Below are positions 1 to 64,000 of a DNA stretch of 64,000 bases, piece after piece; the stretch's first letter is position 1, and the number at the start of each line of letters is the position of its first letter. The translations under genes were made by a program, and so were the position numbers. The notes beneath the pieces are model-generated. The model worked only from the letters and a program-made list of their open reading frames with translations, did not search any database and had not been told where the DNA came from. The DNA comes from Candidatus Limisoma faecipullorum (GTDB lineage Bacteria > Bacteroidota > Bacteroidia > Bacteroidales > Muribaculaceae): positions 1 through 64,000 of the forward strand of contig JADIMC010000010.1 in the NCBI GenBank assembly GCA_017694955.1, written 5' to 3'.

Positions 1-611
1 TTGTGGCTGTCGTGCGCAAGATTTATGCCGCGCTGAAAGAAACGGAGCAGATGGTGTATGAGCGGTTCCCGCATATCACTCCTGTGCTTCCTGATGACAT
101 TGCGGTGGTGCATTCTGAAGAATTGCTGCAACTTTATCCGTCGCTCTCTCCAAAACAACGTGAGGCAGAAATTGCCCGCAAATACGGAGCGGTGTTCATC
201 GTCGGAATCGGTGCGGAATTGTCGGACGGAAAGCCCCACGACGGACGCGCTCCCGACTATGACGACTGGATTACGCCCAATAGTGCCGGTTACCGCGGGC
301 TTAACGGCGACATATTGCTGTGGAATCCCGTGTTGCGGATTCCTTTTGAGCTGTCGTCGATGGGCATACGTGTCAGCGCGGAATCGCTGATGGAGCAATT
401 GAGAGCGCGGGGATGCGAGGAGCGTGCCGCATTGCCATTCCACCGCTCGTTGCTTGCAGGGGAACTGCCATATTCCATCGGCGGCGGAATCGGACAGAGC
501 CGTCTGTGCATGTTCCTGCTCCAAAAAGCGCACATCGGCGAGGTACAAGCCAGTGTATGGCCGGAAGAACAAATAGAAGAATGCCGCAGGCATAACATAT
601 ATTTAATGTAG
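1..611 (+). CDS. asnA: Aspartate-ammonia ligase (asparagine synthetase A), 3' part
   Basis: This is the C-terminal part of the ammonia-dependent asparagine synthetase, which makes asparagine from aspartate, ammonia and ATP in the cytosol. The reading frame is open to the left edge, so the true start lies outside the window; about 202 of the roughly 330-345 residues usual for AsnA are present. The segment [12 protein letters not shown], the region around [12 protein letters not shown], and the class II aminoacyl-tRNA-synthetase-like motif 3 near the end ([16 protein letters not shown]) are characteristic of the family. The gene ends 7 bases before queF, so the two may be co-transcribed. Family assignment is firm; nothing can be said about its promoter. 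Confidence 0.95.
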
Positions 612-618
612 AAAATAG

Positions 619-1092
619 ATGTCAAGAACAGAATCGGAATTGAAAGGCGTTACCCTTTTGGGCAACACCGCCACACGCTATCCGGACCAGTATGCTCCGG
701 AGGTGCTTGAAACATTCAAGAACAAGCATCAGGACAACGAATATCTCGTGACGTTCACATGCCCTGAGTTCACGAGCCTTTGCCCGAAGACCGGCCAACC
801 GGATTTCGCCAAAATAATAATAAGCTACATTCCCCGTGAGGATATGGTGGAGAGCAAGAGCCTGAAGCTCTATCTTTTCAGTTTCCGCAACCACGGCGAC
901 TTCCACGAGGATTGTGTCAATATCATAATGAAAGACCTTGTGCGGCTTATGAATCCGCGCTACCTTGAAGTGCGGGGCATATTCACTCCGCGCGGCGGGA
1001 TTGCCATATTGCCTTTTGCCAACTATGCCGACAGTGAGCATCAGGAGATGAAACGCCAGCGGCTGATGGCTAATTTTATCAATAATTTCTGA
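619..1092 (+). CDS. queF: NADPH-dependent 7-cyano-7-deazaguanine reductase QueF
   Basis: QueF reduces preQ0 to preQ1 in the pathway to queuosine, the modified wobble base of certain tRNAs. At 157 residues it is the short, unimodular form. The catalytic Cys (residue 55, in [13 protein letters not shown]) and Asp (residue 62) are present at the spacing known for this family, followed by the QueF motif [20 protein letters not shown] (residues 78 onward), which binds NADPH and substrate; His96 and Glu97 complete the site. The ATG lies 7 bases after the asnA stop. queC, which makes the preQ0 substrate, follows after a 107-base gap holding two dyads. No queD or queE is in the window. Confidence 0.96.
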
Positions 1093-1115
1093 TTATTTCG
1101 CCGGTTAAAGGTGTA

Positions 1116-1168
1116 TTGCTTTGTATGCAGTGCAATAATTCGTGTTTTTTGCACTGTATGTAGTGCAA
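1116..1168. promoter_or_regulatory. Two dyads between queF and queC (candidate operator)
   Basis: Two 20-bp related sites occur at 1116-1135 and 1149-1168, starting 33 bases apart (about three helical turns). The second, TTGCACTGTATGTAGTGCAA, has perfect 7-bp inverted arms around a 6-base centre. The first, TTGCTTTGTATGCAGTGCAA, shares 17 of 20 positions but has a weaker left arm. The T-run ending in TTTG at 1148-1151 overlaps the second site and resembles a -33 box, although no clear TAnnTTTG follows. Two symmetric sites on one face of the helix suggest binding of a dimeric regulator upstream of queC. The regulator is unknown; this is inference from sequence symmetry. Confidence 0.5.
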
Positions 1169-1199
1169 AGTTTAATAAATACAAGAATTTTTATTTTAT

Positions 1200-1856
1200 A
1201 TGATTGAAAAAGACTCTATTATAGTGCTTTCCGGGGGTATGGATTCGGTGACGCTGCTCTATGAATATAAGGAGCGGATAGCGTTGGCCGTGACTTTCGA
1301 CTATGGGTCGAACCACAACCGCCGCGAGGCGGAATGCGCCCGGCTGCATTGCTCGCGGCTGGGGATACGCCACATAATAATACCGCTCGGCTTTATGGGC
1401 GAATATTTCAAAAGTTCGTTGCTCGAAGGGGCGGATGCCATACCGGAGGGCAATTACGACGACGAGAATATGCGTTCCACCGTCGTGCCGTTCCGCAACG
1501 GCATTATGCTGTCGGTAGCCTGCGGATTGGCAGAGAGCTACGGACTGAAGCACGTGATGATTGCCAACCACTACGGCGATCACGCAATCTATCCCGATTG
1601 CCGCGCTGGGTTTATCGACGCTATGTCGGAGGCGATGCGCAACGGCACGTATGACGGCATCACCATAATAGCTCCTTATACATCAATAACGAAAACAGAA
1701 ATAGCGCGCCATGGCAAGCGTCTCGGTATCGACTATTCAGAGACATATTCCTGCTATAAGGGCGGGGTGAAGCATTGCGGCAAATGCGGAACGTGCCGTG
1801 AGCGTATCGAGGCTTTGCGTGACGCCGGAATAGAAGATACCACTATCTACGAATAG
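1200..1856 (+). CDS. queC: 7-cyano-7-deazaguanine synthase QueC
   Basis: QueC uses ATP and ammonia to convert 7-carboxy-7-deazaguanine to preQ0 in queuosine synthesis. The N-terminal PP-loop ATP-binding motif SGGMDS is at residues 11-16, followed by the DYGSNHNRRE segment. Four cysteines near the C-terminus (C185, C193, C196, C199) form the family zinc site. Length (218) is normal. The leader is A/T-rich and carries the dyads described at 1116-1168. A TPR protein gene follows 30 bases downstream. The functional partner queF is just upstream, supporting the call. Confidence 0.95.
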   Translation: MIEKDSIIVLSGGMDSVTLLYEYKERIALAVTFDYGSNHNRREAECARLHCSRLGIRHIIIPLGFMGEYFKSSLLEGADAIPEGNYDDENMRSTVVPFRNGIMLSVACGLAESYGLKHVMIANHYGDHAIYPDCRAGFIDAMSEAMRNGTYDGITIIAPYTSITKTEIARHGKRLGIDYSETYSCYKGGVKHCGKCGTCRERIEALRDAGIEDTTIYE

Positions 1857-1886
1857 ACTTTATTTTCCAAACCATATTCTGAGATT

Positions 1887-2960
1887 ATGAGAACTTTTCT
1901 TGCTGTTATTTTAGCTTTGGCTTGCAGTCTTGCCGGTATGGCCCGGCAGATAGAGGGTGACAGCCGGAGCAGCGACGAACTGATAGAGCGGGCCGTTGCC
2001 CTGATGGACAACGGAGCGGTTGGTACCGCCATTTCCGTGCTCAACGGTGTGCTTGAAAAGGATTCCACTAATATGGTGGCACGCTACGAGCTCGGTTATG
2101 CGCATTATATCAATGATAATATGCCACGTGCGATAGAGGAGTTCTCTAAAATTGTCGGAAAGTGGAATTATAACGAGCAAGTATATGGGATGCTCGGTAA
2201 TTCCTACGATATGAACGGTCAGCCGGAAAAAGCCGGGGAAGTTTATAAAAAGGGGCTGGAAAAATTTCCTCGCAGTGCTATGCTTCTCAATGAACTGTCT
2301 GTCTTGGCTTTGAAAGATGAAGACTATAACAAGTCGCTCGATTATTGCCTGCAAGGCATAAAGGCCAACCCTCTGTATTCTCCGTGCTATTTCCGTGCGG
2401 CATCGCTCTTTCTTCAGTCCGACTATCTTGCGTGGGGAATGATTTATGGCGAGATGTATATGGCGATGGAGCGTCAGAACGGCGAGCGGATAAAGGAGAT
2501 GTCACGGCTGATGATGGATGCCTGCAAGCGTTGTATTACATTTGAAGGCGAAGGCATTTCGTTGGTGTTTGCTTCTGACACGATAAGTACCGATACGGAA
2601 GAAAACACTATCGTTTCATTGAAGCGGTTCGATTTGGTAGGCTATGAGATGTGTATGGCTATGTCTGTAGCTGATGCGGGGATAAAGGAAATCAACGCTG
2701 AAAATATGTGCAAGGTGCGGAAGGCGTATGTTGATAAGCTTGCTACCGACAGCGTGTTCTCCATTTATCGGAATCCGTATGTCAAGCATCTGCTTGCCGT
2801 AAGGACTTCGGGGCATGAGGAGGCATACAACCATTTCGTTACGATGGGCTACGACGCTCCGGCTTTGAGCAAGTGGGCGAATTCGCATCCTTTCGAGTGG
2901 AACAGGTTCGCCGATTGGCTTAATTCCTATATACCGGATATGGGCAATGGTGAATATTGA
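1887..2960 (+). CDS. Secreted tetratricopeptide-repeat protein of unknown function
   Basis: A 357-residue protein with an N-terminal signal peptide (hydrophobic stretch FLAVILALACSLAGMA). Residues about 30-185 form four or five tetratricopeptide repeats, recognisable by the pattern in ARYELGYAHYINDN and YGMLGNSYDMNGQPEKA. The C-terminal half (about 190-357) has no domain I recognise. TPR proteins usually mediate protein contacts; here the signal peptide places it in the periplasm or envelope. It starts 30 bases after queC and may be in the same transcript, though no functional link to queuosine is evident. It ends at a terminator shared with the convergent protease gene. Confidence 0.75.
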   Translation: MRTFLAVILALACSLAGMARQIEGDSRSSDELIERAVALMDNGAVGTAISVLNGVLEKDSTNMVARYELGYAHYINDNMPRAIEEFSKIVGKWNYNEQVYGMLGNSYDMNGQPEKAGEVYKKGLEKFPRSAMLLNELSVLALKDEDYNKSLDYCLQGIKANPLYSPCYFRAASLFLQSDYLAWGMIYGEMYMAMERQNGERIKEMSRLMMDACKRCITFEGEGISLVFASDTISTDTEENTIVSLKRFDLVGYEMCMAMSVADAGIKEINAENMCKVRKAYVDKLATDSVFSIYRNPYVKHLLAVRTSGHEEAYNHFVTMGYDAPALSKWANSHPFEWNRFADWLNSYIPDMGNGEY

Positions 2961-2981
2961 AAAACTATCTGAATTACAAAG

Positions 2982-3035
2982 AAAAAACAGCCGCGCTTGT
3001 CTGGTTTGACAGAACAAGCGCGGCTGTGGATTTTT
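2982..3035. terminator. Bidirectional rho-independent terminator
   Basis: Perfect 14-bp inverted repeat ACAGCCGCGCTTGT at 2987-3000 and its complement at 3014-3027, with a 13-base loop. An A-run lies on the left and TTTTT on the right, so it can stop transcripts from both the TPR gene and the convergent C10 protease gene. Confidence 0.93.
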
Positions 3036-3048
3036 CAGGGGGCAGGTA

Positions 3049-5217
3049 TTATCGTTTCACTACGGCTTTCCTTATGCTTGTGCCATCAGTGTCGATTATT
3101 ACTATATAGTATCCTGCCGGGCAGTCGGAAAGGTCGATGCTCATTGTGTTGTCAGCTGATTTCACCAATTTGCCGTCTGTTCCATATACCTGTATTGACT
3201 TCACAGCTTCCGGAGAATCGATGTGCAGCATATCGGCAACCGGATTCGGATAGATTCTTACAGCGTCGCTGTCGATGTTTCCCACGCCGGCCTGATCGGT
3301 CACTGTGAATGTGAATGAAATATCCTCAGGCATGGTCATTTCGAATGGCAAACCTGTGAAATTTGCGCCGTCGATGCTTATAGTATAGCTTTTCCCTATT
3401 TCGAAAGTGCTTCCGATAGTAAAGTCAGCACTTGCAGTTGTCTCTCCGTCTCCGTATGCGGTAAAGTCAGCGGATTTTTTCATTTTCTTCCTGTTGGTCT
3501 CGGTTTCAGTAATCAAGAATCCGATGCTTCCGGTGGCAGTCTCTCCGGATGTGTTGGAAAGTGTTGCCGTTATAATGATGTTTCCTCCTTGCGGCACTTC
3601 CGTAGCAGACCCGTCGATAGCCGTCAAAATGATGTCGTAAACCGGCTCGCCTACGGTGATGTCGTCGCCTTCCACAGTCAGGAATACCCTGTCGGCGTCA
3701 ACCACACGCATCCAGTCGAAGAAATATCCGTCGCGTGACTCTTTAGTTACCGGATAAATCATATATTCTCCGTCTTCAAGATTTTCAAGCTCGCTTTGCA
3801 CTTCGAATTTTTGGTTGAAAACGGCGGTCATTGTCGATAAATTCAAGGGAGCGGTATTTTCAGGCTCGGCTACACGGTTGCCTTGACGGTCGAATACCGC
3901 TACTGCTACGTTGCCTTCATAATCATATGAGGAAGAATTGCCTATACCGCTGACTTCTATGGTCAGATTGTCGCCTTTTACAAGCGATTCCTTGTCGGCG
4001 CGTACGAATGTCTGATAGCTGTTGTTTGAAGAGTAGATCAAAGGGGAATTTCCGTAGAATCCATCTCCGTCAGAGTCAGGCTCCATTGTGGTCACCGACT
4101 GGTTATAGACGAAACCGCCGCCACCGCCGCCGATACCCAGCTCATATGGGTCCATTACGTTGATGTCGAACCATCCGTCTGACAATCCTCCCCATCCCCA
4201 GTTGATGTGGAGCAGGTCGTTGCTGTCGTAGCCGTCGGCCACAAAGCAGTGTCCTCCCAGGTTACCTGTTCCGCAGAACACCAACGGCTTCCCACTGTCG
4301 AGCTCTTTCTTGATTTTATCAAGAAATTGCGTGTCGGTCATTGCTCCGCGTTTGAATATTTCTGAGTTATAGCCAAAATATGTGGCTACACCATAAGGGA
4401 TGTCGTAATCCAAGGCTCCGCTACCATTGGGAGCGTAGCTCATCAGTACGGCCGCGCCACAGTCCTTCATCAGCAATGCCACGGCTTCAGCCTGCTCGTC
4501 GGTGTATTCGTTGACTATATTGTTATTGGTGTCGTAATAGCGTTCGTATTTGTCGAGCATATTGTCCCAGTCGTATGTGGATTGGCTGAAATCGGTGTAA
4601 ACCTCGAAATAGCTTTCCATAAAATTGGTGTAGTCCTGTACGTAGGCGTATCCATTGCTGCCTTTTCCTGTGGCTGGATATTCATAGTAGTTCATCACCT
4701 GTGCAAGAGCGGTTGCAACGCAGCCGGTGGGCAGAATCTCGTTTTCGTTCTTATACCATGCCGGGCACAGACGGTTGAACGGCTCGTCCTGATTCCATTC
4801 GGTCTTGAGCAGTACGTCAACTACCGGAGTGCCTACTTCGGAAGCGCGTCTTATGGGTTTCGCTTCTCCGCTTTGCACTTTCTCCACATACTCGGAGTAA
4901 GTGGCGAAATAGCTGCGCAAATTTTGCGGCATATTTTCCGTGGAGAAAGTTCCTTTGTCGGAATAGCCTATCAGTTCCGTGAGACTGTCATCGCCGGAAA
5001 CGACCACGAATCCCTCGTTATTGCCGAAGTTGAACACATAATAAGGAGCTGTTGCGCCATTGCTTGCATTGGTGCTTTTGGCGCGTGCCATTTTCTTTCC
5101 GGAAGTTTCCGGCATATATTTTCTTGCTATGGCGGCAGCTTGCGATTCTGTGATTTGTTCGGCGTTTGCCGTCACAGCCGTCATTATGGCTAACAGGAGT
5201 GCAGAATATTTGTTCAT
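3049..5217 (-). CDS. C10-family (streptopain-like) cysteine protease with T9SS sorting domain
   Basis: Predicted exported cysteine protease of 722 residues. A signal peptide (about 1-19) is followed by a streptopain-type pro-domain (around FVVVSGDDSLTELIGYSD), then the catalytic domain with the nucleophile Cys166 in PTGCVATALAQVMNYY and His323 in GGHCFVADGYDS followed by LHINWGWGG. Beta-sandwich segments follow, and the last about 70 residues match a type A T9SS C-terminal sorting domain (IYPNPVADMLHIDS ... GYYIVIIDTDG ... KAVVKR). It is therefore a likely client of the T9SS encoded at 9-16 kb, released or anchored at the cell surface. Members of peptidase family C10 include SpeB and interpain; the actual substrate is unknown. 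Confidence 0.92.
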   Translation of the reverse strand: MNKYSALLLAIMTAVTANAEQITESQAAAIARKYMPETSGKKMARAKSTNASNGATAPYYVFNFGNNEGFVVVSGDDSLTELIGYSDKGTFSTENMPQNLRSYFATYSEYVEKVQSGEAKPIRRASEVGTPVVDVLLKTEWNQDEPFNRLCPAWYKNENEILPTGCVATALAQVMNYYEYPATGKGSNGYAYVQDYTNFMESYFEVYTDFSQSTYDWDNMLDKYERYYDTNNNIVNEYTDEQAEAVALLMKDCGAAVLMSYAPNGSGALDYDIPYGVATYFGYNSEIFKRGAMTDTQFLDKIKKELDSGKPLVFCGTGNLGGHCFVADGYDSNDLLHINWGWGGLSDGWFDINVMDPYELGIGGGGGGFVYNQSVTTMEPDSDGDGFYGNSPLIYSSNNSYQTFVRADKESLVKGDNLTIEVSGIGNSSSYDYEGNVAVAVFDRQGNRVAEPENTAPLNLSTMTAVFNQKFEVQSELENLEDGEYMIYPVTKESRDGYFFDWMRVVDADRVFLTVEGDDITVGEPVYDIILTAIDGSATEVPQGGNIIITATLSNTSGETATGSIGFLITETETNRKKMKKSADFTAYGDGETTASADFTIGSTFEIGKSYTISIDGANFTGLPFEMTMPEDISFTFTVTDQAGVGNIDSDAVRIYPNPVADMLHIDSPEAVKSIQVYGTDGKLVKSADNTMSIDLSDCPAGYYIVIIDTDGTSIRKAVVKR

Positions 5218-5254
5218 TATTAATGATTTGTTATTGATTTGATAAAATGCAGCG

Positions 5255-5262
5255 CAAAATTA
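5255..5262 (-). promoter_or_regulatory. Possible -7 box for the C10 protease
   Basis: On the minus strand the sequence TAATTTTG fits the Bacteroidota -7 consensus TAnnTTTG and lies 38 bases before the protease ATG. No clear TTTG -33 box is seen at the usual spacing. Confidence 0.4.
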
Positions 5263-5343
5263 CAACAATTCTTTTAACATACGAGCATTTTAATGAAAAA
5301 CATCTCATTTCACAAGCCTGACAGCCATTTTTTTCATTTGAAT

Positions 5344-8300
5344 TCAAGACAGAGACACTTTGCGTATGATGTTTTCCGGTATGTACCACACGTAGCCTTC
5401 CGGGTTGTCGAATCCGCAACTTCCGATTATTTCCATATAGTTTCTCACTTGCCGCAGATAGCGACTGTCCTCTTTCTCTCCGAATTTATAGTCGATTACG
5501 ATGGTTTTGCCTTCGGGAGTGACGACTATGCGGTCCGGACGATAGACGTTGCCTTTGCCGTTAATCATCGGGCGCTCGCTTATTACGCGGTTGCCGGGAG
5601 CGAACCATTCAGCCGCTTCCGGACTGCTGATTCCATGGCGAATGATTTTGCCGAATTCTTCAGCCTCTTCTCCGGTTATCATCCCTTTTGTCCGGAAAAA
5701 TTTAATCGCGTTGCCAACATCGTCTGACGTTTTTATCCGGCACATTATCCGGTGCATCATCACCCCTTTGAATTTCGGCGATTCGCGGCGTTCGGTCACC
5801 ATATCGGGCACATCGAATTTCCATAGTCCGGTCTTGCCTCCGGTTTCATATCCGGGCATCCAGCGGCGTTCTGCCCCTTCATTGTCATCTTTTTTCTGTG
5901 GTATGGTCTGTTTGCCTATTTCAAGAACAGTCCCGCTATAAAAATCGCCTGGGACAAGCAACTCTTCTGATATTTCCTCGCCATAAAGCGAAGCGGCATT
6001 GTCGATATCGTCCTGCCGTGCCTGTGCGATTTCTTCCAGAACAGTGCCTAAGTCGCCTTTCTTGTCTTCCGGGATATAGGCTATCATTTCTTCACCTGCC
6101 CGCGTGAATGCCACGTATGTCTTGTTGAGAGTGTCAAGTCTTGCGTCACGTCCCATCTCCTCGAAAACATCCTTGAATGCAGTATCTTTCGGGTTCTTTG
6201 ACCTTGTTACGGGTATTATCGGTGGAAAAAGCTCTTGTGGAATGCCTGTTATCGATATTTTGTCGGATTCGATCCATTCCAATTGGGTGTTTTGCTCGAA
6301 ATCCCAATTGCAGAACGGGATTATTACGCACGGGAATTCCAGACCTTTCGATTTGTGGATTGTCATGATGTTGACAGCCTCGATGTTGTCGGGTGACGAT
6401 ATCGTCGTGTTTTTCCCTGTACTCTCCCAGAATTTCAGGAATTGATGAAGGTCGGAGCCATAACGGCTCTCAAAATCGGTGACTATGTCTTGAAATGTCT
6501 GTATGAAAGGAGTCTGGCTTTTTCTCAATGTGTCGGAAAGCTGTGTCTGTATGATTCTTTCCACAGTCATGGCAATGCTTGTGGGCGTTTCTCCTCCGAA
6601 GAGGGTGTCCTTGTCGATTCGTTCGTCATTTCCTATGGCTTCGGCTATGGCTTCGGTTGCGTTTCTGCCATTGCTTATGTTGCGTTGGATGCGCTTGATT
6701 ATCAGGGCAAGGCTTTTTTGCCTGTCATCGGAATTGTGGTTGCCATAATTGCTCTGGCAATCCAAGGCGGAAAGCATGGCGATGATGATTTTCACGGCCG
6801 GTGACTTGCGTATTATGAGCGATTCTTCCGAGACGACGTTGATGCGTTCGTCATCGGCTTTCGCCCGTCCGTCGGCAAGCAATTTCTCAATCACGGACTG
6901 TCCTTCCGATTTGCGGTTTACAAGGATGGCGATGTCGTTTTGCTTGTAGCCGCGCGAAAGCATCGACCTTATGTCGTTGACGACTTTGTCGAGAATCACA
7001 TCCTTATAGCCGGTGTCTTTGTCGGAAGCAATCCATTCGAAACGCACGTGCCCGTTTTTGTCTCTGTTCTTCGGTGCTACCTGCTGCACCACATTGCTGT
7101 AGATATCGCTCATTCCGAGCTTTCTGGCAAGCAGAGTGAAGCAGGTGTTGTTCCATCTCACTATGTTTTTTGCGCTGCGCCAATTGGTGTTCTCTTTCAG
7201 CGACCCGCCTATGTCGGTAATTTCTTCTTTTCGGAACGTCGTGTAAATCTTGTCTTTTAATATCGAAGGGTCGGAATTGCGGAACCGGTAGATGCTTTGC
7301 TTCACGTCGCCGATTATCAGGTTGTCGTTACCGGTGCTCAGACTGTTTCTTACCAACGGTTTCAGGTTCTCCCACTGCATTTCCGATGTGTCCTGGAATT
7401 CATCGATAAGGAAATGTCTCAGGCGTAATCCGACGCGTTCATACACAAATGGAGTGTCGTTCTCGCCAATGATTTTCTTCAAAATCTCGTTGGTGTCGGA
7501 AAGCATCACCACATTGTTCTCTTTTGTAAAGTCGATGATGCTGGCGCTTATGTCGCCAAGCAAACCGAGAAAATACAATTTTGACAGAATCATATTGCAC
7601 GATTCTATTGCCTGTGCGGCTTCTCCTATGCGTGCGATGCATCTGTCGATGCCTTCGATTATGCTGTAGGGAATGGAGCCTAAATGCTTTTTCTTGAACC
7701 ATTTTTCAGCTTTCCCTTGCTTGTCGCATATTTTGCCGGTTTGCTCGGATGTGAGGTTGCCTGTGAATTTTTTGTTGAAATTATAAGAGAACACATCGTC
7801 GCTCAATCCTTTGGTGATTTGATTGAAATCGGCGCACGCTTTATTGATTCTGTCATTGTTGAGCGCTATTGATTTTTGTAATGCTGATTTGAAATCATTG
7901 ATTCTGCTCTTGTCGTCGAGGTATTCTATGAGCTTGTCGATATTGCGCTTTACCGTCTCTTTCGACAAGTCGCGGGCAAATGAGTAGAGATTGGTGTCCT
8001 GCGTGTTTCCGGCAGGAGCGCGGAACACATCCCACGATTTCCCTTCGTCGATGCGCGCTTTCATAAATTCAATCAGCCATTGCCGTAATGCCCTGGCCTT
8101 CTCCGTGGTGCCTGATTCGTGCAATTCCTGTTTGAGGTTGCTTATGCCGACAGCTATTGCATACTCATCGTTGAGTTCGATATTATAGTTTCCCGACAGC
8201 TCTACTTCGTAGGCGAAGGTGCGGAGAATCATCTGGAAAAATGCGTCGATGGTGCTGACGTTGAAGTTGTTGTAGTCGTGCAGCAGTTGCCCCAGCGCTT

Positions 8301-8604
8301 TCTTTGCAGATGCCTGCAGCTCAGGCTTTGTTGTGTTGAGCACGGTGCATAATTCATCTGCATATGGGCTGTCGGATGCGGAATTCCCCAAAGTGTCGAG
8401 CTCTGCGATTATTCTCCGCTTCATTTCTTCCGTCGCCTTGTTGGTGAACGTAATGGCAAGGATACCGGCGTGGTTGTCGTCGGGGTTGCGGTCAAGCGAA
8501 TATGTGCCGTCCTCATTTTTGCATCCGAGTAGCAGCTTTAGATATTCCTTTACCAGATTGTATGTCTTGCCTGACCCTGCCGATGCCTTATATACCGTAA
8601 TCAT
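5344..8604 (-). CDS. addA: AddA/RecB-type UvrD superfamily helicase-nuclease
   Basis: Large 1086-residue DNA repair enzyme for processing double-strand ends before RecA loading. The N-terminus carries the Walker A motif ASAGSGKT (residues 7-14); the DEAD-box-like Walker B is in LLIDEFQDTSEMQW; a later superfamily I motif is VNIMTIHKSKGLEFP, and motif VI lies near YVAFTRAGEEM. The C-terminus has a PD-(D/E)XK nuclease signature (YRPDRIVVTPEGKTIVIDYKFGE). This is the AddA arrangement. It starts 17 bases after the SUI1 gene, both reading leftward from a shared promoter. The partner AddB, often next to addA in this phylum, is not in the window. Confidence 0.88.
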   Translation of the reverse strand: MITVYKASAGSGKTYNLVKEYLKLLLGCKNEDGTYSLDRNPDDNHAGILAITFTNKATEEMKRRIIAELDTLGNSASDSPYADELCTVLNTTKPELQASAKKALGQLLHDYNNFNVSTIDAFFQMILRTFAYEVELSGNYNIELNDEYAIAVGISNLKQELHESGTTEKARALRQWLIEFMKARIDEGKSWDVFRAPAGNTQDTNLYSFARDLSKETVKRNIDKLIEYLDDKSRINDFKSALQKSIALNNDRINKACADFNQITKGLSDDVFSYNFNKKFTGNLTSEQTGKICDKQGKAEKWFKKKHLGSIPYSIIEGIDRCIARIGEAAQAIESCNMILSKLYFLGLLGDISASIIDFTKENNVVMLSDTNEILKKIIGENDTPFVYERVGLRLRHFLIDEFQDTSEMQWENLKPLVRNSLSTGNDNLIIGDVKQSIYRFRNSDPSILKDKIYTTFRKEEITDIGGSLKENTNWRSAKNIVRWNNTCFTLLARKLGMSDIYSNVVQQVAPKNRDKNGHVRFEWIASDKDTGYKDVILDKVVNDIRSMLSRGYKQNDIAILVNRKSEGQSVIEKLLADGRAKADDERINVVSEESLIIRKSPAVKIIIAMLSALDCQSNYGNHNSDDRQKSLALIIKRIQRNISNGRNATEAIAEAIGNDERIDKDTLFGGETPTSIAMTVERIIQTQLSDTLRKSQTPFIQTFQDIVTDFESRYGSDLHQFLKFWESTGKNTTISSPDNIEAVNIMTIHKSKGLEFPCVIIPFCNWDFEQNTQLEWIESDKISITGIPQELFPPIIPVTRSKNPKDTAFKDVFEEMGRDARLDTLNKTYVAFTRAGEEMIAYIPEDKKGDLGTVLEEIAQARQDDIDNAASLYGEEISEELLVPGDFYSGTVLEIGKQTIPQKKDDNEGAERRWMPGYETGGKTGLWKFDVPDMVTERRESPKFKGVMMHRIMCRIKTSDDVGNAIKFFRTKGMITGEEAEEFGKIIRHGISSPEAAEWFAPGNRVISERPMINGKGNVYRPDRIVVTPEGKTIVIDYKFGEKEDSRYLRQVRNYMEIIGSCGFDNPEGYVWYIPENIIRKVSLS

Positions 8605-8621
8605 AATGATGAATGGCTTTC

Positions 8622-8963
8622 TCAGATTATACGTGCGTTGTAGCCTTCTGCCTCAAGGATTTCCTTTACTTTCTGTCGCATGTCGCCCTGTATCAATATT
8701 TCTCCGCCACGAGCCGATCCGCCGGTGCCGCATTTTGTCTTGAGCTTGCGTGCCAGCTCTTTCAAATCGTTGTCGCTGCCGATGAATCCTGTTATGATCG
8801 TGGCTTCTTTCCCTTTGCGGTTTTTCTTGTCTAAAAGGATTTTAAGCCGTTGTTCCGATGGCGGCAAAGCGGTTTCCTGTTCTTCTTCGGTGTCTTCTTT
8901 CCCGAAATCGGGATTTGTGGAATATACGATGCTTAGTTGCTGTTTCCAGTCGTTATTTTTCAT
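8622..8963 (-). CDS. SUI1/eIF1-like translation initiation factor (YciH family)
   Basis: A 113-residue protein with a disordered acidic N-terminus (about residues 20-35 rich in Glu) and a C-terminal SUI1 domain: the basic segment KNRKGKEATIITGF, then LKELARKLKTKCGTGGSARGG and the closing GEILIQGD. Bacterial homologues such as YciH are thought to influence start-site selection at the ribosome, by analogy with eIF1. Start ATG is preceded by the palindromic divergent promoter at 8992-9011. It leads an apparent two-gene unit with addA, a pairing without obvious functional reason. Confidence 0.93.
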   Translation of the reverse strand: MKNNDWKQQLSIVYSTNPDFGKEDTEEEQETALPPSEQRLKILLDKKNRKGKEATIITGFIGSDNDLKELARKLKTKCGTGGSARGGEILIQGDMRQKVKEILEAEGYNARII

Positions 8964-8991
8964 TTGCGCGTCAGTTTAGCTCATTAACTTT

Positions 8992-9011
8992 CCAAAATTA
9001 TGTAATTTTGG
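8992..9011. promoter_or_regulatory. Divergent promoter built on a perfect 20-bp palindrome
   Basis: CCAAAATTA-TG-TAATTTTGG is a 9-bp inverted repeat with a 2-base centre. Each arm contains TAATTTTG, the Bacteroidota -7 consensus TAnnTTTG: plus strand at 9003-9010 facing porT, minus strand at 8993-9000 facing the SUI1 gene. For the minus side an ATTG lies 20 bases upstream as a -33 box; no good -33 is seen for the plus side. The two promoters cannot be occupied at once, so the housekeeping unit and the T9SS locus probably compete here (inference). Confidence 0.65.
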
Positions 9012-9054
9012 CGACCTCTGCAATAACGCGGCGGTTTTTACGTTAAAAGCATAT

Positions 9055-9774
9055 ATGAAATTGTTTCGTGCCTACATATTGCCGGTGCTTCTGATGGCAT
9101 CGTCGCTCCTTGCCGCCGCTCAGGACAACGACAAGGTGCTCAACCGTCCGTATGCAGATATGAAGCGGTTGCATTACGGCTTTTCCGTAGGATTTCATAA
9201 TCAGAACTTATGGTTGACGCACAATGGGTATGTGACCGACAACGGAGAGGCGTGGTTTGCTGATGTCACCGGATTGCAGCCGGGATTTTGTGTCAACATC
9301 CTCGGTGACTTGCGTCTTGCTGAGCATTTCAACTTGCGTGTTTCGCCGGGAATGTATTTCGGCAGCAAGACGGTCACTTTCCGTGACGCTACCAACGGCA
9401 CTATAGAGAAGCAGAACATAAAGAATAGCAGCGTGGTTGTGCCTGTTGACCTGAAAATGTCGGCAACCCGCTACCACAATGTCCGTCCTTATGTCACGGC
9501 AGGGGTGATGGCGGCGTTTGACGTATCGAAGAAGAAAGAAGGGGAATTGCTGCAGCTGAGCAATACCGACCTGTATGCCACTGTTGGTTTCGGGCTTGAT
9601 GTGTATGTGCCGTTTTTTAAGTTCATTCCTGAGGTGAAGTTTTGTTTCGGATTGCGCAACTTGTTGCAAAAGGACCGTCCGGACCTTGCCGAAGATCCTG
9701 AGAAACTGAAATATACGAATTCATTGGACAAGGCTGTCTCGAATATGGTTGTGTTTACATTTTATTTTGAATGA
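9055..9774 (+). CDS. porT: T9SS outer-membrane protein PorT
   Basis: A 239-residue protein with signal peptide (about 1-22, ending LLAAAQ) and a beta-barrel of alternating amphipathic strands ending in FTFYFE. The early motif RPYADMKRLHYGFSVGFH and the overall length match PorT/SprT, an outer-membrane protein needed for type IX secretion. It is the first gene of the T9SS operon and its stop overlaps the start of porP by 4 bases (ATGA), indicating translational coupling. PorT-type barrels are a broad family, so the specific name rests on the motif together with the neighbours. Confidence 0.87.
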   Translation: MKLFRAYILPVLLMASSLLAAAQDNDKVLNRPYADMKRLHYGFSVGFHNQNLWLTHNGYVTDNGEAWFADVTGLQPGFCVNILGDLRLAEHFNLRVSPGMYFGSKTVTFRDATNGTIEKQNIKNSSVVVPVDLKMSATRYHNVRPYVTAGVMAAFDVSKKKEGELLQLSNTDLYATVGFGLDVYVPFFKFIPEVKFCFGLRNLLQKDRPDLAEDPEKLKYTNSLDKAVSNMVVFTFYFE

Positions 9775-10763
9775 GAAAGGCGAGGCTTGGAATATTATCA
9801 AGGATTCTTGCGGCAATTGCCGTTGCCATAGCGTTTGCGGTGCCTGCCGGCGCGCAGGTTGACTCCCAGTTGTCGCAATATTGGGCATTGCCTTCTTACT
9901 ATAATCCTGCCGCTACAGGAACAATCGACTATATCCACATTATGGGCGGCACGAAGCTTCAGTGGGTTGGTATCCCTAATGCGCCGGTATCGTTCGTTGC
10001 GGCGGCCGACATGCCTGTGAAAATTCTTAAGAAACGCATCGGGGTGGGGTTGGTGTTGCAGCAGGAAAGCCTCGGATTGTTTTCCAACCTTAATATCGGT
10101 GCGCAAATATCGTATAAGATAAATCTGTTCGGCGGGGTGCTGAGTGTCGGGGCGCAGTTCGGGATGTTCGACCAGCAGTTCAAGGGCACGGAAGTGCATA
10201 TCCCGACAGACGACGATTATCATGAGGAGAATGATGACGCCATACCGATGGAAGACCTTCACGGCACGGCTTTCGATATGAATGTCGGAGTGCATTACAC
10301 GCATAAATGGTTTTGGGCGGGAATCTCTGCCACTCACGTGATGGAGCCTACCGTGTCGCTGAATACGGAGGAGGGCACATCGGAGACTTTGTATGAATCT
10401 CAGGCAGGCAGAATGTTTTATTTTATGGGTGGTAGCAATATTCCGATAAAAAACACGTTATTTGAAATACAGCCGTCGTTTATGGTGCGCACGGATTTCA
10501 ATATGGTGCAACCGGAATTGACGGCACGCCTGCGCTATAAGAAGTTTCTTTCCGGCGGGGTGGCATACCGTTACAACGATGCTGTCTCGATTCAGGTGGG
10601 GGCTGAGTACAAGAACTTCTTCGTCGGCTACAGCTACGATTACCCGTTGACGGCAATCAACAAGGCGAGCAGCGGAAGCCACGAGGTGCTTGTGGGATAC
10701 AACGTGAAACTGAATATGTCAGGCAAGAATAAAAACAAACATAAGAGTATTCGTATAATGTAA
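9771..10763 (+). CDS. porP: T9SS outer-membrane protein, PorP/SprF family
   Basis: A 330-residue protein with a signal peptide (about 1-28) and the PorP/SprF barrel signature: QYWALPSYYNPAATG near the start and KLQWVGIPNAPVSFV, then repeated amphipathic strands. PorP-type proteins link the T9SS ring and surface proteins at the outer membrane. It overlaps porT by 4 bases and is followed 3 bases later by gldK, the usual order porP-gldK-gldL-gldM-gldN of T9SS core loci. The C-terminal tail is short and basic (SGKNKNKHKS). Confidence 0.93.
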   Translation: MRKARLGILSRILAAIAVAIAFAVPAGAQVDSQLSQYWALPSYYNPAATGTIDYIHIMGGTKLQWVGIPNAPVSFVAAADMPVKILKKRIGVGLVLQQESLGLFSNLNIGAQISYKINLFGGVLSVGAQFGMFDQQFKGTEVHIPTDDDYHEENDDAIPMEDLHGTAFDMNVGVHYTHKWFWAGISATHVMEPTVSLNTEEGTSETLYESQAGRMFYFMGGSNIPIKNTLFEIQPSFMVRTDFNMVQPELTARLRYKKFLSGGVAYRYNDAVSIQVGAEYKNFFVGYSYDYPLTAINKASSGSHEVLVGYNVKLNMSGKNKNKHKSIRIM

Positions 10764-10766
10764 GAT

Positions 10767-12197
10767 ATGAAAAAAATTGCAATTTATATCGCGACCGGCT
10801 TGCTGGCAACTTCGTGCGCCTTTTCATCGAAATCGTCGATGGGAAGCGACGGCGGCGAAGTGACGGGCATTCACGGCACGGCTTACGGAGAGCCGACTCC
10901 TTACGGGATGGTGCTTGTTGACCGCGGCTCGATGAAGACCGGTCCGGCTGAGAACGACAGCGTGTGGGGGATAAAGGCAGCTCCTGACGGAATGTCGGTT
11001 GAATCGTTCTGGATGGACGAGACGGAGATAACTAATGCTAAATACAAGCAATTCGTGTTCTGGGTGCGTGATTCCATTATCCGTGAGCGCCTTGCCGACC
11101 CCGCATATGGCGGCGACGAGGAATACAAGATTGAGGAGGACGACGAGGGCAACCCCATCACTCCTTATCTTAATTGGAAGAAACCTATTCCGTGGCGTAA
11201 CCCGACAGAGGACGAGCAGCGGGCAATATCGAGCGTTTACCGCCGTAACCCGATTACCGGCGTTATGGAGCTTGACTACACGCAGATGAACTATCGTTAT
11301 GAGGTGTTCAATCTGACGGAGGCTGCTAAGCGCAAGAACCGTCTTGACCCGGCTCGCCGCAACTACAACACCGACATCACCCCGTCGGAAGAGTTGCCGA
11401 TGATTTCGAAGGACACGGCTTATCTCAATGACAACGGAGAGATTGTGCGTGAGACAATCACCCGGCAACTGTCAGGCGATTATGATTTCCTCAACACTTA
11501 CATAGTCAACGTCTATCCCGACACTACGGCGTGGATTAATGATTTTGAGAACGCCTATAACGAGCCTTACACGAGGATGTATTTCTCGCATCCGGGCTAT
11601 GGCGACTATCCGGTTGTCGGTGTAAGCTGGGAGCAGGCCACTGCATTTGCAAAATGGCGTACTGATTTCCTGAAACGCTCGCTTGGAAGGCAAGGCGTGT
11701 ATATCGAGCCTTACCGTCTGCCGACGGAGGCGGAATGGGAGTATGCCGCGCGTGCCGGTAACGATGCCAACAAATATCCGTGGGCAGGCGACTTCCCGAT
11801 TTCCGACGACGGCTGTTTCTATGCCAACCTTAAACCGGGTGACGGCAATTATATAAAGGATGGCAACCTGATAACGTCAAGAGTAGGAACTTACGACCCG
11901 AATGATTTCGGAATTTATGATATGGCGGGTAACGTGAGCGAATGGACATCGACCGCCTACACAGAGAGCATCGATCAGCTGACGAGCGACATCAACCCTG
12001 AATACCGCTACAATGCCGCTAAGGAAGACCCTTACCGCATGAAGCGCAAGGTGGTGCGCGGAGGTTCGTGGAAAGATATTGCCCATAATGTGCGCGCCGA
12101 TTTGCGCCAATGGGAATATCAGAATGAGCAGCGGTCGTATATCGGATTCCGTTGCGTGCGTACGCAGGTCGGATTTGTGAAAGGCAAGAAGAAATAA
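10767..12197 (+). CDS. gldK: T9SS ring lipoprotein PorK/GldK
   Basis: A 476-residue lipoprotein (lipobox LLATSC, Cys17) with a formylglycine-generating-enzyme/sulfatase-modifying-factor fold: motifs VLVDRGSMKTGP, FWMDETEITNAKYKQF, PVVGVSWEQATAFAKWRT, YRLPTEAEWEYAARAG, DMAGNVSEWTST and RGGSWKD. In T9SS this domain is structural: PorK/GldK and PorN/GldN form a large periplasmic ring under the outer membrane. An insertion (about residues 105-260) with many charged residues lies between the first two motif groups, as in other GldK proteins. It follows porP by 3 bases; gldL follows after 32 bases. Confidence 0.96.
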   Translation: MKKIAIYIATGLLATSCAFSSKSSMGSDGGEVTGIHGTAYGEPTPYGMVLVDRGSMKTGPAENDSVWGIKAAPDGMSVESFWMDETEITNAKYKQFVFWVRDSIIRERLADPAYGGDEEYKIEEDDEGNPITPYLNWKKPIPWRNPTEDEQRAISSVYRRNPITGVMELDYTQMNYRYEVFNLTEAAKRKNRLDPARRNYNTDITPSEELPMISKDTAYLNDNGEIVRETITRQLSGDYDFLNTYIVNVYPDTTAWINDFENAYNEPYTRMYFSHPGYGDYPVVGVSWEQATAFAKWRTDFLKRSLGRQGVYIEPYRLPTEAEWEYAARAGNDANKYPWAGDFPISDDGCFYANLKPGDGNYIKDGNLITSRVGTYDPNDFGIYDMAGNVSEWTSTAYTESIDQLTSDINPEYRYNAAKEDPYRMKRKVVRGGSWKDIAHNVRADLRQWEYQNEQRSYIGFRCVRTQVGFVKGKKK

Positions 12198-12229
12198 AAA
12201 TTATTCTGACAATATAAAATTGCTGTGTT

Positions 12230-13201
12230 ATGGGCAAATATAAAAGATATAAGAATAGAATTACAGTGTTCCTTTCAGGCGAGAAGGGGCAGCGTTTCTT
12301 CAATTTCGCCTATAGTATCGGTGCCGCGGTCGTGATTTGGGGCGCTCTGTTCAAGATTCTGCACCTTCCGGGCGGTAATGCCTTGCTTTCCATAGGTATG
12401 GGAACAGAGGTGCTGATGTTCGTGCTCACGGCTTTCGACCGTCCGCCGAAAGAGTATCATTGGGAAGAAGTGTTCCCTGTGCTTGCCTCTAAGAATCCGG
12501 AAGACCGTCCGGAATTCAACGGCGGCAATGGCGGTGGCTCGGTCATAATTGGTGGCGGTGCCGTCGGTGGCGCTAATGCCGAAGGCGGTGCTGGCGGAAA
12601 TGTGTCTGGCGGCGGTGTTGCCGGTGGGGTGATATATGCCGGCGGCGAGATGCCCGGTGTGCAGAACGTGTCAACCGTTACTGAAAAATATATGGAGCAA
12701 CTTTCTGCCATATCCGAGCAGATGGAGAAGCTGAAAGAGACCACAGAGGCGCTCAACAACGTGTCAAATGTGCTGCTTGAAAGCTACCGTGCGATAACCG
12801 ACAATTCCGACAACATAACGGAAAGCTCTGCAGGATATGTGGAGCAGATGACAAGCCTGAACCGCAATATCGCCGGCTTGAACACCATATACGAAATACA
12901 GCTGAAGAGCATATCGTCGCAGCTTGACAATATCGACAAGGTGAACAAGGGGCTGAAGGACATAAGCGGCATGTATGAGCGTTCGGCTGCCGAGAGCAAC
13001 CGCTATTGCGAGGAAACGCAGAAGATGGCGCAGTATATGCAGCAGCTTAATTCGGTATATGCCAAGATGATCACGGCCATGACCATCAATATGTATCACC
13101 CGGCGATGGGCACGGCGCCTGCCGTGCAGCCGACGGAGCCGCAGCAGGCCAAGGTGCAGGACGAAACTGCGGAAGATGATGCCAAGCCTGCAGGAATTTG
13201 A
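12230..13201 (+). CDS. gldL: T9SS inner-membrane motor protein PorL/GldL
   Basis: A 323-residue protein with two N-terminal membrane helices (about residues 24-44 and 50-68); Glu60 in the second helix corresponds to the conserved acidic residue proposed to carry protons. GldL forms a pentamer around two GldM chains and powers type IX secretion from the proton gradient. After the membrane part comes an unusual glycine-rich stretch (about 98-144, roughly half Gly), then a cytoplasmic helical, coiled-coil-like region (about 150-290) and an acidic tail. The glycine stretch appears as GGC/GGT repeats at about 12522-12660. GldM follows after 49 bases. Confidence 0.95.
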   Translation: MGKYKRYKNRITVFLSGEKGQRFFNFAYSIGAAVVIWGALFKILHLPGGNALLSIGMGTEVLMFVLTAFDRPPKEYHWEEVFPVLASKNPEDRPEFNGGNGGGSVIIGGGAVGGANAEGGAGGNVSGGGVAGGVIYAGGEMPGVQNVSTVTEKYMEQLSAISEQMEKLKETTEALNNVSNVLLESYRAITDNSDNITESSAGYVEQMTSLNRNIAGLNTIYEIQLKSISSQLDNIDKVNKGLKDISGMYERSAAESNRYCEETQKMAQYMQQLNSVYAKMITAMTINMYHPAMGTAPAVQPTEPQQAKVQDETAEDDAKPAGI

Positions 13202-13250
13202 TTTTTAAACATCTGTTCTGATTAAAATATATAGGAGAAACTGAAACAGA

Positions 13251-14816
13251 ATGGCAGCGAGTAACAATATAGGGCGGATGTCCCCCCGTCAGAAGATGAT
13301 TAATCTTATGTATATCGTCCTGACGGCGATGCTTGCGCTCAATGTGTCGAGCGATGTGCTCAACGGCTTCAACCTCGTGGAGGACGGGCTTGTGCGCACC
13401 AACCGTACCGTGAGCGACCGCAACACCGCGCTTTATCAGCAGCTGGAGGATTTCGCGCAGCAGAATCCGCAGAAAGGCAAGGTGTGGTATGACAGAGCTA
13501 CCGATGTGCGCATACGCACGATGAAGCTCTATGCCTATATCGATTCATTGAAACTTGCGATTGTGAGGGATGCTGATGGCGACGATGCCGATTTGGAGAA
13601 CATACATAGCCAGGACAATCTGGAATCGGCAGCCAAAATAATGCTTACATTCGGCAACGGAAAGCGGTTGCAGGGCGATATGGCAAATTATAAGAATTAT
13701 ATCTGCGGGCTGGTGGACGACACCACGAAGCGTAATTCGATATATAAGGCGCTTTCTACTGACCCCATAGTTCATAAAGGCACGTTGGTGAAGACTCCGT
13801 GGGAAATAGGCATGTTCGAGAATATGCCGGTAGTGGCGGCGGTCACGCTGCTTGCCAAGATACAGAACGACGTGCTGTTTGCTGAAGGCGAGGCTCTTTC
13901 CACGCTGCTCAACAATGTGGATGCCGGCGATGTCAGGGTCAACCAGCTTGACGCTTTCGTGATTCCTAATTCGCGGTTGGTGATGCGCGGCGGAAAATAC
14001 TCTGCCAACATCGTGCTTGCGGCTGTCGATACCACGCAGCGACCGTCGATATTCATCAACGGGCGGCAATTGCCGGCAAATTCGCGCGTGTATGAGGTGA
14101 CTGCAGGAAGTACCGGGACATTCGACTATACCGGTTATCTGGAAGTGACGCATGGCGACGGCACGACTTCCCGCCATGAGTTCAAGTCGGACTATACCGT
14201 CATCGAGCCGATGGCTACCGTTTCGGCAACTATGATGAATGTGCTTTATGCCGGAATCGACAATCCTATAAGCATATCGGTGCCGGGTGTGGCACAGAAT
14301 GCGATAAGCGCTACGATGACCAACGGGTCGCTGACGCGCAACGGCGATGTGTGGAACGCCCATCCGACACAGGTCGGCGCTGAATGCGTTATTTCAGTTA
14401 ACGCCACGATTGACGGGCGTTCGCAGACCGTGTCGGCCACTTCGTTCCGTGTGCGTAAATTGCCCGACCCGACGCCTTATATAGCATATAAGGACAGCAA
14501 GGGCAACGAAATCCGCTACAAAGGGTCGCGTCCGTTTGCAAAATCGATTCTGTTGAGCGTGCCGGGCATTGAGGCTGCAATCGATGATGACTTGCTTAAT
14601 GTGCAGTACCGTGTGGTATCGTTCGAGACTGTAGTGTTCGACTCGATGGGCAACGCCATACCGGAGACTTCCGACGGGTCGAAATTCTCGCAGCGTCAGA
14701 AAAACAGCTTCCGCCGTCTGTCGCGCGGAAAGCGGTTCTATATCTCGCGTGTTAAGGCGATAGGTCCCGACGGCATTACCCGCGACCTCGCTCCTATGGA
14801 AGTAATAGTGAATTAA
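13251..14816 (+). CDS. gldM: T9SS motor/stalk protein PorM/GldM
   Basis: A 521-residue protein beginning with the invariant GldM N-terminus, SPRQKMINLMYIVLTAMLALNVSSDVL, a short cytoplasmic tail and single membrane helix (about 17-35). The rest is periplasmic: helical domain D1 followed by three beta domains, as the family is known to form a long shaft that carries torque from GldL to the GldK/GldN ring. Length is typical. An AGGAG sequence about 17 bases before the ATG resembles a Shine-Dalgarno site, which is uncommon in this phylum. gldN follows 12 bases after the stop. Confidence 0.97.
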   Translation: MAASNNIGRMSPRQKMINLMYIVLTAMLALNVSSDVLNGFNLVEDGLVRTNRTVSDRNTALYQQLEDFAQQNPQKGKVWYDRATDVRIRTMKLYAYIDSLKLAIVRDADGDDADLENIHSQDNLESAAKIMLTFGNGKRLQGDMANYKNYICGLVDDTTKRNSIYKALSTDPIVHKGTLVKTPWEIGMFENMPVVAAVTLLAKIQNDVLFAEGEALSTLLNNVDAGDVRVNQLDAFVIPNSRLVMRGGKYSANIVLAAVDTTQRPSIFINGRQLPANSRVYEVTAGSTGTFDYTGYLEVTHGDGTTSRHEFKSDYTVIEPMATVSATMMNVLYAGIDNPISISVPGVAQNAISATMTNGSLTRNGDVWNAHPTQVGAECVISVNATIDGRSQTVSATSFRVRKLPDPTPYIAYKDSKGNEIRYKGSRPFAKSILLSVPGIEAAIDDDLLNVQYRVVSFETVVFDSMGNAIPETSDGSKFSQRQKNSFRRLSRGKRFYISRVKAIGPDGITRDLAPMEVIVN

Positions 14817-14828
14817 TTGTAAAAAACT

Positions 14829-16001
14829 ATGCCACGATATATGAGAAAATTAAGAAGCATACTCGCAATTTGCCTGATGGTTGGTGCAATCGTTCCATCC
14901 TATTCGCAGGTGATGCGCCGGAAAGACAGGAAAGAAAAGGATGAGTCGTCAACTCCTGGAGTGACATTCCGTATGAAGGAATTCTACGAGATACAGCCGG
15001 AGTCGGATGCCAACAAGATGTGGGAAAAGGTGGTGTACCGTCAGATTGACCTTACAAAAGGGCAGAATATGGCGCTTTATTATCCGGAAGAGCCTACTGA
15101 GGACCAGACAAGCTTGTTCCGTCTGATAATGAAGCTCGTGACTGACGGACAGGTGACCGTCTATGAATATCTCGACGGGCGTGAGCTTTTTACCGAGCAG
15201 TATAAGGTCAACGTGAAGGAAATGCTCGACCGTTTCCATATTCTCTATACGGAAGGAAAGGGCAGCACGGAGAAGAATCCTAAATTCGTGATAGAGGAGA
15301 GCGATGTGCCTTCCAACGAGGTGCTTACCTATTATGTGATAGAAAACTGGGAATTCAACAGCAACGACAGCCGGTTGAAAAACAACGTCGTGGCCATATG
15401 CCCTGTGCTCCATCGCTCGGATGATTTCGGAGGGGAACCGATACGCTATCCGATGTTCTGGGTGAAGATGGCTGACTTGCGCCCTTATCTGACGCAGCAG
15501 AACATATTCATCGATGACGACAACAACCTTGCCCGATATAATTTCGATGATTTTTTCCAGATGGGAATGTACGACGGCGAGATCTACAAGACGCGCAATC
15601 TGCGCAACCTGTCGTTGATGCAGATGTTTCCTGACCCTGACGAGCTGAAACACGCACAGGACAGCATAGAGAACCGTCTTGCCTCGTTCGAGGAGAATCT
15701 GTGGGTGCCTACACGCGAGGAGATGGAAGAGCGTGCGGCAGCCGCAGAGGAGGCACGCTTGAGGGCTGAAGGCAAATCGGACGATATCGTTGTGAAGGAG
15801 CGGGGCAGTGATGAAGAGGCCGTGGAGGAAGAATCCGCGAATGAGCCTAAGAACAAGCGTTCGGTACGCAAGAGCTCCGATTCTAAGAAAGACAAGGAAA
15901 AGTCAACTAAAAAGAAGAAAAAGACCAAGGTCAAGAACAGCAGCGTGGGCAAAAGCTCATCTAACAATGCCGTGCGTTCCGTGCGTCGCACCCGCCGCTG
16001 A
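14829..16001 (+). CDS. gldN: T9SS ring protein PorN/GldN
   Basis: A 390-residue periplasmic protein with signal peptide (about 9-26, LRSILAICLMVGAIVPSYS) and the GldN core (MKEFYEIQPESDANKMWEKVVYRQIDL ... broken here into two recognisable blocks, ending near LRNLSLMQMFPDPDEL). GldN binds GldK to form the T9SS ring and contacts the GldM shaft. After about residue 300 it carries a long acidic then strongly basic tail rich in Glu, Lys, Ser and Arg, ending VRSVRRTRR, which looks disordered. It is the last gene of the operon, followed by a terminator at 16029-16071. Confidence 0.95.
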   Translation: MPRYMRKLRSILAICLMVGAIVPSYSQVMRRKDRKEKDESSTPGVTFRMKEFYEIQPESDANKMWEKVVYRQIDLTKGQNMALYYPEEPTEDQTSLFRLIMKLVTDGQVTVYEYLDGRELFTEQYKVNVKEMLDRFHILYTEGKGSTEKNPKFVIEESDVPSNEVLTYYVIENWEFNSNDSRLKNNVVAICPVLHRSDDFGGEPIRYPMFWVKMADLRPYLTQQNIFIDDDNNLARYNFDDFFQMGMYDGEIYKTRNLRNLSLMQMFPDPDELKHAQDSIENRLASFEENLWVPTREEMEERAAAAEEARLRAEGKSDDIVVKERGSDEEAVEEESANEPKNKRSVRKSSDSKKDKEKSTKKKKKTKVKNSSVGKSSSNNAVRSVRRTRR

Positions 16002-16028
16002 TTTTCTTGCAGCAGGAGATATGATAAC

Positions 16029-16071
16029 CCCGGCAAGCGAAGCCTTTTGGCAAAGCGTGCCGGGATTTTTT
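16029..16071 (+). terminator. Rho-independent terminator of the T9SS operon
   Basis: CCCGGCAAGC at 16029-16038 pairs with GCGTGCCGGG at 16055-16064 (one mismatch), followed by six T. It lies 28 bases after the gldN stop. Confidence 0.88.
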
Positions 16072-16089
16072 ATGGCTGTACGGCTGATG

Positions 16090-16418
16090 TGTTTGAATTC
16101 GTCAGGGTGATGATGATTCCGTCTTTTTTATGAGGGGGTAAAAATAAAAAGATTACTTATCTCCCGACAAATAACCTTTCTACCTTAAAATCTAATACCA
16201 TGAAAAAACTTGTTGCAAATATACGGTAAATATGTTTTACAACATACTTTACGGATAAAAAAAGTTTGTTTATAACAAACTTTAACATTGCGTGCGGGTT
16301 TAAATTCTGTTCTGCATTTTGCGTAGGGTGCCGTATGCTCTGTTGAAATTTCTTGTTTTATTTCTGTTTCACCAATTTATAAGGTATCTTTGCTAAGGTG
16401 AAAAGTGATTGACAGACA
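16090..16418. other. Gene-free stretch with two hairpins and a 9-codon reading frame
   Basis: No gene of normal size is seen. A 9-codon frame beginning MKKLVANIR lies at 16200-16229. Its stop runs into a hairpin at 16226-16252 (11 bp with one bulged C, loop TTAC), and a second, perfect 10-bp palindrome AAAGTTTGTT-TAT-AACAAACTTT follows at 16261-16283, flanked by an A-run and three T. This could be the remnant of a gene, a leader peptide with an attenuator, or a small RNA; the sequence alone does not decide. Confidence 0.4.
16385..16392 (+). promoter_or_regulatory. -7 box before the membrane protein gene at 16419
   Basis: TATCTTTG fits TAnnTTTG and lies 26 bases before the ATG. A -33 box is weak (TTTCTG around 16361-16366). 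Confidence 0.5.
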
Positions 16419-17027
16419 ATGTTGCTACTGGTAACGTCAATAGGAATCGTTTTTGCAATCGTCATATTGTTTGTGGCAGTGTCGTTGCTGTTGACGGCGA
16501 TTGTGAAATTCTGGAAATGGGTGGCTGGTATCGCTGTCCTTTTCTTTTTCATTGTTACGATGGAGAATATTGCGGGGTCGGGAAGCGGTATGTCTGTATG
16601 GGGCTGGATTCTCTTGTCGGTTTTTGCAATAGCCGTAGGAATGATTGCAGGCTTGGCAAAGGCAAAGAAAGATAGACTTACGGAGAGGGAGGAAACGCCT
16701 GACAATGACATTCCTGAAAAAGTGGAATATCTGCGCTTTTGGCTCACAGATGTTGAATATTGGTGCACTCCGGGGGAGATAAGGCGGCTTTCTTATTTCC
16801 CGAAGGTGAATCTGAATGCTAAATATAGCAAAACTACAGGCATAATTGAAGAGATAACTGTGAGTGCTGATTTCAGGATTATCGGGCTTGTGCCGAAAGA
16901 ATTTGAAAGGGAAGTGTTGAGACTAATGATTGAGAAAAGGATTACATCCGCTTTTCTGCCTGAGCGTTATTATGACCGCAGGATGTGCAAGGGTATGGTG
17001 GAACTCGAGCTGGCATATATCCCTTGA
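16419..17027 (+). CDS. Membrane protein of unknown function
   Basis: A 202-residue protein not recognised as a known family. Its N-terminus holds three hydrophobic stretches: about 2-29, 33-48 and 61-85 (WGWILLSVFAIAVGMIAGLA), then a charged linker (KKDRLTEREETPDND) and a soluble domain of about 105 residues with Trp/Tyr-rich motif LRFWLTDVEYWCTPGE. The soluble part should face the cytoplasm if three helices are real. A TAnnTTTG promoter precedes it, and it stands alone between the T9SS terminator and tRNA-Pro on the other strand, so context gives no hint of role. Confidence 0.65.
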   Translation: MLLLVTSIGIVFAIVILFVAVSLLLTAIVKFWKWVAGIAVLFFFIVTMENIAGSGSGMSVWGWILLSVFAIAVGMIAGLAKAKKDRLTEREETPDNDIPEKVEYLRFWLTDVEYWCTPGEIRRLSYFPKVNLNAKYSKTTGIIEEITVSADFRIIGLVPKEFEREVLRLMIEKRITSAFLPERYYDRRMCKGMVELELAYIP

Positions 17028-17100
17028 CACGCAATTTCCAGTCCTTGGCAAAAGCAAAAAGGTTTAGACCGCTTGACTTGCAATCTAAACCCTTTCTGTG

Positions 17101-17175
17101 TCGGGGTGACTGGATTCGAACCAGCGACCACACGCCCCCCAGACGTGTACTCTAACCGGACTGAGCTACGCCCCG
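17101..17175 (-). tRNA. tRNA-Pro (anticodon GGG)
   Basis: Read on the minus strand: 75 bases folding as a cloverleaf, with anticodon stem CACGT/GCGTG and loop CTGGGGG giving anticodon GGG, T-arm GCTGG-TTCGAAT-CCAGT, and discriminator A. The acceptor stem CGGGGCG/CACCCCG pairs except for a C-A mismatch at position 6:67. No CCA is encoded. A matching promoter lies just upstream. Confidence 0.95.
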
Positions 17176-17186
17176 ATTTTGCAGTG

Positions 17187-17217
17187 CAAAGGTAAGTATT
17201 ATTTCTGTGACAGCAAA
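17187..17217 (-). promoter_or_regulatory. Promoter of tRNA-Pro
   Basis: Minus strand TTTG (17217-17214), 19 bases, then TACCTTTG (17194-17187): an exact match to the Bacteroidota promoter pattern, ending 11 bases before the tRNA 5' end. Confidence 0.85.
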
Positions 17218-17266
17218 TTTTTTTAATCGTCATTATTTCCCATTATAGTAACATACGCTATGAGGC

Positions 17267-17284
17267 ACTACGGAAAACCGTAGT
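17267..17284. terminator. Short hairpin, possibly a terminator
   Basis: ACTACGG-AAAA-CCGTAGT, a perfect 7-bp stem followed on the plus strand by TTT. It lies between the tRNA-Pro promoter and the kinase promoter, so it might insulate the two or act in regulation. Confidence 0.35.
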
Positions 17285-17321
17285 TTTCAGTGTCCTGGAT
17301 GCAGTTTCCTGAGAAAATGGC

Positions 17322-17351
17322 TTTGATTGTCGGTCTAAATTTCTACCTTTA
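17322..17351 (+). promoter_or_regulatory. Promoter of the TPR sensor kinase operon
   Basis: TTTG (17322-17325), 18 bases, then TACCTTTA (17344-17351), one base off the -7 consensus, 33 bases before the kinase ATG. Confidence 0.65.
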
Positions 17352-17384
17352 CTGACAGAAAACATTAACTCAAAATATGACTGT

Positions 17385-19460
17385 ATGAAAAGGCTTCCGG
17401 TAGCCATTTTAATATTCGCCTCATTGTGGACGGGGTGCGGGCGGAATACGAAAACCGATGTGTGGCGGGTTTTCGATGAATGTACGGCTCTTTATAATTT
17501 GTCCGACACCAGTGGTGCGTGGGCAGATGCGCTGGAACGGGCGGAAAAGCTTGCCTATGAGAGCGGCGACAGTGCTGTATGGGGTGAGTTATATTATCAG
17601 AAAGCGTGTTACGACATATCGTGTGGCACTGGCGACAGTGTCGGTGCATTTCTCGAAAAGTCGATTGAATGTTACGGTAATTCCGACGATGACGACGGCA
17701 AGGCAAAAGCCGGCTTTACCTATGCGCAGTATCTGAATATGTTCAGCCGTTATGATGACTCTGAGAAAATCCTTCAGACGGCTCTTGCCCACGCCTCCGG
17801 CAACGACAGTCTCCGTGCGCTTATCAGCGCGGAGCTGATGTTTCTGAGAATATCCAACGGGGATATGAGAGGTGCTGTTGATTACAGCAACTCCGTATTG
17901 CCGCTGTTGCTGCAGTCGGGCGACAGCAGCAGCTATATCGTGGCTTGCGGCAATGCCGGGGTGGCATACCGCCGTTTGGGAATGAACGATTCGGCTATGC
18001 TTGTGTATCAGAAGGGGCTTGACGTGGCTATGAAGTTCCGCGACTATGAGTCAACAGCATTTTTGCTCAACAATCTTTCCGTGCTCTATTGCGAGCAGGA
18101 ACGGTATGGCGAAAGCCTGCAATATGCGCGGAAGGCGGCAGCTTATGCCGAGGATGCCGGAGCCGAAATAGAATATTTGTCAGCTCTTGCCAACGAGGGC
18201 ATATCCTATATCAAGATTGGCGACAACAGGAAAGCCGTGGCACTGTTGCGTGATGTGTACGCCCGTGGAGAGTCGATCAATTATTATCCTGCGCAATTGA
18301 AGACAATCAACCATCTTCTTGCCGCCTATATGCAACTCGGTCAATATGATTCCGCCGCCATTTATATAAGGAAGGGCGAAGATATGGCAAGCAAGCTGCC
18401 TGTCGGCAATAACGGGTCTGCCGGAATCCTTGAAGCGAAAGCTAATTTGCAGGAGGCTACGGGCGATTATCGAGGTGCGTTGGCTACAATTGCCCGGCTG
18501 GAAGCCCTTGCCGATTCCAACATAGTGCTTCCCGCCTACAAGCTCAATGCTTTGAAATCGCACTGTTATGCCGGACTGGGCGACTATCGTACCGCCTATC
18601 GTATGGCCTCGGATGCGCATGAAGGGCTGGATTCGGTAAGGAGTGTGGAAGCGGAGCGCAAACTGTCGGAATATACGGCACGTTTCCGTACACAGGAGAA
18701 GGAATTGGAGATAAGCCGTCTGACGGAAAGCAATTTGCGCCAGGAATCGAGGATAATGAAGCTTACGGCTTCAATCGTGGCGATTCTGGCTGTGGTTGCC
18801 GTTGGGCTGGTATGGCTGGTTTCGCGCCGCCGTTCCAACCGGCAGCGCACAGAAATCATGCTCGCGCGGAAATATATCGACGGTTTGGAAAGTGAGCGTT
18901 CACGTTTTGCCCGTGAGCTTCACGACGGTGTGTGCAACGATCTTCTGGCCATAGGTATGGAGATGAAATCGGGCAATGCCGATGCCGGCAGTGCAATCCG
19001 CAATGTGGAGAAGATTCGCGGAGATTTGCGCCGCATCTCCCACGAGATGATGCCGCCGTCGTTCCAGCATGCCGGTATTGACGAGATATTGTCGGATTAT
19101 ATGAGCCATTTGCCTGACAGCGGCATACGGTTCAGCTATTCGTCGGAGGGAAGCGATTGGCAGGCAGTCCCTTCGAATGTGGCTTATGAACTTTATCGCA
19201 TAACTCAGGAGGCGGTATCCAACACCATGCGTCATTCCGGAGCTACGGAAGCGTATGTGAGGCTTGCGATGGACCGTAGAGGGATTCTTACACTTGACAT
19301 TGGTGACAACGGTCATAATTCCGGGGAGTCAGCGGGGGTTGGAATGCGCACGATACGCGACCGTGCGGCAAGCATTGGCGGTGAAATCGCATATGAAGGC
19401 GATGAAAGAGGTACGGAATTGAAAATCACACTTAAAATAGATATTGATGCATGCAAATAA
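17385..19460 (+). CDS. TPR-containing sensor histidine kinase (HisKA_3/NarL type)
   Basis: A 691-residue kinase. An N-terminal lipoprotein-like signal (ILIFASLWTGCG) is followed by a periplasmic sensor of about ten tetratricopeptide repeats (about 30-420), one membrane helix (about 460-480, IVAILAVVAVGLVWLV), a dimerisation domain with phosphoacceptor His513 in RELHDGVCNDLLAIG, and a HATPase_c domain with the N box (YRITQEAVSNTMRHSG) and G boxes (LDIGDNGHNS, GVGMRTIRDRAASIGG). It should phosphorylate the LuxR-type regulator whose gene overlaps its 3' end by 14 bases. The signal sensed by the repeats is unknown; a target operon is not evident nearby. Confidence 0.93.
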   Translation: MKRLPVAILIFASLWTGCGRNTKTDVWRVFDECTALYNLSDTSGAWADALERAEKLAYESGDSAVWGELYYQKACYDISCGTGDSVGAFLEKSIECYGNSDDDDGKAKAGFTYAQYLNMFSRYDDSEKILQTALAHASGNDSLRALISAELMFLRISNGDMRGAVDYSNSVLPLLLQSGDSSSYIVACGNAGVAYRRLGMNDSAMLVYQKGLDVAMKFRDYESTAFLLNNLSVLYCEQERYGESLQYARKAAAYAEDAGAEIEYLSALANEGISYIKIGDNRKAVALLRDVYARGESINYYPAQLKTINHLLAAYMQLGQYDSAAIYIRKGEDMASKLPVGNNGSAGILEAKANLQEATGDYRGALATIARLEALADSNIVLPAYKLNALKSHCYAGLGDYRTAYRMASDAHEGLDSVRSVEAERKLSEYTARFRTQEKELEISRLTESNLRQESRIMKLTASIVAILAVVAVGLVWLVSRRRSNRQRTEIMLARKYIDGLESERSRFARELHDGVCNDLLAIGMEMKSGNADAGSAIRNVEKIRGDLRRISHEMMPPSFQHAGIDEILSDYMSHLPDSGIRFSYSSEGSDWQAVPSNVAYELYRITQEAVSNTMRHSGATEAYVRLAMDRRGILTLDIGDNGHNSGESAGVGMRTIRDRAASIGGEIAYEGDERGTELKITLKIDIDACK

Positions 19461-20076
19461 AAAGGTGAATGTGCTTGTGGTTGACGACCATCGGATTGTG
19501 GCGCACGGGTTACAGTCGCTCCTTGGCAATCTGAGTTATGTGAAAGGCATCGACACGGTGGGTACTGCCGGCGATGCGCTGCAGGCTGCCCGGAAAAAGA
19601 AGTATGGCGTGTACATACTTGATGTGGAGCTGCCTGACATGCCAGGTGTCGTGCTTATGAAAAAGCTGCGTGAGCTTTCGCCGCTGTCGGCATTTGTCTT
19701 CCATACGATGCATGAGGAAGTATGGACAGTCAAGGCGATGATGATTGCGGGGGCTGACGCGATTGTCCTCAAATCGGACGATTTGAGCGATTTGACGGCT
19801 GCAATAGGCGAGGTTCTTGCCGGGAGAAGCTATTACAGTCAGCGTTTTGATGAGTATTGCCGGCGCTACGAGCAGGAGCAGATGCCCACGCAGCAGGAGC
19901 TCGAAATACTGAAGGCAATAGCCGTCGGCGAGAGTACGAATGATATAGCAAAGCGTATGTGCATATCATCGAATACGATAGAATACCATCGCAAACGGTT
20001 GTTCCGCAAGCTCGGGGCATCGAATATGGCGGATATGGTGGCGCGTGCCATCCGCAGCGGTCTGCTGGTGATTTAA
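19447..20076 (+). CDS. LuxR/NarL-family response regulator
   Basis: A 209-residue regulator with an N-terminal receiver domain (VNVLVVDDHRIVAHG; phosphoacceptor Asp59 in YILDVELPDMPG; KSDD near 110) and a C-terminal LuxR helix-turn-helix (about 145-205, ILKAIAVGESTNDIAKRM and SSNTIEYHRKRLFRKLGA). The gene starts inside the end of the kinase gene, the arrangement of a cognate two-component pair. I chose the ATG at 19447; an in-frame TTG lies one codon earlier. Confidence 0.95.
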   Translation: MHANKKVNVLVVDDHRIVAHGLQSLLGNLSYVKGIDTVGTAGDALQAARKKKYGVYILDVELPDMPGVVLMKKLRELSPLSAFVFHTMHEEVWTVKAMMIAGADAIVLKSDDLSDLTAAIGEVLAGRSYYSQRFDEYCRRYEQEQMPTQQELEILKAIAVGESTNDIAKRMCISSNTIEYHRKRLFRKLGASNMADMVARAIRSGLLVI

Positions 20077-20100
20077 GAAAAGCAGGTATGTAAATAAGCA

Positions 20101-20135
20101 AGCAGGGAAGCGCACTATGCGCTTCCCTGCTTTTA
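20101..20135. terminator. Bidirectional rho-independent terminator
   Basis: Perfect 13-bp stem AGCAGGGAAGCGC (20101-20113) with its complement at 20119-20131, loop of 5, then TTTTA. It separates the response regulator from the convergent yidC. Confidence 0.92.
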
Positions 20136-20162
20136 TTATGGCTATTTGGAAAAATTTTTCTT

Positions 20163-22271
20163 CTATTTGCCGCCTTTGCGCTTTTGCTGTTCGCGGAGCA
20201 TTGCCTGTTGCTGGCGTTGTGCCTCTTCAAGGCGCGCCATGAATCCGCTTTTCTTTTTCGGCTTCTTGGCGTTTTCAGCCATCTTTGCGCGTACTTTCTC
20301 TTCTTTGATGAAGAAGCGGAACGCATAAGTCTGCACGATTGTAATCAGCAATGACAGGAAGTAGTAGTAGCTCAGTCCGGCCGAATAGTTGTTGAAGAAC
20401 ACAAGGAACATTACCGGCATCAGGTACATCATCCATTTCATTCCCGGCATAGAGTTGTTTGACGGGTTTGCTTTCATGTTGATGTATGTGTAGATGATGT
20501 TCACGGCTGTCATCAACAGGCAGAACAGGCTCAAATGGTTGCCGAAGAACGTAGAGACGAGAGGAATATGGGCATCCCACGATAATATCACGTCGGGAGC
20601 AGAGAGGTCGTCTGCCCAAAGGAACGGTTCTCCGCGCAGCTCGATGCACGACGGGAAGAACGAGAACATCGCGATGAGGATAGGCATCTGCAACAGCAAC
20701 GGCAGACAGCCGCTCATCGGATTAGCTCCGGCACGGCTATAAAGCTCCATCGTCTTTTGCTGGCGTTTCAGCGCGTTTTCCTGTCCGGGATATTTGTCGT
20801 TGATTTCCTTGATGTCGGGTGCGAGCACACGCATTTTAGCCTGCGACGAATAGCTCTTCCACGTGAGAGGGAACAATACGAGCTTTATCAATATCGTTAG
20901 CAACAATATGATTATGCCATAGTTCAAGTCGAGCGAGCCGAGGAAATTGAATACCGGTATGATGATGCCAGTGTTAATCCATCTGAACATTTTCCATCCC
21001 AGCGGTATCACTTCCGTGAGTTTCAGGTCCTCTTCCGGCGAGATGAGCTCGTCGTAGGAGCGGAGCAGACGGTAGTCGTTAGGACCGAAGAAGAAATGGA
21101 ATGCCACAGGGGCAGGGTTTGTGGAGCTGTACTCAAATGATGATTCTGCCCATAAATCTTTCATGAAGTCTTTATGGTATGGCGAATCGTCATCGATAAC
21201 TTCACTTCTCAGGTTGTTAGTGCCGAGGAAATATTTGTCGGCTATAAGTATGCATGAGAAGAACTGGTCCTTGAATCCGATCCATTTCAGCCTGTCGGAT
21301 ATCGATTCTTTATCGCTGCCGGTCTCGCTCAGGTTGTCAACATCGCCGTTTTCGCCATAATATTTGTAGAATATGCCGCTGTTGCGCTCTTCAAACATTT
21401 CTCCCATTTCGTGGCGTGCAGCTTTCTGGTACCAGTGGAAATCGAGAGTGGCAATGTTGGTAGGAATCACAGTGTTCATGTTTTGCTGCACAACTTCCAT
21501 ACGTACAAGGTAGCTGTTGGCAGGAAGTGTGTAGCGTATGCCGAAATATACGCCTTTTCCGAACTCCAGTTTCATCAGCACGGTGGAGTCGTTTTCCTGA
21601 ACAGGCGTGAAAAAGAAGTCGTGGGTGTCGAAGCGTTGTGTGTCGGTGTTGAGCACGAACCCGTAAGCGTTATTGTCGTTTTCGAAAAGCACTGCCGGTA
21701 CGTGCTTGCCTTCGGAGTAGGTGGTGTATTCCTTCAGCTCCGCGCGTGCGATGCCACCGCCTTTTGTGGAGAGGTCAATGGCAAGCAAGTCGTTCTGCAG
21801 CTTCACTGTCGTGCTGTCGCCGTCGATAAATGCCACGAAGTTCGAATATTTTCCGATAGTGTCGATGGCCTTGCGCAAGTCTCTTATAGCCGCATTGTGA
21901 AGAAGCCGCAAGTCGGCTGTGGCGGGTTTCCGCAGCGAAGCAATCGAAAGCACGGTGTCGTTCATCTGCACTTCCCCGTCGAGCGATTCGCCGTCAACTG
22001 TCAGCTTTACGTTTTCGCTGGCGAGTGACGTTATCTGTTTCCCTTCAATGTCCTCAGCCTTGCCATATTGCCTTACAGCCGCCTTGATTGCTTCAGCCTC
22101 TTCCGCGCTGATGCTGTCGGTGATGGTGGCTGCGCCGGCATTGTCGTCTTTTGTGATGCTCTCGGTAGCTTGCTTTCCGGTCTGCTCTTCGGGGGTGGCC
22201 GGGTTCAGCCACATGAAACCGAAAATCACAAGACCCATCAGCAGCAATCCGATAAGGGTGTTTTTGTCCAT
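20163..22271 (-). CDS. yidC: Membrane protein insertase YidC
   Basis: A 702-residue inner-membrane insertase, long for the family because of an extended periplasmic part. N-terminal anchor TLIGLLLMGLVIFGFMWL (5-22) is followed by the P1 beta-sandwich domain (about 60-430) and the conserved 60kD_IMP core of about five helices (about 440-660): LNYGIIILLLTILIKLVLFPLTWKSYSSQAKM, GCLPLLLQMPILIAMFSFFP and the helices after it, shown here as two recognisable blocks. The tail is basic (KKPKKKSGFMA ... QQKRKGGK), as in YidC proteins that contact ribosomes. It follows pyrG by 31 bases on the same strand. Confidence 0.97.
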   Translation of the reverse strand: MDKNTLIGLLLMGLVIFGFMWLNPATPEEQTGKQATESITKDDNAGAATITDSISAEEAEAIKAAVRQYGKAEDIEGKQITSLASENVKLTVDGESLDGEVQMNDTVLSIASLRKPATADLRLLHNAAIRDLRKAIDTIGKYSNFVAFIDGDSTTVKLQNDLLAIDLSTKGGGIARAELKEYTTYSEGKHVPAVLFENDNNAYGFVLNTDTQRFDTHDFFFTPVQENDSTVLMKLEFGKGVYFGIRYTLPANSYLVRMEVVQQNMNTVIPTNIATLDFHWYQKAARHEMGEMFEERNSGIFYKYYGENGDVDNLSETGSDKESISDRLKWIGFKDQFFSCILIADKYFLGTNNLRSEVIDDDSPYHKDFMKDLWAESSFEYSSTNPAPVAFHFFFGPNDYRLLRSYDELISPEEDLKLTEVIPLGWKMFRWINTGIIIPVFNFLGSLDLNYGIIILLLTILIKLVLFPLTWKSYSSQAKMRVLAPDIKEINDKYPGQENALKRQQKTMELYSRAGANPMSGCLPLLLQMPILIAMFSFFPSCIELRGEPFLWADDLSAPDVILSWDAHIPLVSTFFGNHLSLFCLLMTAVNIIYTYINMKANPSNNSMPGMKWMMYLMPVMFLVFFNNYSAGLSYYYFLSLLITIVQTYAFRFFIKEEKVRAKMAENAKKPKKKSGFMARLEEAQRQQQAMLREQQKRKGGK

Positions 22272-22302
22272 TAACTATAAATAAAAGGTTTGGTTACTAT
22301 AC

Positions 22303-23913
<1,611 letters not shown>

Positions 23914-23937
23914 TTACTAATTTTTAAATATTTTCTG

Positions 23938-23968
23938 CAAAGATAGTGCAAATCGAGTGCAAAACAAA
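23938..23968 (-). promoter_or_regulatory. Promoter of pyrG-yidC
   Basis: Minus strand TTTG (23968-23965), 19 bases, then TATCTTTG (23945-23938), 28 bases before the pyrG ATG. GTGCAAA occurs twice (23946-23952 and 23957-23963) between or beside the boxes and may be coincidental. Confidence 0.8.
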
Positions 23969-24060
23969 ACAAGCTTGCTTGAATTTGTTTGGCCGAGATG
24001 CAGCTTGTCTTGTCCGGAAATAGAGTGGGAGCCGGAAAATATGCTGACTGGATACGATGA

Positions 24061-24651
24061 TTAATATTTGCCGGAGCGTATGCGGTAGAGGGTCTCTTTC
24101 GTGACGTTGAGATACGAGGCGAGCTGTGTTACCGATACTGTTTCAAGAATGCGCGGGTATTTCTCTATCGCCCATTTGTATCGGTCGCGTGCGTCCATAC
24201 GCATCATCATTACATAGTTTTCCATCTCGCTGATGTGGTGTATCATGACAATGTTGAGGAATTGCCAGAATTTCACACTGCTCAGCAGCGGATAGTTCTT
24301 GCGGTCTTCTTGCGACGGTACGCAGCAAACTTTCGTGTCCTCGAGGAATTGTATGAAAATGTCGCGGTCGCGTATTATTACGGAGTATGGCAGTACGATG
24401 AACTGGTTGTCGAAAGAGAAAGCGTAATTTCGTTCTTTCCCGTTTTCTATGTAGTACACCCGTGCCGTACCTTTCACGATATAATATCGTTTGTAGAGCA
24501 CTCCGGCTCGGCTGTCGATGGTATGCCCCTTTTTGAAGGTCTTGAAGGTCAGAGATTTCCGCAGCCTTTCTTCTTCTTCCGGCGTGAAGCCGAATGCGCG
24601 TAGCTCGTCGAGGAATTTCAATGGCGGCAGGCTTGTACTTTCAGCATTCAT
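24061..24651 (-). CDS. Crp/Fnr-family transcriptional regulator
   Basis: A 196-residue regulator with an N-terminal cyclic-nucleotide-binding-type beta roll (about 20-120, YYIVKGTARVYYIENGKER and SFDNQFIVLPYSV) and a C-terminal winged helix ending VTQLASYLNVTKETLYRIRSGKY. No Fnr-type iron-sulfur cysteines are seen, so a small ligand or redox effect is open. I start it at the ATG that overlaps the ispH stop (ATGA); a longer in-frame start 24 codons upstream would lie inside ispH. It is the last gene of porQ-cmk-ispH-crp. Confidence 0.87.
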   Translation of the reverse strand: MNAESTSLPPLKFLDELRAFGFTPEEEERLRKSLTFKTFKKGHTIDSRAGVLYKRYYIVKGTARVYYIENGKERNYAFSFDNQFIVLPYSVIIRDRDIFIQFLEDTKVCCVPSQEDRKNYPLLSSVKFWQFLNIVMIHHISEMENYVMMMRMDARDRYKWAIEKYPRILETVSVTQLASYLNVTKETLYRIRSGKY

Positions 24652-25508
24652 TGTCCGAGCATTTGTTCGATTCTGCGTTTTACGTTTGTCATAAGCCATC
24701 GCGGTGTGGATGTGGCTCCGCATATGCCTATGGTGTTAACTCCGTCGAGCCATTCTTCCTTTATGTCGTCCTCTGAATATATGAGCTTCGCGTTGGGGTT
24801 GGCATCGATGCATTCGTCGAAAAGTATTTTTCCGTTGCTGCTTTTCTTTCCGCTCACGAAGAGCACCAATTCGTGCGATGCGGCGAATTTCCGTATCCTC
24901 GGCATCCGGTTTGCCACTTGGCGGCATATCGTGTCGTGGCATTCGAATATCCCCGCCGGGTTGTGACGGCGTATCTCGTCCTCTATGGAGTTAAGCCCCT
25001 CGCGCGATTTCGTGGTCTGTGAATAAAGCACGATGTCTTTCGTGAAGTCGATTTTGCTGACATCGTCGGCCGTTTCCACAACTATCGCCTTGCCGTCGGT
25101 CTGCCCGACAAGCCCGTTGACTTCCGCATGCCCGTTTTTGCCATAAATCACGATCTGGGGATGGTTTTCGGAGTCGTACGACTTTTTTATGCGTTGTTGC
25201 AGCTTAAGCACTACAGGACATGTGGCATCTATGATTTCTATTCCGTTCTTGTGGGCGATATGGTACGTTTCAGGCGGCTCGCCGTGCGCGCGGAGCAGCA
25301 CCTTCACGTTGTGGAGGCGGTGCAGGTCGTCGTGGGTGATGGTTACAAGTCCTTTGTGCTTCAATCGGTCAACTTCGTTGGAATTGTGCACGATATCGCC
25401 GAGGCAGTAGAGCTTTCCGCCTTTGTCGAGCTCCTCCTCCGCTTTTCTGATGGCTGTGACCACACCTGGGCAGAAGCCTGAGTCCTTGTCGATTTCTACA
25501 GTTGCCAC
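24648..25508 (-). CDS. ispH: 4-hydroxy-3-methylbut-2-enyl diphosphate reductase
   Basis: A 286-residue iron-sulfur enzyme for the last step of the MEP isoprenoid pathway, giving IPP and DMAPP. The three cluster-binding cysteines are in GFCPGVV (Cys13), DATCPVV and ICGATSTPRW; the proton-donor Glu motif is near VNGLVGQT. The start is GTG, sharing one base with the cmk stop (TAGTG). The gene sits between cmk and the Crp-type regulator; ispH following cmk is common in this phylum. Its product feeds the prenyl synthase at 53.3 kb. Confidence 0.97.
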   Translation of the reverse strand: MATVEIDKDSGFCPGVVTAIRKAEEELDKGGKLYCLGDIVHNSNEVDRLKHKGLVTITHDDLHRLHNVKVLLRAHGEPPETYHIAHKNGIEIIDATCPVVLKLQQRIKKSYDSENHPQIVIYGKNGHAEVNGLVGQTDGKAIVVETADDVSKIDFTKDIVLYSQTTKSREGLNSIEDEIRRHNPAGIFECHDTICRQVANRMPRIRKFAASHELVLFVSGKKSSNGKILFDECIDANPNAKLIYSEDDIKEEWLDGVNTIGICGATSTPRWLMTNVKRRIEQMLGQ

Positions 25509-26215
25509 TATTTTCTGAGTTTATTGATTATGGATTCGTACAGGTTCAAAAGCCATTCGTCCTGCTCTCCGATTGTCATATTTGAATTGTCGAGCTCGAT
25601 GGCATCGTCGGCTTTCCTCAACGGGTTTTCTTCACGGTGGCTGTCGATGTAGTCGCGTTCGCACACGTTCTTATAAACATCCTCGTAAGTTACGGATGTG
25701 TCGCCCTTTGCCTGCAATTCGTCATAGCGGCGGCGCGCGCGTGTCTCGGGGGAAGCGTTGACATACACTTTCATTTCCGCATCAGGAAATACTACGGTTC
25801 CGATGTCCCTGCCATCCATCACTATCCCTTTGCCTTTGCCCATTTCTTGCTGTTGCTTGACGAGCGCACGGCGTACGAACGGCACGGCTGCCACGATGCT
25901 CACTTTCGAAGACACTGGCATCAGGCGTATTTCTTTTTCCACATTCTTCCCGTTGAGGTAAGTCTCGCTTTTGCCTTCGCTGTTTACTCGGAATGTTATG
26001 TGGATGCGGTCCATCTGCCGTTCCAGCTCTGAGGTGTCAAGGTCTTGACCGTCGAACAGATTGTTTTCGATGCAGTAAAGCGTCACGGCACGATACATTG
26101 CCCCGGTGTCGATATATGCGTAGCCTATCTTCTTGGCGAGGCTTTTTGCCATGGTGCTTTTCCCTGACGATGAAAAGCCGTCGAAAGCAATTGTTATCAA
26201 TGGTTTATTTTCCAT
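25508..26215 (-). CDS. cmk: Cytidylate kinase
   Basis: A 235-residue (d)CMP kinase that phosphorylates CMP and dCMP with ATP. The P-loop is [19 protein letters not shown] near residues 11-29, the nucleotide contact [12 protein letters not shown] follows, and [20 protein letters not shown] and RARRRYDE (lid) are present. Length fits the family. It is translationally linked to ispH by a one-base overlap and lies 5 bases after porQ. Together with pyrG at 22-24 kb it serves the CTP pool. Confidence 0.97.
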
Positions 26216-26220
26216 ATAGA

Positions 26221-27249
26221 TTATCTTTTGAATTCATAAAGGTTGGTTGTGAGATTCACCATGAACGTCGTGCCGCCGATGTGCGGCTGTGCGAATGCCG
26301 CGCCGATGCGGAACTTGGATGTCTTTAATCCTGCTCCTGCCGAGAATCCGGACAGGAAGTTGCGGGAGAATGTGGTCATATCGGTTTTTGTCTTGTGGTT
26401 ATATCCTACTCCGATATAGAATTTGTCGGCAGGCGCGTATTCCACCGCGAATATCAGATGGCGGAACAGGTTGCTGGTGAATTTGTCTTTCAATACCAGC
26501 GGTGAATTAGGATCGTTGTCGTTCTCTTTGTCGTAATATGGCAGATGCCATTTGGTGAGATTGACGGCCGTGACCGACAGTCTGAATGGTCCTCCGTTGA
26601 GCGACTGCGTGTATCCGAGCTGTATGTCCCATGGCAAGCGGTCGTAGTGCTCGGCAAAACGTTTTACCTGTCCGCCGAGATTCTTAACCACGGCGGACAG
26701 CGACAGGTCCTTGCCTGGGTCGTAGTAGTTTATTCCGAGGTCGGCCGCGATGGCGAATGCTGAGTATTGCTCATAGCTTGAATAAATCATCTTCAAAGTG
26801 ATTCCTCCTCTTATGTAGCTGCTGAAATCGTGGGAATACGACCCGCTGAACACCATGTCGTGGGGGTTGAACGTGCCGAGTATCTCACCGGCTACATCGG
26901 TGTTTTTCATCTCCCCGTAGCCGAAGTACTGTATTCCTGCAGCCCATGCCGCATGCTCTCCGGCCTCTTTCCCGAATCTTACACCGGCATAGTTGCTCCC
27001 GCCAAGATAGCGCATATAGTTGAATCCGAGCTGCATGTCGATTTCTGGTCCCATAAGCGCCGGATTCTGTTCGTAAAGGAAGATGTCGTCGTCGATTATC
27101 GATATGTTGGTCCCGCCAAGTCCATAGGCATGCGCCGAAGTGGTTGTGTTCAGGAAATTATACGCTGTTCTCCCGTCCTGTGCGCAAATGGCGTGACTGG
27201 ACAATAGCGTGCAGAGTGTCGATATGTAGATTGTCAGCTTTCTTGTCAT
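26221..27249 (-). CDS. porQ: T9SS outer-membrane protein PorQ
   Basis: A 342-residue protein with signal peptide (ending HAICAQ) and an outer-membrane barrel of the PorV/FadL-like type. The start of the mature part, [22 protein letters not shown] and [15 protein letters not shown], is typical of PorQ, which works with PorU, PorV and PorZ in the T9SS attachment complex at the surface. Position just before cmk is the common arrangement in this phylum. I start at the second ATG, which gives a clean signal peptide; an upstream ATG 12 codons earlier is possible. It is remote from the core T9SS locus but functionally joined to it. Confidence 0.9.
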
Positions 27250-27330
27250 AACATAATTGCGCGACTTGCATAGTCCCGCTTTCATAAATAACGATTATGG
27301 GTTGATATTAGTATGTATGAGGTCAAAAAA

Positions 27331-27356
27331 GTGGAAAAGCCGCCTTTGTTTTCCAC
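27331..27356 (-). terminator. Terminator-like hairpin in the porQ leader
   Basis: GTGGAAAA (27331-27338) pairs with TTTTCCAC (27349-27356). Read on the minus strand the hairpin is followed by TTTTTTG. No minus-strand gene lies upstream that it could end, so it may act on a porQ transcript (attenuation) or be a DNA-level site. Confidence 0.4.
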
Positions 27357-27442
27357 AATTCTATTTATGCAAAAAAAAATAAAACAAATTCAATTAAGCA
27401 CAAATCAGTCCGTTTGCTATTGTTTAGGCTATTTGCAGCATA

Positions 27443-27450
27443 TATATTTG
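27443..27450 (+). promoter_or_regulatory. -7 box before the TonB-domain gene
   Basis: TATATTTG fits TAnnTTTG 19 bases before the ATG at 27470. A -33 box at the ideal spacing is not clear (TTTA at 27422-27425, spacing 17). Confidence 0.5.
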
Positions 27451-27469
27451 CATCTGAAGAGAGTGGAAG

Positions 27470-27913
27470 ATGACAAGAATCATACGAAATATTATTCTTG
27501 CGCCGCTGTTTGTGGCGCTTGCCATCCCGGCGGCATTGTCGCAGGTGACGCGTGTTACGATAGAAAGTACGCATTCGCAGCGCAATTGTTGTGTGAACGT
27601 ATATGAATACGATTATGTGGATGTGCCGCCGCAATTTCCGGGTGGCGACCGGGCTATGGTTAATTTCATCAACAAGACGCGTGTCTATCCGTATGAGGCA
27701 TACAAGAAGCACATACATGGCCGTGTGATGTGCAGTTTCATTGTCAATACCGACGGGTCGATATGCAATGTCTCGGTAGTGAAAGGGGCTAATCCGTTGC
27801 TTGATAAGGAAGCCGTGAGGATTATCAAGGAGATGCCTGCGTGGAAGGCGGGAAAGCTTGGAGGCGAGACGGTGCCTGTCAGATGCTTCTTGCCAATTCC
27901 TTTCAGATTATGA
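27470..27913 (+). CDS. Small secreted TonB C-terminal-domain protein
   Basis: A 147-residue protein with a signal peptide (about 1-24, ending ALSQ) and a TonB C-terminal domain (about 50-147): PPQFPGGDRAMVNFIN, GRVMCSFIVNTDGSI and VSVVKGANPLLDKEAVRIIKEMPAWK. It lacks the proline-rich linker and the permanent membrane anchor of a normal energy-transducing TonB, so it is probably a periplasmic domain protein with an unknown partner rather than an energy transducer. It stands alone with its own promoter and a terminator at 28033-28069. Confidence 0.85.
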   Translation: MTRIIRNIILAPLFVALAIPAALSQVTRVTIESTHSQRNCCVNVYEYDYVDVPPQFPGGDRAMVNFINKTRVYPYEAYKKHIHGRVMCSFIVNTDGSICNVSVVKGANPLLDKEAVRIIKEMPAWKAGKLGGETVPVRCFLPIPFRL

Positions 27914-28032
27914 TTATGTGTGTCTTTCCCACGGTTTCCGTTGGGGAATATGCGAAAGGATAAGCGCAGGACGGTTGGTTTGAATTGTTTTAATATTGCC
28001 TAATACAAATCTTTTTCATAATCTTATTTTAT

Positions 28033-28069
28033 AGTCTCCCCATCTGATGAAGACCCGGAGACTTTTTTT
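28033..28069 (+). terminator. Rho-independent terminator
   Basis: AGTCTCC (28033-28039) pairs with GGAGACT (28057-28063), followed by seven T; 120 bases after the TonB-domain gene. Confidence 0.75.
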
Positions 28070-28133
28070 GTGTTGTCGGGATTTGCGCAATATTTGAGCT
28101 TGGGAAGCGTTATATAATTCATAAGAATTTTGT

Positions 28134-29561
28134 TTGATGAAAAAGTTACTGTTTCTGATTTGTGCGGTCATCGTTTTCTGCGTGTCATCGTGTATTGAGG
28201 ACGATTTTACGACGAGCAGCAGCGATTTGCTCGAATTTTCGACCGATACGCTGAGTTTCGATACCGTATTCACAGGAGAGACTACGGCGACGAAGCGTTT
28301 CCTCGTATATAACCGGCATAAAAAGCAGCTCAACATATCGCGCATATATATGGACGGGATACCGGAAGGGGCGCGTTTCTATCTTAATGTTGACGGTCGC
28401 AGCGGTGAAGAATTCAGCGACATAGAAGTGCGTGGAGAGGATAGCATCTATGTCTTTGTAGAGACGCATATCGATGTCAATAACGAGAATCTTCCTTTCG
28501 ATATATTTGCCAATCTGAAGTTCCGCACCAACGGTGTGGAGCAGGCGGTTGTGCTTCGTGCCGCAGGACAGAATGCGCATACCGTGCGCGACTGGCATAT
28601 AGCTGAAAACGCAACGCTTTCGACCGACCGCCCTTATCGTGTGATGGACAGCATCGTGGTGGAGGAAGGCGCAACGCTTACCATTCCGGCTGCCACGACC
28701 GTATATTTCCATGATAAGGCAAGGATTAAGGTGCGTGGAACGTTGGTTGCGGCTGGCGAGCAGGGGCGTCCGGTGACATTGAGAGCCGACCGTCTTGACA
28801 ATGTTGCCGGCGAGATTCCTTTCGACCTTATGTCGGGACAATGGGACGGGATACAGCTTGAGCGGCAGAGTTTCGATAACGAATTCCGGTATTTGGTGAT
28901 GTATGGCTCTTCGACAGGCGTTGTGGCTGATTCTTGCGGCGTGCTCGACCGACGAAAGCTTTATATGCTGAATTCCGTGCTGCATAATTCTGCCGGTTCG
29001 GTGCTCGCGTCGCGTCATTCGTGGATAGATGCCGATGGATGCGAGTTCTCCGATTCGAAGGACGGTGTCGTCGATCTGACAGGAGGAAAACATACGTTCA
29101 ACAACTGCACGTTTGCAAATTATTATCTTTTTGATGCCGTTACCGGTCCGATATTGTCATTGTGGTATGTGCTGCCCGACGACAAAATTTATGATAATCC
29201 GCTTATGTCGGCACGGTTCAACAATTGCATAGTCTATGGCAACGCTTCCGACATTTCGGAGGGCGACCTTACGGGAAGCGATGTGTTGCTGCAGTATTGC
29301 CTGTTGCGCTCTACGGGTACTGACGACAATAATTTCTTCAATTGCGTGTGGGGAGGCGACCCGTTGTTCTATACTGTCAGGGAAGATTACATTTTCGATT
29401 ATCGTCTGCGCAATGAGAGCGGCGCAATCGGGAAAGGCTCGCGTGAGCTGTGTCCGCCGTCGGTGCAGTTCGATTTGTATGGTAATGACCGCTTTTTGTC
29501 AGATGATATTGATATCGGTGCATACGTGTGGATTCCGGAATCAGAAGAAACAGAACAGTAA
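28134..29561 (+). CDS. Lipoprotein with predicted right-handed beta-helix
   Basis: A 475-residue lipoprotein: lipobox FCVSSC with Cys19, followed by acidic residues EDD, a pattern linked to surface export in this phylum. The middle has an Ig-like part (FDTVFTGETTATKRFLVYN) and then repeated short strands typical of a parallel beta-helix (EGATLTIPAATTVYF, ARIKVRGTLVAAG, NCTFANYYLFDAV). Function is unknown; such proteins are often surface carbohydrate-binding or structural. Its stop codon overlaps the folB start (TAATG). Confidence 0.75.
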   Translation: MMKKLLFLICAVIVFCVSSCIEDDFTTSSSDLLEFSTDTLSFDTVFTGETTATKRFLVYNRHKKQLNISRIYMDGIPEGARFYLNVDGRSGEEFSDIEVRGEDSIYVFVETHIDVNNENLPFDIFANLKFRTNGVEQAVVLRAAGQNAHTVRDWHIAENATLSTDRPYRVMDSIVVEEGATLTIPAATTVYFHDKARIKVRGTLVAAGEQGRPVTLRADRLDNVAGEIPFDLMSGQWDGIQLERQSFDNEFRYLVMYGSSTGVVADSCGVLDRRKLYMLNSVLHNSAGSVLASRHSWIDADGCEFSDSKDGVVDLTGGKHTFNNCTFANYYLFDAVTGPILSLWYVLPDDKIYDNPLMSARFNNCIVYGNASDISEGDLTGSDVLLQYCLLRSTGTDDNNFFNCVWGGDPLFYTVREDYIFDYRLRNESGAIGKGSRELCPPSVQFDLYGNDRFLSDDIDIGAYVWIPESEETEQ

Positions 29562-29914
29562 TGAAAACAACTATCACACTCGACAGGATGCGCTTTTATG
29601 CGCGTCACGGCGTTATGGAGCAGGAGAGGGTCACCGGCAATTTGTTCGAAGTGTCGGTGTGTGTGGATTATCCGTTTGAGGAGGCGATGAATGATGACGA
29701 GCTTTCGGGGACGCTCGACTATGGCGAGGTATATGAGATTGTGCGTCGGGAGATGATGATTCCTTCCAAGTTGCTTGAGCACGTTGCCGGAAGGATAAAG
29801 TCGGCTTTGGAAAACCGCTTTCCTGAAATAGCAGGCGGTTCGGTGGTTGTCGCCAAGCTCCGTCCGCCCATTCCGGGAGCAACGGCTTCGGCATCTGTGA
29901 GGATTGAATGGTGA
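29561..29914 (+). CDS. folB: Dihydroneopterin aldolase
   Basis: A 117-residue folate-pathway enzyme that splits dihydroneopterin to hydroxymethyl-dihydropterin and glycolaldehyde. Motifs: RMRFYARHGVMEQERVTGN, with the active-site Glu in HGVMEQE; LDYGEVYEIV; and LLEHVAGRIK. The ATG at 29561 overlaps the stop of the lipoprotein gene; a longer frame from 29528 lies inside that gene and is less likely. FolB is a normal octamer-forming small protein of this length. Confidence 0.93.
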   Translation: MKTTITLDRMRFYARHGVMEQERVTGNLFEVSVCVDYPFEEAMNDDELSGTLDYGEVYEIVRREMMIPSKLLEHVAGRIKSALENRFPEIAGGSVVVAKLRPPIPGATASASVRIEW

Positions 29915-29924
29915 ATTCCTCCCA

Positions 29925-29963
29925 CGGCGAAATTTTGTCACGCTGATGGCGAAATTTTGTCAT
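29925..29963. promoter_or_regulatory. Tandem 16-bp dyads, candidate activator sites for hsp20
   Basis: GGCGAAATTTTGTCA occurs exactly twice, at 29926-29940 and 29948-29962, 22 bases apart (two helical turns). With one base added on the left, the second reads TGGCGAAATTTTGTCA and equals its own reverse complement if G/A and C/T are treated as equal (TGRCRAAATTTYGYCA). The sites centre about 75 and 97 bases before the expected start from the sigma-54-type promoter at 30004-30020, the normal place for enhancer-binding activators. Confidence 0.6.
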
Positions 29964-30003
29964 CCGTCATTGCCATATTTCCAGTTTTTTTGTTCCTTTT
30001 AAG

Positions 30004-30020
30004 TTGGCACGCAGTTTGAT
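30004..30020 (+). promoter_or_regulatory. Sigma-54-type promoter for hsp20
   Basis: TTGGCACG-CAGT-TTGAT. The -24 box is a full match to TTGGCACG; the -12 box is TTGAT against TTGCW (one mismatch, in the C). No TAnnTTTG box lies between here and the hsp20 ATG, 101 bases on. An inverted repeat CGGAAG/CTTCCG (30053-30058 and 30065-30070) falls in the predicted untranslated leader. Confidence 0.6.
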
Positions 30021-30121
30021 ATGTCTTAAAGCGGATGCTGACGGAAAGCAGCCGGAAGGCAGGACTTCCGAAGGTGTCCGTGACAAATGAATGTAAAATT
30101 AAATTATAGGAGATATTTATT

Positions 30122-30553
30122 ATGATGCCGATTAGAAGAAACAATCAGAGTTGGTTGCCAAGTATCTTCAATGATTTCTTTGACAACGATTGGATGGAAA
30201 GGGCAAATGCCACAGCCCCAGCTATCAATGTGATAGAAAACGATAAGGAATATAAGGTTGAGCTGGCTGCTCCGGGCTTGACGAAAGAGGATTTCGACGT
30301 GCATATCGATGAGGACAACAATCTTGTCATATCGATGGAGAAAAAGAACGAGAAGAAGGATGAAAACAAGAACGGACGCTATTTGCGCCGTGAGTTCTCA
30401 TACACGAAGTTCCAGCAGACGTTGATTCTGCCTGACGATGTCGATAAGGAAAAGATTGCGGCTTCTGTCAACAATGGAGTGCTTGAGATAGAGTTGCCGA
30501 AATTGGTGGTAACAGAGCAACCGAGACAGACTCGCAACATTGAAATTAAATAA
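30122..30553 (+). CDS. Small heat-shock protein, Hsp20 family
   Basis: A 143-residue alpha-crystallin-type chaperone that holds unfolding proteins in the cytosol. The crystallin domain runs about 35-135: INVIENDKEYKVELAAPGLTKEDF, NLVISMEKK, then YLRREFSYTKFQQTLILPDDVD and the closing NGVLEIELPK. The C-terminal tail has the exchangeable I-x-I-type motif (RNIEIK). The ATG has a clear AGGAG ten bases before it (30108-30112), unusual for this phylum and suggesting strong translation. Upstream DNA carries a sigma-54-type promoter and tandem dyads; a terminator follows. Confidence 0.95.
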   Translation: MMPIRRNNQSWLPSIFNDFFDNDWMERANATAPAINVIENDKEYKVELAAPGLTKEDFDVHIDEDNNLVISMEKKNEKKDENKNGRYLRREFSYTKFQQTLILPDDVDKEKIAASVNNGVLEIELPKLVVTEQPRQTRNIEIK

Positions 30554-30584
30554 AGATTGTTACACATAGCAGTTTTTGAAGTTA

Positions 30585-30623
30585 ACGGGGTGATGCACCG
30601 TAGATGGTGTGTCACCCCGTTTC
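30585..30623. terminator. Terminator after hsp20
   Basis: ACGGGGTGATGCACC (30585-30599) pairs with GGTGTGTCACCCCGT (30606-30620; one internal mismatch), loop of 6, then TTCTTT. It lies between convergent genes and may serve both. Confidence 0.85.
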
Positions 30624-30647
30624 TTTGTCGGATGATTCTTCGTAGGC

Positions 30648-31274
30648 TCAGAACCGGTAACCTACAACAAACAGTGCTGAAATGTTGTGGGCTTTCGTGT
30701 CCTCATACACTTTCGTAAGTCCGAAGCGTGTGTCGAGCCCGAAGATTATGCGTTTCACCTCGAAATTGAAGTTCACACCCAGTCCCATATCGAAGCGTTT
30801 CATGCCGGCGTTGTTGTCCTCGACATCTCCGAAAAGGTCGATGCTGTCGTCACCGGATACGCCTTGATATTCAGCCGATGCGGTAAGCTTGCCGCCGACT
30901 CCTAATGCTATGTACGGACCTGCAGCTATGCTCATATTGAATTTGTCGGACAGCGGAAAAGCCGCTTTTGCCATAATCGGGAGCTCGAGATAGAGCGGCT
31001 TGGCAGTTGCAGTGACGCTTACTCCGTAGGCAGAGGCTTTTTCTTTTGCGCCCCATCCGTTGAGATACAATCCGGTCTCGAATTTCCAAATGTTTTTGAG
31101 AGGTACGTCCAGACCGACTCCGAATTTGTAGGCGCATTTCACGTCTGTGCTTTCTGTATCGTCGCCGACGTAGTTCGACATACCTATTCCGCCCTTGACG
31201 AAAACATCTACATTCTGCGCCATTGCGCACTGCAGCGAAAGGATGGCTGCCAGCAAAAGAAATAATTTTTTCAT
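30648..31274 (-). CDS. Outer-membrane beta-barrel protein (PorT-like), tandem copy 1
   Basis: A 208-residue barrel with signal peptide (MKKLFLLLAAILSLQCAMAQ) and a PorT/OmpA-like eight-strand barrel ending in VVGYRF. Motifs shared with the next two genes: FVKGGIGMS, KFGVGLDVPLK, YLELPIMAKA, AAGPYIALGVGGK, KRFDMGLGVNFNFEVKRIIFGLDTRFG. Last of three tandem paralogues on the minus strand, 43 bases after copy 2. Such small barrels often lack known substrates; the function is unknown. Confidence 0.83.
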   Translation of the reverse strand: MKKLFLLLAAILSLQCAMAQNVDVFVKGGIGMSNYVGDDTESTDVKCAYKFGVGLDVPLKNIWKFETGLYLNGWGAKEKASAYGVSVTATAKPLYLELPIMAKAAFPLSDKFNMSIAAGPYIALGVGGKLTASAEYQGVSGDDSIDLFGDVEDNNAGMKRFDMGLGVNFNFEVKRIIFGLDTRFGLTKVYEDTKAHNISALFVVGYRF

Positions 31275-31280
31275 TGTGTG
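31208..31280 (-). repeat. 73-bp near-identical 5' segment, copy 1
   Basis: Matches 31926-31998 with two differences. It covers the signal-peptide code and the few bases before the ATG of tandem barrel genes 1 and 2, while the rest of the two genes has diverged. Confidence 0.85.
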
Positions 31281-31317
31281 AATTTATTGGTTAGTAAAAT
31301 AGTAAATTGTTTTCTTG

Positions 31318-31992
31318 TCAGAAGCGATAGCCTACGACCACACATGTCGAGAAGTTATATACTTTGTATTTTTCAATTTCGTCGAAGAAGTCGTCCTGAT
31401 AGAACTTGTAGAGCCCGAACCGGGTGTCGAGTCCGAATATAAGATGTTTTACTTCGAAGTTCACATCTAAGCCAAGTCCGGCGTCGAAACGCTTCAGCAT
31501 GCTCTCCGTGTCCTCGTCGGTTTCGCCGAAGGTGTTGGCCTTGTCAGATTCGAATGTCCCGTCTCCCCATGTCACGTCTGCTTTTGACTTGCCTCCAACG
31601 CCGATGGCGAAGTAGGGTCCTGCTCCAACTGTGCATCTCATATTGTCGGTGACATCGAAAGAGGCGGTGGCCATTAATGGAAGCTCAAGGTAAATCTGCG
31701 TAGTTTTCATTGACATTTCGAAATCCCAGGCGCTTGTCATTTCGTCGGTAGCGGCATGCGCCTTAGTCCCTATGCTGGACATGTTCAGCCCTGTGCGGAA
31801 TCCCCAGATTCCTTTAATGGGGATATCCAGTCCTGCCCCGATACGATAAGAGAATTTAGGGTCAAGCTCGTCGGATTCTTTTCCTATCCAATCAGACATA
31901 CCGATTCCTCCTTTCACAAAGAAAGCTACATTCTGCGCCATTGCGCACTGCAGCGAAAGGATGGTTGCCAGCAAAAGAAATAACTTTTTCAT
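31318..31992 (-). CDS. Outer-membrane beta-barrel protein (PorT-like), tandem copy 2
   Basis: A 224-residue paralogue of the genes on both sides, with nearly the same signal peptide as copy 1 and the same strand motifs (FVKGGIGMSDWIG, YRIGAGLDIPIK, YLELPLMATASF, GAGPYFAIGVGGK, IFGLDTRFGLYKF, VVGYRF). Loops between strands differ in length and charge, as expected for surface loops. The first 67 coding bases and 6 bases upstream match copy 1 with two differences in 73, so duplication or gene conversion was recent for this part. Confidence 0.83.
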   Translation of the reverse strand: MKKLFLLLATILSLQCAMAQNVAFFVKGGIGMSDWIGKESDELDPKFSYRIGAGLDIPIKGIWGFRTGLNMSSIGTKAHAATDEMTSAWDFEMSMKTTQIYLELPLMATASFDVTDNMRCTVGAGPYFAIGVGGKSKADVTWGDGTFESDKANTFGETDEDTESMLKRFDAGLGLDVNFEVKHLIFGLDTRFGLYKFYQDDFFDEIEKYKVYNFSTCVVVGYRF

Positions 31993-31998
31993 TGTGTG
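31926..31998 (-). repeat. 73-bp near-identical 5' segment, copy 2
   Basis: Partner of 31208-31280; the two substitutions are both C/T transitions. Confidence 0.85.
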
Positions 31999-32030
31999 TA
32001 GCGATTTAATGTTAGTGTTTATTTTGTGTG

Positions 32031-32699
32031 TCAGAATCTGTATCCCACTACAAACTGGCCGGTGTAGTTGCGGATTTTATCGGTATAGGTTTCTCCGTAT
32101 GTGTCTGTTCCTCGCGAGAATTTGAAACATCCGAATCGTGTGTCGAGACCGAAAATGATGCGTTTGATTTCAAAATTGAGATTCAATGCCAGGCCGGCAT
32201 CAAAACGTTTGAATCCTAAATTGCCGTCGCTCATGCTTCCGAATGTGTTGATGTCTTCAGATACGGAATGTCCGCCGCCAAGATCGACTGATGCGGTGCA
32301 TTTTCCTCCGACTCCTGCTGCCAAGTATGGACCGAAGCCTATTATGATGTTGGCTTTCTTGCCTATTGGTGCAGTAATTGTTGCCATAAGCGGAATTTCT
32401 AAATACAACTGGTCGATTTTTCCGTTAATGTCGTTGTCAAGGGCTGTTTTGTGGCTGTCTGCTTCCATTGAGACTCCTGCTGTTGTAAAATAAAGTCCGG
32501 TTTGGAATCCCCATACATACTTGATGTGTTTGTCCAGTCCGACGCCAAGACGATATGAAAATTTAGGATCAGTCCCGAACGAATCAGATCCGTTCCAGCT
32601 CGAACCTCCTATTCCGCCTTTGACAAAAAATGTTACATCCTGCGCCCCTGCGCAAAAGAGCGATAATGTGGAAATAATCACGATTAAGAATCTTTTCAT
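32031..32699 (-). CDS. Outer-membrane beta-barrel protein (PorT-like), tandem copy 3
   Basis: A 222-residue barrel, first of the tandem series on the minus strand. Signal peptide differs from the other two (FLIVIISTLSLFCAGAQ), but the barrel shares FVKGGIGGSSWNG, YRLGVGLDKHIK, YLEIPLMATI, GFGPYLAAGVGGK, RFDAGLALNLNFEIKRIIFGLDTRFG and VVGYRF. It is probably the oldest copy by divergence. The three genes likely form one transcript, with 38 and 43 bases between them. Confidence 0.83.
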   Translation of the reverse strand: MKRFLIVIISTLSLFCAGAQDVTFFVKGGIGGSSWNGSDSFGTDPKFSYRLGVGLDKHIKYVWGFQTGLYFTTAGVSMEADSHKTALDNDINGKIDQLYLEIPLMATITAPIGKKANIIIGFGPYLAAGVGGKCTASVDLGGGHSVSEDINTFGSMSDGNLGFKRFDAGLALNLNFEIKRIIFGLDTRFGCFKFSRGTDTYGETYTDKIRNYTGQFVVGYRF

Positions 32700-32856
32700 G
32701 TCGATTGAATTTGAAAGTTATACAAAAATAACATATTTTGCGTATATAATGTTTGATTAATTAGTATATTTTACAGCATGTTTATGTGAATAATCCTGTG
32801 GCTTTGTTCTTTGCCTCAGTGTGTGGAAGCGCGAGATCCGGTTTCTGGATTTTCCG

Positions 32857-33621
32857 CTATTTGAAGTGGTATTGTCCTTTCTGTCGGGTCTTTTTGCCGT
32901 ATCCGATGCTTTTTGTCGGGCAATGATGGTAGCAGGCGAGGCAGTTGATGCAATTTCCTTGCCATTGCGGTCTGCCGTCGGCTATCACGATATTATGGGT
33001 TGGGCATACGGCGGCGCAGCGTCCGCAGCCTGTGCATTTTTCAGGGTCGGTGTGAAACGGCTTGTCGGTAATCATCCGCATGAATGCCGGATATATGATT
33101 CTTGATTTAAAATGGCTGAAACTGCCGTGGAAAGTGTGGTCGCCGCGCTCTCTTCTGGCAATCATTCCGGCTATTTCCGCAATCTTCAGCGGAGCTTCCT
33201 GTAGCTTTTTGGTGACGGTGGCTTCATCGTCGGTGTCGAAGCCGGGGAGCAGCACGTAGGTGTTGGGCATGAATACTGAATATCCGGCATCTCCTCTAAG
33301 TCCGGCATTTCCTGCGCATTTCATCCATTGGGTGAATGTGAGTCCGGCATCGTCGCCGCAACTGCATGCCATATAGCAGTAGTTGCTTTCCGGTGAATAT
33401 CCGTCGAAACGGAGGCTCGAAACCAGCTCGGGCAGACCTTTCGGCATACCCCACGAGTGTACAGGAAATACGAATCCGACAGGTTCTCCTGCCGAAATGC
33501 TGAAACGGAGCTTCCCGTCGCTGATTGTCCGCATATCGGTCAGGCGGATGTCGCCGGTAGCTGCGGCAAGCTGCTCTGCGACGTATCGGCTGTTGCCGGT
33601 TGCTGAGAAATAGAGTATCAT
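32857..33621 (-). CDS. EFR1-type flavodoxin-ferredoxin protein
   Basis: A 254-residue electron carrier. The N-terminus is a flavodoxin-like domain (MILYFSATGNSRYVAEQL, then GFVFPVHSWGMP) and the C-terminus has two 4Fe-4S motifs, CTGCGRCAAVCP and CINCLACYHHCP (about 190-235). EFR1 proteins of this architecture are thought to pass electrons between ferredoxin clusters and FMN in anaerobes; the partner is unknown. The ATG shares one base with the stop of the upstream Smr gene (TGATG-type overlap), so the two are co-expressed. Confidence 0.9.
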   Translation of the reverse strand: MILYFSATGNSRYVAEQLAAATGDIRLTDMRTISDGKLRFSISAGEPVGFVFPVHSWGMPKGLPELVSSLRFDGYSPESNYCYMACSCGDDAGLTFTQWMKCAGNAGLRGDAGYSVFMPNTYVLLPGFDTDDEATVTKKLQEAPLKIAEIAGMIARRERGDHTFHGSFSHFKSRIIYPAFMRMITDKPFHTDPEKCTGCGRCAAVCPTHNIVIADGRPQWQGNCINCLACYHHCPTKSIGYGKKTRQKGQYHFK

Positions 33622-34700
33622 CAGTGCACGGTTATCAATGTCGCGCCGAATCCGTATTCACGGAATGAAGCGTCCTGTGCGTCGCAGTTTTTGTATTTGT
33701 GTCTTAGCTCGTCGAGCAAAGCCTTGCGCAACACCCCTTCGCCCTTGCCGTGGATGAACACGATTTTTTGCCCTTTGTTGCGTATGTTATCGTTCATCAC
33801 GCGTCGGAATTCGTTGAGCTGCACGTCGAGCATGTCTTTGTTCGACAGTCCATTGGTCGAGTCGAGCAGCTCGTTGATGTGCAGGTCAACCTCGATAATC
33901 TCTCCTTTCTTGTTGCTTCCGGTGTGTTTGGTCACCGGTTTCTTTGCCGGCTTGTCGGCAGCTTTTTTCTCGCGCATGGCTTGTTCGAGCATGCTGCTGT
34001 CGATTATCATTGTGCGTTGCGGCACATCGTTCTTCACTATGTCGAAAGCTATTACAGGGTTGTCGAAGTACATGTTTTCGTGGAAGCAGTGCATCTTGTA
34101 GAATTTAGTGGCGTCAACCCTGAATTCTACGGCTGCAGGATTTTTCAGCTTGAAAGCTTTGCCTTGCTTGAATGCAACGTACTGGATGCTTACACGCTCC
34201 AGATCTGTCAAGTCGTCGTGGGTCAGCTCTTCGAGCAGCACTTGCGTGTTAGGCTCCACTATGCCGTTATAGCGACAATCCCAAATGCCGTCGCCGCAGC
34301 GCGAGGCATAGACGAGATAGAGATAGTAGTTGCTGTCGTTTACGATGTAAGCGTCGAATGTGGATGTGTTCAGATGTTTGATTTCGGCGGCTTCGTAGCC
34401 GAGTACAATGTTGAGAGTCTCGCCTTCCGGTGTCTCCTCTGCTTCCGGTGTCTGTTCCTTTTCCGGAGCGGCTTGCCGGGTGTGTGTTACTGCCGGCGCT
34501 TCATATTTGCTTGGCTCGTTGCTCCCGAATTTGCGTTTAGGCGTTATTCCGCCGTCGGGATCGACTACCACGCATTCCTTTACGAGCACTGGTGTCTCGA
34601 AACCGTCATCCTCTGCCACATATGCGATGTTGCCTTCTATCTTAACCACTTTACCTCCGCCTGTGGCATTGAGGTAGCGTACCGTATCACCTGCTTTCAT
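33621..34700 (-). CDS. DUF2027-Smr domain protein
   Basis: A 359-residue cytosolic protein with an N-terminal DUF2027-type region (KAGDTVRYLNATGGGKVVKIEGN; central DUF about 95-250, with IVNDSNYYLYLVYASR) and a C-terminal Smr domain (about 275-359: IEVDLHINELL, QKIVFIHGKGEGVLRKALLDEL, FREYGFGATLITVH). The Smr domain occurs in MutS2 and in nucleases acting on branched DNA or colliding ribosomes; whether this one cuts nucleic acid is not known. It is common in Bacteroidota as a stand-alone gene. The middle linker (about 60-90) is Glu/Pro rich. Confidence 0.88.
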   Translation of the reverse strand: MKAGDTVRYLNATGGGKVVKIEGNIAYVAEDDGFETPVLVKECVVVDPDGGITPKRKFGSNEPSKYEAPAVTHTRQAAPEKEQTPEAEETPEGETLNIVLGYEAAEIKHLNTSTFDAYIVNDSNYYLYLVYASRCGDGIWDCRYNGIVEPNTQVLLEELTHDDLTDLERVSIQYVAFKQGKAFKLKNPAAVEFRVDATKFYKMHCFHENMYFDNPVIAFDIVKNDVPQRTMIIDSSMLEQAMREKKAADKPAKKPVTKHTGSNKKGEIIEVDLHINELLDSTNGLSNKDMLDVQLNEFRRVMNDNIRNKGQKIVFIHGKGEGVLRKALLDELRHKYKNCDAQDASFREYGFGATLITVH

Positions 34701-34792
34701 ATCTGTATGTTTTAATGATGCAAAGTTACAAAAAACATCGGCAACAACGCAATTTGCGCTGCCGCCGATGCGATTGCTTCGGAAAAATTGCC

Positions 34793-37700
34793 TTATCTGA
34801 CTATTACTTTGTCAGTGGCTGCTCCGTTGTCAGTATTTACTGTGATTACATATATGCCTTTCGGCAGATTGCCGAGATAAATCTCGTCGATGCCGGAATA
34901 CTGCCCGACAAGCGTGCCGCTTACGGCATATACCTTTATGTCGGTGTAGTCGCCGAGCATATGCACGGTGTTGTTGGCATAAACGAACAGCTTCTGACCG
35001 GTTGCATTGCTGATGCCGCCATTGTCGTCGTTCCACAGTTTCACGCCATAAAGCTCATAGGAAGAAGTCACGATGTTGGATATCGCAGACCTTTGACCGT
35101 CGGCAAGTATGCCTACATAATATATGCCGTCGGCAGGAATGGTGACTTTGCCGGTAGCCGTCTGTATGCCGTCGGAAATGGTGGTGCCAAGAGCCATCTG
35201 CGTGGTGAATGCCTGTGGCAGGTTTTTATCGGCGAGATATACGCCGATTTTTATTCGTGCCTTGTCCTCTTCGGTCAGGTCGTCGATGTTGTCAACCGCT
35301 ATGCGATAGTCGAGGCTTGCATTTATTTCGTCGCCCTTATGCAGCTTGAATGCAGGTGCGACAAGCAGTCCTGGCAGGTCGGCAGCCATATCGTCGTAGA
35401 AGAAATAGCTTGTCGTGCTTGCTGTCAGGCAGGATGCGCCGTCAACTCCTTCTCCTGATTCCCATTGCTTGAAATTGTCGGCCGGGTTGTACTGGTACCA
35501 TTCGTCGAGGTTATCGGCGAAGTCTGATTCGTAAGTGCCGAGAACAAGGCCTTCTGTTGCCGGTGCTTCAAGCGTAATCATATCGATGTAAAGTGTACCC
35601 CAAGATGAAGTGGTAGTGCATTTCACTCCTATATAATAGTTGCCGCTTTCCTCTATCTCCACCTGTTTGAGTACTTTCTCATACACCTTGGTAGTAACGA
35701 CTGTACCCTCAATAGAGTATAACGGAATGGTCATTGCTTCCGGATTCTGTTCCTTGCCAAGATAAATCGAGAAATTCTGTCCGTAGCGTTCCACGTCGGT
35801 CATATTCATGAATGTGCGGTAGAAGAAACTGAAATCGTAAGTGCCGGCAGGAATCTCGATGCATCCTGAATAGACCCAGTCGCCATCGGCAGGTGCCGCT
35901 CCTGTGTGGTAAAGTGCTCCTTTCCCGTTGTAGGCAGATTGGCTTGTGGTCAGATTGGCTGCTACCATCCAATTGCCGCTTGCCGTCCATTGTGCACGTT
36001 GTTCTTCCGTGTCGAAATCCACGTCATACGGAAGTCCGGCGTTGGCATAGGATGTGAATTCCGGTAGTGTCCAATTGTTGTTATAGGTGTCGGCATCGTT
36101 GTCAGCGACTACAGAAACGGAGATTTGATAAGTGCCGGGTACGGACACGTCAACCTTATTGCTGAACGAATATTGCAACGATTCGCCCGGTGCGATGCTT
36201 TGTTGTACGGTCTCTTCAACCGCTGCGCCGCCATTCACGGAATATGTGGCTTTGAATCCGCTTTGCGCCGTCGTGCCATGGTTGGAAATTTCCATAGTGA
36301 CAGTGTTTTCGGTCAGGTTGAATCCTGAAACGGAAGAGTTGGATGCGGAAAGGATGCTCAAGTCTTCCGATTGGTCGAAGCGTATGTCGTCGAGAATGAT
36401 GTCGTGTCCCATTCCGTCGTTATAAAAAGCTACATAATATGTGCCGTCGGCAGGAATCTCCACTGGAGAATAGCCTTGTTTATACACCAATACGTTTTCA
36501 TCGGTCAGCGTGAATACGGCAAGCGGCTCACCCTTGGATATTTCATCCGGATTGTCGGTCGTGGCGAGGTACAGCTTTATGTTGCAGCCGTCGTCGCCGG
36601 AGCTTGAGCTCATCCTTGTGGTGTAGTAGAATGAAATGCGGGCTTTGCCTTCCGATGCGTTGATTGCTGGGGAAATCAGCCAGTCATTATGCTCTATTCC
36701 GGAAGCGGAACTCATATATGCCGCCTGCACGCCGTCCTTTGCATAGTTGATGTTGCCATCTATGACTTGCGTTATTTCCCAATAGAGGATGTCGCTGTCG
36801 GCGTTGTATGTAATCCAGTTATCATTCTGCTCGTCGGCTTCAAAACTTGCCTCGAACGGAAAATCGTAAGCCTCGTAAGCCGAGATTGTCCGTGTGGCGG
36901 AGTCGTTGCCAGGCTCTGTGTCACCGTCGAATTCCGCCCATACTTTCAGGGTGTGGCTTCCGATGGCGCTGAGGTCGATGGTGCTGGTGAATGTGTGTTG
37001 TGCGGATTCTCCTGCTTCTATCCTGTCGATTGTCTCTCTTACTATTTCACCATCGTCGAACTGATAGCATACAGGTATGTCGGTCAATGTCTCGCCGCCG
37101 GCATTTCTGAATGTGGCGGCAACTGTTACTCCGGATTTTGCCAATGTGGCATTATGCATGGGGGAATCGACAGACACTATAGCCACGTCGGCGCCTGCTT
37201 CGTCTATTTTAATATAGTCGAGATAGAATGAGCCGAAATAACTGTCGTCGGGAGTTATGGCGATTGTATAAATGCCGTCGTCCGGAACGCTCAGCGTTAT
37301 GCTGCCTGCTGTGTACTCTTCAGCGGCGGGAAGGTCGATTGAACCGGCAAGGTAGTCATAGACACCCGGTTCGGTAACTAAATACACATTCAATTTTGCC
37401 GTAGAAAGTGCCATGTAGTCGAAACTTAGTTTGACTGCCCCTTTAGGCAAGGCGATGCAATTCGAGAGCAAGTAGCTTGTCAGTCCGGAATTGTAAACCC
37501 AGCCTTTCATCATGGCATCATTGTAGTATGCCCAGCCCATTGTCACCCAACCGGATGTCCGCGTATAACTGCTGCTGAAAGTCGTTTCGGCGTTGTCGTC
37601 GGTCATAGAGAACGGGAACGGTATCTCGTCTCCTATTTCCACCTCTGTGGCGAATGCGTCATTGTCGTGGTTGCTGTCTGACGATGCTTCCGCCCATACT

Positions 37701-38542
37701 TTCACTTCATGTGCGCTTCCGGCTACGAGGAGTGCGGGGCTGGTGAATGTGTATGTGGCAGTATTTCCGCCGGCAAGCGGAGTGTTGACTGTTTCAGACA
37801 CTTTCTCTCCGCCGTCGATTTGACAGTTCATTGTGTACGTTTGGCAATCGAATCCTATGTTGGAAACAGTGGCTGTGACAAACTGCTGAGTGTTGCAGCT
37901 CGAAACAGGGCTTGTGATGCCGGTTACCTGCAAATCCGAGACCTTCTCTTTATTTATCCTGATATCGTCAAGATATAAGGTGTTGGTAATATATGGGATG
38001 GAAGCCGTAGTTCCATAATCGTGGAATGCGATATGGATCTGCTGCCCGGCGAATTGGTCAAGGCTGAAGCTGTAATTGCTCCAGTTCTTTGCGCTTTCAG
38101 GCACTATGGAAAACAATGTGTAAGTGAAATCTTCCGGAGCTGTTCCTGTGGTTGACACTACAACCTCGAATTTCACTTTGTTTTCGTCTTTCACATTTGC
38201 ATTGCCATTGTATGATGAATTATGCCCCATCATAAAATTGAGCACATCCCCGCTTTCAACGCTTACGCTTGGCGAAATCAGCCACTGGTCGGGAGTGACA
38301 TCGTCCATCGCCCGTCCTGTTTGTGACGATACGGCATATGCGCCACCTTGTTCATATCCTGAAATGGTTCGCTCAAGATCCGATGTTCCCTCATAAGGGG
38401 CTATGCTCCACTTGTAGGTGTCATTGGTGTTGACCACCGTCCACGTTCCGGGAATGTCACCACTTTCGAACGTCTCCTGGAATGTTTGCCCGAATGCAGC
38501 GATTGCAAACACTCCAAATAAAAAGGTAAATAACTTTCTCAT
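34793..38542 (-). CDS. Large T9SS-exported protein with repeated choice-of-anchor J / CARDB-like domains
   Basis: A 1249-residue surface protein with a signal peptide (MRKLFTFLFGVFAIAAFG). It alternates cleaved-adhesin/choice-of-anchor J domains, with repeats of the kind WLISPSVSVESGD, YLDDIRIN and DIILDDIRFDQ, with CARDB-like beta domains (for example GVTVAATFRNAGGETL and FKATYSVNGGAAVEE). The C-terminus (about 1180-1249) is a type A T9SS sorting domain (DIKVYAVSGTLVGQ ... LPKGIYVITVNTDNG ... DKVIVR). I start at the ATG giving the signal peptide, 18 codons after an alternative. Likely adhesin or surface binding protein; ligand unknown. Confidence 0.88.
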   Translation of the reverse strand: MRKLFTFLFGVFAIAAFGQTFQETFESGDIPGTWTVVNTNDTYKWSIAPYEGTSDLERTISGYEQGGAYAVSSQTGRAMDDVTPDQWLISPSVSVESGDVLNFMMGHNSSYNGNANVKDENKVKFEVVVSTTGTAPEDFTYTLFSIVPESAKNWSNYSFSLDQFAGQQIHIAFHDYGTTASIPYITNTLYLDDIRINKEKVSDLQVTGITSPVSSCNTQQFVTATVSNIGFDCQTYTMNCQIDGGEKVSETVNTPLAGGNTATYTFTSPALLVAGSAHEVKVWAEASSDSNHDNDAFATEVEIGDEIPFPFSMTDDNAETTFSSSYTRTSGWVTMGWAYYNDAMMKGWVYNSGLTSYLLSNCIALPKGAVKLSFDYMALSTAKLNVYLVTEPGVYDYLAGSIDLPAAEEYTAGSITLSVPDDGIYTIAITPDDSYFGSFYLDYIKIDEAGADVAIVSVDSPMHNATLAKSGVTVAATFRNAGGETLTDIPVCYQFDDGEIVRETIDRIEAGESAQHTFTSTIDLSAIGSHTLKVWAEFDGDTEPGNDSATRTISAYEAYDFPFEASFEADEQNDNWITYNADSDILYWEITQVIDGNINYAKDGVQAAYMSSASGIEHNDWLISPAINASEGKARISFYYTTRMSSSSGDDGCNIKLYLATTDNPDEISKGEPLAVFTLTDENVLVYKQGYSPVEIPADGTYYVAFYNDGMGHDIILDDIRFDQSEDLSILSASNSSVSGFNLTENTVTMEISNHGTTAQSGFKATYSVNGGAAVEETVQQSIAPGESLQYSFSNKVDVSVPGTYQISVSVVADNDADTYNNNWTLPEFTSYANAGLPYDVDFDTEEQRAQWTASGNWMVAANLTTSQSAYNGKGALYHTGAAPADGDWVYSGCIEIPAGTYDFSFFYRTFMNMTDVERYGQNFSIYLGKEQNPEAMTIPLYSIEGTVVTTKVYEKVLKQVEIEESGNYYIGVKCTTTSSWGTLYIDMITLEAPATEGLVLGTYESDFADNLDEWYQYNPADNFKQWESGEGVDGASCLTASTTSYFFYDDMAADLPGLLVAPAFKLHKGDEINASLDYRIAVDNIDDLTEEDKARIKIGVYLADKNLPQAFTTQMALGTTISDGIQTATGKVTIPADGIYYVGILADGQRSAISNIVTSSYELYGVKLWNDDNGGISNATGQKLFVYANNTVHMLGDYTDIKVYAVSGTLVGQYSGIDEIYLGNLPKGIYVITVNTDNGAATDKVIVR

Positions 38543-38597
38543 ACGATTCGGCTTTATTGTTGATATTTTTGCAAATAAAGCGATTAAAAACGACAAA

Positions 38598-38700
38598 AAG
38601 CAACTTAAATACCCTTATTTGTTTACAATATGGTTGCGGTTCTTTGTGGAAATCACTACGGTGTGCGTATGTAAGTTGCTTATAATCAGATATGAGCAAC
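38598..38700. promoter_or_regulatory. Three GTTGCT-type repeats between divergent genes
   Basis: AAGCAACTTA (38598-38607) and its exact complement TAAGTTGCTT (38672-38681) form a 10-bp inverted repeat 64 bases apart. A third copy with one mismatch lies at 38691-38700, so that GTTGCTTATA and TATGAGCAAC pair as a local hairpin (38675-38700). They lie between the T9SS adhesin gene and the TPR-LuxR regulator gene and could be its sites (inference). Confidence 0.4.
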
Positions 38701-38764
38701 GCATTATTATCGCGGCTGTATGTGCCCTGTTTGGTAAATGTGATATTTTTTGCAATTAAAATGC

Positions 38765-38793
38765 TTGAATATCTGTATGATTAGTTAAATTTG
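38765..38793 (+). promoter_or_regulatory. Promoter of the TPR-LuxR regulator
   Basis: TTG (38765-38767), 18 bases, then TAAATTTG (38786-38793), 16 bases before the ATG at 38810. Confidence 0.65.
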
Positions 38794-38809
38794 CCGTATC
38801 GAAAAATCA

Positions 38810-40600
38810 ATGAATATGCGTGGATTTCTTATTGTCGTTATTGCGGTTGCGTGTTGGCAGGCTATGTTGGCATCGTCTTTATCCGAGCAGTATCGTAAGG
38901 TGCTGGAGGAGACGGTTGCGACAGCTGCGGTTGAGAAAGAGGCTTCGTTTCAATCGCTTCGGCTGAGGGCGGATTCGCTTATGACGCTTCCGGCATCGGA
39001 GCATAATGTGATTTCGACGGTTAGGGTTGTCTTGGATTTGTGTTCGTTGTTTTATGATGAAACGTCTTATCATAAGGTTATCAATTATGTTTCATATTGC
39101 CGTCCGCTGCTGGAGGGGATTCTTCCGGATACGGGGCAAGCTCAATCGGTTTATGTCGATATTTTGAATCATTACGGGATGGCTTATGGCTCGTTGCAGC
39201 TCGGTGACTTAAGCGTTAGTGCGTTTGAGAAAGCATTGAGGGTCGCCGATAAATTCGGTTTGGAGGACAAGCAGGCGGTATTATACAATAATATCGGCAA
39301 CATTTACCTTAGAAAGGCTCAATACGAGGAGGCTGACTCGTTGTTTCTGAAAGCCGTGCGGATTAATGAGTCGGGAAAGAACAAGAAGCGGTTGTATATC
39401 AATTACAATAATCTGTCGGTTTCGGCTGCGGAGAGGCACAATTATAATAAAGCCCTGGAATATGCATTCCTTGCGATGCATCAGCTCGACGCGGAAACTG
39501 ATAGAAGCAAGAGAATGCTGTTGCAGCGCAATATTGCGGAGATTTATATGAAAAATGGCGAGCCATCGCTTGCCTTGCGCAATATGAGGGAGGTGATAGC
39601 CTATCAGGAGGAGCATAAGGAGCTGAGGCATCTGGCTGATTCCTATCAAACGATGGCGCATATCTTTGATAATTCCGCTGATTCGTTTGCTGTGTATCTC
39701 CATCGTGCGGAAAATGCGGCAAAGATGTCGAGCTCGCTGATGGAGATTCCGTCAATTCTGCTTGAATTGGGAGAATATTACAGCGGCAGGCGGGATTTCG
39801 TGAATTCAAGCCGCTATTTCGAGGAATATGCCTCGGTGAAGGATTCTATTTTGAGCATGGAAATGAAGATGCATATGCAGGGACTTTCGAATGTATATAC
39901 GAAAGAGGCTATGCAGGCGGATAGAATAGAGGGGTTGGAGGAAGATGTCTTGAAGGCGGGCAGGCGTGTGAAATGGGTGTCGGTAGTGTCGGTGTGCGCG
40001 TTGATTGTGGCTATGGTTGTGTCGTTGAGGTTGCTTGCCGTGAGACGCAGGAAATATTTCATCAAGGCAAGGAGCAAGCTGAAGGAAAAGTTGTTGCATA
40101 TTCAGGGGATGGAAGCTGAGAAGATGCGCTGTGCGGAGGCCTTGAGGGCGAAGGACGAGGCTTTTGCGCAAAATGAGAAAAAGCGTACGGTGATGGCGTT
40201 GCAGGCATTGCGTGTGCACGAGTTTACGGATTCGTTGTCTGCCGGGATAAAACAGTTGCTGCTGAAGCTCAACGTGCGTGATACGGAAACGAGGAAAGCC
40301 TTGCGCGACGTTCTTTATGATATCAGCCGTATGGACAACGACAGCGCATTGAAAGAGTTTGTTAGCTCGTTTGAGAACATCAACAGCAGGTTCTACGATT
40401 CTTTGTCGGTTGTTTATCCGAATCTTACGGCTCGCGAATTGCGGATGTGCGCTTTGCTGAGGCTCGGCTTGTCGAGCAAGGAGATAGCCGGAATCACGTT
40501 TAGGGAGGTGCGCAGTGTGGAAGCTGTACGCAACCGTCTGCGCAAGAAGTTCGGTTTGGAACAGTCGGAGAATCTTGTGGATTTCCTGAAACGATTTTAA
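38810..40600 (+). CDS. Membrane-anchored TPR-LuxR transcription regulator
   Basis: A 596-residue protein combining an exported sensor and a DNA-binding domain. A signal-like N-terminus (FLIVVIAVACWQAMLASS) is followed by tetratricopeptide repeats (about 25-350, for example QAVLYNNIGNIYLRKAQYEEADSLFLKAV), one membrane helix (about 387-406, WVSVVSVCALIVAMVVSLRLL), a coiled coil, and a C-terminal LuxR/GerE-type helix-turn-helix (about 540-590, NLTARELRMCALLRLGLSSKEIAG). Such one-component TPR regulators are frequent in Bacteroidota; the membrane anchor means DNA must be bound at the membrane. It diverges from the large T9SS adhesin, a possible target. Confidence 0.85.
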   Translation: MNMRGFLIVVIAVACWQAMLASSLSEQYRKVLEETVATAAVEKEASFQSLRLRADSLMTLPASEHNVISTVRVVLDLCSLFYDETSYHKVINYVSYCRPLLEGILPDTGQAQSVYVDILNHYGMAYGSLQLGDLSVSAFEKALRVADKFGLEDKQAVLYNNIGNIYLRKAQYEEADSLFLKAVRINESGKNKKRLYINYNNLSVSAAERHNYNKALEYAFLAMHQLDAETDRSKRMLLQRNIAEIYMKNGEPSLALRNMREVIAYQEEHKELRHLADSYQTMAHIFDNSADSFAVYLHRAENAAKMSSSLMEIPSILLELGEYYSGRRDFVNSSRYFEEYASVKDSILSMEMKMHMQGLSNVYTKEAMQADRIEGLEEDVLKAGRRVKWVSVVSVCALIVAMVVSLRLLAVRRRKYFIKARSKLKEKLLHIQGMEAEKMRCAEALRAKDEAFAQNEKKRTVMALQALRVHEFTDSLSAGIKQLLLKLNVRDTETRKALRDVLYDISRMDNDSALKEFVSSFENINSRFYDSLSVVYPNLTARELRMCALLRLGLSSKEIAGITFREVRSVEAVRNRLRKKFGLEQSENLVDFLKRF

Positions 40601-40631
40601 TCAAGCAGGCGGTAATGTCAACATTTATAAT

Positions 40632-40639
40632 TAATTTTG
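40632..40639 (+). promoter_or_regulatory. -7 box before argH
   Basis: TAATTTTG fits TAnnTTTG, 23 bases before the argH ATG. A clear -33 box is not seen. Confidence 0.5.
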
Positions 40640-40662
40640 CTATACAGAAATGAAATAAGGCG

Positions 40663-42012
40663 ATGGGAACGAAACTTTGGGAGAAATCGGTGGAAGTTGA
40701 CGGCGGAGTGGAACGCTACACCGTAGGGCGCGACCGCGAGATGGATTTGTATCTTGCTCCGTACGATGTGCTCGGCTCGATGGCGCACATAATAATGCTT
40801 GAATCAGTCGGGCTGCTGGAGAAAGAGGAGTTGAAGCCGTTGCTCGCAGAGCTGAAACAGATATACGGGTTGGCGGAGAAAGGCGACTTCGTGATAGAGG
40901 ACGGTGTGGAGGATGTGCATTCGCAGGTGGAGCTTATGCTTACGCGGAAGCTCGGCGCTTTGGGCAAGAAGATACATTCCGGTCGCTCGCGCAACGACCA
41001 GGTGATGGTTGACCTGAAGCTGTTCATCCGTTCCGAAATCGAAGGTGTCGCGGATGCCGTCCGGAAATTGTTCCGTACATTGTTGGCGCAAAGCGAACGC
41101 TACAAGGACAAGATTATCCCCGGATACACTCACTTGCAGGTGGCTATGCCGTCGTCGTTCGGGCTATGGTTCGGCGCGTATGCCGAAAGCCTTGTTGACG
41201 ATCTTACGGTGCTTCAAGCCGCCTATCGCATAACAAACCGCAACCCGCTGGGCTCGGCTGCCGGCTATGGCTCATCATTCCCGCTTAACCGTGAGATGAC
41301 TACCAGACTGCTCGGATTCGAGTCGATGAATTATAACGTGGTGTATGCCCAGATGGGGCGCGGCAAGACAGAGCGCATCGTGGCAAACGCCCTTGCCGGG
41401 ATAGCCGCCACCGTGTCGCGTCTGGCTTTCGACGTGTGTATGTTCAATTCGCAGAATTTCGGTTTTGTCAAGCTGCCCGACGAATACACCACAGGCTCGT
41501 CGATAATGCCTCACAAGAAGAATCCTGACGTGTTTGAGCTGACGCGCGCGAAATGCAACCGCCTGCAATCGCTGCCTATGGAGATAACGTTGATACTCAA
41601 CAATCTTCCTTCGGGATATTTCCGTGATATGCAGCTTATAAAAGAATCATTTCTGCCGGCATTCGGCGAGTTGAGGTCGATATTGGCGATGACAGACGAA
41701 ATGCTGTCGAAAATCGAGATAAAGGATGGCATTGCTGATGATCCGCGGTATGAATATATGTTCTCTGTCGAAGAAGTGAATCGCTTGGTGCGCGAGGGGA
41801 TGCCGTTCCGCGACGCATACAAGAAGGTTGGGTTGGAAATCGAGGCCGGTGCATTCGAGCCTGTCAAGGAAGTGCATCACACCCACGAAGGTTCCATCGG
41901 CAACCTGTGCAACGACCGCATTGCCGCGCTCTTCGATGCCGCCTACGGCAGTTTCCGTTTTGACGATGCCCACCGCGCCGTCGAAAAATTGTTGGACTAT
42001 CAGTATGCATAG
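40663..42012 (+). CDS. argH: Argininosuccinate lyase
   Basis: A 449-residue enzyme that splits argininosuccinate to arginine and fumarate. Family signature GSSIMPHKKNPDVFELTRAK holds the catalytic Ser loop; KKIHSGRSRNDQVMVD and GYTHLQVAMPSSF provide other active-site regions. No other arginine gene is in the window. The next gene starts 2 bases after the stop, and two more follow closely, so argH leads a four-gene unit with an aldo-keto reductase and two envelope proteins that have no obvious link to arginine. Confidence 0.97.
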   Translation: MGTKLWEKSVEVDGGVERYTVGRDREMDLYLAPYDVLGSMAHIIMLESVGLLEKEELKPLLAELKQIYGLAEKGDFVIEDGVEDVHSQVELMLTRKLGALGKKIHSGRSRNDQVMVDLKLFIRSEIEGVADAVRKLFRTLLAQSERYKDKIIPGYTHLQVAMPSSFGLWFGAYAESLVDDLTVLQAAYRITNRNPLGSAAGYGSSFPLNREMTTRLLGFESMNYNVVYAQMGRGKTERIVANALAGIAATVSRLAFDVCMFNSQNFGFVKLPDEYTTGSSIMPHKKNPDVFELTRAKCNRLQSLPMEITLILNNLPSGYFRDMQLIKESFLPAFGELRSILAMTDEMLSKIEIKDGIADDPRYEYMFSVEEVNRLVREGMPFRDAYKKVGLEIEAGAFEPVKEVHHTHEGSIGNLCNDRIAALFDAAYGSFRFDDAHRAVEKLLDYQYA

Positions 42013-42014
42013 GT

Positions 42015-43028
42015 ATGGGGGCTTTGAATTTTTGTGTTGACTACAAGGCGGATTCCGGACGGTACGACGGAAGGATGCCGTACCGCAAATGCGGCAATTC
42101 CGGCATAAGGCTGCCGGAGCTTTCTTTGGGATTCTGGTGGAATTTCGGCGGAATCAACCCGCTGGAGGAGTCGCGCGAGAAGATTCTCTATGCATTCGAT
42201 CACGGAATAACTTGTTTCGACCTCGCCAACAACTACGGTCCTCCGTTCGGTACGGCGGAGCAGACATTCGGGCGTGTATATAAGGACAATCTACGCCCTT
42301 ACCGCAACGAGATGATAGTGACCACGAAAGCCGGCTACAATATGTGGGAGGGTCCTTACGGATGCGGCTCTTCTCGCAAGATGCTGATGGCAAGCATCGA
42401 TGACTCGCTGCGGAGGATGAATCTTGATTATGTGGATATATTCTACTCCCACCGTTATGACCCGGAGACGCCTATCGACGAGACAATGCAGGCGCTTGTC
42501 GATATCGTCAGGCAGGGCAAGGCTCTCTATGTGGGGCTTTCGAGGTATCCGGTCGATAAATTGCTCTATGCAATGAAATATTTGCAGGAAAGCAATGTGC
42601 CGTGCCTCATATATCAGGGCAGGTACAATATGCTCGACCGCGGGGTGGAGCAAAACATATTGCGCACGCTTTCCGCTTCGGGCATCGGCTTCACGGCTTT
42701 TTGCCCGATTGCCCAGGGTATATTGACTGACAAATATCTTAACGGCATACCGGCTGATTCGCGTGTGGGCAAAGGGCATTATCTGACGGAAAAAGACATA
42801 TCTGCCGATGTGCTTCGAAAAGTGGCGGCGCTGAATGCGGTGGCTTTGCGGCGAGGACAGACACTGGCGCAGATGGCCACTGCGTGGCTGCTTGCAAGGG
42901 AGGAGGTCACGTCGGTGATAATCGGTCCGCGGACGACGGCTCAGCTTATCGACAGTCTCGGCGCAGTGACTAACACTTCATTTGATAATGAAGAACTTAA
43001 AGAAATTGACAAAATATTAAACGAATGA
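42015..43028 (+). CDS. Aldo/keto reductase (YghZ/GpR-like)
   Basis: A 337-residue NADPH-dependent oxidoreductase of the YghZ (L-glyceraldehyde-3-phosphate reductase) subgroup. It shows the catalytic tetrad in a TIM barrel: Asp and Tyr in CFDLANNYGPPFGTAE, Lys in VTTKAGYNMWEGPYG, His in YSHRYDPETP; C-terminal cofactor contacts are in EVTSVIIGPRTTAQL. The true substrate is unknown; the subgroup handles methylglyoxal and small aldehydes. The stop overlaps the next gene by 4 bases (ATGA). Confidence 0.93.
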   Translation: MGALNFCVDYKADSGRYDGRMPYRKCGNSGIRLPELSLGFWWNFGGINPLEESREKILYAFDHGITCFDLANNYGPPFGTAEQTFGRVYKDNLRPYRNEMIVTTKAGYNMWEGPYGCGSSRKMLMASIDDSLRRMNLDYVDIFYSHRYDPETPIDETMQALVDIVRQGKALYVGLSRYPVDKLLYAMKYLQESNVPCLIYQGRYNMLDRGVEQNILRTLSASGIGFTAFCPIAQGILTDKYLNGIPADSRVGKGHYLTEKDISADVLRKVAALNAVALRRGQTLAQMATAWLLAREEVTSVIIGPRTTAQLIDSLGAVTNTSFDNEELKEIDKILNE

Positions 43029-43516
43029 CAGTTAAACAGATTGCGCAGTATCTGCTGCTCATAGCGGCAAGTTTTTCCATAAGCTCGTGCGAAAGCGTCG
43101 ATGACAACCGCGTACCGCCGGTGAGGGTGTTCATTAATTTGGGTAACACCGGGTTGTGGAACACTTATGGCGTGTCGGGCTACGGCGACTATCGCTTTTT
43201 TTCAAAAAAAGACCGCATACCTAACAATTACAGTTATACTGAAAAGGAATATACCGGTTTCGGGGGCGTTTTGCTCATCTATGGAGTTAATGGCCCGCTG
43301 GCCTACGACCGTGCCTGCCCGAATGAAGCCAAGCAGGATGTGGTGCTGAATATTGACAAGGAAAATTTCGAGGCGGTATGTCCGAAATGCGGCTCACGCT
43401 TCAATGTGTGCGAGGCATACGGTGCGCCATTGTCAGGACCGGCACTCGACAACCAATACGGTATGCGACGAGTTGGCATGACACCTGCAAACGGAGGCTG
43501 GATAATAAGTAACTAA
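43025..43516 (+). CDS. Lipoprotein with Rieske-like fold lacking the usual histidine ligands
   Basis: A 163-residue lipoprotein (lipobox ISSC, Cys22). The second half has the layout of a Rieske domain, YDRACPNEAK and then VCPKCGSRFNVCEAYGAPLSGPA, including the Gly/Pro-rich loop, but where Rieske proteins have Cys-x-His and Cys-x-x-His, this one has CPN and CPKC. It therefore probably does not hold a normal 2Fe-2S Rieske cluster; a different metal or a structural role is possible. Small lipoproteins of this type recur in Bacteroidota. Coupled by ATGA overlap to the aldo/keto reductase. Confidence 0.7.
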   Translation: MTVKQIAQYLLLIAASFSISSCESVDDNRVPPVRVFINLGNTGLWNTYGVSGYGDYRFFSKKDRIPNNYSYTEKEYTGFGGVLLIYGVNGPLAYDRACPNEAKQDVVLNIDKENFEAVCPKCGSRFNVCEAYGAPLSGPALDNQYGMRRVGMTPANGGWIISN

Positions 43517-43529
43517 CAAATAGGGAGAT

Positions 43530-44582
43530 ATGAAAAGTTTAAAATTCTTTTTGTTTCTGTTGCTGCTTGCTGGTATGGATGTGGCGGCACAGACTACCGG
43601 ACTGTTTACCTACAACGGTGGCTATTTCGTGAAAGCCGGTGACTACTGGACGGAATACCGCCCTGCGGAGAAGGACGGGGTATGGGCTACATATACTCAA
43701 TATAATGAGGAGACGAATTACTATCAGGTGAAGAATTCCTCTTGTTCGCTCAGTATTCCTAAAACCAGTAATAACAATTTCTATATATGGGAGGACGGCG
43801 AATGGAAAGTGATTTACACCACAAAGCATATCTATGGCTATTTCAATGACGAGAGCCGTGAAATATATGCATATAATCAAGGTGGATATTTCGTCCGCGA
43901 CGGAAATACGTGGCGCGAATACCGCCCGGACAAGAAAGCCGGGCTGTGGGCTACATACACACAATATAAGGAAGACGACAACTATTTCTATATGCGCAGC
44001 ACGGCGAGCGAGGTGTGCGTGCCCAAAGACGAGCACAACGACTTCTACCTGCTCAACGGCGGCAAATGGATGAAATGCTACACCACGTCGGCAATCTACG
44101 TCACAAAAACGCCGGCGGCCGGCGGCAACTCCACTACAAGCATTGACGAGGAATCAGGCTACGACTATGTGTTCAGGTACAAATCTTACAGCAGAGTGGA
44201 ATATAAGGAAGAGGAAAGCGAGTACCCCCTCATCAATTTCTTCTTGGGAGGTGTTACTTACCGGGAAGAGACAGAGCAGATAGATTTGTCTGCAAAGGTG
44301 TGCATCTCGCGCAACGGCAAAATGATGATTGAGCTCGGCGGAGACTGCTTCTATCTTACATTCGCCAAGATAGACAAAGGACTTACGGACAGCTATATCG
44401 AAATTTATCCATACGCGGACAATTATGACTGCAAACTGGCAATATACAAAACCGGGAATTGCCAATTGTCGCTCGACAAAGCGGAGCTGGGGATTGGTTT
44501 GTGGAATCTGCACGGAGGCGATTATGAATCCACCTACAATGAAATATTCCGATTAGTGGATAGCTACACTTTCCTGAAATAG
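43530..44582 (+). CDS. Secreted protein with internal duplication, function unknown
   Basis: A 350-residue protein with signal peptide (FFLFLLLLAGMDVAAQ). Residues about 28-103 and about 112-187 are two copies of one unit: GGYFVKAGDYWTEYRPAEKDGVWATYTQY against GGYFVRDGNTWREYRPDKKAGLWATYTQY, shown here as two recognisable blocks. Each ends with a W/Y-rich strand (EDGEWKVIYTT, NGGKWMKCYTT). The rest (about 200-350) is a separate beta-rich part. I do not recognise the family. It ends the argH unit at a terminator and is preceded by AGGGAG, a fair ribosome site. Confidence 0.7.
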   Translation: MKSLKFFLFLLLLAGMDVAAQTTGLFTYNGGYFVKAGDYWTEYRPAEKDGVWATYTQYNEETNYYQVKNSSCSLSIPKTSNNNFYIWEDGEWKVIYTTKHIYGYFNDESREIYAYNQGGYFVRDGNTWREYRPDKKAGLWATYTQYKEDDNYFYMRSTASEVCVPKDEHNDFYLLNGGKWMKCYTTSAIYVTKTPAAGGNSTTSIDEESGYDYVFRYKSYSRVEYKEEESEYPLINFFLGGVTYREETEQIDLSAKVCISRNGKMMIELGGDCFYLTFAKIDKGLTDSYIEIYPYADNYDCKLAIYKTGNCQLSLDKAELGIGLWNLHGGDYESTYNEIFRLVDSYTFLK

Positions 44583-44611
44583 GTCTCCATATCCTAAGCA
44601 TACAGGACAAA

Positions 44612-44655
44612 AAGCAATGGCTGCCGCGATTCAACAACGCAGCAGCCATTTTTCA
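44612..44655. terminator. Bidirectional terminator
   Basis: AATGGCTGC (44616-44624) pairs with GCAGCCATT (44642-44650), followed by TTT, with AAAA on the left; between convergent genes. Confidence 0.85.
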
Positions 44656-44694
44656 AAATCACAGAATCTAAGTAAAGCTATCACAAGGTTGGTG

Positions 44695-45435
44695 TCATTT
44701 AAGGTCTCCTGCATTCATAGATGTACCCAATTTCATTTTTGTAGTATTATTATCCGCTTTGTCCTCGAAATTAAGTTTATAGAAATATTCTCCTGCAGAA
44801 TAAGTTTTCGTCCGTATGATTAGCCCTTTCAATGAGGGATTTTCCGAAAGCAGTTTGTCGGTATTGAACGACACGATGCCGTTGTATGGATATTGCTCGA
44901 CGTCGTTGTTGGCATTGTGGCGGAATTCCACGTATAAATATCCGTCTTCCGTCTTCTTAGGCTCGTCAACGGTGACAAGGTTTATATAATGAGTCTTGTC
45001 GCCGCCGGAAAAATATTGGAAGCGGAAATTCAAATATTTGTCGGTTGCCCATATTTCCGATACGGAGATGTAGTCGTCGCCTATCTCATTGGAATTTTCG
45101 GCTGTCAGATGCACGGGGTCCTTGACCAGTATCTTATACAGATAAAAGATGTCGATTTTCCCGTCATAGCCCTGAGGCTCTTCGCTGTCGAATGTGAATT
45201 CCACATACAGCCTGTCGCCTGCCTTGGCTTCTGCGGCTACTTCCGTCGAATTGCTTATCAGCAGTTTCCGTCCGCTGTCGGTTGCGATGAGGTAATTGAT
45301 TCCGTCCGCTTTTTCAAGGCTTCCGATGGTGGAATAATATGTGCCGTTATTGTCATCGTTCATACATGAGGATGTCACCGCCATTATGAAGGCGATGCAG
45401 ATGAGTTTTATTAAATTCACTTGAGACTTTGTCAT
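44695..45435 (-). CDS. NigD-like lipoprotein
   Basis: A 246-residue lipoprotein (lipobox VTSSC, Cys24, then acidic MNDDN). It has the two-domain NigD-like layout: an N-terminal beta domain (GSLEKADGINYLIATDSGRKLL, RLYVEFTFDSEEPQG) and a C-terminal beta-sandwich (DKYLNFRFQYFSGGDKTHYINLV, YLYVEFRHNANND). NigD-like proteins are named after a nigrescin locus gene but their role is unclear; they are common surface or vesicle-linked lipoproteins in Bacteroidota. The gene diverges from an ECF sigma gene, and an ECF-like promoter copy faces it, so it is a probable member of that regulon. Confidence 0.87.
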   Translation of the reverse strand: MTKSQVNLIKLICIAFIMAVTSSCMNDDNNGTYYSTIGSLEKADGINYLIATDSGRKLLISNSTEVAAEAKAGDRLYVEFTFDSEEPQGYDGKIDIFYLYKILVKDPVHLTAENSNEIGDDYISVSEIWATDKYLNFRFQYFSGGDKTHYINLVTVDEPKKTEDGYLYVEFRHNANNDVEQYPYNGIVSFNTDKLLSENPSLKGLIIRTKTYSAGEYFYKLNFEDKADNNTTKMKLGTSMNAGDLK

Positions 45436-45456
45436 AGTTTTAAATGTTTTTGTTTC

Positions 45457-45539
45457 ATAAACGGAGATTTGGGCAAATACTGCATCGGTGACAAAAAATT
45501 TTTTTATAAGATGCAGTTTTTTGATGTTTTTCCGTTTAT
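45457..45539. promoter_or_regulatory. Mirror-image pair of ECF-like promoters, NigD-like gene / sigma operon
   Basis: Each strand carries GATGCAG, 14 bases, then TCCGTTTAT: plus at 45510-45516 and 45531-45539; minus at 45486-45480 and 45465-45457. Both sets share one centre (about 45498), filled by A6T7 (45493-45505). If CGTTTAT is the -10, the spacing from GATGCAG is 16, normal for ECF promoters. Plus faces the sigma gene (ATG 14 bases after the -10 copy), minus faces the NigD-like gene (ATG 21 bases after). No TAnnTTTG box is present on either side. The sequences are seen; their role as ECF promoters is inferred. Confidence 0.7.
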
Positions 45540-45553
45540 AAAATACTTGAAAA

Positions 45554-46087
45554 ATGACCGAAGAGGAGATATATGAAGGCTGCCGGAGCGGCGATGATGC
45601 TGCCCGAAAGGAACTTTATGTGCGCTATGCAGGAAAGCTCCTCGCCATAGGTATGCGCTATCTTGCCGATAAGGAATCGGCAGAGGACACCCTCCACGAT
45701 GTGTTTGTGAAGGTGTATGGCTCATTCGGAAAATTCAAGTATCTCGGAAGCGGCTCTTTGCAGGCTTGGCTGACGAGAGTTATGGTGAATGAATGTGTGG
45801 GAAAATTGCGCGGCAACCGTTTGCTCGCGACAATCCCGGCGGATAACGTGGCCGACGACCTGCCGGAGCCGGACAGTGTGAAGGAAGTGCCGGCAAAGGT
45901 ATTGATGAGGATGATAGGAGAGCTTCCTGCAGGGTATCGTGCTGTGTTCAACTTGTTTGTGTTTGAGAAAAAGAGTCATAAGGAGATTGCGGAGATGCTC
46001 GGAGTGAGTGAGAAGACGTCATCGTCGCAATTCCTGAGGGCAAGGAAGGCTTTAAGTAGAAAAATTTATGAGTATTTGGACAAATGA
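45554..46087 (+). CDS. ECF-family RNA polymerase sigma factor
   Basis: A 177-residue sigma-70-type factor with only regions 2 and 4. Region 2 (about 20-85) includes LADKESAEDTLHDVFVKVYGSF; region 4 (about 115-170) includes ELPAGYRAVFNLFVFEKKSHKEIAEMLGVSEKTSSSQF, shown as two recognisable parts. It is translationally coupled (ATGA) to a membrane protein predicted to be its anti-sigma factor. The upstream promoter copy suggests it activates its own gene. It fits the group of Bacteroidota ECF factors partnered with dual-membrane anti-sigma proteins. Confidence 0.93.
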   Translation: MTEEEIYEGCRSGDDAARKELYVRYAGKLLAIGMRYLADKESAEDTLHDVFVKVYGSFGKFKYLGSGSLQAWLTRVMVNECVGKLRGNRLLATIPADNVADDLPEPDSVKEVPAKVLMRMIGELPAGYRAVFNLFVFEKKSHKEIAEMLGVSEKTSSSQFLRARKALSRKIYEYLDK

Positions 46088-47370
46088 AACGTGATATGGA
46101 ATCCGGTTACGATAAATGGTCAGAAGAATTGCGTCGGAAGCTCGAAGGCTATGAGGAGCCGGTGAGCGGCAATGTTTGGGACGCTATAAGCCGTGACCTT
46201 GAGAAACAGAAGACGAGGCGGCGTATGCGGCTTATGGTGGTGCGTGTCGTCGCTGCCGCCGCATGTGTGGCTTTGATTGCCGGCATTTATGTCTTTCTCA
46301 AGGACGAGGCTTCTACTTTAGGCACGTTGCAGTCGGGTGTCTCGATTCCGGAAATCACGGCTGAAGCCCAGGAAGGGGAGGAAGAGGTGAATCATCAGGA
46401 GGCAAGCCCTCCTTCAAGAAGGATGCCGGAAAAGCTGATTGCTGTCGCAAGATATGCTGACAGTGGCAAAAGGCTTGTCGTGACAGCTGACACTGTTGCC
46501 AATGATGCAGTGTCTCACGAAAGTCGGAGTGGTGATGCCGGAGATAATGGCGGAAATGCTGTTGATGCTGGCGGCAATAAAAAGGATGTGAAGGAGAAGT
46601 TTGATGAAGGCGGCAATAAAGCGTATCCGTTGTTTACTGGTGTCTCTGCAGGCGTTTCGAAGAAAAACCGCCGGTTTGGGGTGAGTGTGAAGGTAGATAA
46701 CGGAATAATAGCGCAAAATAGCAGTAACGGCGGATTTATGCCGATAGACAGGCAGGCGCGTCCGTTCGGACCTCTTTATGCTTCATCGCAGGGGGAGGCG
46801 GCGTTTAATTCGTCGTATGCTGAAATGGTGGCGAATAATGTGGAACGTCCTGTGCGGACTGACTTGCAATATGATGTTCCGGTGACGGCTGCCGTCTCGT
46901 TCCGATATGAGATAACCGACCGTTGGAGTGTGGATGCCGGCTTGAGCTTTACCCGCACAGGCGCGTCATGGCGTTCCGGGTCGGATGAGCATTATTACCG
47001 TTCGAAGCAGAAGGCTTATTTTGTCGGGATACCTGTGGATGTCAGCTTCACGATTTTTGACAGCCGTTACTTTTCATTCTATGCCTTGGCTGGCGGGAGT
47101 GTTGAGAAGTGTGTGGCCGGTAATGTCAGCACATCTCTTGTCGGAGGGCTGGAAGATGCGGCCTCGAATATGAAAGAGGGCTTGGCCGAGCATCCGTGGA
47201 TGTTTTCCGTGGCAGCTGGTGTAGGTGCGCAATTCAACATAACCGACCGCTCTGGAATTTTTGCAGAGCCGAGAATTGCCTATGTGTTCGACACGGCAGA
47301 AGATATGCTTTTGCGGAAGAACAATTCTCCGCAGTTCAATCTTAGTGTGGGAGTGCGTTTCAGTTATTGA
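46084..47370 (+). CDS. Predicted dual-membrane-spanning anti-sigma factor (Dma-like)
   Basis: A 428-residue protein with an unusual plan. Residues 1-48 are a charged cytoplasmic segment (KWSEELRRKLEGYEEPVSGN, then VWDAISRDLEKQK), 51-72 an inner-membrane helix (VVRVVAAAACVALIAGIYVF), 75 to about 235 a low-complexity periplasmic stretch rich in Gly, Asp, Ser and Glu, and about 240-428 a PorT/OmpA-like barrel ending FNLSVGVRFSY. It would thus link inner and outer membranes in one chain and hold the sigma factor. Dual membrane-spanning anti-sigma (Dma) proteins of this build are reported in Bacteroides thetaiotaomicron, where one controls an ECF21 sigma factor and vesicle formation. It overlaps the sigma stop by 4 bases. 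Confidence 0.8.
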   Translation: MKRDMESGYDKWSEELRRKLEGYEEPVSGNVWDAISRDLEKQKTRRRMRLMVVRVVAAAACVALIAGIYVFLKDEASTLGTLQSGVSIPEITAEAQEGEEEVNHQEASPPSRRMPEKLIAVARYADSGKRLVVTADTVANDAVSHESRSGDAGDNGGNAVDAGGNKKDVKEKFDEGGNKAYPLFTGVSAGVSKKNRRFGVSVKVDNGIIAQNSSNGGFMPIDRQARPFGPLYASSQGEAAFNSSYAEMVANNVERPVRTDLQYDVPVTAAVSFRYEITDRWSVDAGLSFTRTGASWRSGSDEHYYRSKQKAYFVGIPVDVSFTIFDSRYFSFYALAGGSVEKCVAGNVSTSLVGGLEDAASNMKEGLAEHPWMFSVAAGVGAQFNITDRSGIFAEPRIAYVFDTAEDMLLRKNNSPQFNLSVGVRFSY

Positions 47371-47432
47371 GGCGCTGTGCCTGCAAAATGAAAATATTGT
47401 GATTTTTGTGCCTGTGTTTGACGAAACAAATG

Positions 47433-47440
47433 TAACTTTG
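47433..47440 (+). promoter_or_regulatory. -7 box before the OmpA-family gene
   Basis: TAACTTTG fits TAnnTTTG, 33 bases before the ATG; no TTTG at the ideal 18-20 base spacing. It suggests the OmpA gene can be transcribed apart from the sigma operon. Confidence 0.45.
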
Positions 47441-47473
47441 CAAAGTTTTTAAAATACAGTAAGGCTTGAAGTT

Positions 47474-48658
47474 ATGAAAAGAATTATATTTGCAGCATTG
47501 GCATTATGCTGCTTGTTTACGGCAGGCGCACAGCGCCGTCAGGCATTGCAAGGCACCGGATTCCTTGATAATTGGTCTGTGGGATTTAATGCCGGAGTTA
47601 CCCAACCATTGGCGCATCCTTATTCGATAGGAGAGAATATCCGTCCGATAATGGGCGTGGAGATTTTCAAGCAGTTCACCCCCGTGCTGAAGTTGGGTGT
47701 TGCCGCCGATTTTGGCATTAATACTACTGGCGTGTACGGCAATCGCGGTGTGCGTACTGCATTCGACCATTCCAATGTGTCGTTGCTTGGTGGATTGAAT
47801 CTGATGAATGCGTTCGGAGGCTATAAAGGCGAGCCGCGGTTGTTTGAAATCGAGGCGATTGGTGGCATAGGCTGGGGGCATACATATGGTACATATGCCG
47901 TTGATGGATCGGACTATAATTTTATGACGACTAAGTTCGGTCTGAACCTGAATTTCAATGTGGGAGCATTGAAAGCCTGGACAATTGCACTGAAACCGGC
48001 AATCGTGTACGACATAGAGGGACGTGGAGCTGCACGCAACAATGTGATATTCAGCTCTAACCGTGCCAACGTGGAGCTTACGGCCGGGGTGGCTTACCAT
48101 TTCCGGACAAGCAACGGGGAGCATTATTTCACGTATGCTGACCTTTATGACCAGATGGAGGTTGACGCTCTCAACAGCCGTATCAATTCGTTGCGTTCGC
48201 AGCTTTCCGGCAAGGATGATGAGCTTGCTGCGGCAAATGCCCGTGTCGATGCGCTGGAGAACGAATTGGAGGAGTGGCGTAATCGCCAGCCGGTAGAGGT
48301 TGTGAAGACTGTTACGGAGACAAAGACGAGCTCGTCGTTGGAGTCGATTGTCACTTTCCGTCAGGGACGTACTTCAATCGATGCCTCGCAATATCCTAAT
48401 GTGGAGCGTGTGGCTACTTATCTCAACAACCATCGCAACGCTGTGGTAGTCATAAAGGGATATGCTTCGCCTGAAGGCAGCGCAGAGCTTAATGAGCGGA
48501 TAGCCAATCAGCGTGCGCAGGCGGTGAAGGATATGCTTATTAAGAAATACCGTATCGATGCGCGTCGTATCACGGCTGAAGGGCAGGGCATAGGTGATAT
48601 GTTCTCGGAACCCGACTGGAATCGTGTGAGCGTTTGCACGCTTATCGACGAGGAGTAG
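47474..48658 (+). CDS. OmpA-family outer-membrane protein
   Basis: A 394-residue protein with signal peptide (ALALCCLFTAGAQ), an N-terminal barrel of about 200 residues (WSVGFNAGVTQPLAHPYS; ELTAGVAYHF), a coiled-coil stretch (about 225-275, INSLRSQLSGKDDELAAANARVDALENEL) and a C-terminal OmpA peptidoglycan-binding domain (about 285-394: IVTFRQGRTSID, VVVIKGYASPEGSAELNERIANQRAQAV, GQGIGDMFSEPDWNRVSV). It tethers the outer membrane to peptidoglycan. It follows the Dma-like gene by 103 bases and may be linked functionally, but has its own -7 box. Confidence 0.9.
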   Translation: MKRIIFAALALCCLFTAGAQRRQALQGTGFLDNWSVGFNAGVTQPLAHPYSIGENIRPIMGVEIFKQFTPVLKLGVAADFGINTTGVYGNRGVRTAFDHSNVSLLGGLNLMNAFGGYKGEPRLFEIEAIGGIGWGHTYGTYAVDGSDYNFMTTKFGLNLNFNVGALKAWTIALKPAIVYDIEGRGAARNNVIFSSNRANVELTAGVAYHFRTSNGEHYFTYADLYDQMEVDALNSRINSLRSQLSGKDDELAAANARVDALENELEEWRNRQPVEVVKTVTETKTSSSLESIVTFRQGRTSIDASQYPNVERVATYLNNHRNAVVVIKGYASPEGSAELNERIANQRAQAVKDMLIKKYRIDARRITAEGQGIGDMFSEPDWNRVSVCTLIDEE

Positions 48659-48722
48659 TAGAGACGATGTGACATTTTTGTGAAAAATATCCGTCAGAAT
48701 TTTTTTTGCGGATGATTTGCAT

Positions 48723-48730
48723 TATCTTTG
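48723..48730 (+). promoter_or_regulatory. -7 box before pfkA
   Basis: TATCTTTG fits TAnnTTTG, 28 bases before the pfkA ATG. A T-run ending TTTG (48705-48708) lies 14 bases upstream, shorter than the usual gap. Confidence 0.5.
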
Positions 48731-48758
48731 CTAAGCCTGAATTTTAAAATTATAGATT

Positions 48759-49736
48759 ATGCCTATTAATTGTATTGGAATCCTGACATCGGGAGGCGAC
48801 GCGCCGGGTATGAACGCGGCGATACGCGCCGTGACCCGCTCCGCCATTTTCAGCGGCATGCGTGTGAAAGGTATTTATCGTGGTTACAAAGGTTTGGTGA
48901 CTGATGAGATTGTGGAGTTCCGCACTCAGAATGTTTCCAACATCATACAAATGGGCGGCACGATTCTGAAAACGGCACGGTGTGCCGAATTCCGCACGGA
49001 GGAAGGTCGTAAGCTTGCCTATGAGAACATGAAGAAAGAGGGCATCGATGCGTTGGTGGTAATCGGTGGCGACGGTTCGCTGACCGGTGCGAGAATCTTT
49101 GCCACTGAATACAATATCCCGATTGTCGGTCTTCCCGGAACAATCGATAATGACCTTTACGGCACGGATACCACCATCGGCTACGACACGGCATTGAACA
49201 CCATCATGCAGTGTGTCGATAAGATTCGCGACACGGCGACTTCCCACGAGCGTCTGTTCTTCATCGAGGTTATGGGACGCGATGCAGGTTTCCTTGCTTT
49301 GAACGGTGCGATTGCCGCAGGTGCTGAGGCTGCTATCATCCCGGAGATTTCCACGGAGGTTGACCAGCTGGAGGAACTTATCAACAACGGTTTCCGCAAG
49401 AGCAAGAACTCGTCGTTGGTGTTGGTTGCCGAGAGTCCTGTCACAGGAGGCGCGATGGGCTTGGCAGAGCGTGTGAAGAACGAGTATCCGCAGTATGATG
49501 TGCGTGTCACGATTCTCGGACACTTGCAGCGAGGCGGTTCGCCTACGGCTCACGACCGCATTCTCGCTTCCCGGATGGGTGCGGCTGCCATCGACGCTTT
49601 GCTGGAAGACCAGCGCAACGTGATGATTGGCATTTCCAACGAGGAGATTGTCTATGTGCCGTTCTCGAAGGCGGTGAAGAAGGACAAGCCTATCAACCGC
49701 GACCTGCTCGACACTCTACGCCGTCTCTCAATCTGA
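48759..49736 (+). CDS. pfkA: 6-phosphofructokinase (ATP-type)
   Basis: A 325-residue glycolytic enzyme that phosphorylates fructose 6-phosphate. Motifs: [19 protein letters not shown] at the start (ATP loop), [11 protein letters not shown], catalytic [12 protein letters not shown] with the general base Asp, [11 protein letters not shown] and [14 protein letters not shown]. The Gly-Gly-Asp-Gly-Ser form with Gly after GGD suggests ATP rather than pyrophosphate use. Monocistronic, with its own -7 box and a terminator. Confidence 0.97.
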
Positions 49737-49777
49737 TACGGGCTTGACGAATATCCGCTAATGCGGTATCAATATAA

Positions 49778-49810
49778 AGCACCCCCGGCTACCAGCCGAG
49801 GGTGCTTTTT
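49778..49810 (+). terminator. Terminator of pfkA
   Basis: AGCACCCCCGGCT (49778-49790) pairs with AGCCGAGGGTGCT (49794-49806; one mismatch), loop ACC, then TTTTT. Confidence 0.92.
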
Positions 49811-49846
49811 GTTGTGTGCGGATTCAATCTAAGACCGTGAAAACTG

Positions 49847-49910
49847 GTAAATTCTTCAGCCTGACTGAGCGAATTTACGTAAATTCGTTCAACGCCGTTG
49901 AAGAATTTAC
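49847..49910. repeat. Two tandem 32-bp palindromic units (REP/BIME-like)
   Basis: Unit 1 (49847-49878) and unit 2 (49879-49910) each read GTAAATTC(G)TTCA, 7 bases, then TGA(GC/A)GAATTTAC. The pair together is one larger palindrome centred at 49878.5, with arms of 33 identical apart from the 7-base loops and one substitution, and a core GAATTTACGTAAATTC. A TTTTT follows 2 bases later. It lies between the convergent pfkA and recO after the pfkA terminator. Could be a mobile REP-like element, a paired operator, or a second terminator. Confidence 0.7.
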
Positions 49911-49972
49911 CGATTTTTAGCGTCGCCGTCTTATTGACAATAGTTGTTTGTATAAGAGAAATAATTTGTGTT

Positions 49973-50698
49973 TCAGGCGAAGAGGGCGGTTAGGATGTCG
50001 AGGGAGCGGATTTCGCCGACGGCGGAGTTGTGGAGGCGGTAGTAGCCTATTATCAGGTCGAGCAGGCGGCGGCGCTGGTCGCGGTTGAAGCGGAAAAGGT
50101 GCATATTGGCGAATGACATGCGCGAAAGCGTCATCAGCGCTTCCGACTCTTCCGGGTGGAGGAAGTGGCTGTGCGCCGGTATGCTGGTGGTGAACACGCC
50201 GTTGAGCATGTCGAATCGGCTGCCGCGCGTATAGGTCGATGTGTCGGGCTCGATGCCGAGGAATATGCCCAGATTATAGAGGAAGCAGATGTGGAAATTG
50301 GCGATACCTTTTTCCAGACGGTCGAGCAACTGCACGCTGCTCGATATGTAGGCGAAGAGAGGGGCGTTCGGCTCCTCTTCGACAATCACGTGCGACAGCA
50401 GCTCGGTAATGAACAGTGAGACGGCGTTTTTCACGGGGTGGGAGTGGAGCGACGGCAGCGGCACGAGACAACGCGCCTCGCGGATGCGGTAGATTTCGCG
50501 GTTGGCGGTGATGTCGGACTCTATCTCCACGAGCGAGAGCGGCTGGAACAGGGCGCGGCGCATCCGTGCCGTCTTCCCGTTGCTTTGCGGCAGCAGGAAC
50601 GAAAGCAGCCCGTGGGAGTCGGTATAGACTCTCACTATCGAGTTCTTGTCATTGTAGCTGATTGTGCGTAGCACAACGCCGTTCAGTCGTTCATACAT
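49973..50698 (-). CDS. recO: DNA repair protein RecO
   Basis: A 241-residue protein of the RecFOR pathway that loads RecA on gapped DNA. The N-terminal OB fold has the expected start (RLNGVVLRTISYNDKNSIVRVYT, given in part) followed by LLSFLLPQSNGK and a C-terminal helical part with LLDLIIGYYRLH near the end. The zinc-binding cysteines found in many RecO proteins are absent, as is usual for the Bacteroidota form. Monocistronic. Confidence 0.9.
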   Translation of the reverse strand: MYERLNGVVLRTISYNDKNSIVRVYTDSHGLLSFLLPQSNGKTARMRRALFQPLSLVEIESDITANREIYRIREARCLVPLPSLHSHPVKNAVSLFITELLSHVIVEEEPNAPLFAYISSSVQLLDRLEKGIANFHICFLYNLGIFLGIEPDTSTYTRGSRFDMLNGVFTTSIPAHSHFLHPEESEALMTLSRMSFANMHLFRFNRDQRRRLLDLIIGYYRLHNSAVGEIRSLDILTALFA

Positions 50699-50775
50699 CG
50701 CGGTGTAAAATTACAGATTCTTGTGTTGCGGAATTCTTAAAATCTATTAAAATCAGACCGCAAATGACAAAAAAG

Positions 50776-50806
50776 TTTGCGGATATGGATTAATGACGTA
50801 ACTTTG
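50776..50806 (+). promoter_or_regulatory. Promoter of tRNA-Glu / rpsT
   Basis: TTTG (50776-50779), exactly 19 bases, then TAACTTTG (50799-50806), ending 30 bases before the first tRNA-Glu. Confidence 0.87.
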
Positions 50807-50836
50807 CACTCGCTTTCAGACAGAAATGTCGCAAAA

Positions 50837-50908
50837 GGCCCATTCGTCTATCGGTTAGGACGCAAGATTTTCATTCTTGAAAGAGGAGTTCGATTCTCCT
50901 ATGGGCTA
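50837..50908 (+). tRNA. tRNA-Glu (anticodon TTC), copy 1
   Basis: 72 bases folding as a cloverleaf: acceptor GGCCCAT/ATGGGCT with a G-T closing pair, anticodon stem CAAGA/TCTTG around loop TTTTCAT (anticodon TTC), T-arm GAGGAGTTCGATTCTCC, discriminator A. CCA is not encoded. It sits 38 bases before rpsT and shares its promoter. Confidence 0.97.
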
Positions 50909-50946
50909 CAGTTAAACGAATTATAAAACTATAAAAGTTATTTATA

Positions 50947-51210
50947 ATGCCAAATCATAAATCTTCAGACAAGAGAGTTCGCCAGACAGCTACGCGCCGT
51001 CTGCGTAACCGTTATTATGCTAAGACAGCGCGCAACGCTGTGCGCCGTCTGCGTGCGATGGATTCTGACAAGGCTGCCGCTACTGAGGCTTACAACAAGG
51101 TAAGTGCAATGTTGGAGCGTCTTGCCCGCAAGAACATCATTTCAAAGAATAAGGCAGCTAACCTGAAGAGCAAGCTGGCTAAGCACGTAAACAAGATTCA
51201 GGCTGCATAA
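50947..51210 (+). CDS. rpsT: Small ribosomal subunit protein bS20
   Basis: An 87-residue, lysine- and arginine-rich helical protein that binds 16S rRNA. Begins [21 protein letters not shown] and ends [15 protein letters not shown], standard for S20. It lies between two identical tRNA-Glu genes (38 bases after the first, 21 before the second), probably one transcript from the promoter at 50776-50806. Confidence 0.97.
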
Positions 51211-51231
51211 TCGGGGTTTCCCGGTTCATTT

Positions 51232-51303
51232 GGCCCATTCGTCTATCGGTTAGGACGCAAGATTTTCATTCTTGAAAGAGGAGTTCGATTCTCCTATGGG
51301 CTA
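51232..51303 (+). tRNA. tRNA-Glu (anticodon TTC), copy 2
   Basis: Identical over all 72 bases to copy 1 at 50837-50908. It starts 21 bases after the rpsT stop, without a promoter of its own, so it is likely cut from the rpsT transcript. Confidence 0.97.
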
Positions 51304-51360
51304 CGTGACAAGCGTTGACCGTAAGGTTGATGCTTTTCTTGTTTATGCATTCCTGTAGTG

Positions 51361-51831
51361 ATGGGTTGTAATCCGGTTTTGGAGATAAGGCAAATAAAAT
51401 CAGGCAAAAAGGACTATCTCGACATTTTGTTGCTTGCCGATGAGCAGGAGTCGATGATTGACCGGTATCTCGACCGTGGCGATATGTTTGTCGCTGAGGT
51501 TGACGGTGCCGCTGTGGCAGTATGTGTGGTTGCATTGGAATGTGAAGGAGTCGCCGAATTGAAGAATCTTGCCGTTCTGCCGGAATTCCGGAATAAGGGA
51601 TACGGCAGAATGATGGTTGATTTTGTGGCGGCGCACTATGCCGGATGTTGCCATGCATTGGTTGTCGGCACTGGCGACAGTCCTGCGACTGTTCCTTTTT
51701 ATGAGCGTTGCGGTTTTTCTTACTCCCACCGTGTCCCGGGATTCTTCACTGATAATTACGACCATCCGATAATCGATGGCGGCGTTCTCCTCACGGATAT
51801 GCTTTATTTCCGCAAGCCTCTCCGCCGTTGA
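51361..51831 (+). CDS. GNAT-family N-acetyltransferase
   Basis: A 156-residue acetyltransferase. The acetyl-CoA-binding motif A is ELKNLAVLPEFRNKGYGRMMVDFV (given as a family motif), with the Q/R-x-x-G-x-G/A form RNKGYG; motif B has PFYERCGFSYSHRVPGFF. The substrate cannot be read from sequence. An in-frame GTG lies one codon upstream of the chosen ATG. It may read through from the second tRNA-Glu or have a weak promoter; a terminator follows. Confidence 0.9.
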   Translation: MGCNPVLEIRQIKSGKKDYLDILLLADEQESMIDRYLDRGDMFVAEVDGAAVAVCVVALECEGVAELKNLAVLPEFRNKGYGRMMVDFVAAHYAGCCHALVVGTGDSPATVPFYERCGFSYSHRVPGFFTDNYDHPIIDGGVLLTDMLYFRKPLRR

Positions 51832-51863
51832 CTGTACGGATTATCATAGAGTTTTCAACTTTT

Positions 51864-51904
51864 GCAAGCCGTGGGACGCAAAGCGCCTGTGGCTTGCTTT
51901 TTTA
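51864..51904 (+). terminator. Terminator after the GNAT gene
   Basis: GCAAGCC (51864-51870) pairs with GGCTTGC (51891-51897), followed by TTTTTTA. Confidence 0.82.
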
Positions 51905-51939
51905 TGGAATTATGGTTGTGGAATCTGTAATCTGGGTTA

Positions 51940-51969
51940 TTTGTGATAGGCTTGGTGTGGGTAACTTTG
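51940..51969 (+). promoter_or_regulatory. Promoter of the acetyltransferase at 51991
   Basis: TTTG (51940-51943), 18 bases, then TAACTTTG (51962-51969), 21 bases before the ATG. Confidence 0.75.
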
Positions 51970-51990
51970 TAACGGATTAAAACGTATATT

Positions 51991-52551
51991 ATGACTGTAG
52001 AGGAATTTAAGGAAGTGGTGAAAGAGCGTAAGCCGCTGAATACTGATGAGATTCATTTGTTTATGGACAAAATGAGCTGTGAGGCTCGTCGCATAACTTT
52101 CAGACTTAATGCTTCTTACTATGAGCCTGAGGAGGTAAGGGCGTTGCTGTCGGAGCTGTTCGGCTATGAGGTGCCGGCTACGTTGCGTGTCTTTCCGCCG
52201 TTCTATACCGATTTCGGGAAGAATATCAAGGTCGGCGAGGATGTGTTCATCAATGCCTGTTGCCATTTTCAGGACCACGGTGGCGTGACAATCGGCGACG
52301 GTTGCCAGATTGGGCATAATGTGGTGTTTGCCACGCTTAATCACGGTGTTGCCCCGGAAGAGCGGAAACATACGATTCCGGCCCCTGTCGTGCTGGGAAA
52401 GAATGTGTGGGTGGGTTCCAATTCCACGATTTTGCAAGGGGTGACGATTGGCGACAATGCGATTGTGGCTGCCGGTGCGGTCGTCACTAAGGATGTTCCG
52501 GCGAATACCGTAGTCGGTGGGGTTCCTGCACGTGTCCTCAAGAAAATCTAA
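51991..52551 (+). CDS. Sugar O-acetyltransferase (maltose/galactoside type)
   Basis: A 186-residue left-handed beta-helix acetyltransferase. The N-terminal MAC-type helix region is followed by hexapeptide repeats (VTIGDGCQIGHNVVFAT, VLGKNVWVGSNSTILQGVTIGDNAIVAAGAVV, given as short blocks). His residues in TLNHG and ACCHFQDHGG are placed for catalysis. It acetylates a sugar, but which is unknown. It is convergent with tatD; the two stop codons overlap by 4 bases. Confidence 0.93.
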   Translation: MTVEEFKEVVKERKPLNTDEIHLFMDKMSCEARRITFRLNASYYEPEEVRALLSELFGYEVPATLRVFPPFYTDFGKNIKVGEDVFINACCHFQDHGGVTIGDGCQIGHNVVFATLNHGVAPEERKHTIPAPVVLGKNVWVGSNSTILQGVTIGDNAIVAAGAVVTKDVPANTVVGGVPARVLKKI

Positions 52552-53321
52552 TCCTGGTTTAACTTGAACAGAGTGGTGGCGTTGCGGTCGGTGGTTGTTG
52601 CCACTTCATCTGTTGTAAGCGATAACGCTGCTGCTATCTTTGCGGCAATGAGCGGTATGTATGCGCTTTCGTTGCGCTTGCCGCGGTGTGGTACTGGCGC
52701 AAGATACGGGCAATCAGTTTCGAGCACTATGCGGTCGATGCCTATCATTGGCAGGGTTTCGCTCAGTTTCGAGTTCTTGAATGTCACAATGCCGTTGATT
52801 CCGAAATAAAAGTCACCATAGTGGCGTATGCGCTCCACATCGGCATTTGTGCCTCCGAAACTGTGGAACACGCATTGTGGGAGCGTGCCTGAGTAGTTGG
52901 AGAAAACAGACAGTATCTCGTCGAGACCGTTGCGGCAATGGATTATCACGGGTATTCCGAGCGTTTCGGCCCAATGCAGCTGGGTGTCGAACGCTTCTGT
53001 CTGCTGTTCGCGGAAAGTGGTGTCCCAATATAGGTCGATTCCCACTTCTCCTACTGCCACGAAGTGGTGTTTGCTGAAATAGTCGTAAGTTGCGGCGAGA
53101 GCCTCGTGAAAGTTTGCATCCACCGATGTGGGATGCAGCCCCATAGCCATTGAGGTGCGTTCCGGATGCCGCTTGTGCATTTCGAGCATTTGCGGTATAG
53201 TTTGCAAATCCACGTTAGGAAGTATCAGCCGCTGTACTCCGGCAGCTGACGCGCGTGCCATGGCATCTTCCCTGTCGCTGTCGAATTCTTCCAGATAAAG
53301 ATGTGAATGGGTGTCGGTCAT
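52548..53321 (-). CDS. tatD: TatD-family metal-dependent hydrolase/deoxyribonuclease
   Basis: A 257-residue TIM-barrel nuclease. Metal-binding motifs DTHSHLYL near the start, GEVGIDLYWD, the repeated His in VIIHCRNGLDE and VFHSFGG, and ETDCPYLAPVPHRGKRNE are present. Members remove damaged or exposed DNA ends. It follows the prenyl synthase by 7 bases; the triplet small-protein/prenyl-synthase/tatD appears to be one unit reading leftward. Confidence 0.94.
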   Translation of the reverse strand: MTDTHSHLYLEEFDSDREDAMARASAAGVQRLILPNVDLQTIPQMLEMHKRHPERTSMAMGLHPTSVDANFHEALAATYDYFSKHHFVAVGEVGIDLYWDTTFREQQTEAFDTQLHWAETLGIPVIIHCRNGLDEILSVFSNYSGTLPQCVFHSFGGTNADVERIRHYGDFYFGINGIVTFKNSKLSETLPMIGIDRIVLETDCPYLAPVPHRGKRNESAYIPLIAAKIAAALSLTTDEVATTTDRNATTLFKLNQD

Positions 53322-53328
53322 AGTGGCT

Positions 53329-54306
53329 CTATTTCTTGCGGTTCATCACCATCCGGTCGAATTCCTCGAAAAAGCCGGCCGCTTCTGCTGTCAGTCCCGA
53401 TTTCCCAAGGCATCGCAAGGCTTCGGCGTTGTGCTTCTCTACGCTCTTCTGGCAAATGTCGCCGATGCCGAGACTGTCGTAGATGGCGGTGACGGCCGAT
53501 ATTTTCTTTTCCGGATCGGCATCCTTTATGTCAAGCCAGTATTGCAGATTTTTCTTGTCGTTGCCTTCGGCAAGTTCCATTGCCTTTATGAGCAGGAATG
53601 TCTTTTTGTTGTTCATGATGTCGCCGCCGGTGGCCTTGCCGAACACTGCAGGGTCGCCATACACGTCGAGCCAGTCGTCTTGCAGCTGGAATGCTATTCC
53701 GAGATTCATTGCAAAACCGTACAACGCCATGCCCTGCTGCTCTTCAGCGTCTCCGATTTCCGCGCCAAGCTGAGCGGCGCATCCAAGAAGCACGGAGGTC
53801 TTGAGGCGTATCATGTCGATGTATTCTTCTTCTGTCACATCATTGCGGCTTTCGAATTCCATGTCATATTGCTGCCCTTCATACACGCCGATGGCGGCGC
53901 GGTTGAATATGTCGAGCAGACGTGCAGCCTTGTCGGGAGCTACGCCTTCCACAAGAAGTTGTGTGGCAAGGGTCAGCATTGTGTCGCCGGAAAGGATTGC
54001 CGTATTGTTGTCCCATTTCCGGCATACGGTAGGTTTGCCGCGGCGCAGGTCGGCATTGTCCATCACATCGTCGTGAAGCAGCGTGAAGTTGTGGAACATT
54101 TCTATTGCTGCGGCTTGGCTGAGTGCCGCCGTGCAGTCCTTGCCAGCCGCTTCGCAGGCTGCGAGCAGCAAGGCGGGGCGGAGGCGTTTTCCGCCGTTCG
54201 ACAGACCGTATGTGATAGGCTCGTAAAGCCCGGCAGGACGCTTGGGCAACTTGATGCTTCCGACTGCTTTTTCTGCCAGCCGGATATATTCTTCAATCGT
54301 TCTCAT
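53329..54306 (-). CDS. Trans-polyprenyl diphosphate synthase
   Basis: A 325-residue all-helical prenyltransferase with both aspartate-rich motifs: LLHDDVMDNADLRRGKPT (first) and QDDWLDVYGDPAVFGKATGGD (second). It extends IPP chains; the chain length (farnesyl, octaprenyl or for menaquinone) is not certain, though Ala and Phe positions before the first motif would decide. Its start overlaps the stop of a 46-codon gene (ATGA), and tatD follows. Substrate IPP comes from the IspH pathway at 24.6 kb. Confidence 0.94.
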   Translation of the reverse strand: MRTIEEYIRLAEKAVGSIKLPKRPAGLYEPITYGLSNGGKRLRPALLLAACEAAGKDCTAALSQAAAIEMFHNFTLLHDDVMDNADLRRGKPTVCRKWDNNTAILSGDTMLTLATQLLVEGVAPDKAARLLDIFNRAAIGVYEGQQYDMEFESRNDVTEEEYIDMIRLKTSVLLGCAAQLGAEIGDAEEQQGMALYGFAMNLGIAFQLQDDWLDVYGDPAVFGKATGGDIMNNKKTFLLIKAMELAEGNDKKNLQYWLDIKDADPEKKISAVTAIYDSLGIGDICQKSVEKHNAEALRCLGKSGLTAEAAGFFEEFDRMVMNRKK

Positions 54307-54443
54307 CTTAAAAAATATTCGTTTAAGATAGTGTCTATTTCTTCTTTTAATTCAAATGCCGCATCCCTTGGCTTTGAAAAGTCAGCCAAAGATTCCGGCA
54401 CTTTGTTTGCCAAGTCTTTTATGCTGTCAAAATACGACTTCAT
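54303..54443 (-). CDS. 46-residue protein coupled to the prenyl synthase
   Basis: Begins MKSYFDSIKDLANKVPESL and ends EEIDTILNEYFLR; strongly helical, amphipathic by pattern, no signal peptide. Its TGA overlaps the prenyl-synthase ATG (ATGA), and a TAACTTTG -7 box lies 25 bases before its ATG, so it looks like a true first gene. The pattern of residues (LA.KVPESLADF ... E.K..I...L) resembles the N-terminal helix of UbiK/YqiC proteins that assist lipid-quinone synthesis. The resemblance is weak and the quinone in this phylum is menaquinone, so the function is a guess. Confidence 0.6.
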   Translation of the reverse strand: MKSYFDSIKDLANKVPESLADFSKPRDAAFELKEEIDTILNEYFLR

Positions 54444-54467
54444 ATGAAGTTGCGGTGATGTGTTTTG

Positions 54468-54475
54468 CAAAGTTA
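54468..54475 (-). promoter_or_regulatory. -7 box for the small-protein/prenyl-synthase/tatD unit
   Basis: On the minus strand TAACTTTG fits TAnnTTTG, 24 bases before the ATG at 54443; no clear -33 box. Confidence 0.5.
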
Positions 54476-54550
54476 GTCAATTTCTCTCCAAGAATTGTAT
54501 CTTTGGGAAAATAATAGGGAGGCGTGATGCGGAAGTAGGAGGGAAAGATG

Positions 54551-54558
54551 TAATTTTG
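54551..54558 (+). promoter_or_regulatory. -7 boxes before map
   Basis: TAATTTTG fits TAnnTTTG, 19 bases before the map ATG. A second match, TATCTTTG, lies farther up at 54498-54505. Which is used is unclear. Confidence 0.45.
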
Positions 54559-54577
54559 TGGTAAAATTATTGTTTGT

Positions 54578-55432
54578 ATGGGTGCTTATAGAAGAAACTG
54601 GATAGTGCCGAAAGGCGCGGAACTTACGGAGATGGACCGTAAGGTATTGTACTATCAGGAGCGCGGATGCCTTGTGCCATCGCGGAAGCTGATAAAGACG
54701 CCTGAGCAGATTGAGGGAATACGCCGCAGCGGAAAAGTGAATACCGGAGTGCTCGACCTTGTGGAAAAAGAGATACATGCAGGAATGAGCACGGCTGAAA
54801 TCGACAGGCTGGTGTACGACTATACTGTTGCCCATGGCGCGATACCGGCACCGCTCAACTACGAGGGGTTCCCCAAGAGCGTGTGCACGTCGATTAACGA
54901 AGTGGTCTGTCACGGCATTCCTTCCGAGGACGAGATACTTGAAGAGGGCGACATAATCAATGTGGATGTCTCCACCATTCTCGACGGATACTATTCCGAC
55001 GCTTCCCGTATGTTCATCATCGGAAAGACTTCTCCTGAAAAGGAAAAATTGGTGCGTGTGGCTAAGGAGTGCCTTGAAATAGGGATGCAGGTGGCAAAGC
55101 CTTATTGCTTTGTCGGCGACATCGGTCACGCAATAGAAAAGCACGCCAAGAAGAACGGTTTTTCGGTGGTGCGCGACTTGTGCGGGCATGGTGTCGGTCT
55201 GGAATTCCACGAGGAGCCGGATGTGCTGCACTTCGGCAGGAAAGGCACCGGGATGCTTCTTGTGCCGGGGATGGTATTCACCATAGAGCCGATGATCAAT
55301 ATGGGCACGTGGAAGGTTTTCATCGATTCTGACGATGACTGGACGGTCATTACCGACGACGAGTTGCCTTCGGCTCAATGGGAGCACACTTTCCTTATGA
55401 CGGAAAAAGGATTACAGATACTGACTTATTGA
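54578..55432 (+). CDS. map: Methionine aminopeptidase, type I
   Basis: A 284-residue metalloenzyme that removes the N-terminal Met from new proteins. Metal ligands are in INVDVSTIL, YYSDASRMF, LCGHGVGLEFHEEPD, TIEPMIN and SAQWEHTF, in the standard Asp-Asp-His-Glu-Glu order. About 40 residues (GAYRRNWIVPKGAELTEMDR onward) precede the usual core start; this form with an N-terminal extension is known in Bacteroidota. The gene is divergent from the prenyl-synthase unit. Confidence 0.96.
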   Translation: MGAYRRNWIVPKGAELTEMDRKVLYYQERGCLVPSRKLIKTPEQIEGIRRSGKVNTGVLDLVEKEIHAGMSTAEIDRLVYDYTVAHGAIPAPLNYEGFPKSVCTSINEVVCHGIPSEDEILEEGDIINVDVSTILDGYYSDASRMFIIGKTSPEKEKLVRVAKECLEIGMQVAKPYCFVGDIGHAIEKHAKKNGFSVVRDLCGHGVGLEFHEEPDVLHFGRKGTGMLLVPGMVFTIEPMINMGTWKVFIDSDDDWTVITDDELPSAQWEHTFLMTEKGLQILTY

Positions 55433-55489
55433 CGAAACTATTTATAGTGCAGGATTGTTGTATCAATAATCGGATACATCAGAATAGTT

Positions 55490-56458
55490 ATGGAAATCAG
55501 TAAGAAAATAGGGATGGCAGTGGCGGCAGCCGCTACGGTGGGCGTGGCGTTGTATGCAGTGTCGAAAATCAAGCCCGACATACGGAAAAGCACATACCCG
55601 TTTGCCATGAAGGACGGGACAATCCTTTATATGGATAAATATGAGTCGGAGAATTGGCTTCACCGCCGCCGTCCGGTGCTTATTTTCGCTTATGGCGGGT
55701 CTTTCGTCCGCGGGCGACGCGACAAGCCGCAATATGTCGATTTTATGAATTACTTTGCCCGCAAAGGCTATGTGGCGATAATAATCGACTATCGCAAGCA
55801 TCTGCGCCATATAGCGCCGGAGCGGAAGAAAAGCACATTGGGGTTTCTCGGAGCGCTCAACGAGGCTATCGATTTCGCTTCGGAGGATTTTGCAGATGCC
55901 ACGGCTTTCGTCATCGAGCATGCCGACGAGTGGGGCATCGATGCCGACAACATCATAGCTTGCGGCTCAAGTGCCGGGGCGATAACGGTGTTGCAGACGG
56001 AATATGCCATTTGCAACGGCTTGACGGTGGCTTCGCGTCTTCCGGAAGGATTCAACTATGCCGGCGTGATGTCATTCGCCGGTGCCATTTCCGGGAAGTC
56101 GTTACCGGAATGGAAGAAAAAGCCGTGTCCCATTATGATGTTCCACGGCGATGCCGACCGTCAGGTGCCGTTCAGCCAGGCTGCCATACGCGGGGTGGGC
56201 GGGCTGTGGGGGTCCACATCCATCGCCGAGTCGCTTAAGGCAGCGCATGCCCCGTATTATTTCTATATAGTCAACAATGCCAGCCATGAGGTCTGCAAGA
56301 CTCCGATGTGGCTTTACCGCAAGGTGATTTCTGAATTTCTGGACAAGCTGGTGCGCCATCATAAGCGTGTGCGGATTACGTCGCAGGACTATCATTCAAA
56401 GGAGACCGGTGTGCAGAAGGACTTCGGACTGAAAGACTACATCATCAACAATATGTAG
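55490..56458 (+). CDS. Alpha/beta-hydrolase, esterase/lipase-like
   Basis: A 322-residue hydrolase with an N-terminal hydrophobic anchor (about 6-25, MAVAAAATVGVALYAV). Oxyanion motif YGGSFVRG, nucleophile Ser in ACGSSAGAI, acid Asp in HGDADRQVPF and His in NNASHEVCK make a complete catalytic triad. It resembles BD-FAE-like or carboxylesterase domains common in this phylum; the ester substrate is not known. It follows map by 57 bases. Confidence 0.88.
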   Translation: MEISKKIGMAVAAAATVGVALYAVSKIKPDIRKSTYPFAMKDGTILYMDKYESENWLHRRRPVLIFAYGGSFVRGRRDKPQYVDFMNYFARKGYVAIIIDYRKHLRHIAPERKKSTLGFLGALNEAIDFASEDFADATAFVIEHADEWGIDADNIIACGSSAGAITVLQTEYAICNGLTVASRLPEGFNYAGVMSFAGAISGKSLPEWKKKPCPIMMFHGDADRQVPFSQAAIRGVGGLWGSTSIAESLKAAHAPYYFYIVNNASHEVCKTPMWLYRKVISEFLDKLVRHHKRVRITSQDYHSKETGVQKDFGLKDYIINNM

Positions 56459-56652
56459 GCGCGATTTCTAATTATGGCATGACGAGAATGCATGCCCATT
56501 TTTCGCCGGACTTGTTGTGAGGGGGAAGCGGAAAGAGAGTCTCCTTATGGGAGCGGTATGCCCATAGGTGTTAATTAAGAGTTAAATTGATGCGTTTTGG
56601 TTTTATTTAACCCGAATCGGTCATTAGATTCTTCAGCGCACACCAATAAAAT

Positions 56653-56690
56653 AATAATTCCCTTTGACACGATTGCCAAAGGGAATTATT
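56653..56690. terminator. Terminator between the esterase and the GLUG gene
   Basis: Perfect 14-bp stem AATAATTCCCTTTG (56653-56666) with its complement at 56677-56690, loop 10; A/T-rich flanks. It can stop the minus-strand GLUG gene and possibly the esterase. The remaining 56459-56652 is gene-free; TATGGG...CCCATA (6-bp arms, near 56558-56580) is the only other symmetry seen. Confidence 0.85.
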
Positions 56691-56702
56691 GTCAATGCAG
56701 GA

Positions 56703-59684
56703 TTATTCCTGGTAGATTATTTTTGATGTGTCTGTGGTTCCGTCGTTGTAGGTGGTGCTTACTATGTAGAATTCTCCTGGTTGCGGATATTCTGCCTTTA
56801 TGCCCGTTGCCGTGAAATATTCTTTCTTTACAGCGGTTTTTGAGGAATAAGCAGTATTGATGCCTGCGGATTTCTCAGTATTGATGCGGATTTCTTTTAC
56901 GTATTTGCCGCATTTTGCTGTCAGAGTCTCTTCTCCCTTTGAAACTGGTGTCAGGGTGCTGCCGTCGATGGTGAAGCATCCGTTTCCGGAGAGTGACCAG
57001 GAAAGTCCTGTGGCGTTTCCGAGCCGTGTGGCCGTGTTGATGTTGCCGGAGTTTTCGCCTTCTGCAAACAGTATTATCGCGTTTGCGGCGCCTGTTGCTT
57101 CTTCAATATTTCCGAATCGGGAGAGATATGGATATTGATTCTCGGCGGATGACCATATTCCGGCGTTGAAGCCTTCTGTCGCCTGGCCCATATTGGCTGA
57201 CGGCACGCCGGCCGCACCTTTCGCATCGCCGTCGGCGGTTGCCGTTATTGTCTGCAATGAGTTGTCGTATATCGCATTGCTGACGGATTTCATTTCAGGA
57301 TATGTGCCGATGATTGCTCCGGCGGTGTTGTCGTCGGCATAGACCATGCCATAGTTCACGGCGTTGGTTATCGAGCTTTCCGTATCGCCGTTGGCTGTTA
57401 TGCCTCCGGTCTCGGCACTGGCTTTTACCGTTCCTGCATTGACCACATCGGTCAATGTCGCGGCATACAGAGAGCCAGTTATTCCGCCAAGCGCATAGCC
57501 TGTGTCTTCTCCGCGGGTGACGCTTTCTATCGTGCCGGTGTTCATGCAGCATTCTATTATTCCTTCGGCAGAGCCGGCTATTCCGCCTACGGCCCATTGC
57601 GATGCTGTGATGTTGCCGGTGTTGATGCATCCGCGCACTATGCCGTTGCTCAGGTTGTTGCCAGTTATTCCGCCTGTGTTGTAGCTGTATGCCTCTATGT
57701 CGGCATGGTTGGCGCAATTTTCAATCAGTCCATCGTTATAACCTACAACCGCCCCTGACAGGTAGTGGAACGTGAATTTGCAGTCATCGGCTATCGTGAG
57801 GTTGCGTACCACGCCTCCATTTGCCAGCTGTCCGAACAGGCCGCCATAGCCGAAACTGCTCCATATGTCGATGTTGCCGTCGCTGTCGAACGCCACTTTG
57901 TTGATTTCCATATTGTGGATGCTGTGTCCGTCGCCGTCGAAAATCCCGGCGAACGGCTTGGAACCGAATTCATCGGATGAGATGCCGTCGAAAGTTGCCG
58001 ATTGAAAGTCGATGTCGGTTGTCATCCGGAAATATTTGCCGGCATAGGTTTCTCCGTACAGGTTTGTCGCTTCAGCCATTGTGATGAGGTCGGTGGCAGT
58101 TTTGACCAGGTACGGGGAAAGTTCAGTCCCGTCGCCTTCGAATGGTATGTTGGCTGTGTTGATTGTGGTGTGACGGCTGTATTGCCCTTTCTTGCATACG
58201 ATGATGTCGGAGGCAAATTCACCGTTAAGTATGGTGCTGAATCCGTCGATGCGCAATCCTTTCCCTTCTTTGGATAGTTCACCGTCGTTTTCCACGAACC
58301 ATTCTGCTCTGTCTGACAACGCGAAGTCTTTTGACACGGATTTTATGGTTTCTTCTCCGGCAAGCATAATTGCTGCCGCGCTTGCTATTGCGGCATCGCT
58401 GTCCTCAAGCCCTGACAGGCGAGGGTACATTCCTTCTTCAAACACCCACACTCCGGTCGTGAAGCCGGGAAGTCCTGATGCGGATGCCATCTCTGAAGTG
58501 GGCAGTCCGGCGTCGGATGTGGAATTGTATGCACTCATTTGCTTGTCGAAATACACATTGGAAATTTCGGCATTTTCCGATACCGTGCCGAATAGTTCTA
58601 TTGTTTGGGTTGATGGGTCATAGAAATAATCGTCGAATACGATTGCCCCTATGTTGTAGCAATTGCTGATGACGGTATGGCTTTCGTCATCGTGCACGAT
58701 TCCTGCTATGCCTCCGATTGTCGTCGAGCCGTAAGGCAGAAGTATGCGTCCGCTGTTGTAGCAGTCTTTTATCGAGCCGTCGTCAGTGCGTCCTGCGATG
58801 CCCCCGATTGCTACGGAATACCCTTCCGTTCCGTCGCAAGTGCCGAGGTTGAACGATTTTTCAATCCGTCCCTTGTAAAGGTTGCCCGTGATACCGCCGC
58901 AGAACAGATTGTCGTTTTCGGCTGTCACCGTGCCAGTGAAGCAACAGCCTGTGATAAGCGCGTCCTGAAGGTAGCATACGCCTGAAATGCCACCCACCGA
59001 GCATGAATATCCGGTGGCATTTGAGACTACTTCCGCAGAGCAGAACGCATTGCTTATGGTGCTGGAGTTTTGTCCGGCAATTCCGCCCACGCTGTTTTCT
59101 GCCCCTTCGATGTATCCTGATACAGTAACATTTTCGGCTGTGCCTTTGAGAAGGCCGGCAATGCCTCCGGTAAGTTGATAGGTATTCGTTATTCTGACGT
59201 TTTCAACTATGCAGCCGGATATTTTTCCGTTGCAGTCACCGGCAACGCCTCCGGCGCATAGCCCGGATGTGGTTATTTCGGCGTCCTTGATTGTAAGATT
59301 CTTTATGATGCCTGTTTCAGAAACCCTTCCGAACAGTCCTGCATATCCGTTTTCTCCAGTGGATACGGAGAGGTTTGACAGCGTTTTTCCATTACCGTCG
59401 AATATGCCGCCGAAAGTGTGCTGGAAATCGTTGCCTATCGGGGTGAACTCAACCCCGTCCATATCTATATTGGCTTCAAGGCGGAAGTATGTTCCGCTGA
59501 ATGCGCCGGCGTTTTCTTCTGCCGTACTGTTGTTTACGGCCGATGCAAGCGTGGTAAGGTCGTCTTTGTCATTAATTAAATAAGGGTTGGTTTCTGTGCC
59601 GTTCCCGGTCAGCCCTATGCTCTGTGCCGGTGCGGTTATTGCCGTTAGCAATAGACTAGTGGTCAGTAAAAATAAATTTCTCAT
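56703..59684 (-). CDS. Large secreted GLUG-repeat protein, probable T9SS cargo
   Basis: A 993-residue protein with signal peptide (FLLTTSLLLTAITAPAQ). About 25 GLUG-type repeats in two blocks (about 85-375 and 600-810), of the form GGIAGQNSSTISNAFC, GGITGNLYKGRIEKS and GGIAGSAEGIIECCMN, should fold as a long beta-helix or beta-solenoid. Ig-like linkers (DALKASASA-type regions) intervene. The final 45 residues (ATGIKAEYPQPGEFYIVSTTYNDGTTDTSKII, shown in part) resemble a shortened T9SS sorting domain. Likely a surface adhesin or glycan-binding protein. Confidence 0.8.
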   Translation of the reverse strand: MRNLFLLTTSLLLTAITAPAQSIGLTGNGTETNPYLINDKDDLTTLASAVNNSTAEENAGAFSGTYFRLEANIDMDGVEFTPIGNDFQHTFGGIFDGNGKTLSNLSVSTGENGYAGLFGRVSETGIIKNLTIKDAEITTSGLCAGGVAGDCNGKISGCIVENVRITNTYQLTGGIAGLLKGTAENVTVSGYIEGAENSVGGIAGQNSSTISNAFCSAEVVSNATGYSCSVGGISGVCYLQDALITGCCFTGTVTAENDNLFCGGITGNLYKGRIEKSFNLGTCDGTEGYSVAIGGIAGRTDDGSIKDCYNSGRILLPYGSTTIGGIAGIVHDDESHTVISNCYNIGAIVFDDYFYDPSTQTIELFGTVSENAEISNVYFDKQMSAYNSTSDAGLPTSEMASASGLPGFTTGVWVFEEGMYPRLSGLEDSDAAIASAAAIMLAGEETIKSVSKDFALSDRAEWFVENDGELSKEGKGLRIDGFSTILNGEFASDIIVCKKGQYSRHTTINTANIPFEGDGTELSPYLVKTATDLITMAEATNLYGETYAGKYFRMTTDIDFQSATFDGISSDEFGSKPFAGIFDGDGHSIHNMEINKVAFDSDGNIDIWSSFGYGGLFGQLANGGVVRNLTIADDCKFTFHYLSGAVVGYNDGLIENCANHADIEAYSYNTGGITGNNLSNGIVRGCINTGNITASQWAVGGIAGSAEGIIECCMNTGTIESVTRGEDTGYALGGITGSLYAATLTDVVNAGTVKASAETGGITANGDTESSITNAVNYGMVYADDNTAGAIIGTYPEMKSVSNAIYDNSLQTITATADGDAKGAAGVPSANMGQATEGFNAGIWSSAENQYPYLSRFGNIEEATGAANAIILFAEGENSGNINTATRLGNATGLSWSLSGNGCFTIDGSTLTPVSKGEETLTAKCGKYVKEIRINTEKSAGINTAYSSKTAVKKEYFTATGIKAEYPQPGEFYIVSTTYNDGTTDTSKIIYQE

Positions 59685-59702
59685 AAGTATTTGGATTAAT
59701 AA

Positions 59703-61634
59703 TTAGAAATTCACGCCGATGCCGCCGAGGATGTTAATCTCTTGTGCGTAGATGCCGTAGTAGTTCTCGTAGCGGCGGTTGAGCAGGTTGTTGCCTTGGC
59801 AGAACACGCTTATCATATCGTTGATTTGATACGACACTCCGAGATTAAGATTGGATACGTTGGAGTAGGGACGCATAGCTTCAGCGTAGCTTTCAGTGAG
59901 ATCCACAGGGTCAAAGACTCCGAGAGTTTCGTGTACTGACCTTAGTGCGCGCAATTCGTAGTCGAGTACGATTGAGAGCGGCTTGATGGGCCGCACTTCC
60001 GCCACGGCGCGGACGGTATGCTCCGGGCGGTCGTCAGAAAGGATATAGCCGCTGTCGTCGCCTTGCGGCGTGAACGCATAGTCTGCCGAAAGCTTCAGGA
60101 TGTCCTTGAATTTGTAGCTGAACTTGATACCGGCAATCACTCCATTGGTGTCAAACCCTTCGTAGATGACTTGTCCTTTAAAAACGTCATAATTGTTGGT
60201 CTCCGGTATGTAATACGGGTCATCCTGAATCATATTTCTCGGATATCCGTGATTTATGGAATTGTCGATTGTTGGCAGCATATGGTCTTTCGTGACGGCG
60301 AATCCTACATATGGGGTCATCGACAAGCCGCGCCACAGTCCGAAGTTCAGGCCGGCACGGGCATCAATCACTGTGTAGGAGGTCGGCAGCAGGAACGATG
60401 GTGCCAGATAGCGGTTGACGGCCGACGTTTCGTGGAACGTGTTTATATGGTTGCCGCCTGTGGCTGATACGAACAGACCTGCTTTGTCGGACATTGCAAG
60501 GTCGAACCGCACATCCGGAGCGATGCGGAACACCGTTCCGTTGTTGAACGAGATGTCCAGACGTGCGCCGATGCGCAGATTCATCCTGTCCGTCTTTTTG
60601 CTGTAATAAGGGGTGAGTGACAGCATACCGAAATGTTCGGAATTGACAGGGGTTATGAATTTGCTTGAAAGACCGGGGCGATAAGCGTTTTCCATTACAA
60701 TGTGTCCTAACAAATTGTCATAGTTCAGGAATTGCCCTTTTGCATCTATGCCGATGCGTGAATTTTCGCCAAAGCCGAGATCAATGCCGCCTGTCACGGT
60801 GCCGTGATATTCCTTCAGTCCGTCCGGAAAGTAAAAGCCTTGCCTTTTATATCGGTTGTCTGGGGTCAATTCATAATCAATCAAGGCAGAGCCGTAGCTG
60901 TGACCGAAATAATTGAAATCAATACCGGCGTAATAATGGACATTATTGTCTGTGTTATTCTGCCATATTAGATTTATATTCAATTCATTCACAGTCTGCT
61001 TCTTATTGCCGGGACGCAGGAAATCTTCCCGTGAAAAATGGTATTGATCCACGGCAATAGGTGTGCCATAATAATTGAATTTTTCGTAGTGGTAGCTTGC
61101 GTTGGCGTTGAGGATGCCTTTTTCGAACCGGTTGCTGAAATCGAGGCTTAATTTGTCATCGGAGACAAATTGCTTATGGAAGAAGTGTTCATTTTCTTCT
61201 ATACCGTTTATGCCGCCGTTGGTGGAGTTGTGCTGGAACCACGCTCCGAGCTGCATGCGGTCGTTGTCAATGAAGCGGTAGCCCGCGTTACCGACCATAT
61301 TCAGATAGTTGCCGGCTGCGAATCCTGCATAGCCGCGCTTGCGGTAGGGCGCAAGCGACGGGTCGGAGTATTTCATAGCTGCCTGGCGCAGAAGCATCGG
61401 CTCGACGGTGGCTGGCACTGCCCAGTCGCTGAACGAAAGCTCTGTCCTTACGGCAGTGAACGGTGCTTCCTGCGGCAGTACGTCCATTTTCTTGGCATCC
61501 GTCTCCACCGGTACGAAATCCTTTTCTATCACGATGGATTTTTGCAGCTCGCCGTCGTTGCTTTCTTGCGGATAGGCTGCTACGGCTGTGATTGCGGCAG
61601 CCGTCAGTATGATGAGTTTTCTGTATGCATTCAT
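59703..61634 (-). CDS. TonB-dependent-receptor-like outer-membrane barrel
   Basis: A 643-residue protein with signal peptide (LTAAAITAVAAYP) and a long chain of amphipathic beta-strands ending FCQGNNLLNRRYENYYG and GGIGVNF, the typical C-terminus of a TonB-dependent receptor barrel. However the N-terminal plug domain and TonB box are absent, so it may be a plugless barrel with another function. It follows the large TPR gene by 12 bases on the same strand and the GLUG gene lies 18 bases beyond, so three envelope genes are close together. Confidence 0.75.
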   Translation of the reverse strand: MNAYRKLIILTAAAITAVAAYPQESNDGELQKSIVIEKDFVPVETDAKKMDVLPQEAPFTAVRTELSFSDWAVPATVEPMLLRQAAMKYSDPSLAPYRKRGYAGFAAGNYLNMVGNAGYRFIDNDRMQLGAWFQHNSTNGGINGIEENEHFFHKQFVSDDKLSLDFSNRFEKGILNANASYHYEKFNYYGTPIAVDQYHFSREDFLRPGNKKQTVNELNINLIWQNNTDNNVHYYAGIDFNYFGHSYGSALIDYELTPDNRYKRQGFYFPDGLKEYHGTVTGGIDLGFGENSRIGIDAKGQFLNYDNLLGHIVMENAYRPGLSSKFITPVNSEHFGMLSLTPYYSKKTDRMNLRIGARLDISFNNGTVFRIAPDVRFDLAMSDKAGLFVSATGGNHINTFHETSAVNRYLAPSFLLPTSYTVIDARAGLNFGLWRGLSMTPYVGFAVTKDHMLPTIDNSINHGYPRNMIQDDPYYIPETNNYDVFKGQVIYEGFDTNGVIAGIKFSYKFKDILKLSADYAFTPQGDDSGYILSDDRPEHTVRAVAEVRPIKPLSIVLDYELRALRSVHETLGVFDPVDLTESYAEAMRPYSNVSNLNLGVSYQINDMISVFCQGNNLLNRRYENYYGIYAQEINILGGIGVNF

Positions 61635-61646
61635 TTCAGTATGCGG

Positions 61647-64000
61647 TTATTTGTTCTTTAATGTTTTCAGTCTCGTCTCTATCATTTCCTGTATGTCGGC
61701 TTCCTTTCCCGGGTAGTTTTCTTTCAGGCTTTCAAGATATTCACGGGCTTGGAATGTGTCGCCGCGCTTCTTATAAACGTCGGAGAGCAGGATGAATCCG
61801 CGCGCCATCCAATATTGGTGAGGCGTGCCGGAATCAATCAGATTGTTGAGCTGCTTTTCGGCAGAGTCGAGCTTACCTTCGTCGAAATAGATTTGTGACA
61901 ACTCTACAGCCGCGATTGCACCGTAGAGCGATTGCGGATCTTTCGCAAGCTGCTTGTAATCGTCCATAGCTTCCGACTGCTTGCCTTGCGAGGCGAGTGC
62001 CGAGGCGCGTCCGTAGAGCACCTCCGCGCGGGTTTCTGCATCAAGGTTTTGCGAGGCGAGCAGGTTTGCGTATGTGAGCACATCGTTTTCTTCGCCGGAA
62101 TCGCGCGATACACGGAATAGTCCGAGCAATGCCGACTGGCGGTTGGCGTCGGTAGTGGCTTTCGAGCGTAGTCTCACGTAAGCGTCGCGCGCTTCAGAGA
62201 CTTTGTTCTCCGAAAGCAATATCTCTCCTTCCATCACGAGGGCTGTCTCTGCATACGAAGCGTCAGGAGCGGCAGCGAGCGCCTTTTCAAGGTAACCGAG
62301 AGCCTTGTTGTATGATTTATGCTTGTAAGCATTTTCTGCAAGGTAGTAATTGGCTTGTCCGAAGTATTGTCCGCCGGGATATGACTTCAGATATGATTCC
62401 AATTTGGCAGTACCGTCGCCGGCAAGGTACGCGTTTTCCGCCGATTGGAACGACAGGCGGTCCATCTCTCCGCCGTCAACCTTATACGAGCTGTCAACAC
62501 CGCGCATGAACGCCGTGAATCCGGCGATATCGCCCTCGGAGGCGTACATCGCTTTCAAGTCCTCGATTGCCACTTTTGCCTCGTCGCTCGACAGAGCTTT
62601 GGATATAAGCGACTTGTATTGGTCGCGAGCCTCATTCTTGCGTCCGGTGCTGTTGAGAAGCATGGCAAGCTGCAGCTGTCCTTGCCGTGCCTCAGCCGAG
62701 CGTGGATAATCGCTCATAAGCTTGCTGAAAGTGGCTTCCGCTTTGCTGTTGTCGTTGAGGGCAATGTAAGCCTGGGCCTTTTCATAGAGGGCTTTCGGCG
62801 CATATACTGAGCTTGGAAAATTATCAACTACTTTGTCCATTACCGCTATCTTTTCTTTATGTCGGCGTTGCAGTCCTAACATAAATCCTTTCTGGAACAG
62901 TGAGTAATCGGCTTTCACACCCTCGATGCCGGTCGCTTTTTCATAATAACCTTCGGCTTCAGAGTAGTTTTTGTTGTAATAAAGGCAGTCGCCGATACGG
63001 TTGTAGGCATCGGTTTTCATAGCCTTGTCGGAAGGATTCTGGTTCAGGAATTTCGTGAACGCGGCTTTTGCCTCGGAGTATTTGCGCTGCTGGAACAGCG
63101 AATACCCGTATCCGTAGTTTGCCAGCGCATAGTTTGCGTCCTTGCCGGTTGCCGTCTTCAGATATGAAGAGTAGTTGCTTGCCGCTTTCGCGTAATCGCC
63201 GTTGCGGTATGCAGCCTCGGCAAGCCATAGCGAGTTCTCATTCGCTATCTTGCTGTCGTATCTGCGCAATTGGCTTGAGCGCGTGAAATAATCAAGCGCG
63301 TTATCGGCATTGCCAGCCGACAGCTCACGTATGCCGAGACGGTAGAGCACGTTCTGCTTGGCTGCAAGCATCTTGGCTGAAGGATTCTCCAATGCCGAAA
63401 TTGAAGAGAGGGCATTGTTGTAGTCCTTGCTTGCGAGATATGAGTTAATTATGTAGTCCTCTACGTCTGAAGCGTATTTTGAATCGGGGAAGCGGTTGAG
63501 GAAATCCTCGAAAATCTTCACTGAATTGGAGAACGGCACGCTTCCGCCACGGCTTTGCGCGATGGCGTAGTTGTAGAATGCCGTTTCTTGCACGCTCTTG
63601 TCGAAAGGCATCTTATATGCTTTTTCAAATGCCAGCGATGCGGCGTTGACGTTGCCGGAGCGCAGATAGCTCTGCCCGATATAGAAATAAGCGCTTTGGG
63701 CAAGTGCGTCGTCGCCGCTGACAACCTTGTCGAGGTAGCGTACAGCTTCTTCGTCGTTGCCGTCGCGGTATTCGGAAATTCCGAGTATGTAGAGCGACGA
63801 GCGTTCCGGCTCACCGCTGCAGTTGTCAACATATTGCCTTAGCAGCTCCGTGGCACGCTCGTAGTTGCCGAGATGGTATTCGCTTTCGCCTGTCACACGG
63901 CGTAGCTCCGTATCCATGTCTGCCGGAAACTTTTCAGAAAGCAGCCTGTTTCCGATTCTTAGAGAATTGTCGTAGTCGGCATTGTTGAAGCGGATTTGGC
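61647..64000 (-). CDS. Large TPR protein, 5' part beyond window
   Basis: At least 783 residues (open to the right edge, so the true start lies outside). Composed almost entirely of tetratricopeptide repeats, more than 15, recognisable in YFYIGQSYLRSGNVNAASLAFEKA, YALANYGYGYSLFQQRKYSEAKAAF and ALYEKAQAYIALNDNSKAEATF, shown in part. Such proteins serve as scaffolds, sometimes with an outer-membrane partner; the adjacent barrel gene on the same strand is an obvious candidate. The first in-frame ATG seen (63917) may be internal. Confidence 0.8.
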   Translation of the reverse strand, partial: QIRFNNADYDNSLRIGNRLLSEKFPADMDTELRRVTGESEYHLGNYERATELLRQYVDNCSGEPERSSLYILGISEYRDGNDEEAVRYLDKVVSGDDALAQSAYFYIGQSYLRSGNVNAASLAFEKAYKMPFDKSVQETAFYNYAIAQSRGGSVPFSNSVKIFEDFLNRFPDSKYASDVEDYIINSYLASKDYNNALSSISALENPSAKMLAAKQNVLYRLGIRELSAGNADNALDYFTRSSQLRRYDSKIANENSLWLAEAAYRNGDYAKAASNYSSYLKTATGKDANYALANYGYGYSLFQQRKYSEAKAAFTKFLNQNPSDKAMKTDAYNRIGDCLYYNKNYSEAEGYYEKATGIEGVKADYSLFQKGFMLGLQRRHKEKIAVMDKVVDNFPSSVYAPKALYEKAQAYIALNDNSKAEATFSKLMSDYPRSAEARQGQLQLAMLLNSTGRKNEARDQYKSLISKALSSDEAKVAIEDLKAMYASEGDIAGFTAFMRGVDSSYKVDGGEMDRLSFQSAENAYLAGDGTAKLESYLKSYPGGQYFGQANYYLAENAYKHKSYNKALGYLEKALAAAPDASYAETALVMEGEILLSENKVSEARDAYVRLRSKATTDANRQSALLGLFRVSRDSGEENDVLTYANLLASQNLDAETRAEVLYGRASALASQGKQSEAMDDYKQLAKDPQSLYGAIAAVELSQIYFDEGKLDSAEKQLNNLIDSGTPHQYWMARGFILLSDVYKKRGDTFQAREYLESLKENYPGKEADIQEMIETRLKTLKNK

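Follow-up and report, generated by a model that had tools for sequence, protein, structure and literature searches.

The locus at 45554-47370 of the window (the whole 64 kb stretch of Muribaculaceae DNA that was analysed) raises the question of whether an ECF sigma factor gene and the gene overlapping it encode a sigma/anti-sigma pair of the dual membrane-spanning (Dma) type, and which of their neighbours such a pair would control. In published relatives, the anti-sigma restrains the sigma factor, toxin or envelope stress induces the regulon, and NigD proteins rank among the outputs that it raises most. PMC13088901 reports that Bacteroides thetaiotaomicron lacking the anti-sigma makes more vesicles by way of NigD (citing Pardue 2024), and that nigD1 (BT_4005) is a Dma1 target required for hypervesiculation; Dma2 acts without raising nigD1 (PMC13088901). 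Vesiculation has been tested in B. thetaiotaomicron only, the same regulon being described in other species as one of oxidative or toxin stress.

The first gene (45554..46087, forward strand) encodes a 177-aa sigma factor of the EcfO/Das1 type, with Pfam Sigma70_r2 (1.3e-10) and Sigma70_r4_2 (1.2e-15) domains. Its overlap with the next gene by the four nucleotides ATGA, claimed in the preliminary description, is borne out by direct reading of the sequence. This next gene (46084..47370, forward strand) encodes the 428-aa anti-sigma, whose plan we traced from sequence, profiles and an AlphaFold2 (AF2) model built on a 114-sequence alignment. It comprises, all on the forward strand, a putative sigma-binding cytoplasmic module (residues 1-50; 46084..46233) that matches an N-terminal profile built from Bacteroidaceae only and contains helices at 7-20 and from 29 onwards, with Trp12 and Trp32; an inner-membrane helix (residues 51-72; 46234..46299); a disordered periplasmic tether (residues ~83-197; 46330..46674); and, at the C-terminus, an outer-membrane barrel with about eight strands (residues 198-428; 46675..47367). 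Hydropathy shows a single peak: the top window of 19 residues begins at residue 50 (mean 2.52), and the next non-overlapping window reaches 0.81. The AF2 model has helices at 7-20 and 29-82, pLDDT mostly below 50 from about 80 to 195, and about eight strands between 198 and 427 with pLDDT mostly above 90, and it resolves neither the tether nor the contact of the N-terminus with the sigma factor.

The charged N-terminus, the one inner-membrane helix (51-72) and the C-terminal barrel described earlier are all recovered in these data, the barrel additionally through PF13568 (a generic barrel domain; residues 238-385, 4.3e-9) and through Foldseek, which ranks OmpA-type barrels first (for OmpA, a target-normalised TM-score of at most 0.62). 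The low-complexity stretch of about 160 residues given in the same description needs correction: because the ordered part begins near residue 198, the tether is nearer 115 residues. A PDB sequence search with the anti-sigma profile returned no real match. We also considered the anti-sigma as a lipoprotein anchored through Cys61 and rejected this, as Cys61 lies within the helix and is not conserved.

A relation to Dma proteins, on which the earlier proposal of a Dma-type pair in another Bacteroidales family had been made to depend, proved strong in profile searches. Profile-profile comparison of the anti-sigma with Bacteroidaceae proteins gave E = 1.2e-60, and the cytoplasmic part, singled out beforehand for this comparison, matched on its own, with residues 1-50 scoring 35 bits (E 1.8e-10) against the Bacteroidaceae-only N-terminal profile and the best of 300 shuffles scoring 9 bits. 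The Dma family is marked by a sigma factor of group ECF21, by a chain that physically spans both membranes and by five further features. These five are present here—N-terminal module, single transmembrane helix, disordered tether, C-terminal barrel and adjacent ECF sigma gene—and this plan is not a product of chance, since it is common to more than 100 full-length relatives, nearly all of which adjoin or are fused with an ECF sigma gene. A transmembrane-like peak falls within the first 150 residues in 111 of 114 relatives. Across 61 related genomes, a protein search found relatives in 21. Seven loci carry the relative fused to an ECF sigma, and elsewhere it lies directly 3' of an ECF sigma gene, except at one locus whose sigma gene instead follows it closely on the same strand. 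A profile search of 295 genomes of the order gave matches in 201, of which many were weak or partial.

In a sigma factor tree built by a quick method, the window sigma grouped with its genus-mates and with NigD-linked Alistipes sigmas, and Dma3-like fusions formed a separate clade (support 100); deep branches of this tree are weakly supported, and the NigD-divergent rows did not form one clade. Natural sigma-Dma fusions of this Dma3-like kind occur at seven Muribaculaceae loci, where the sigma domain passes directly to the transmembrane helix and a separate anti-sigma module is lacking. Upstream of four of these loci is a distinct though related box, ATGCAGTCTTTT...CATC.

Comparison with characterised systems narrows the subtype. 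Dma2/Das2 (BT_1558/BT_1559) and Dma3 share family and architecture with the window pair, although in Dma3 the sigma factor is fused in one chain, unlike the separate genes here. Das1/Dma1 of B. thetaiotaomicron shares the sigma-binding N-terminus, transmembrane helix, disordered tether, barrel and NigD1-family output, a likeness of plan and output. The EcfO/Reo locus of Phocaeicola vulgatus ATCC 8482, like the window, has a divergent nigD adjacent to the sigma gene, which is followed by the anti-sigma gene, an order consistent with the published M0N98_03761/03760 sigma/anti-sigma pair and the nigD gene M0N98_03762 (PMC9308784, PMC13114119). The window sigma is 51-52% identical to the NigD-linked sigma of this strain, which is its best match in P. 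vulgatus (182 bits), followed by a sigma adjoining another Dma gene (121 bits, 37%) and then by the remaining sigmas, all below 45 bits. The anti-sigma is 28% identical to the P. vulgatus protein over its full length (155 bits), and the two NigD proteins, also 28% identical, both belong to the curated NigD1/NigD2 subfamily.

The window and the P. vulgatus ATCC 8482 EcfO/Reo system are thus alike in gene order, domain plan, promoter type and NigD subfamily. They differ in host, which is a member of the Muribaculaceae here as opposed to B. fragilis and P. vulgatus; in the -10 element, GTTTA in the window against ATTTA in our EcfO-type model, with a spacer one base shorter; and in the number of nigD genes, three being reported for the P. 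vulgatus regulon and one NigD1/NigD2-subfamily gene scoring over the cut-off in the incomplete genome of the window. The evidence supports reading the pair as Dma-type, and specifically as the NigD-linked EcfO/Reo-Dma1 type with a predicted span of both membranes, a link that runs via P. vulgatus and other Bacteroides proteins, and not via the sequences of B. thetaiotaomicron Dma1 or B. fragilis Reo. So read, the pair extends the Dma1/EcfO type to the Muribaculaceae, a family distinct from the published Bacteroides and Phocaeicola hosts, and is a well-supported addition to a known type, ordinary in kind and useful as a compact version.

The divergent gene (44695..45435, reverse strand) encodes a NigD1/NigD2-family lipoprotein (NF051862, 174 bits against a cut-off of 60), the only gene of this subfamily above the cut-off in the genome and the predicted output of the regulon. 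By scanning named genomes with an alignment of NigD-linked sigmas, we found the order of divergent nigD, sigma and anti-sigma at loci of Bacteroides, Phocaeicola, Mediterranea, Barnesiella, Alistipes and Muribaculaceae. A second NigD-like gene (C51) was considered as a target and set aside, its score of 55 bits falling under the cut-off and no promoter site lying nearby. We also observed a second arrangement of the three genes at six loci of other Muribaculaceae and Bacteroidales, where nigD precedes sigma and dma in the same orientation and the TGCAGT site is absent. Elsewhere in the window, the product of 43025-43516 is a small predicted lipoprotein that matches no Pfam family and whose C-terminus shows a Rieske-like pattern (ACPNEA...CPKCGSRFNV).

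The nigD-sigma intergenic regions have in common an inverted pair of TGCAGTATTT elements. We trained a two-box promoter model (TGCAGTATTT, spacer, ATTTA) on 21 sites from Bacteroidaceae loci only, and the label "EcfO-type" refers throughout to this model and not to the published B. fragilis EcfO motif. The top model site on each strand of the window is a predicted promoter in this region: one facing the sigma gene, ATGCAGTTTTTTGATGTTTTTCCGTTTATA (45511..45540, forward strand; 21.2 bits), and one facing nigD, ATGCAGTATTTGCCCAAATCTCCGTTTATG (45456..45485, reverse strand; 22.3 bits), placed back to back. One setting was chosen after seeing the window: its sites did not stand out with the spacer of 9 common to all training sites, and we then let the spacer vary from 8 to 10 and put a floor under the penalties. 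Random 64 kb strands given equal freedom (n = 40) reached maxima averaging 13.4 bits (sd 1.9, highest 18.7). The strict pattern TGCAGTNTTTN{8,11}NGTTTA, which we wrote to accommodate the G of the window's -10 box, is present in the 2.27 Mb genome at two positions only, both in the nigD-sigma region. Among divergent-nigD loci outside the training set, a sigma-facing site was found in 22/25 and an opposite-strand site in 24/25, compared with 10/54 and 3/54 at loci without nigD, in a tally that includes duplicate records (the window three times, two genus-mates twice).

The back-to-back sites predict that the sigma factor autoregulates and controls nigD. Shared promoter type and conserved neighbourhood uphold the earlier view that the NigD-like lipoprotein gene belongs to the system, and the conserved two-sided promoter is what ties NigD to the sigma factor. 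A text search of the literature for TGCAGTATTT gave no work on Bacteroidota among the matches listed. The predicted -10 box lies so near the sigma start codon (45534-45554) that the transcript leader would be a few bases long.

Could the response unit also take in the OmpA-family gene at 47474, as an envelope-reinforcing output? The gene lies 103 bp downstream of the anti-sigma on the same strand, with no clear terminator in the gap, and one genus-mate (L006) keeps the adjacency, all of which would suit the inclusion tentatively put forward in the preliminary description. However, the promoter model found no EcfO-type site upstream of ompA, where the region scores 0.1 bits, and the box TAACTTTG at 47433-47440 resembles by eye the standard Bacteroides -7 element (consensus TAnnTTTG, as quoted in PMC7366714). 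The gene is also missing beside the locus in L008 and L110 of the same genus and at essentially all other loci. With no site, and with an adjacency that varies even among members of the genus, the OmpA gene probably lies outside the system; we regard its membership as unlikely and have removed it from the model.

Several Dma subtypes coexist in Bacteroidales. By profile, P. vulgatus has two Dma-type loci only, and around the second Dma loci of P. vulgatus and Bacteroides no nigD lay within the stretches examined, so one may ask whether the window pair is of another subtype (Dma2-like, with another regulon such as polysaccharide-use genes) and NigD a mere neighbour. This is highly improbable given that the best P. 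vulgatus match is the NigD-linked locus, that EcfO-type promoters lie on both sides, and that the divergent NigD is conserved across genera and families. That the barrel gene encodes an outer-membrane protein of the ordinary sort, its signal peptide long or uncleaved, and lies 3' of a sigma gene by chance, is scarcely credible: Pfam sees the generic barrel domain alone, but residues 1-50, a charged domain conserved across the family with Trp12 and Trp32 ahead of the transmembrane helix, are for that reason not a signal-peptide n-region, and both the ATGA overlap and the sigma gene adjoining or fused to nearly every full-length relative speak against chance.

Returning to the EcfO/Reo (Das1/Dma1) type, the gene identities, architecture, orthologous relation, conserved order and conserved promoters established here very probably describe a sigma/anti-sigma circuit with NigD as output gene. 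In the unstressed cell, the N-terminal helices of the anti-sigma would keep the sigma factor bound at the inner membrane, binding by residues 1-50 being inferred by analogy, while the C-terminal barrel would anchor the same chain in the outer membrane. We hypothesize that the barrel is a sensor of the outer membrane and that the sigma factor is released by proteolysis: failure of the barrel to insert, or pulling, would probably be what carries outer-membrane or barrel-assembly stress down the tether, and regulated proteolysis would follow. A single M50 protease is encoded in the genome, a permissive finding only, since all 14 control genomes have one as well. The freed sigma factor would then act at the two back-to-back promoters, raising its own operon by positive autoregulation together with nigD. 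Control of the sigma factor, stress induction, NigD induction and any effect on vesicles are carried over from the published relatives and would apply here by analogy.

How large the regulon is bears on the use of the system. A tentative reading, which we hold to be somewhat less probable than its opposite, is that the regulon of this lineage comprises two promoters, through loss of others or because there were never more: those of the sigma/anti-sigma operon and of one nigD. The genome is about 89% complete, and the regulon count is therefore a minimum. If the two-promoter regulon is real, NigD would be the ancestral core output of Dma1-type signalling, and the locus would offer a minimal system for finding the role of NigD, whose effect on the outer membrane could be tested directly with few confounding genes.

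A relaxed form of the promoter pattern adds two sites in the genome, one within an ATPase gene and one intergenic on C116. The latter, a TGCAGTATTT-GTTTA site, lies about 90 bases upstream of a gene for a 229-aa secreted protein (L154:721-1410; G000:C116:23391-24077, reverse strand), and is possibly a third target or possibly a chance match. The secreted protein, which is lineage-specific, matches nothing in Pfam or NCBIfam and is absent from three genus-mates; related sequence lies just downstream of it.
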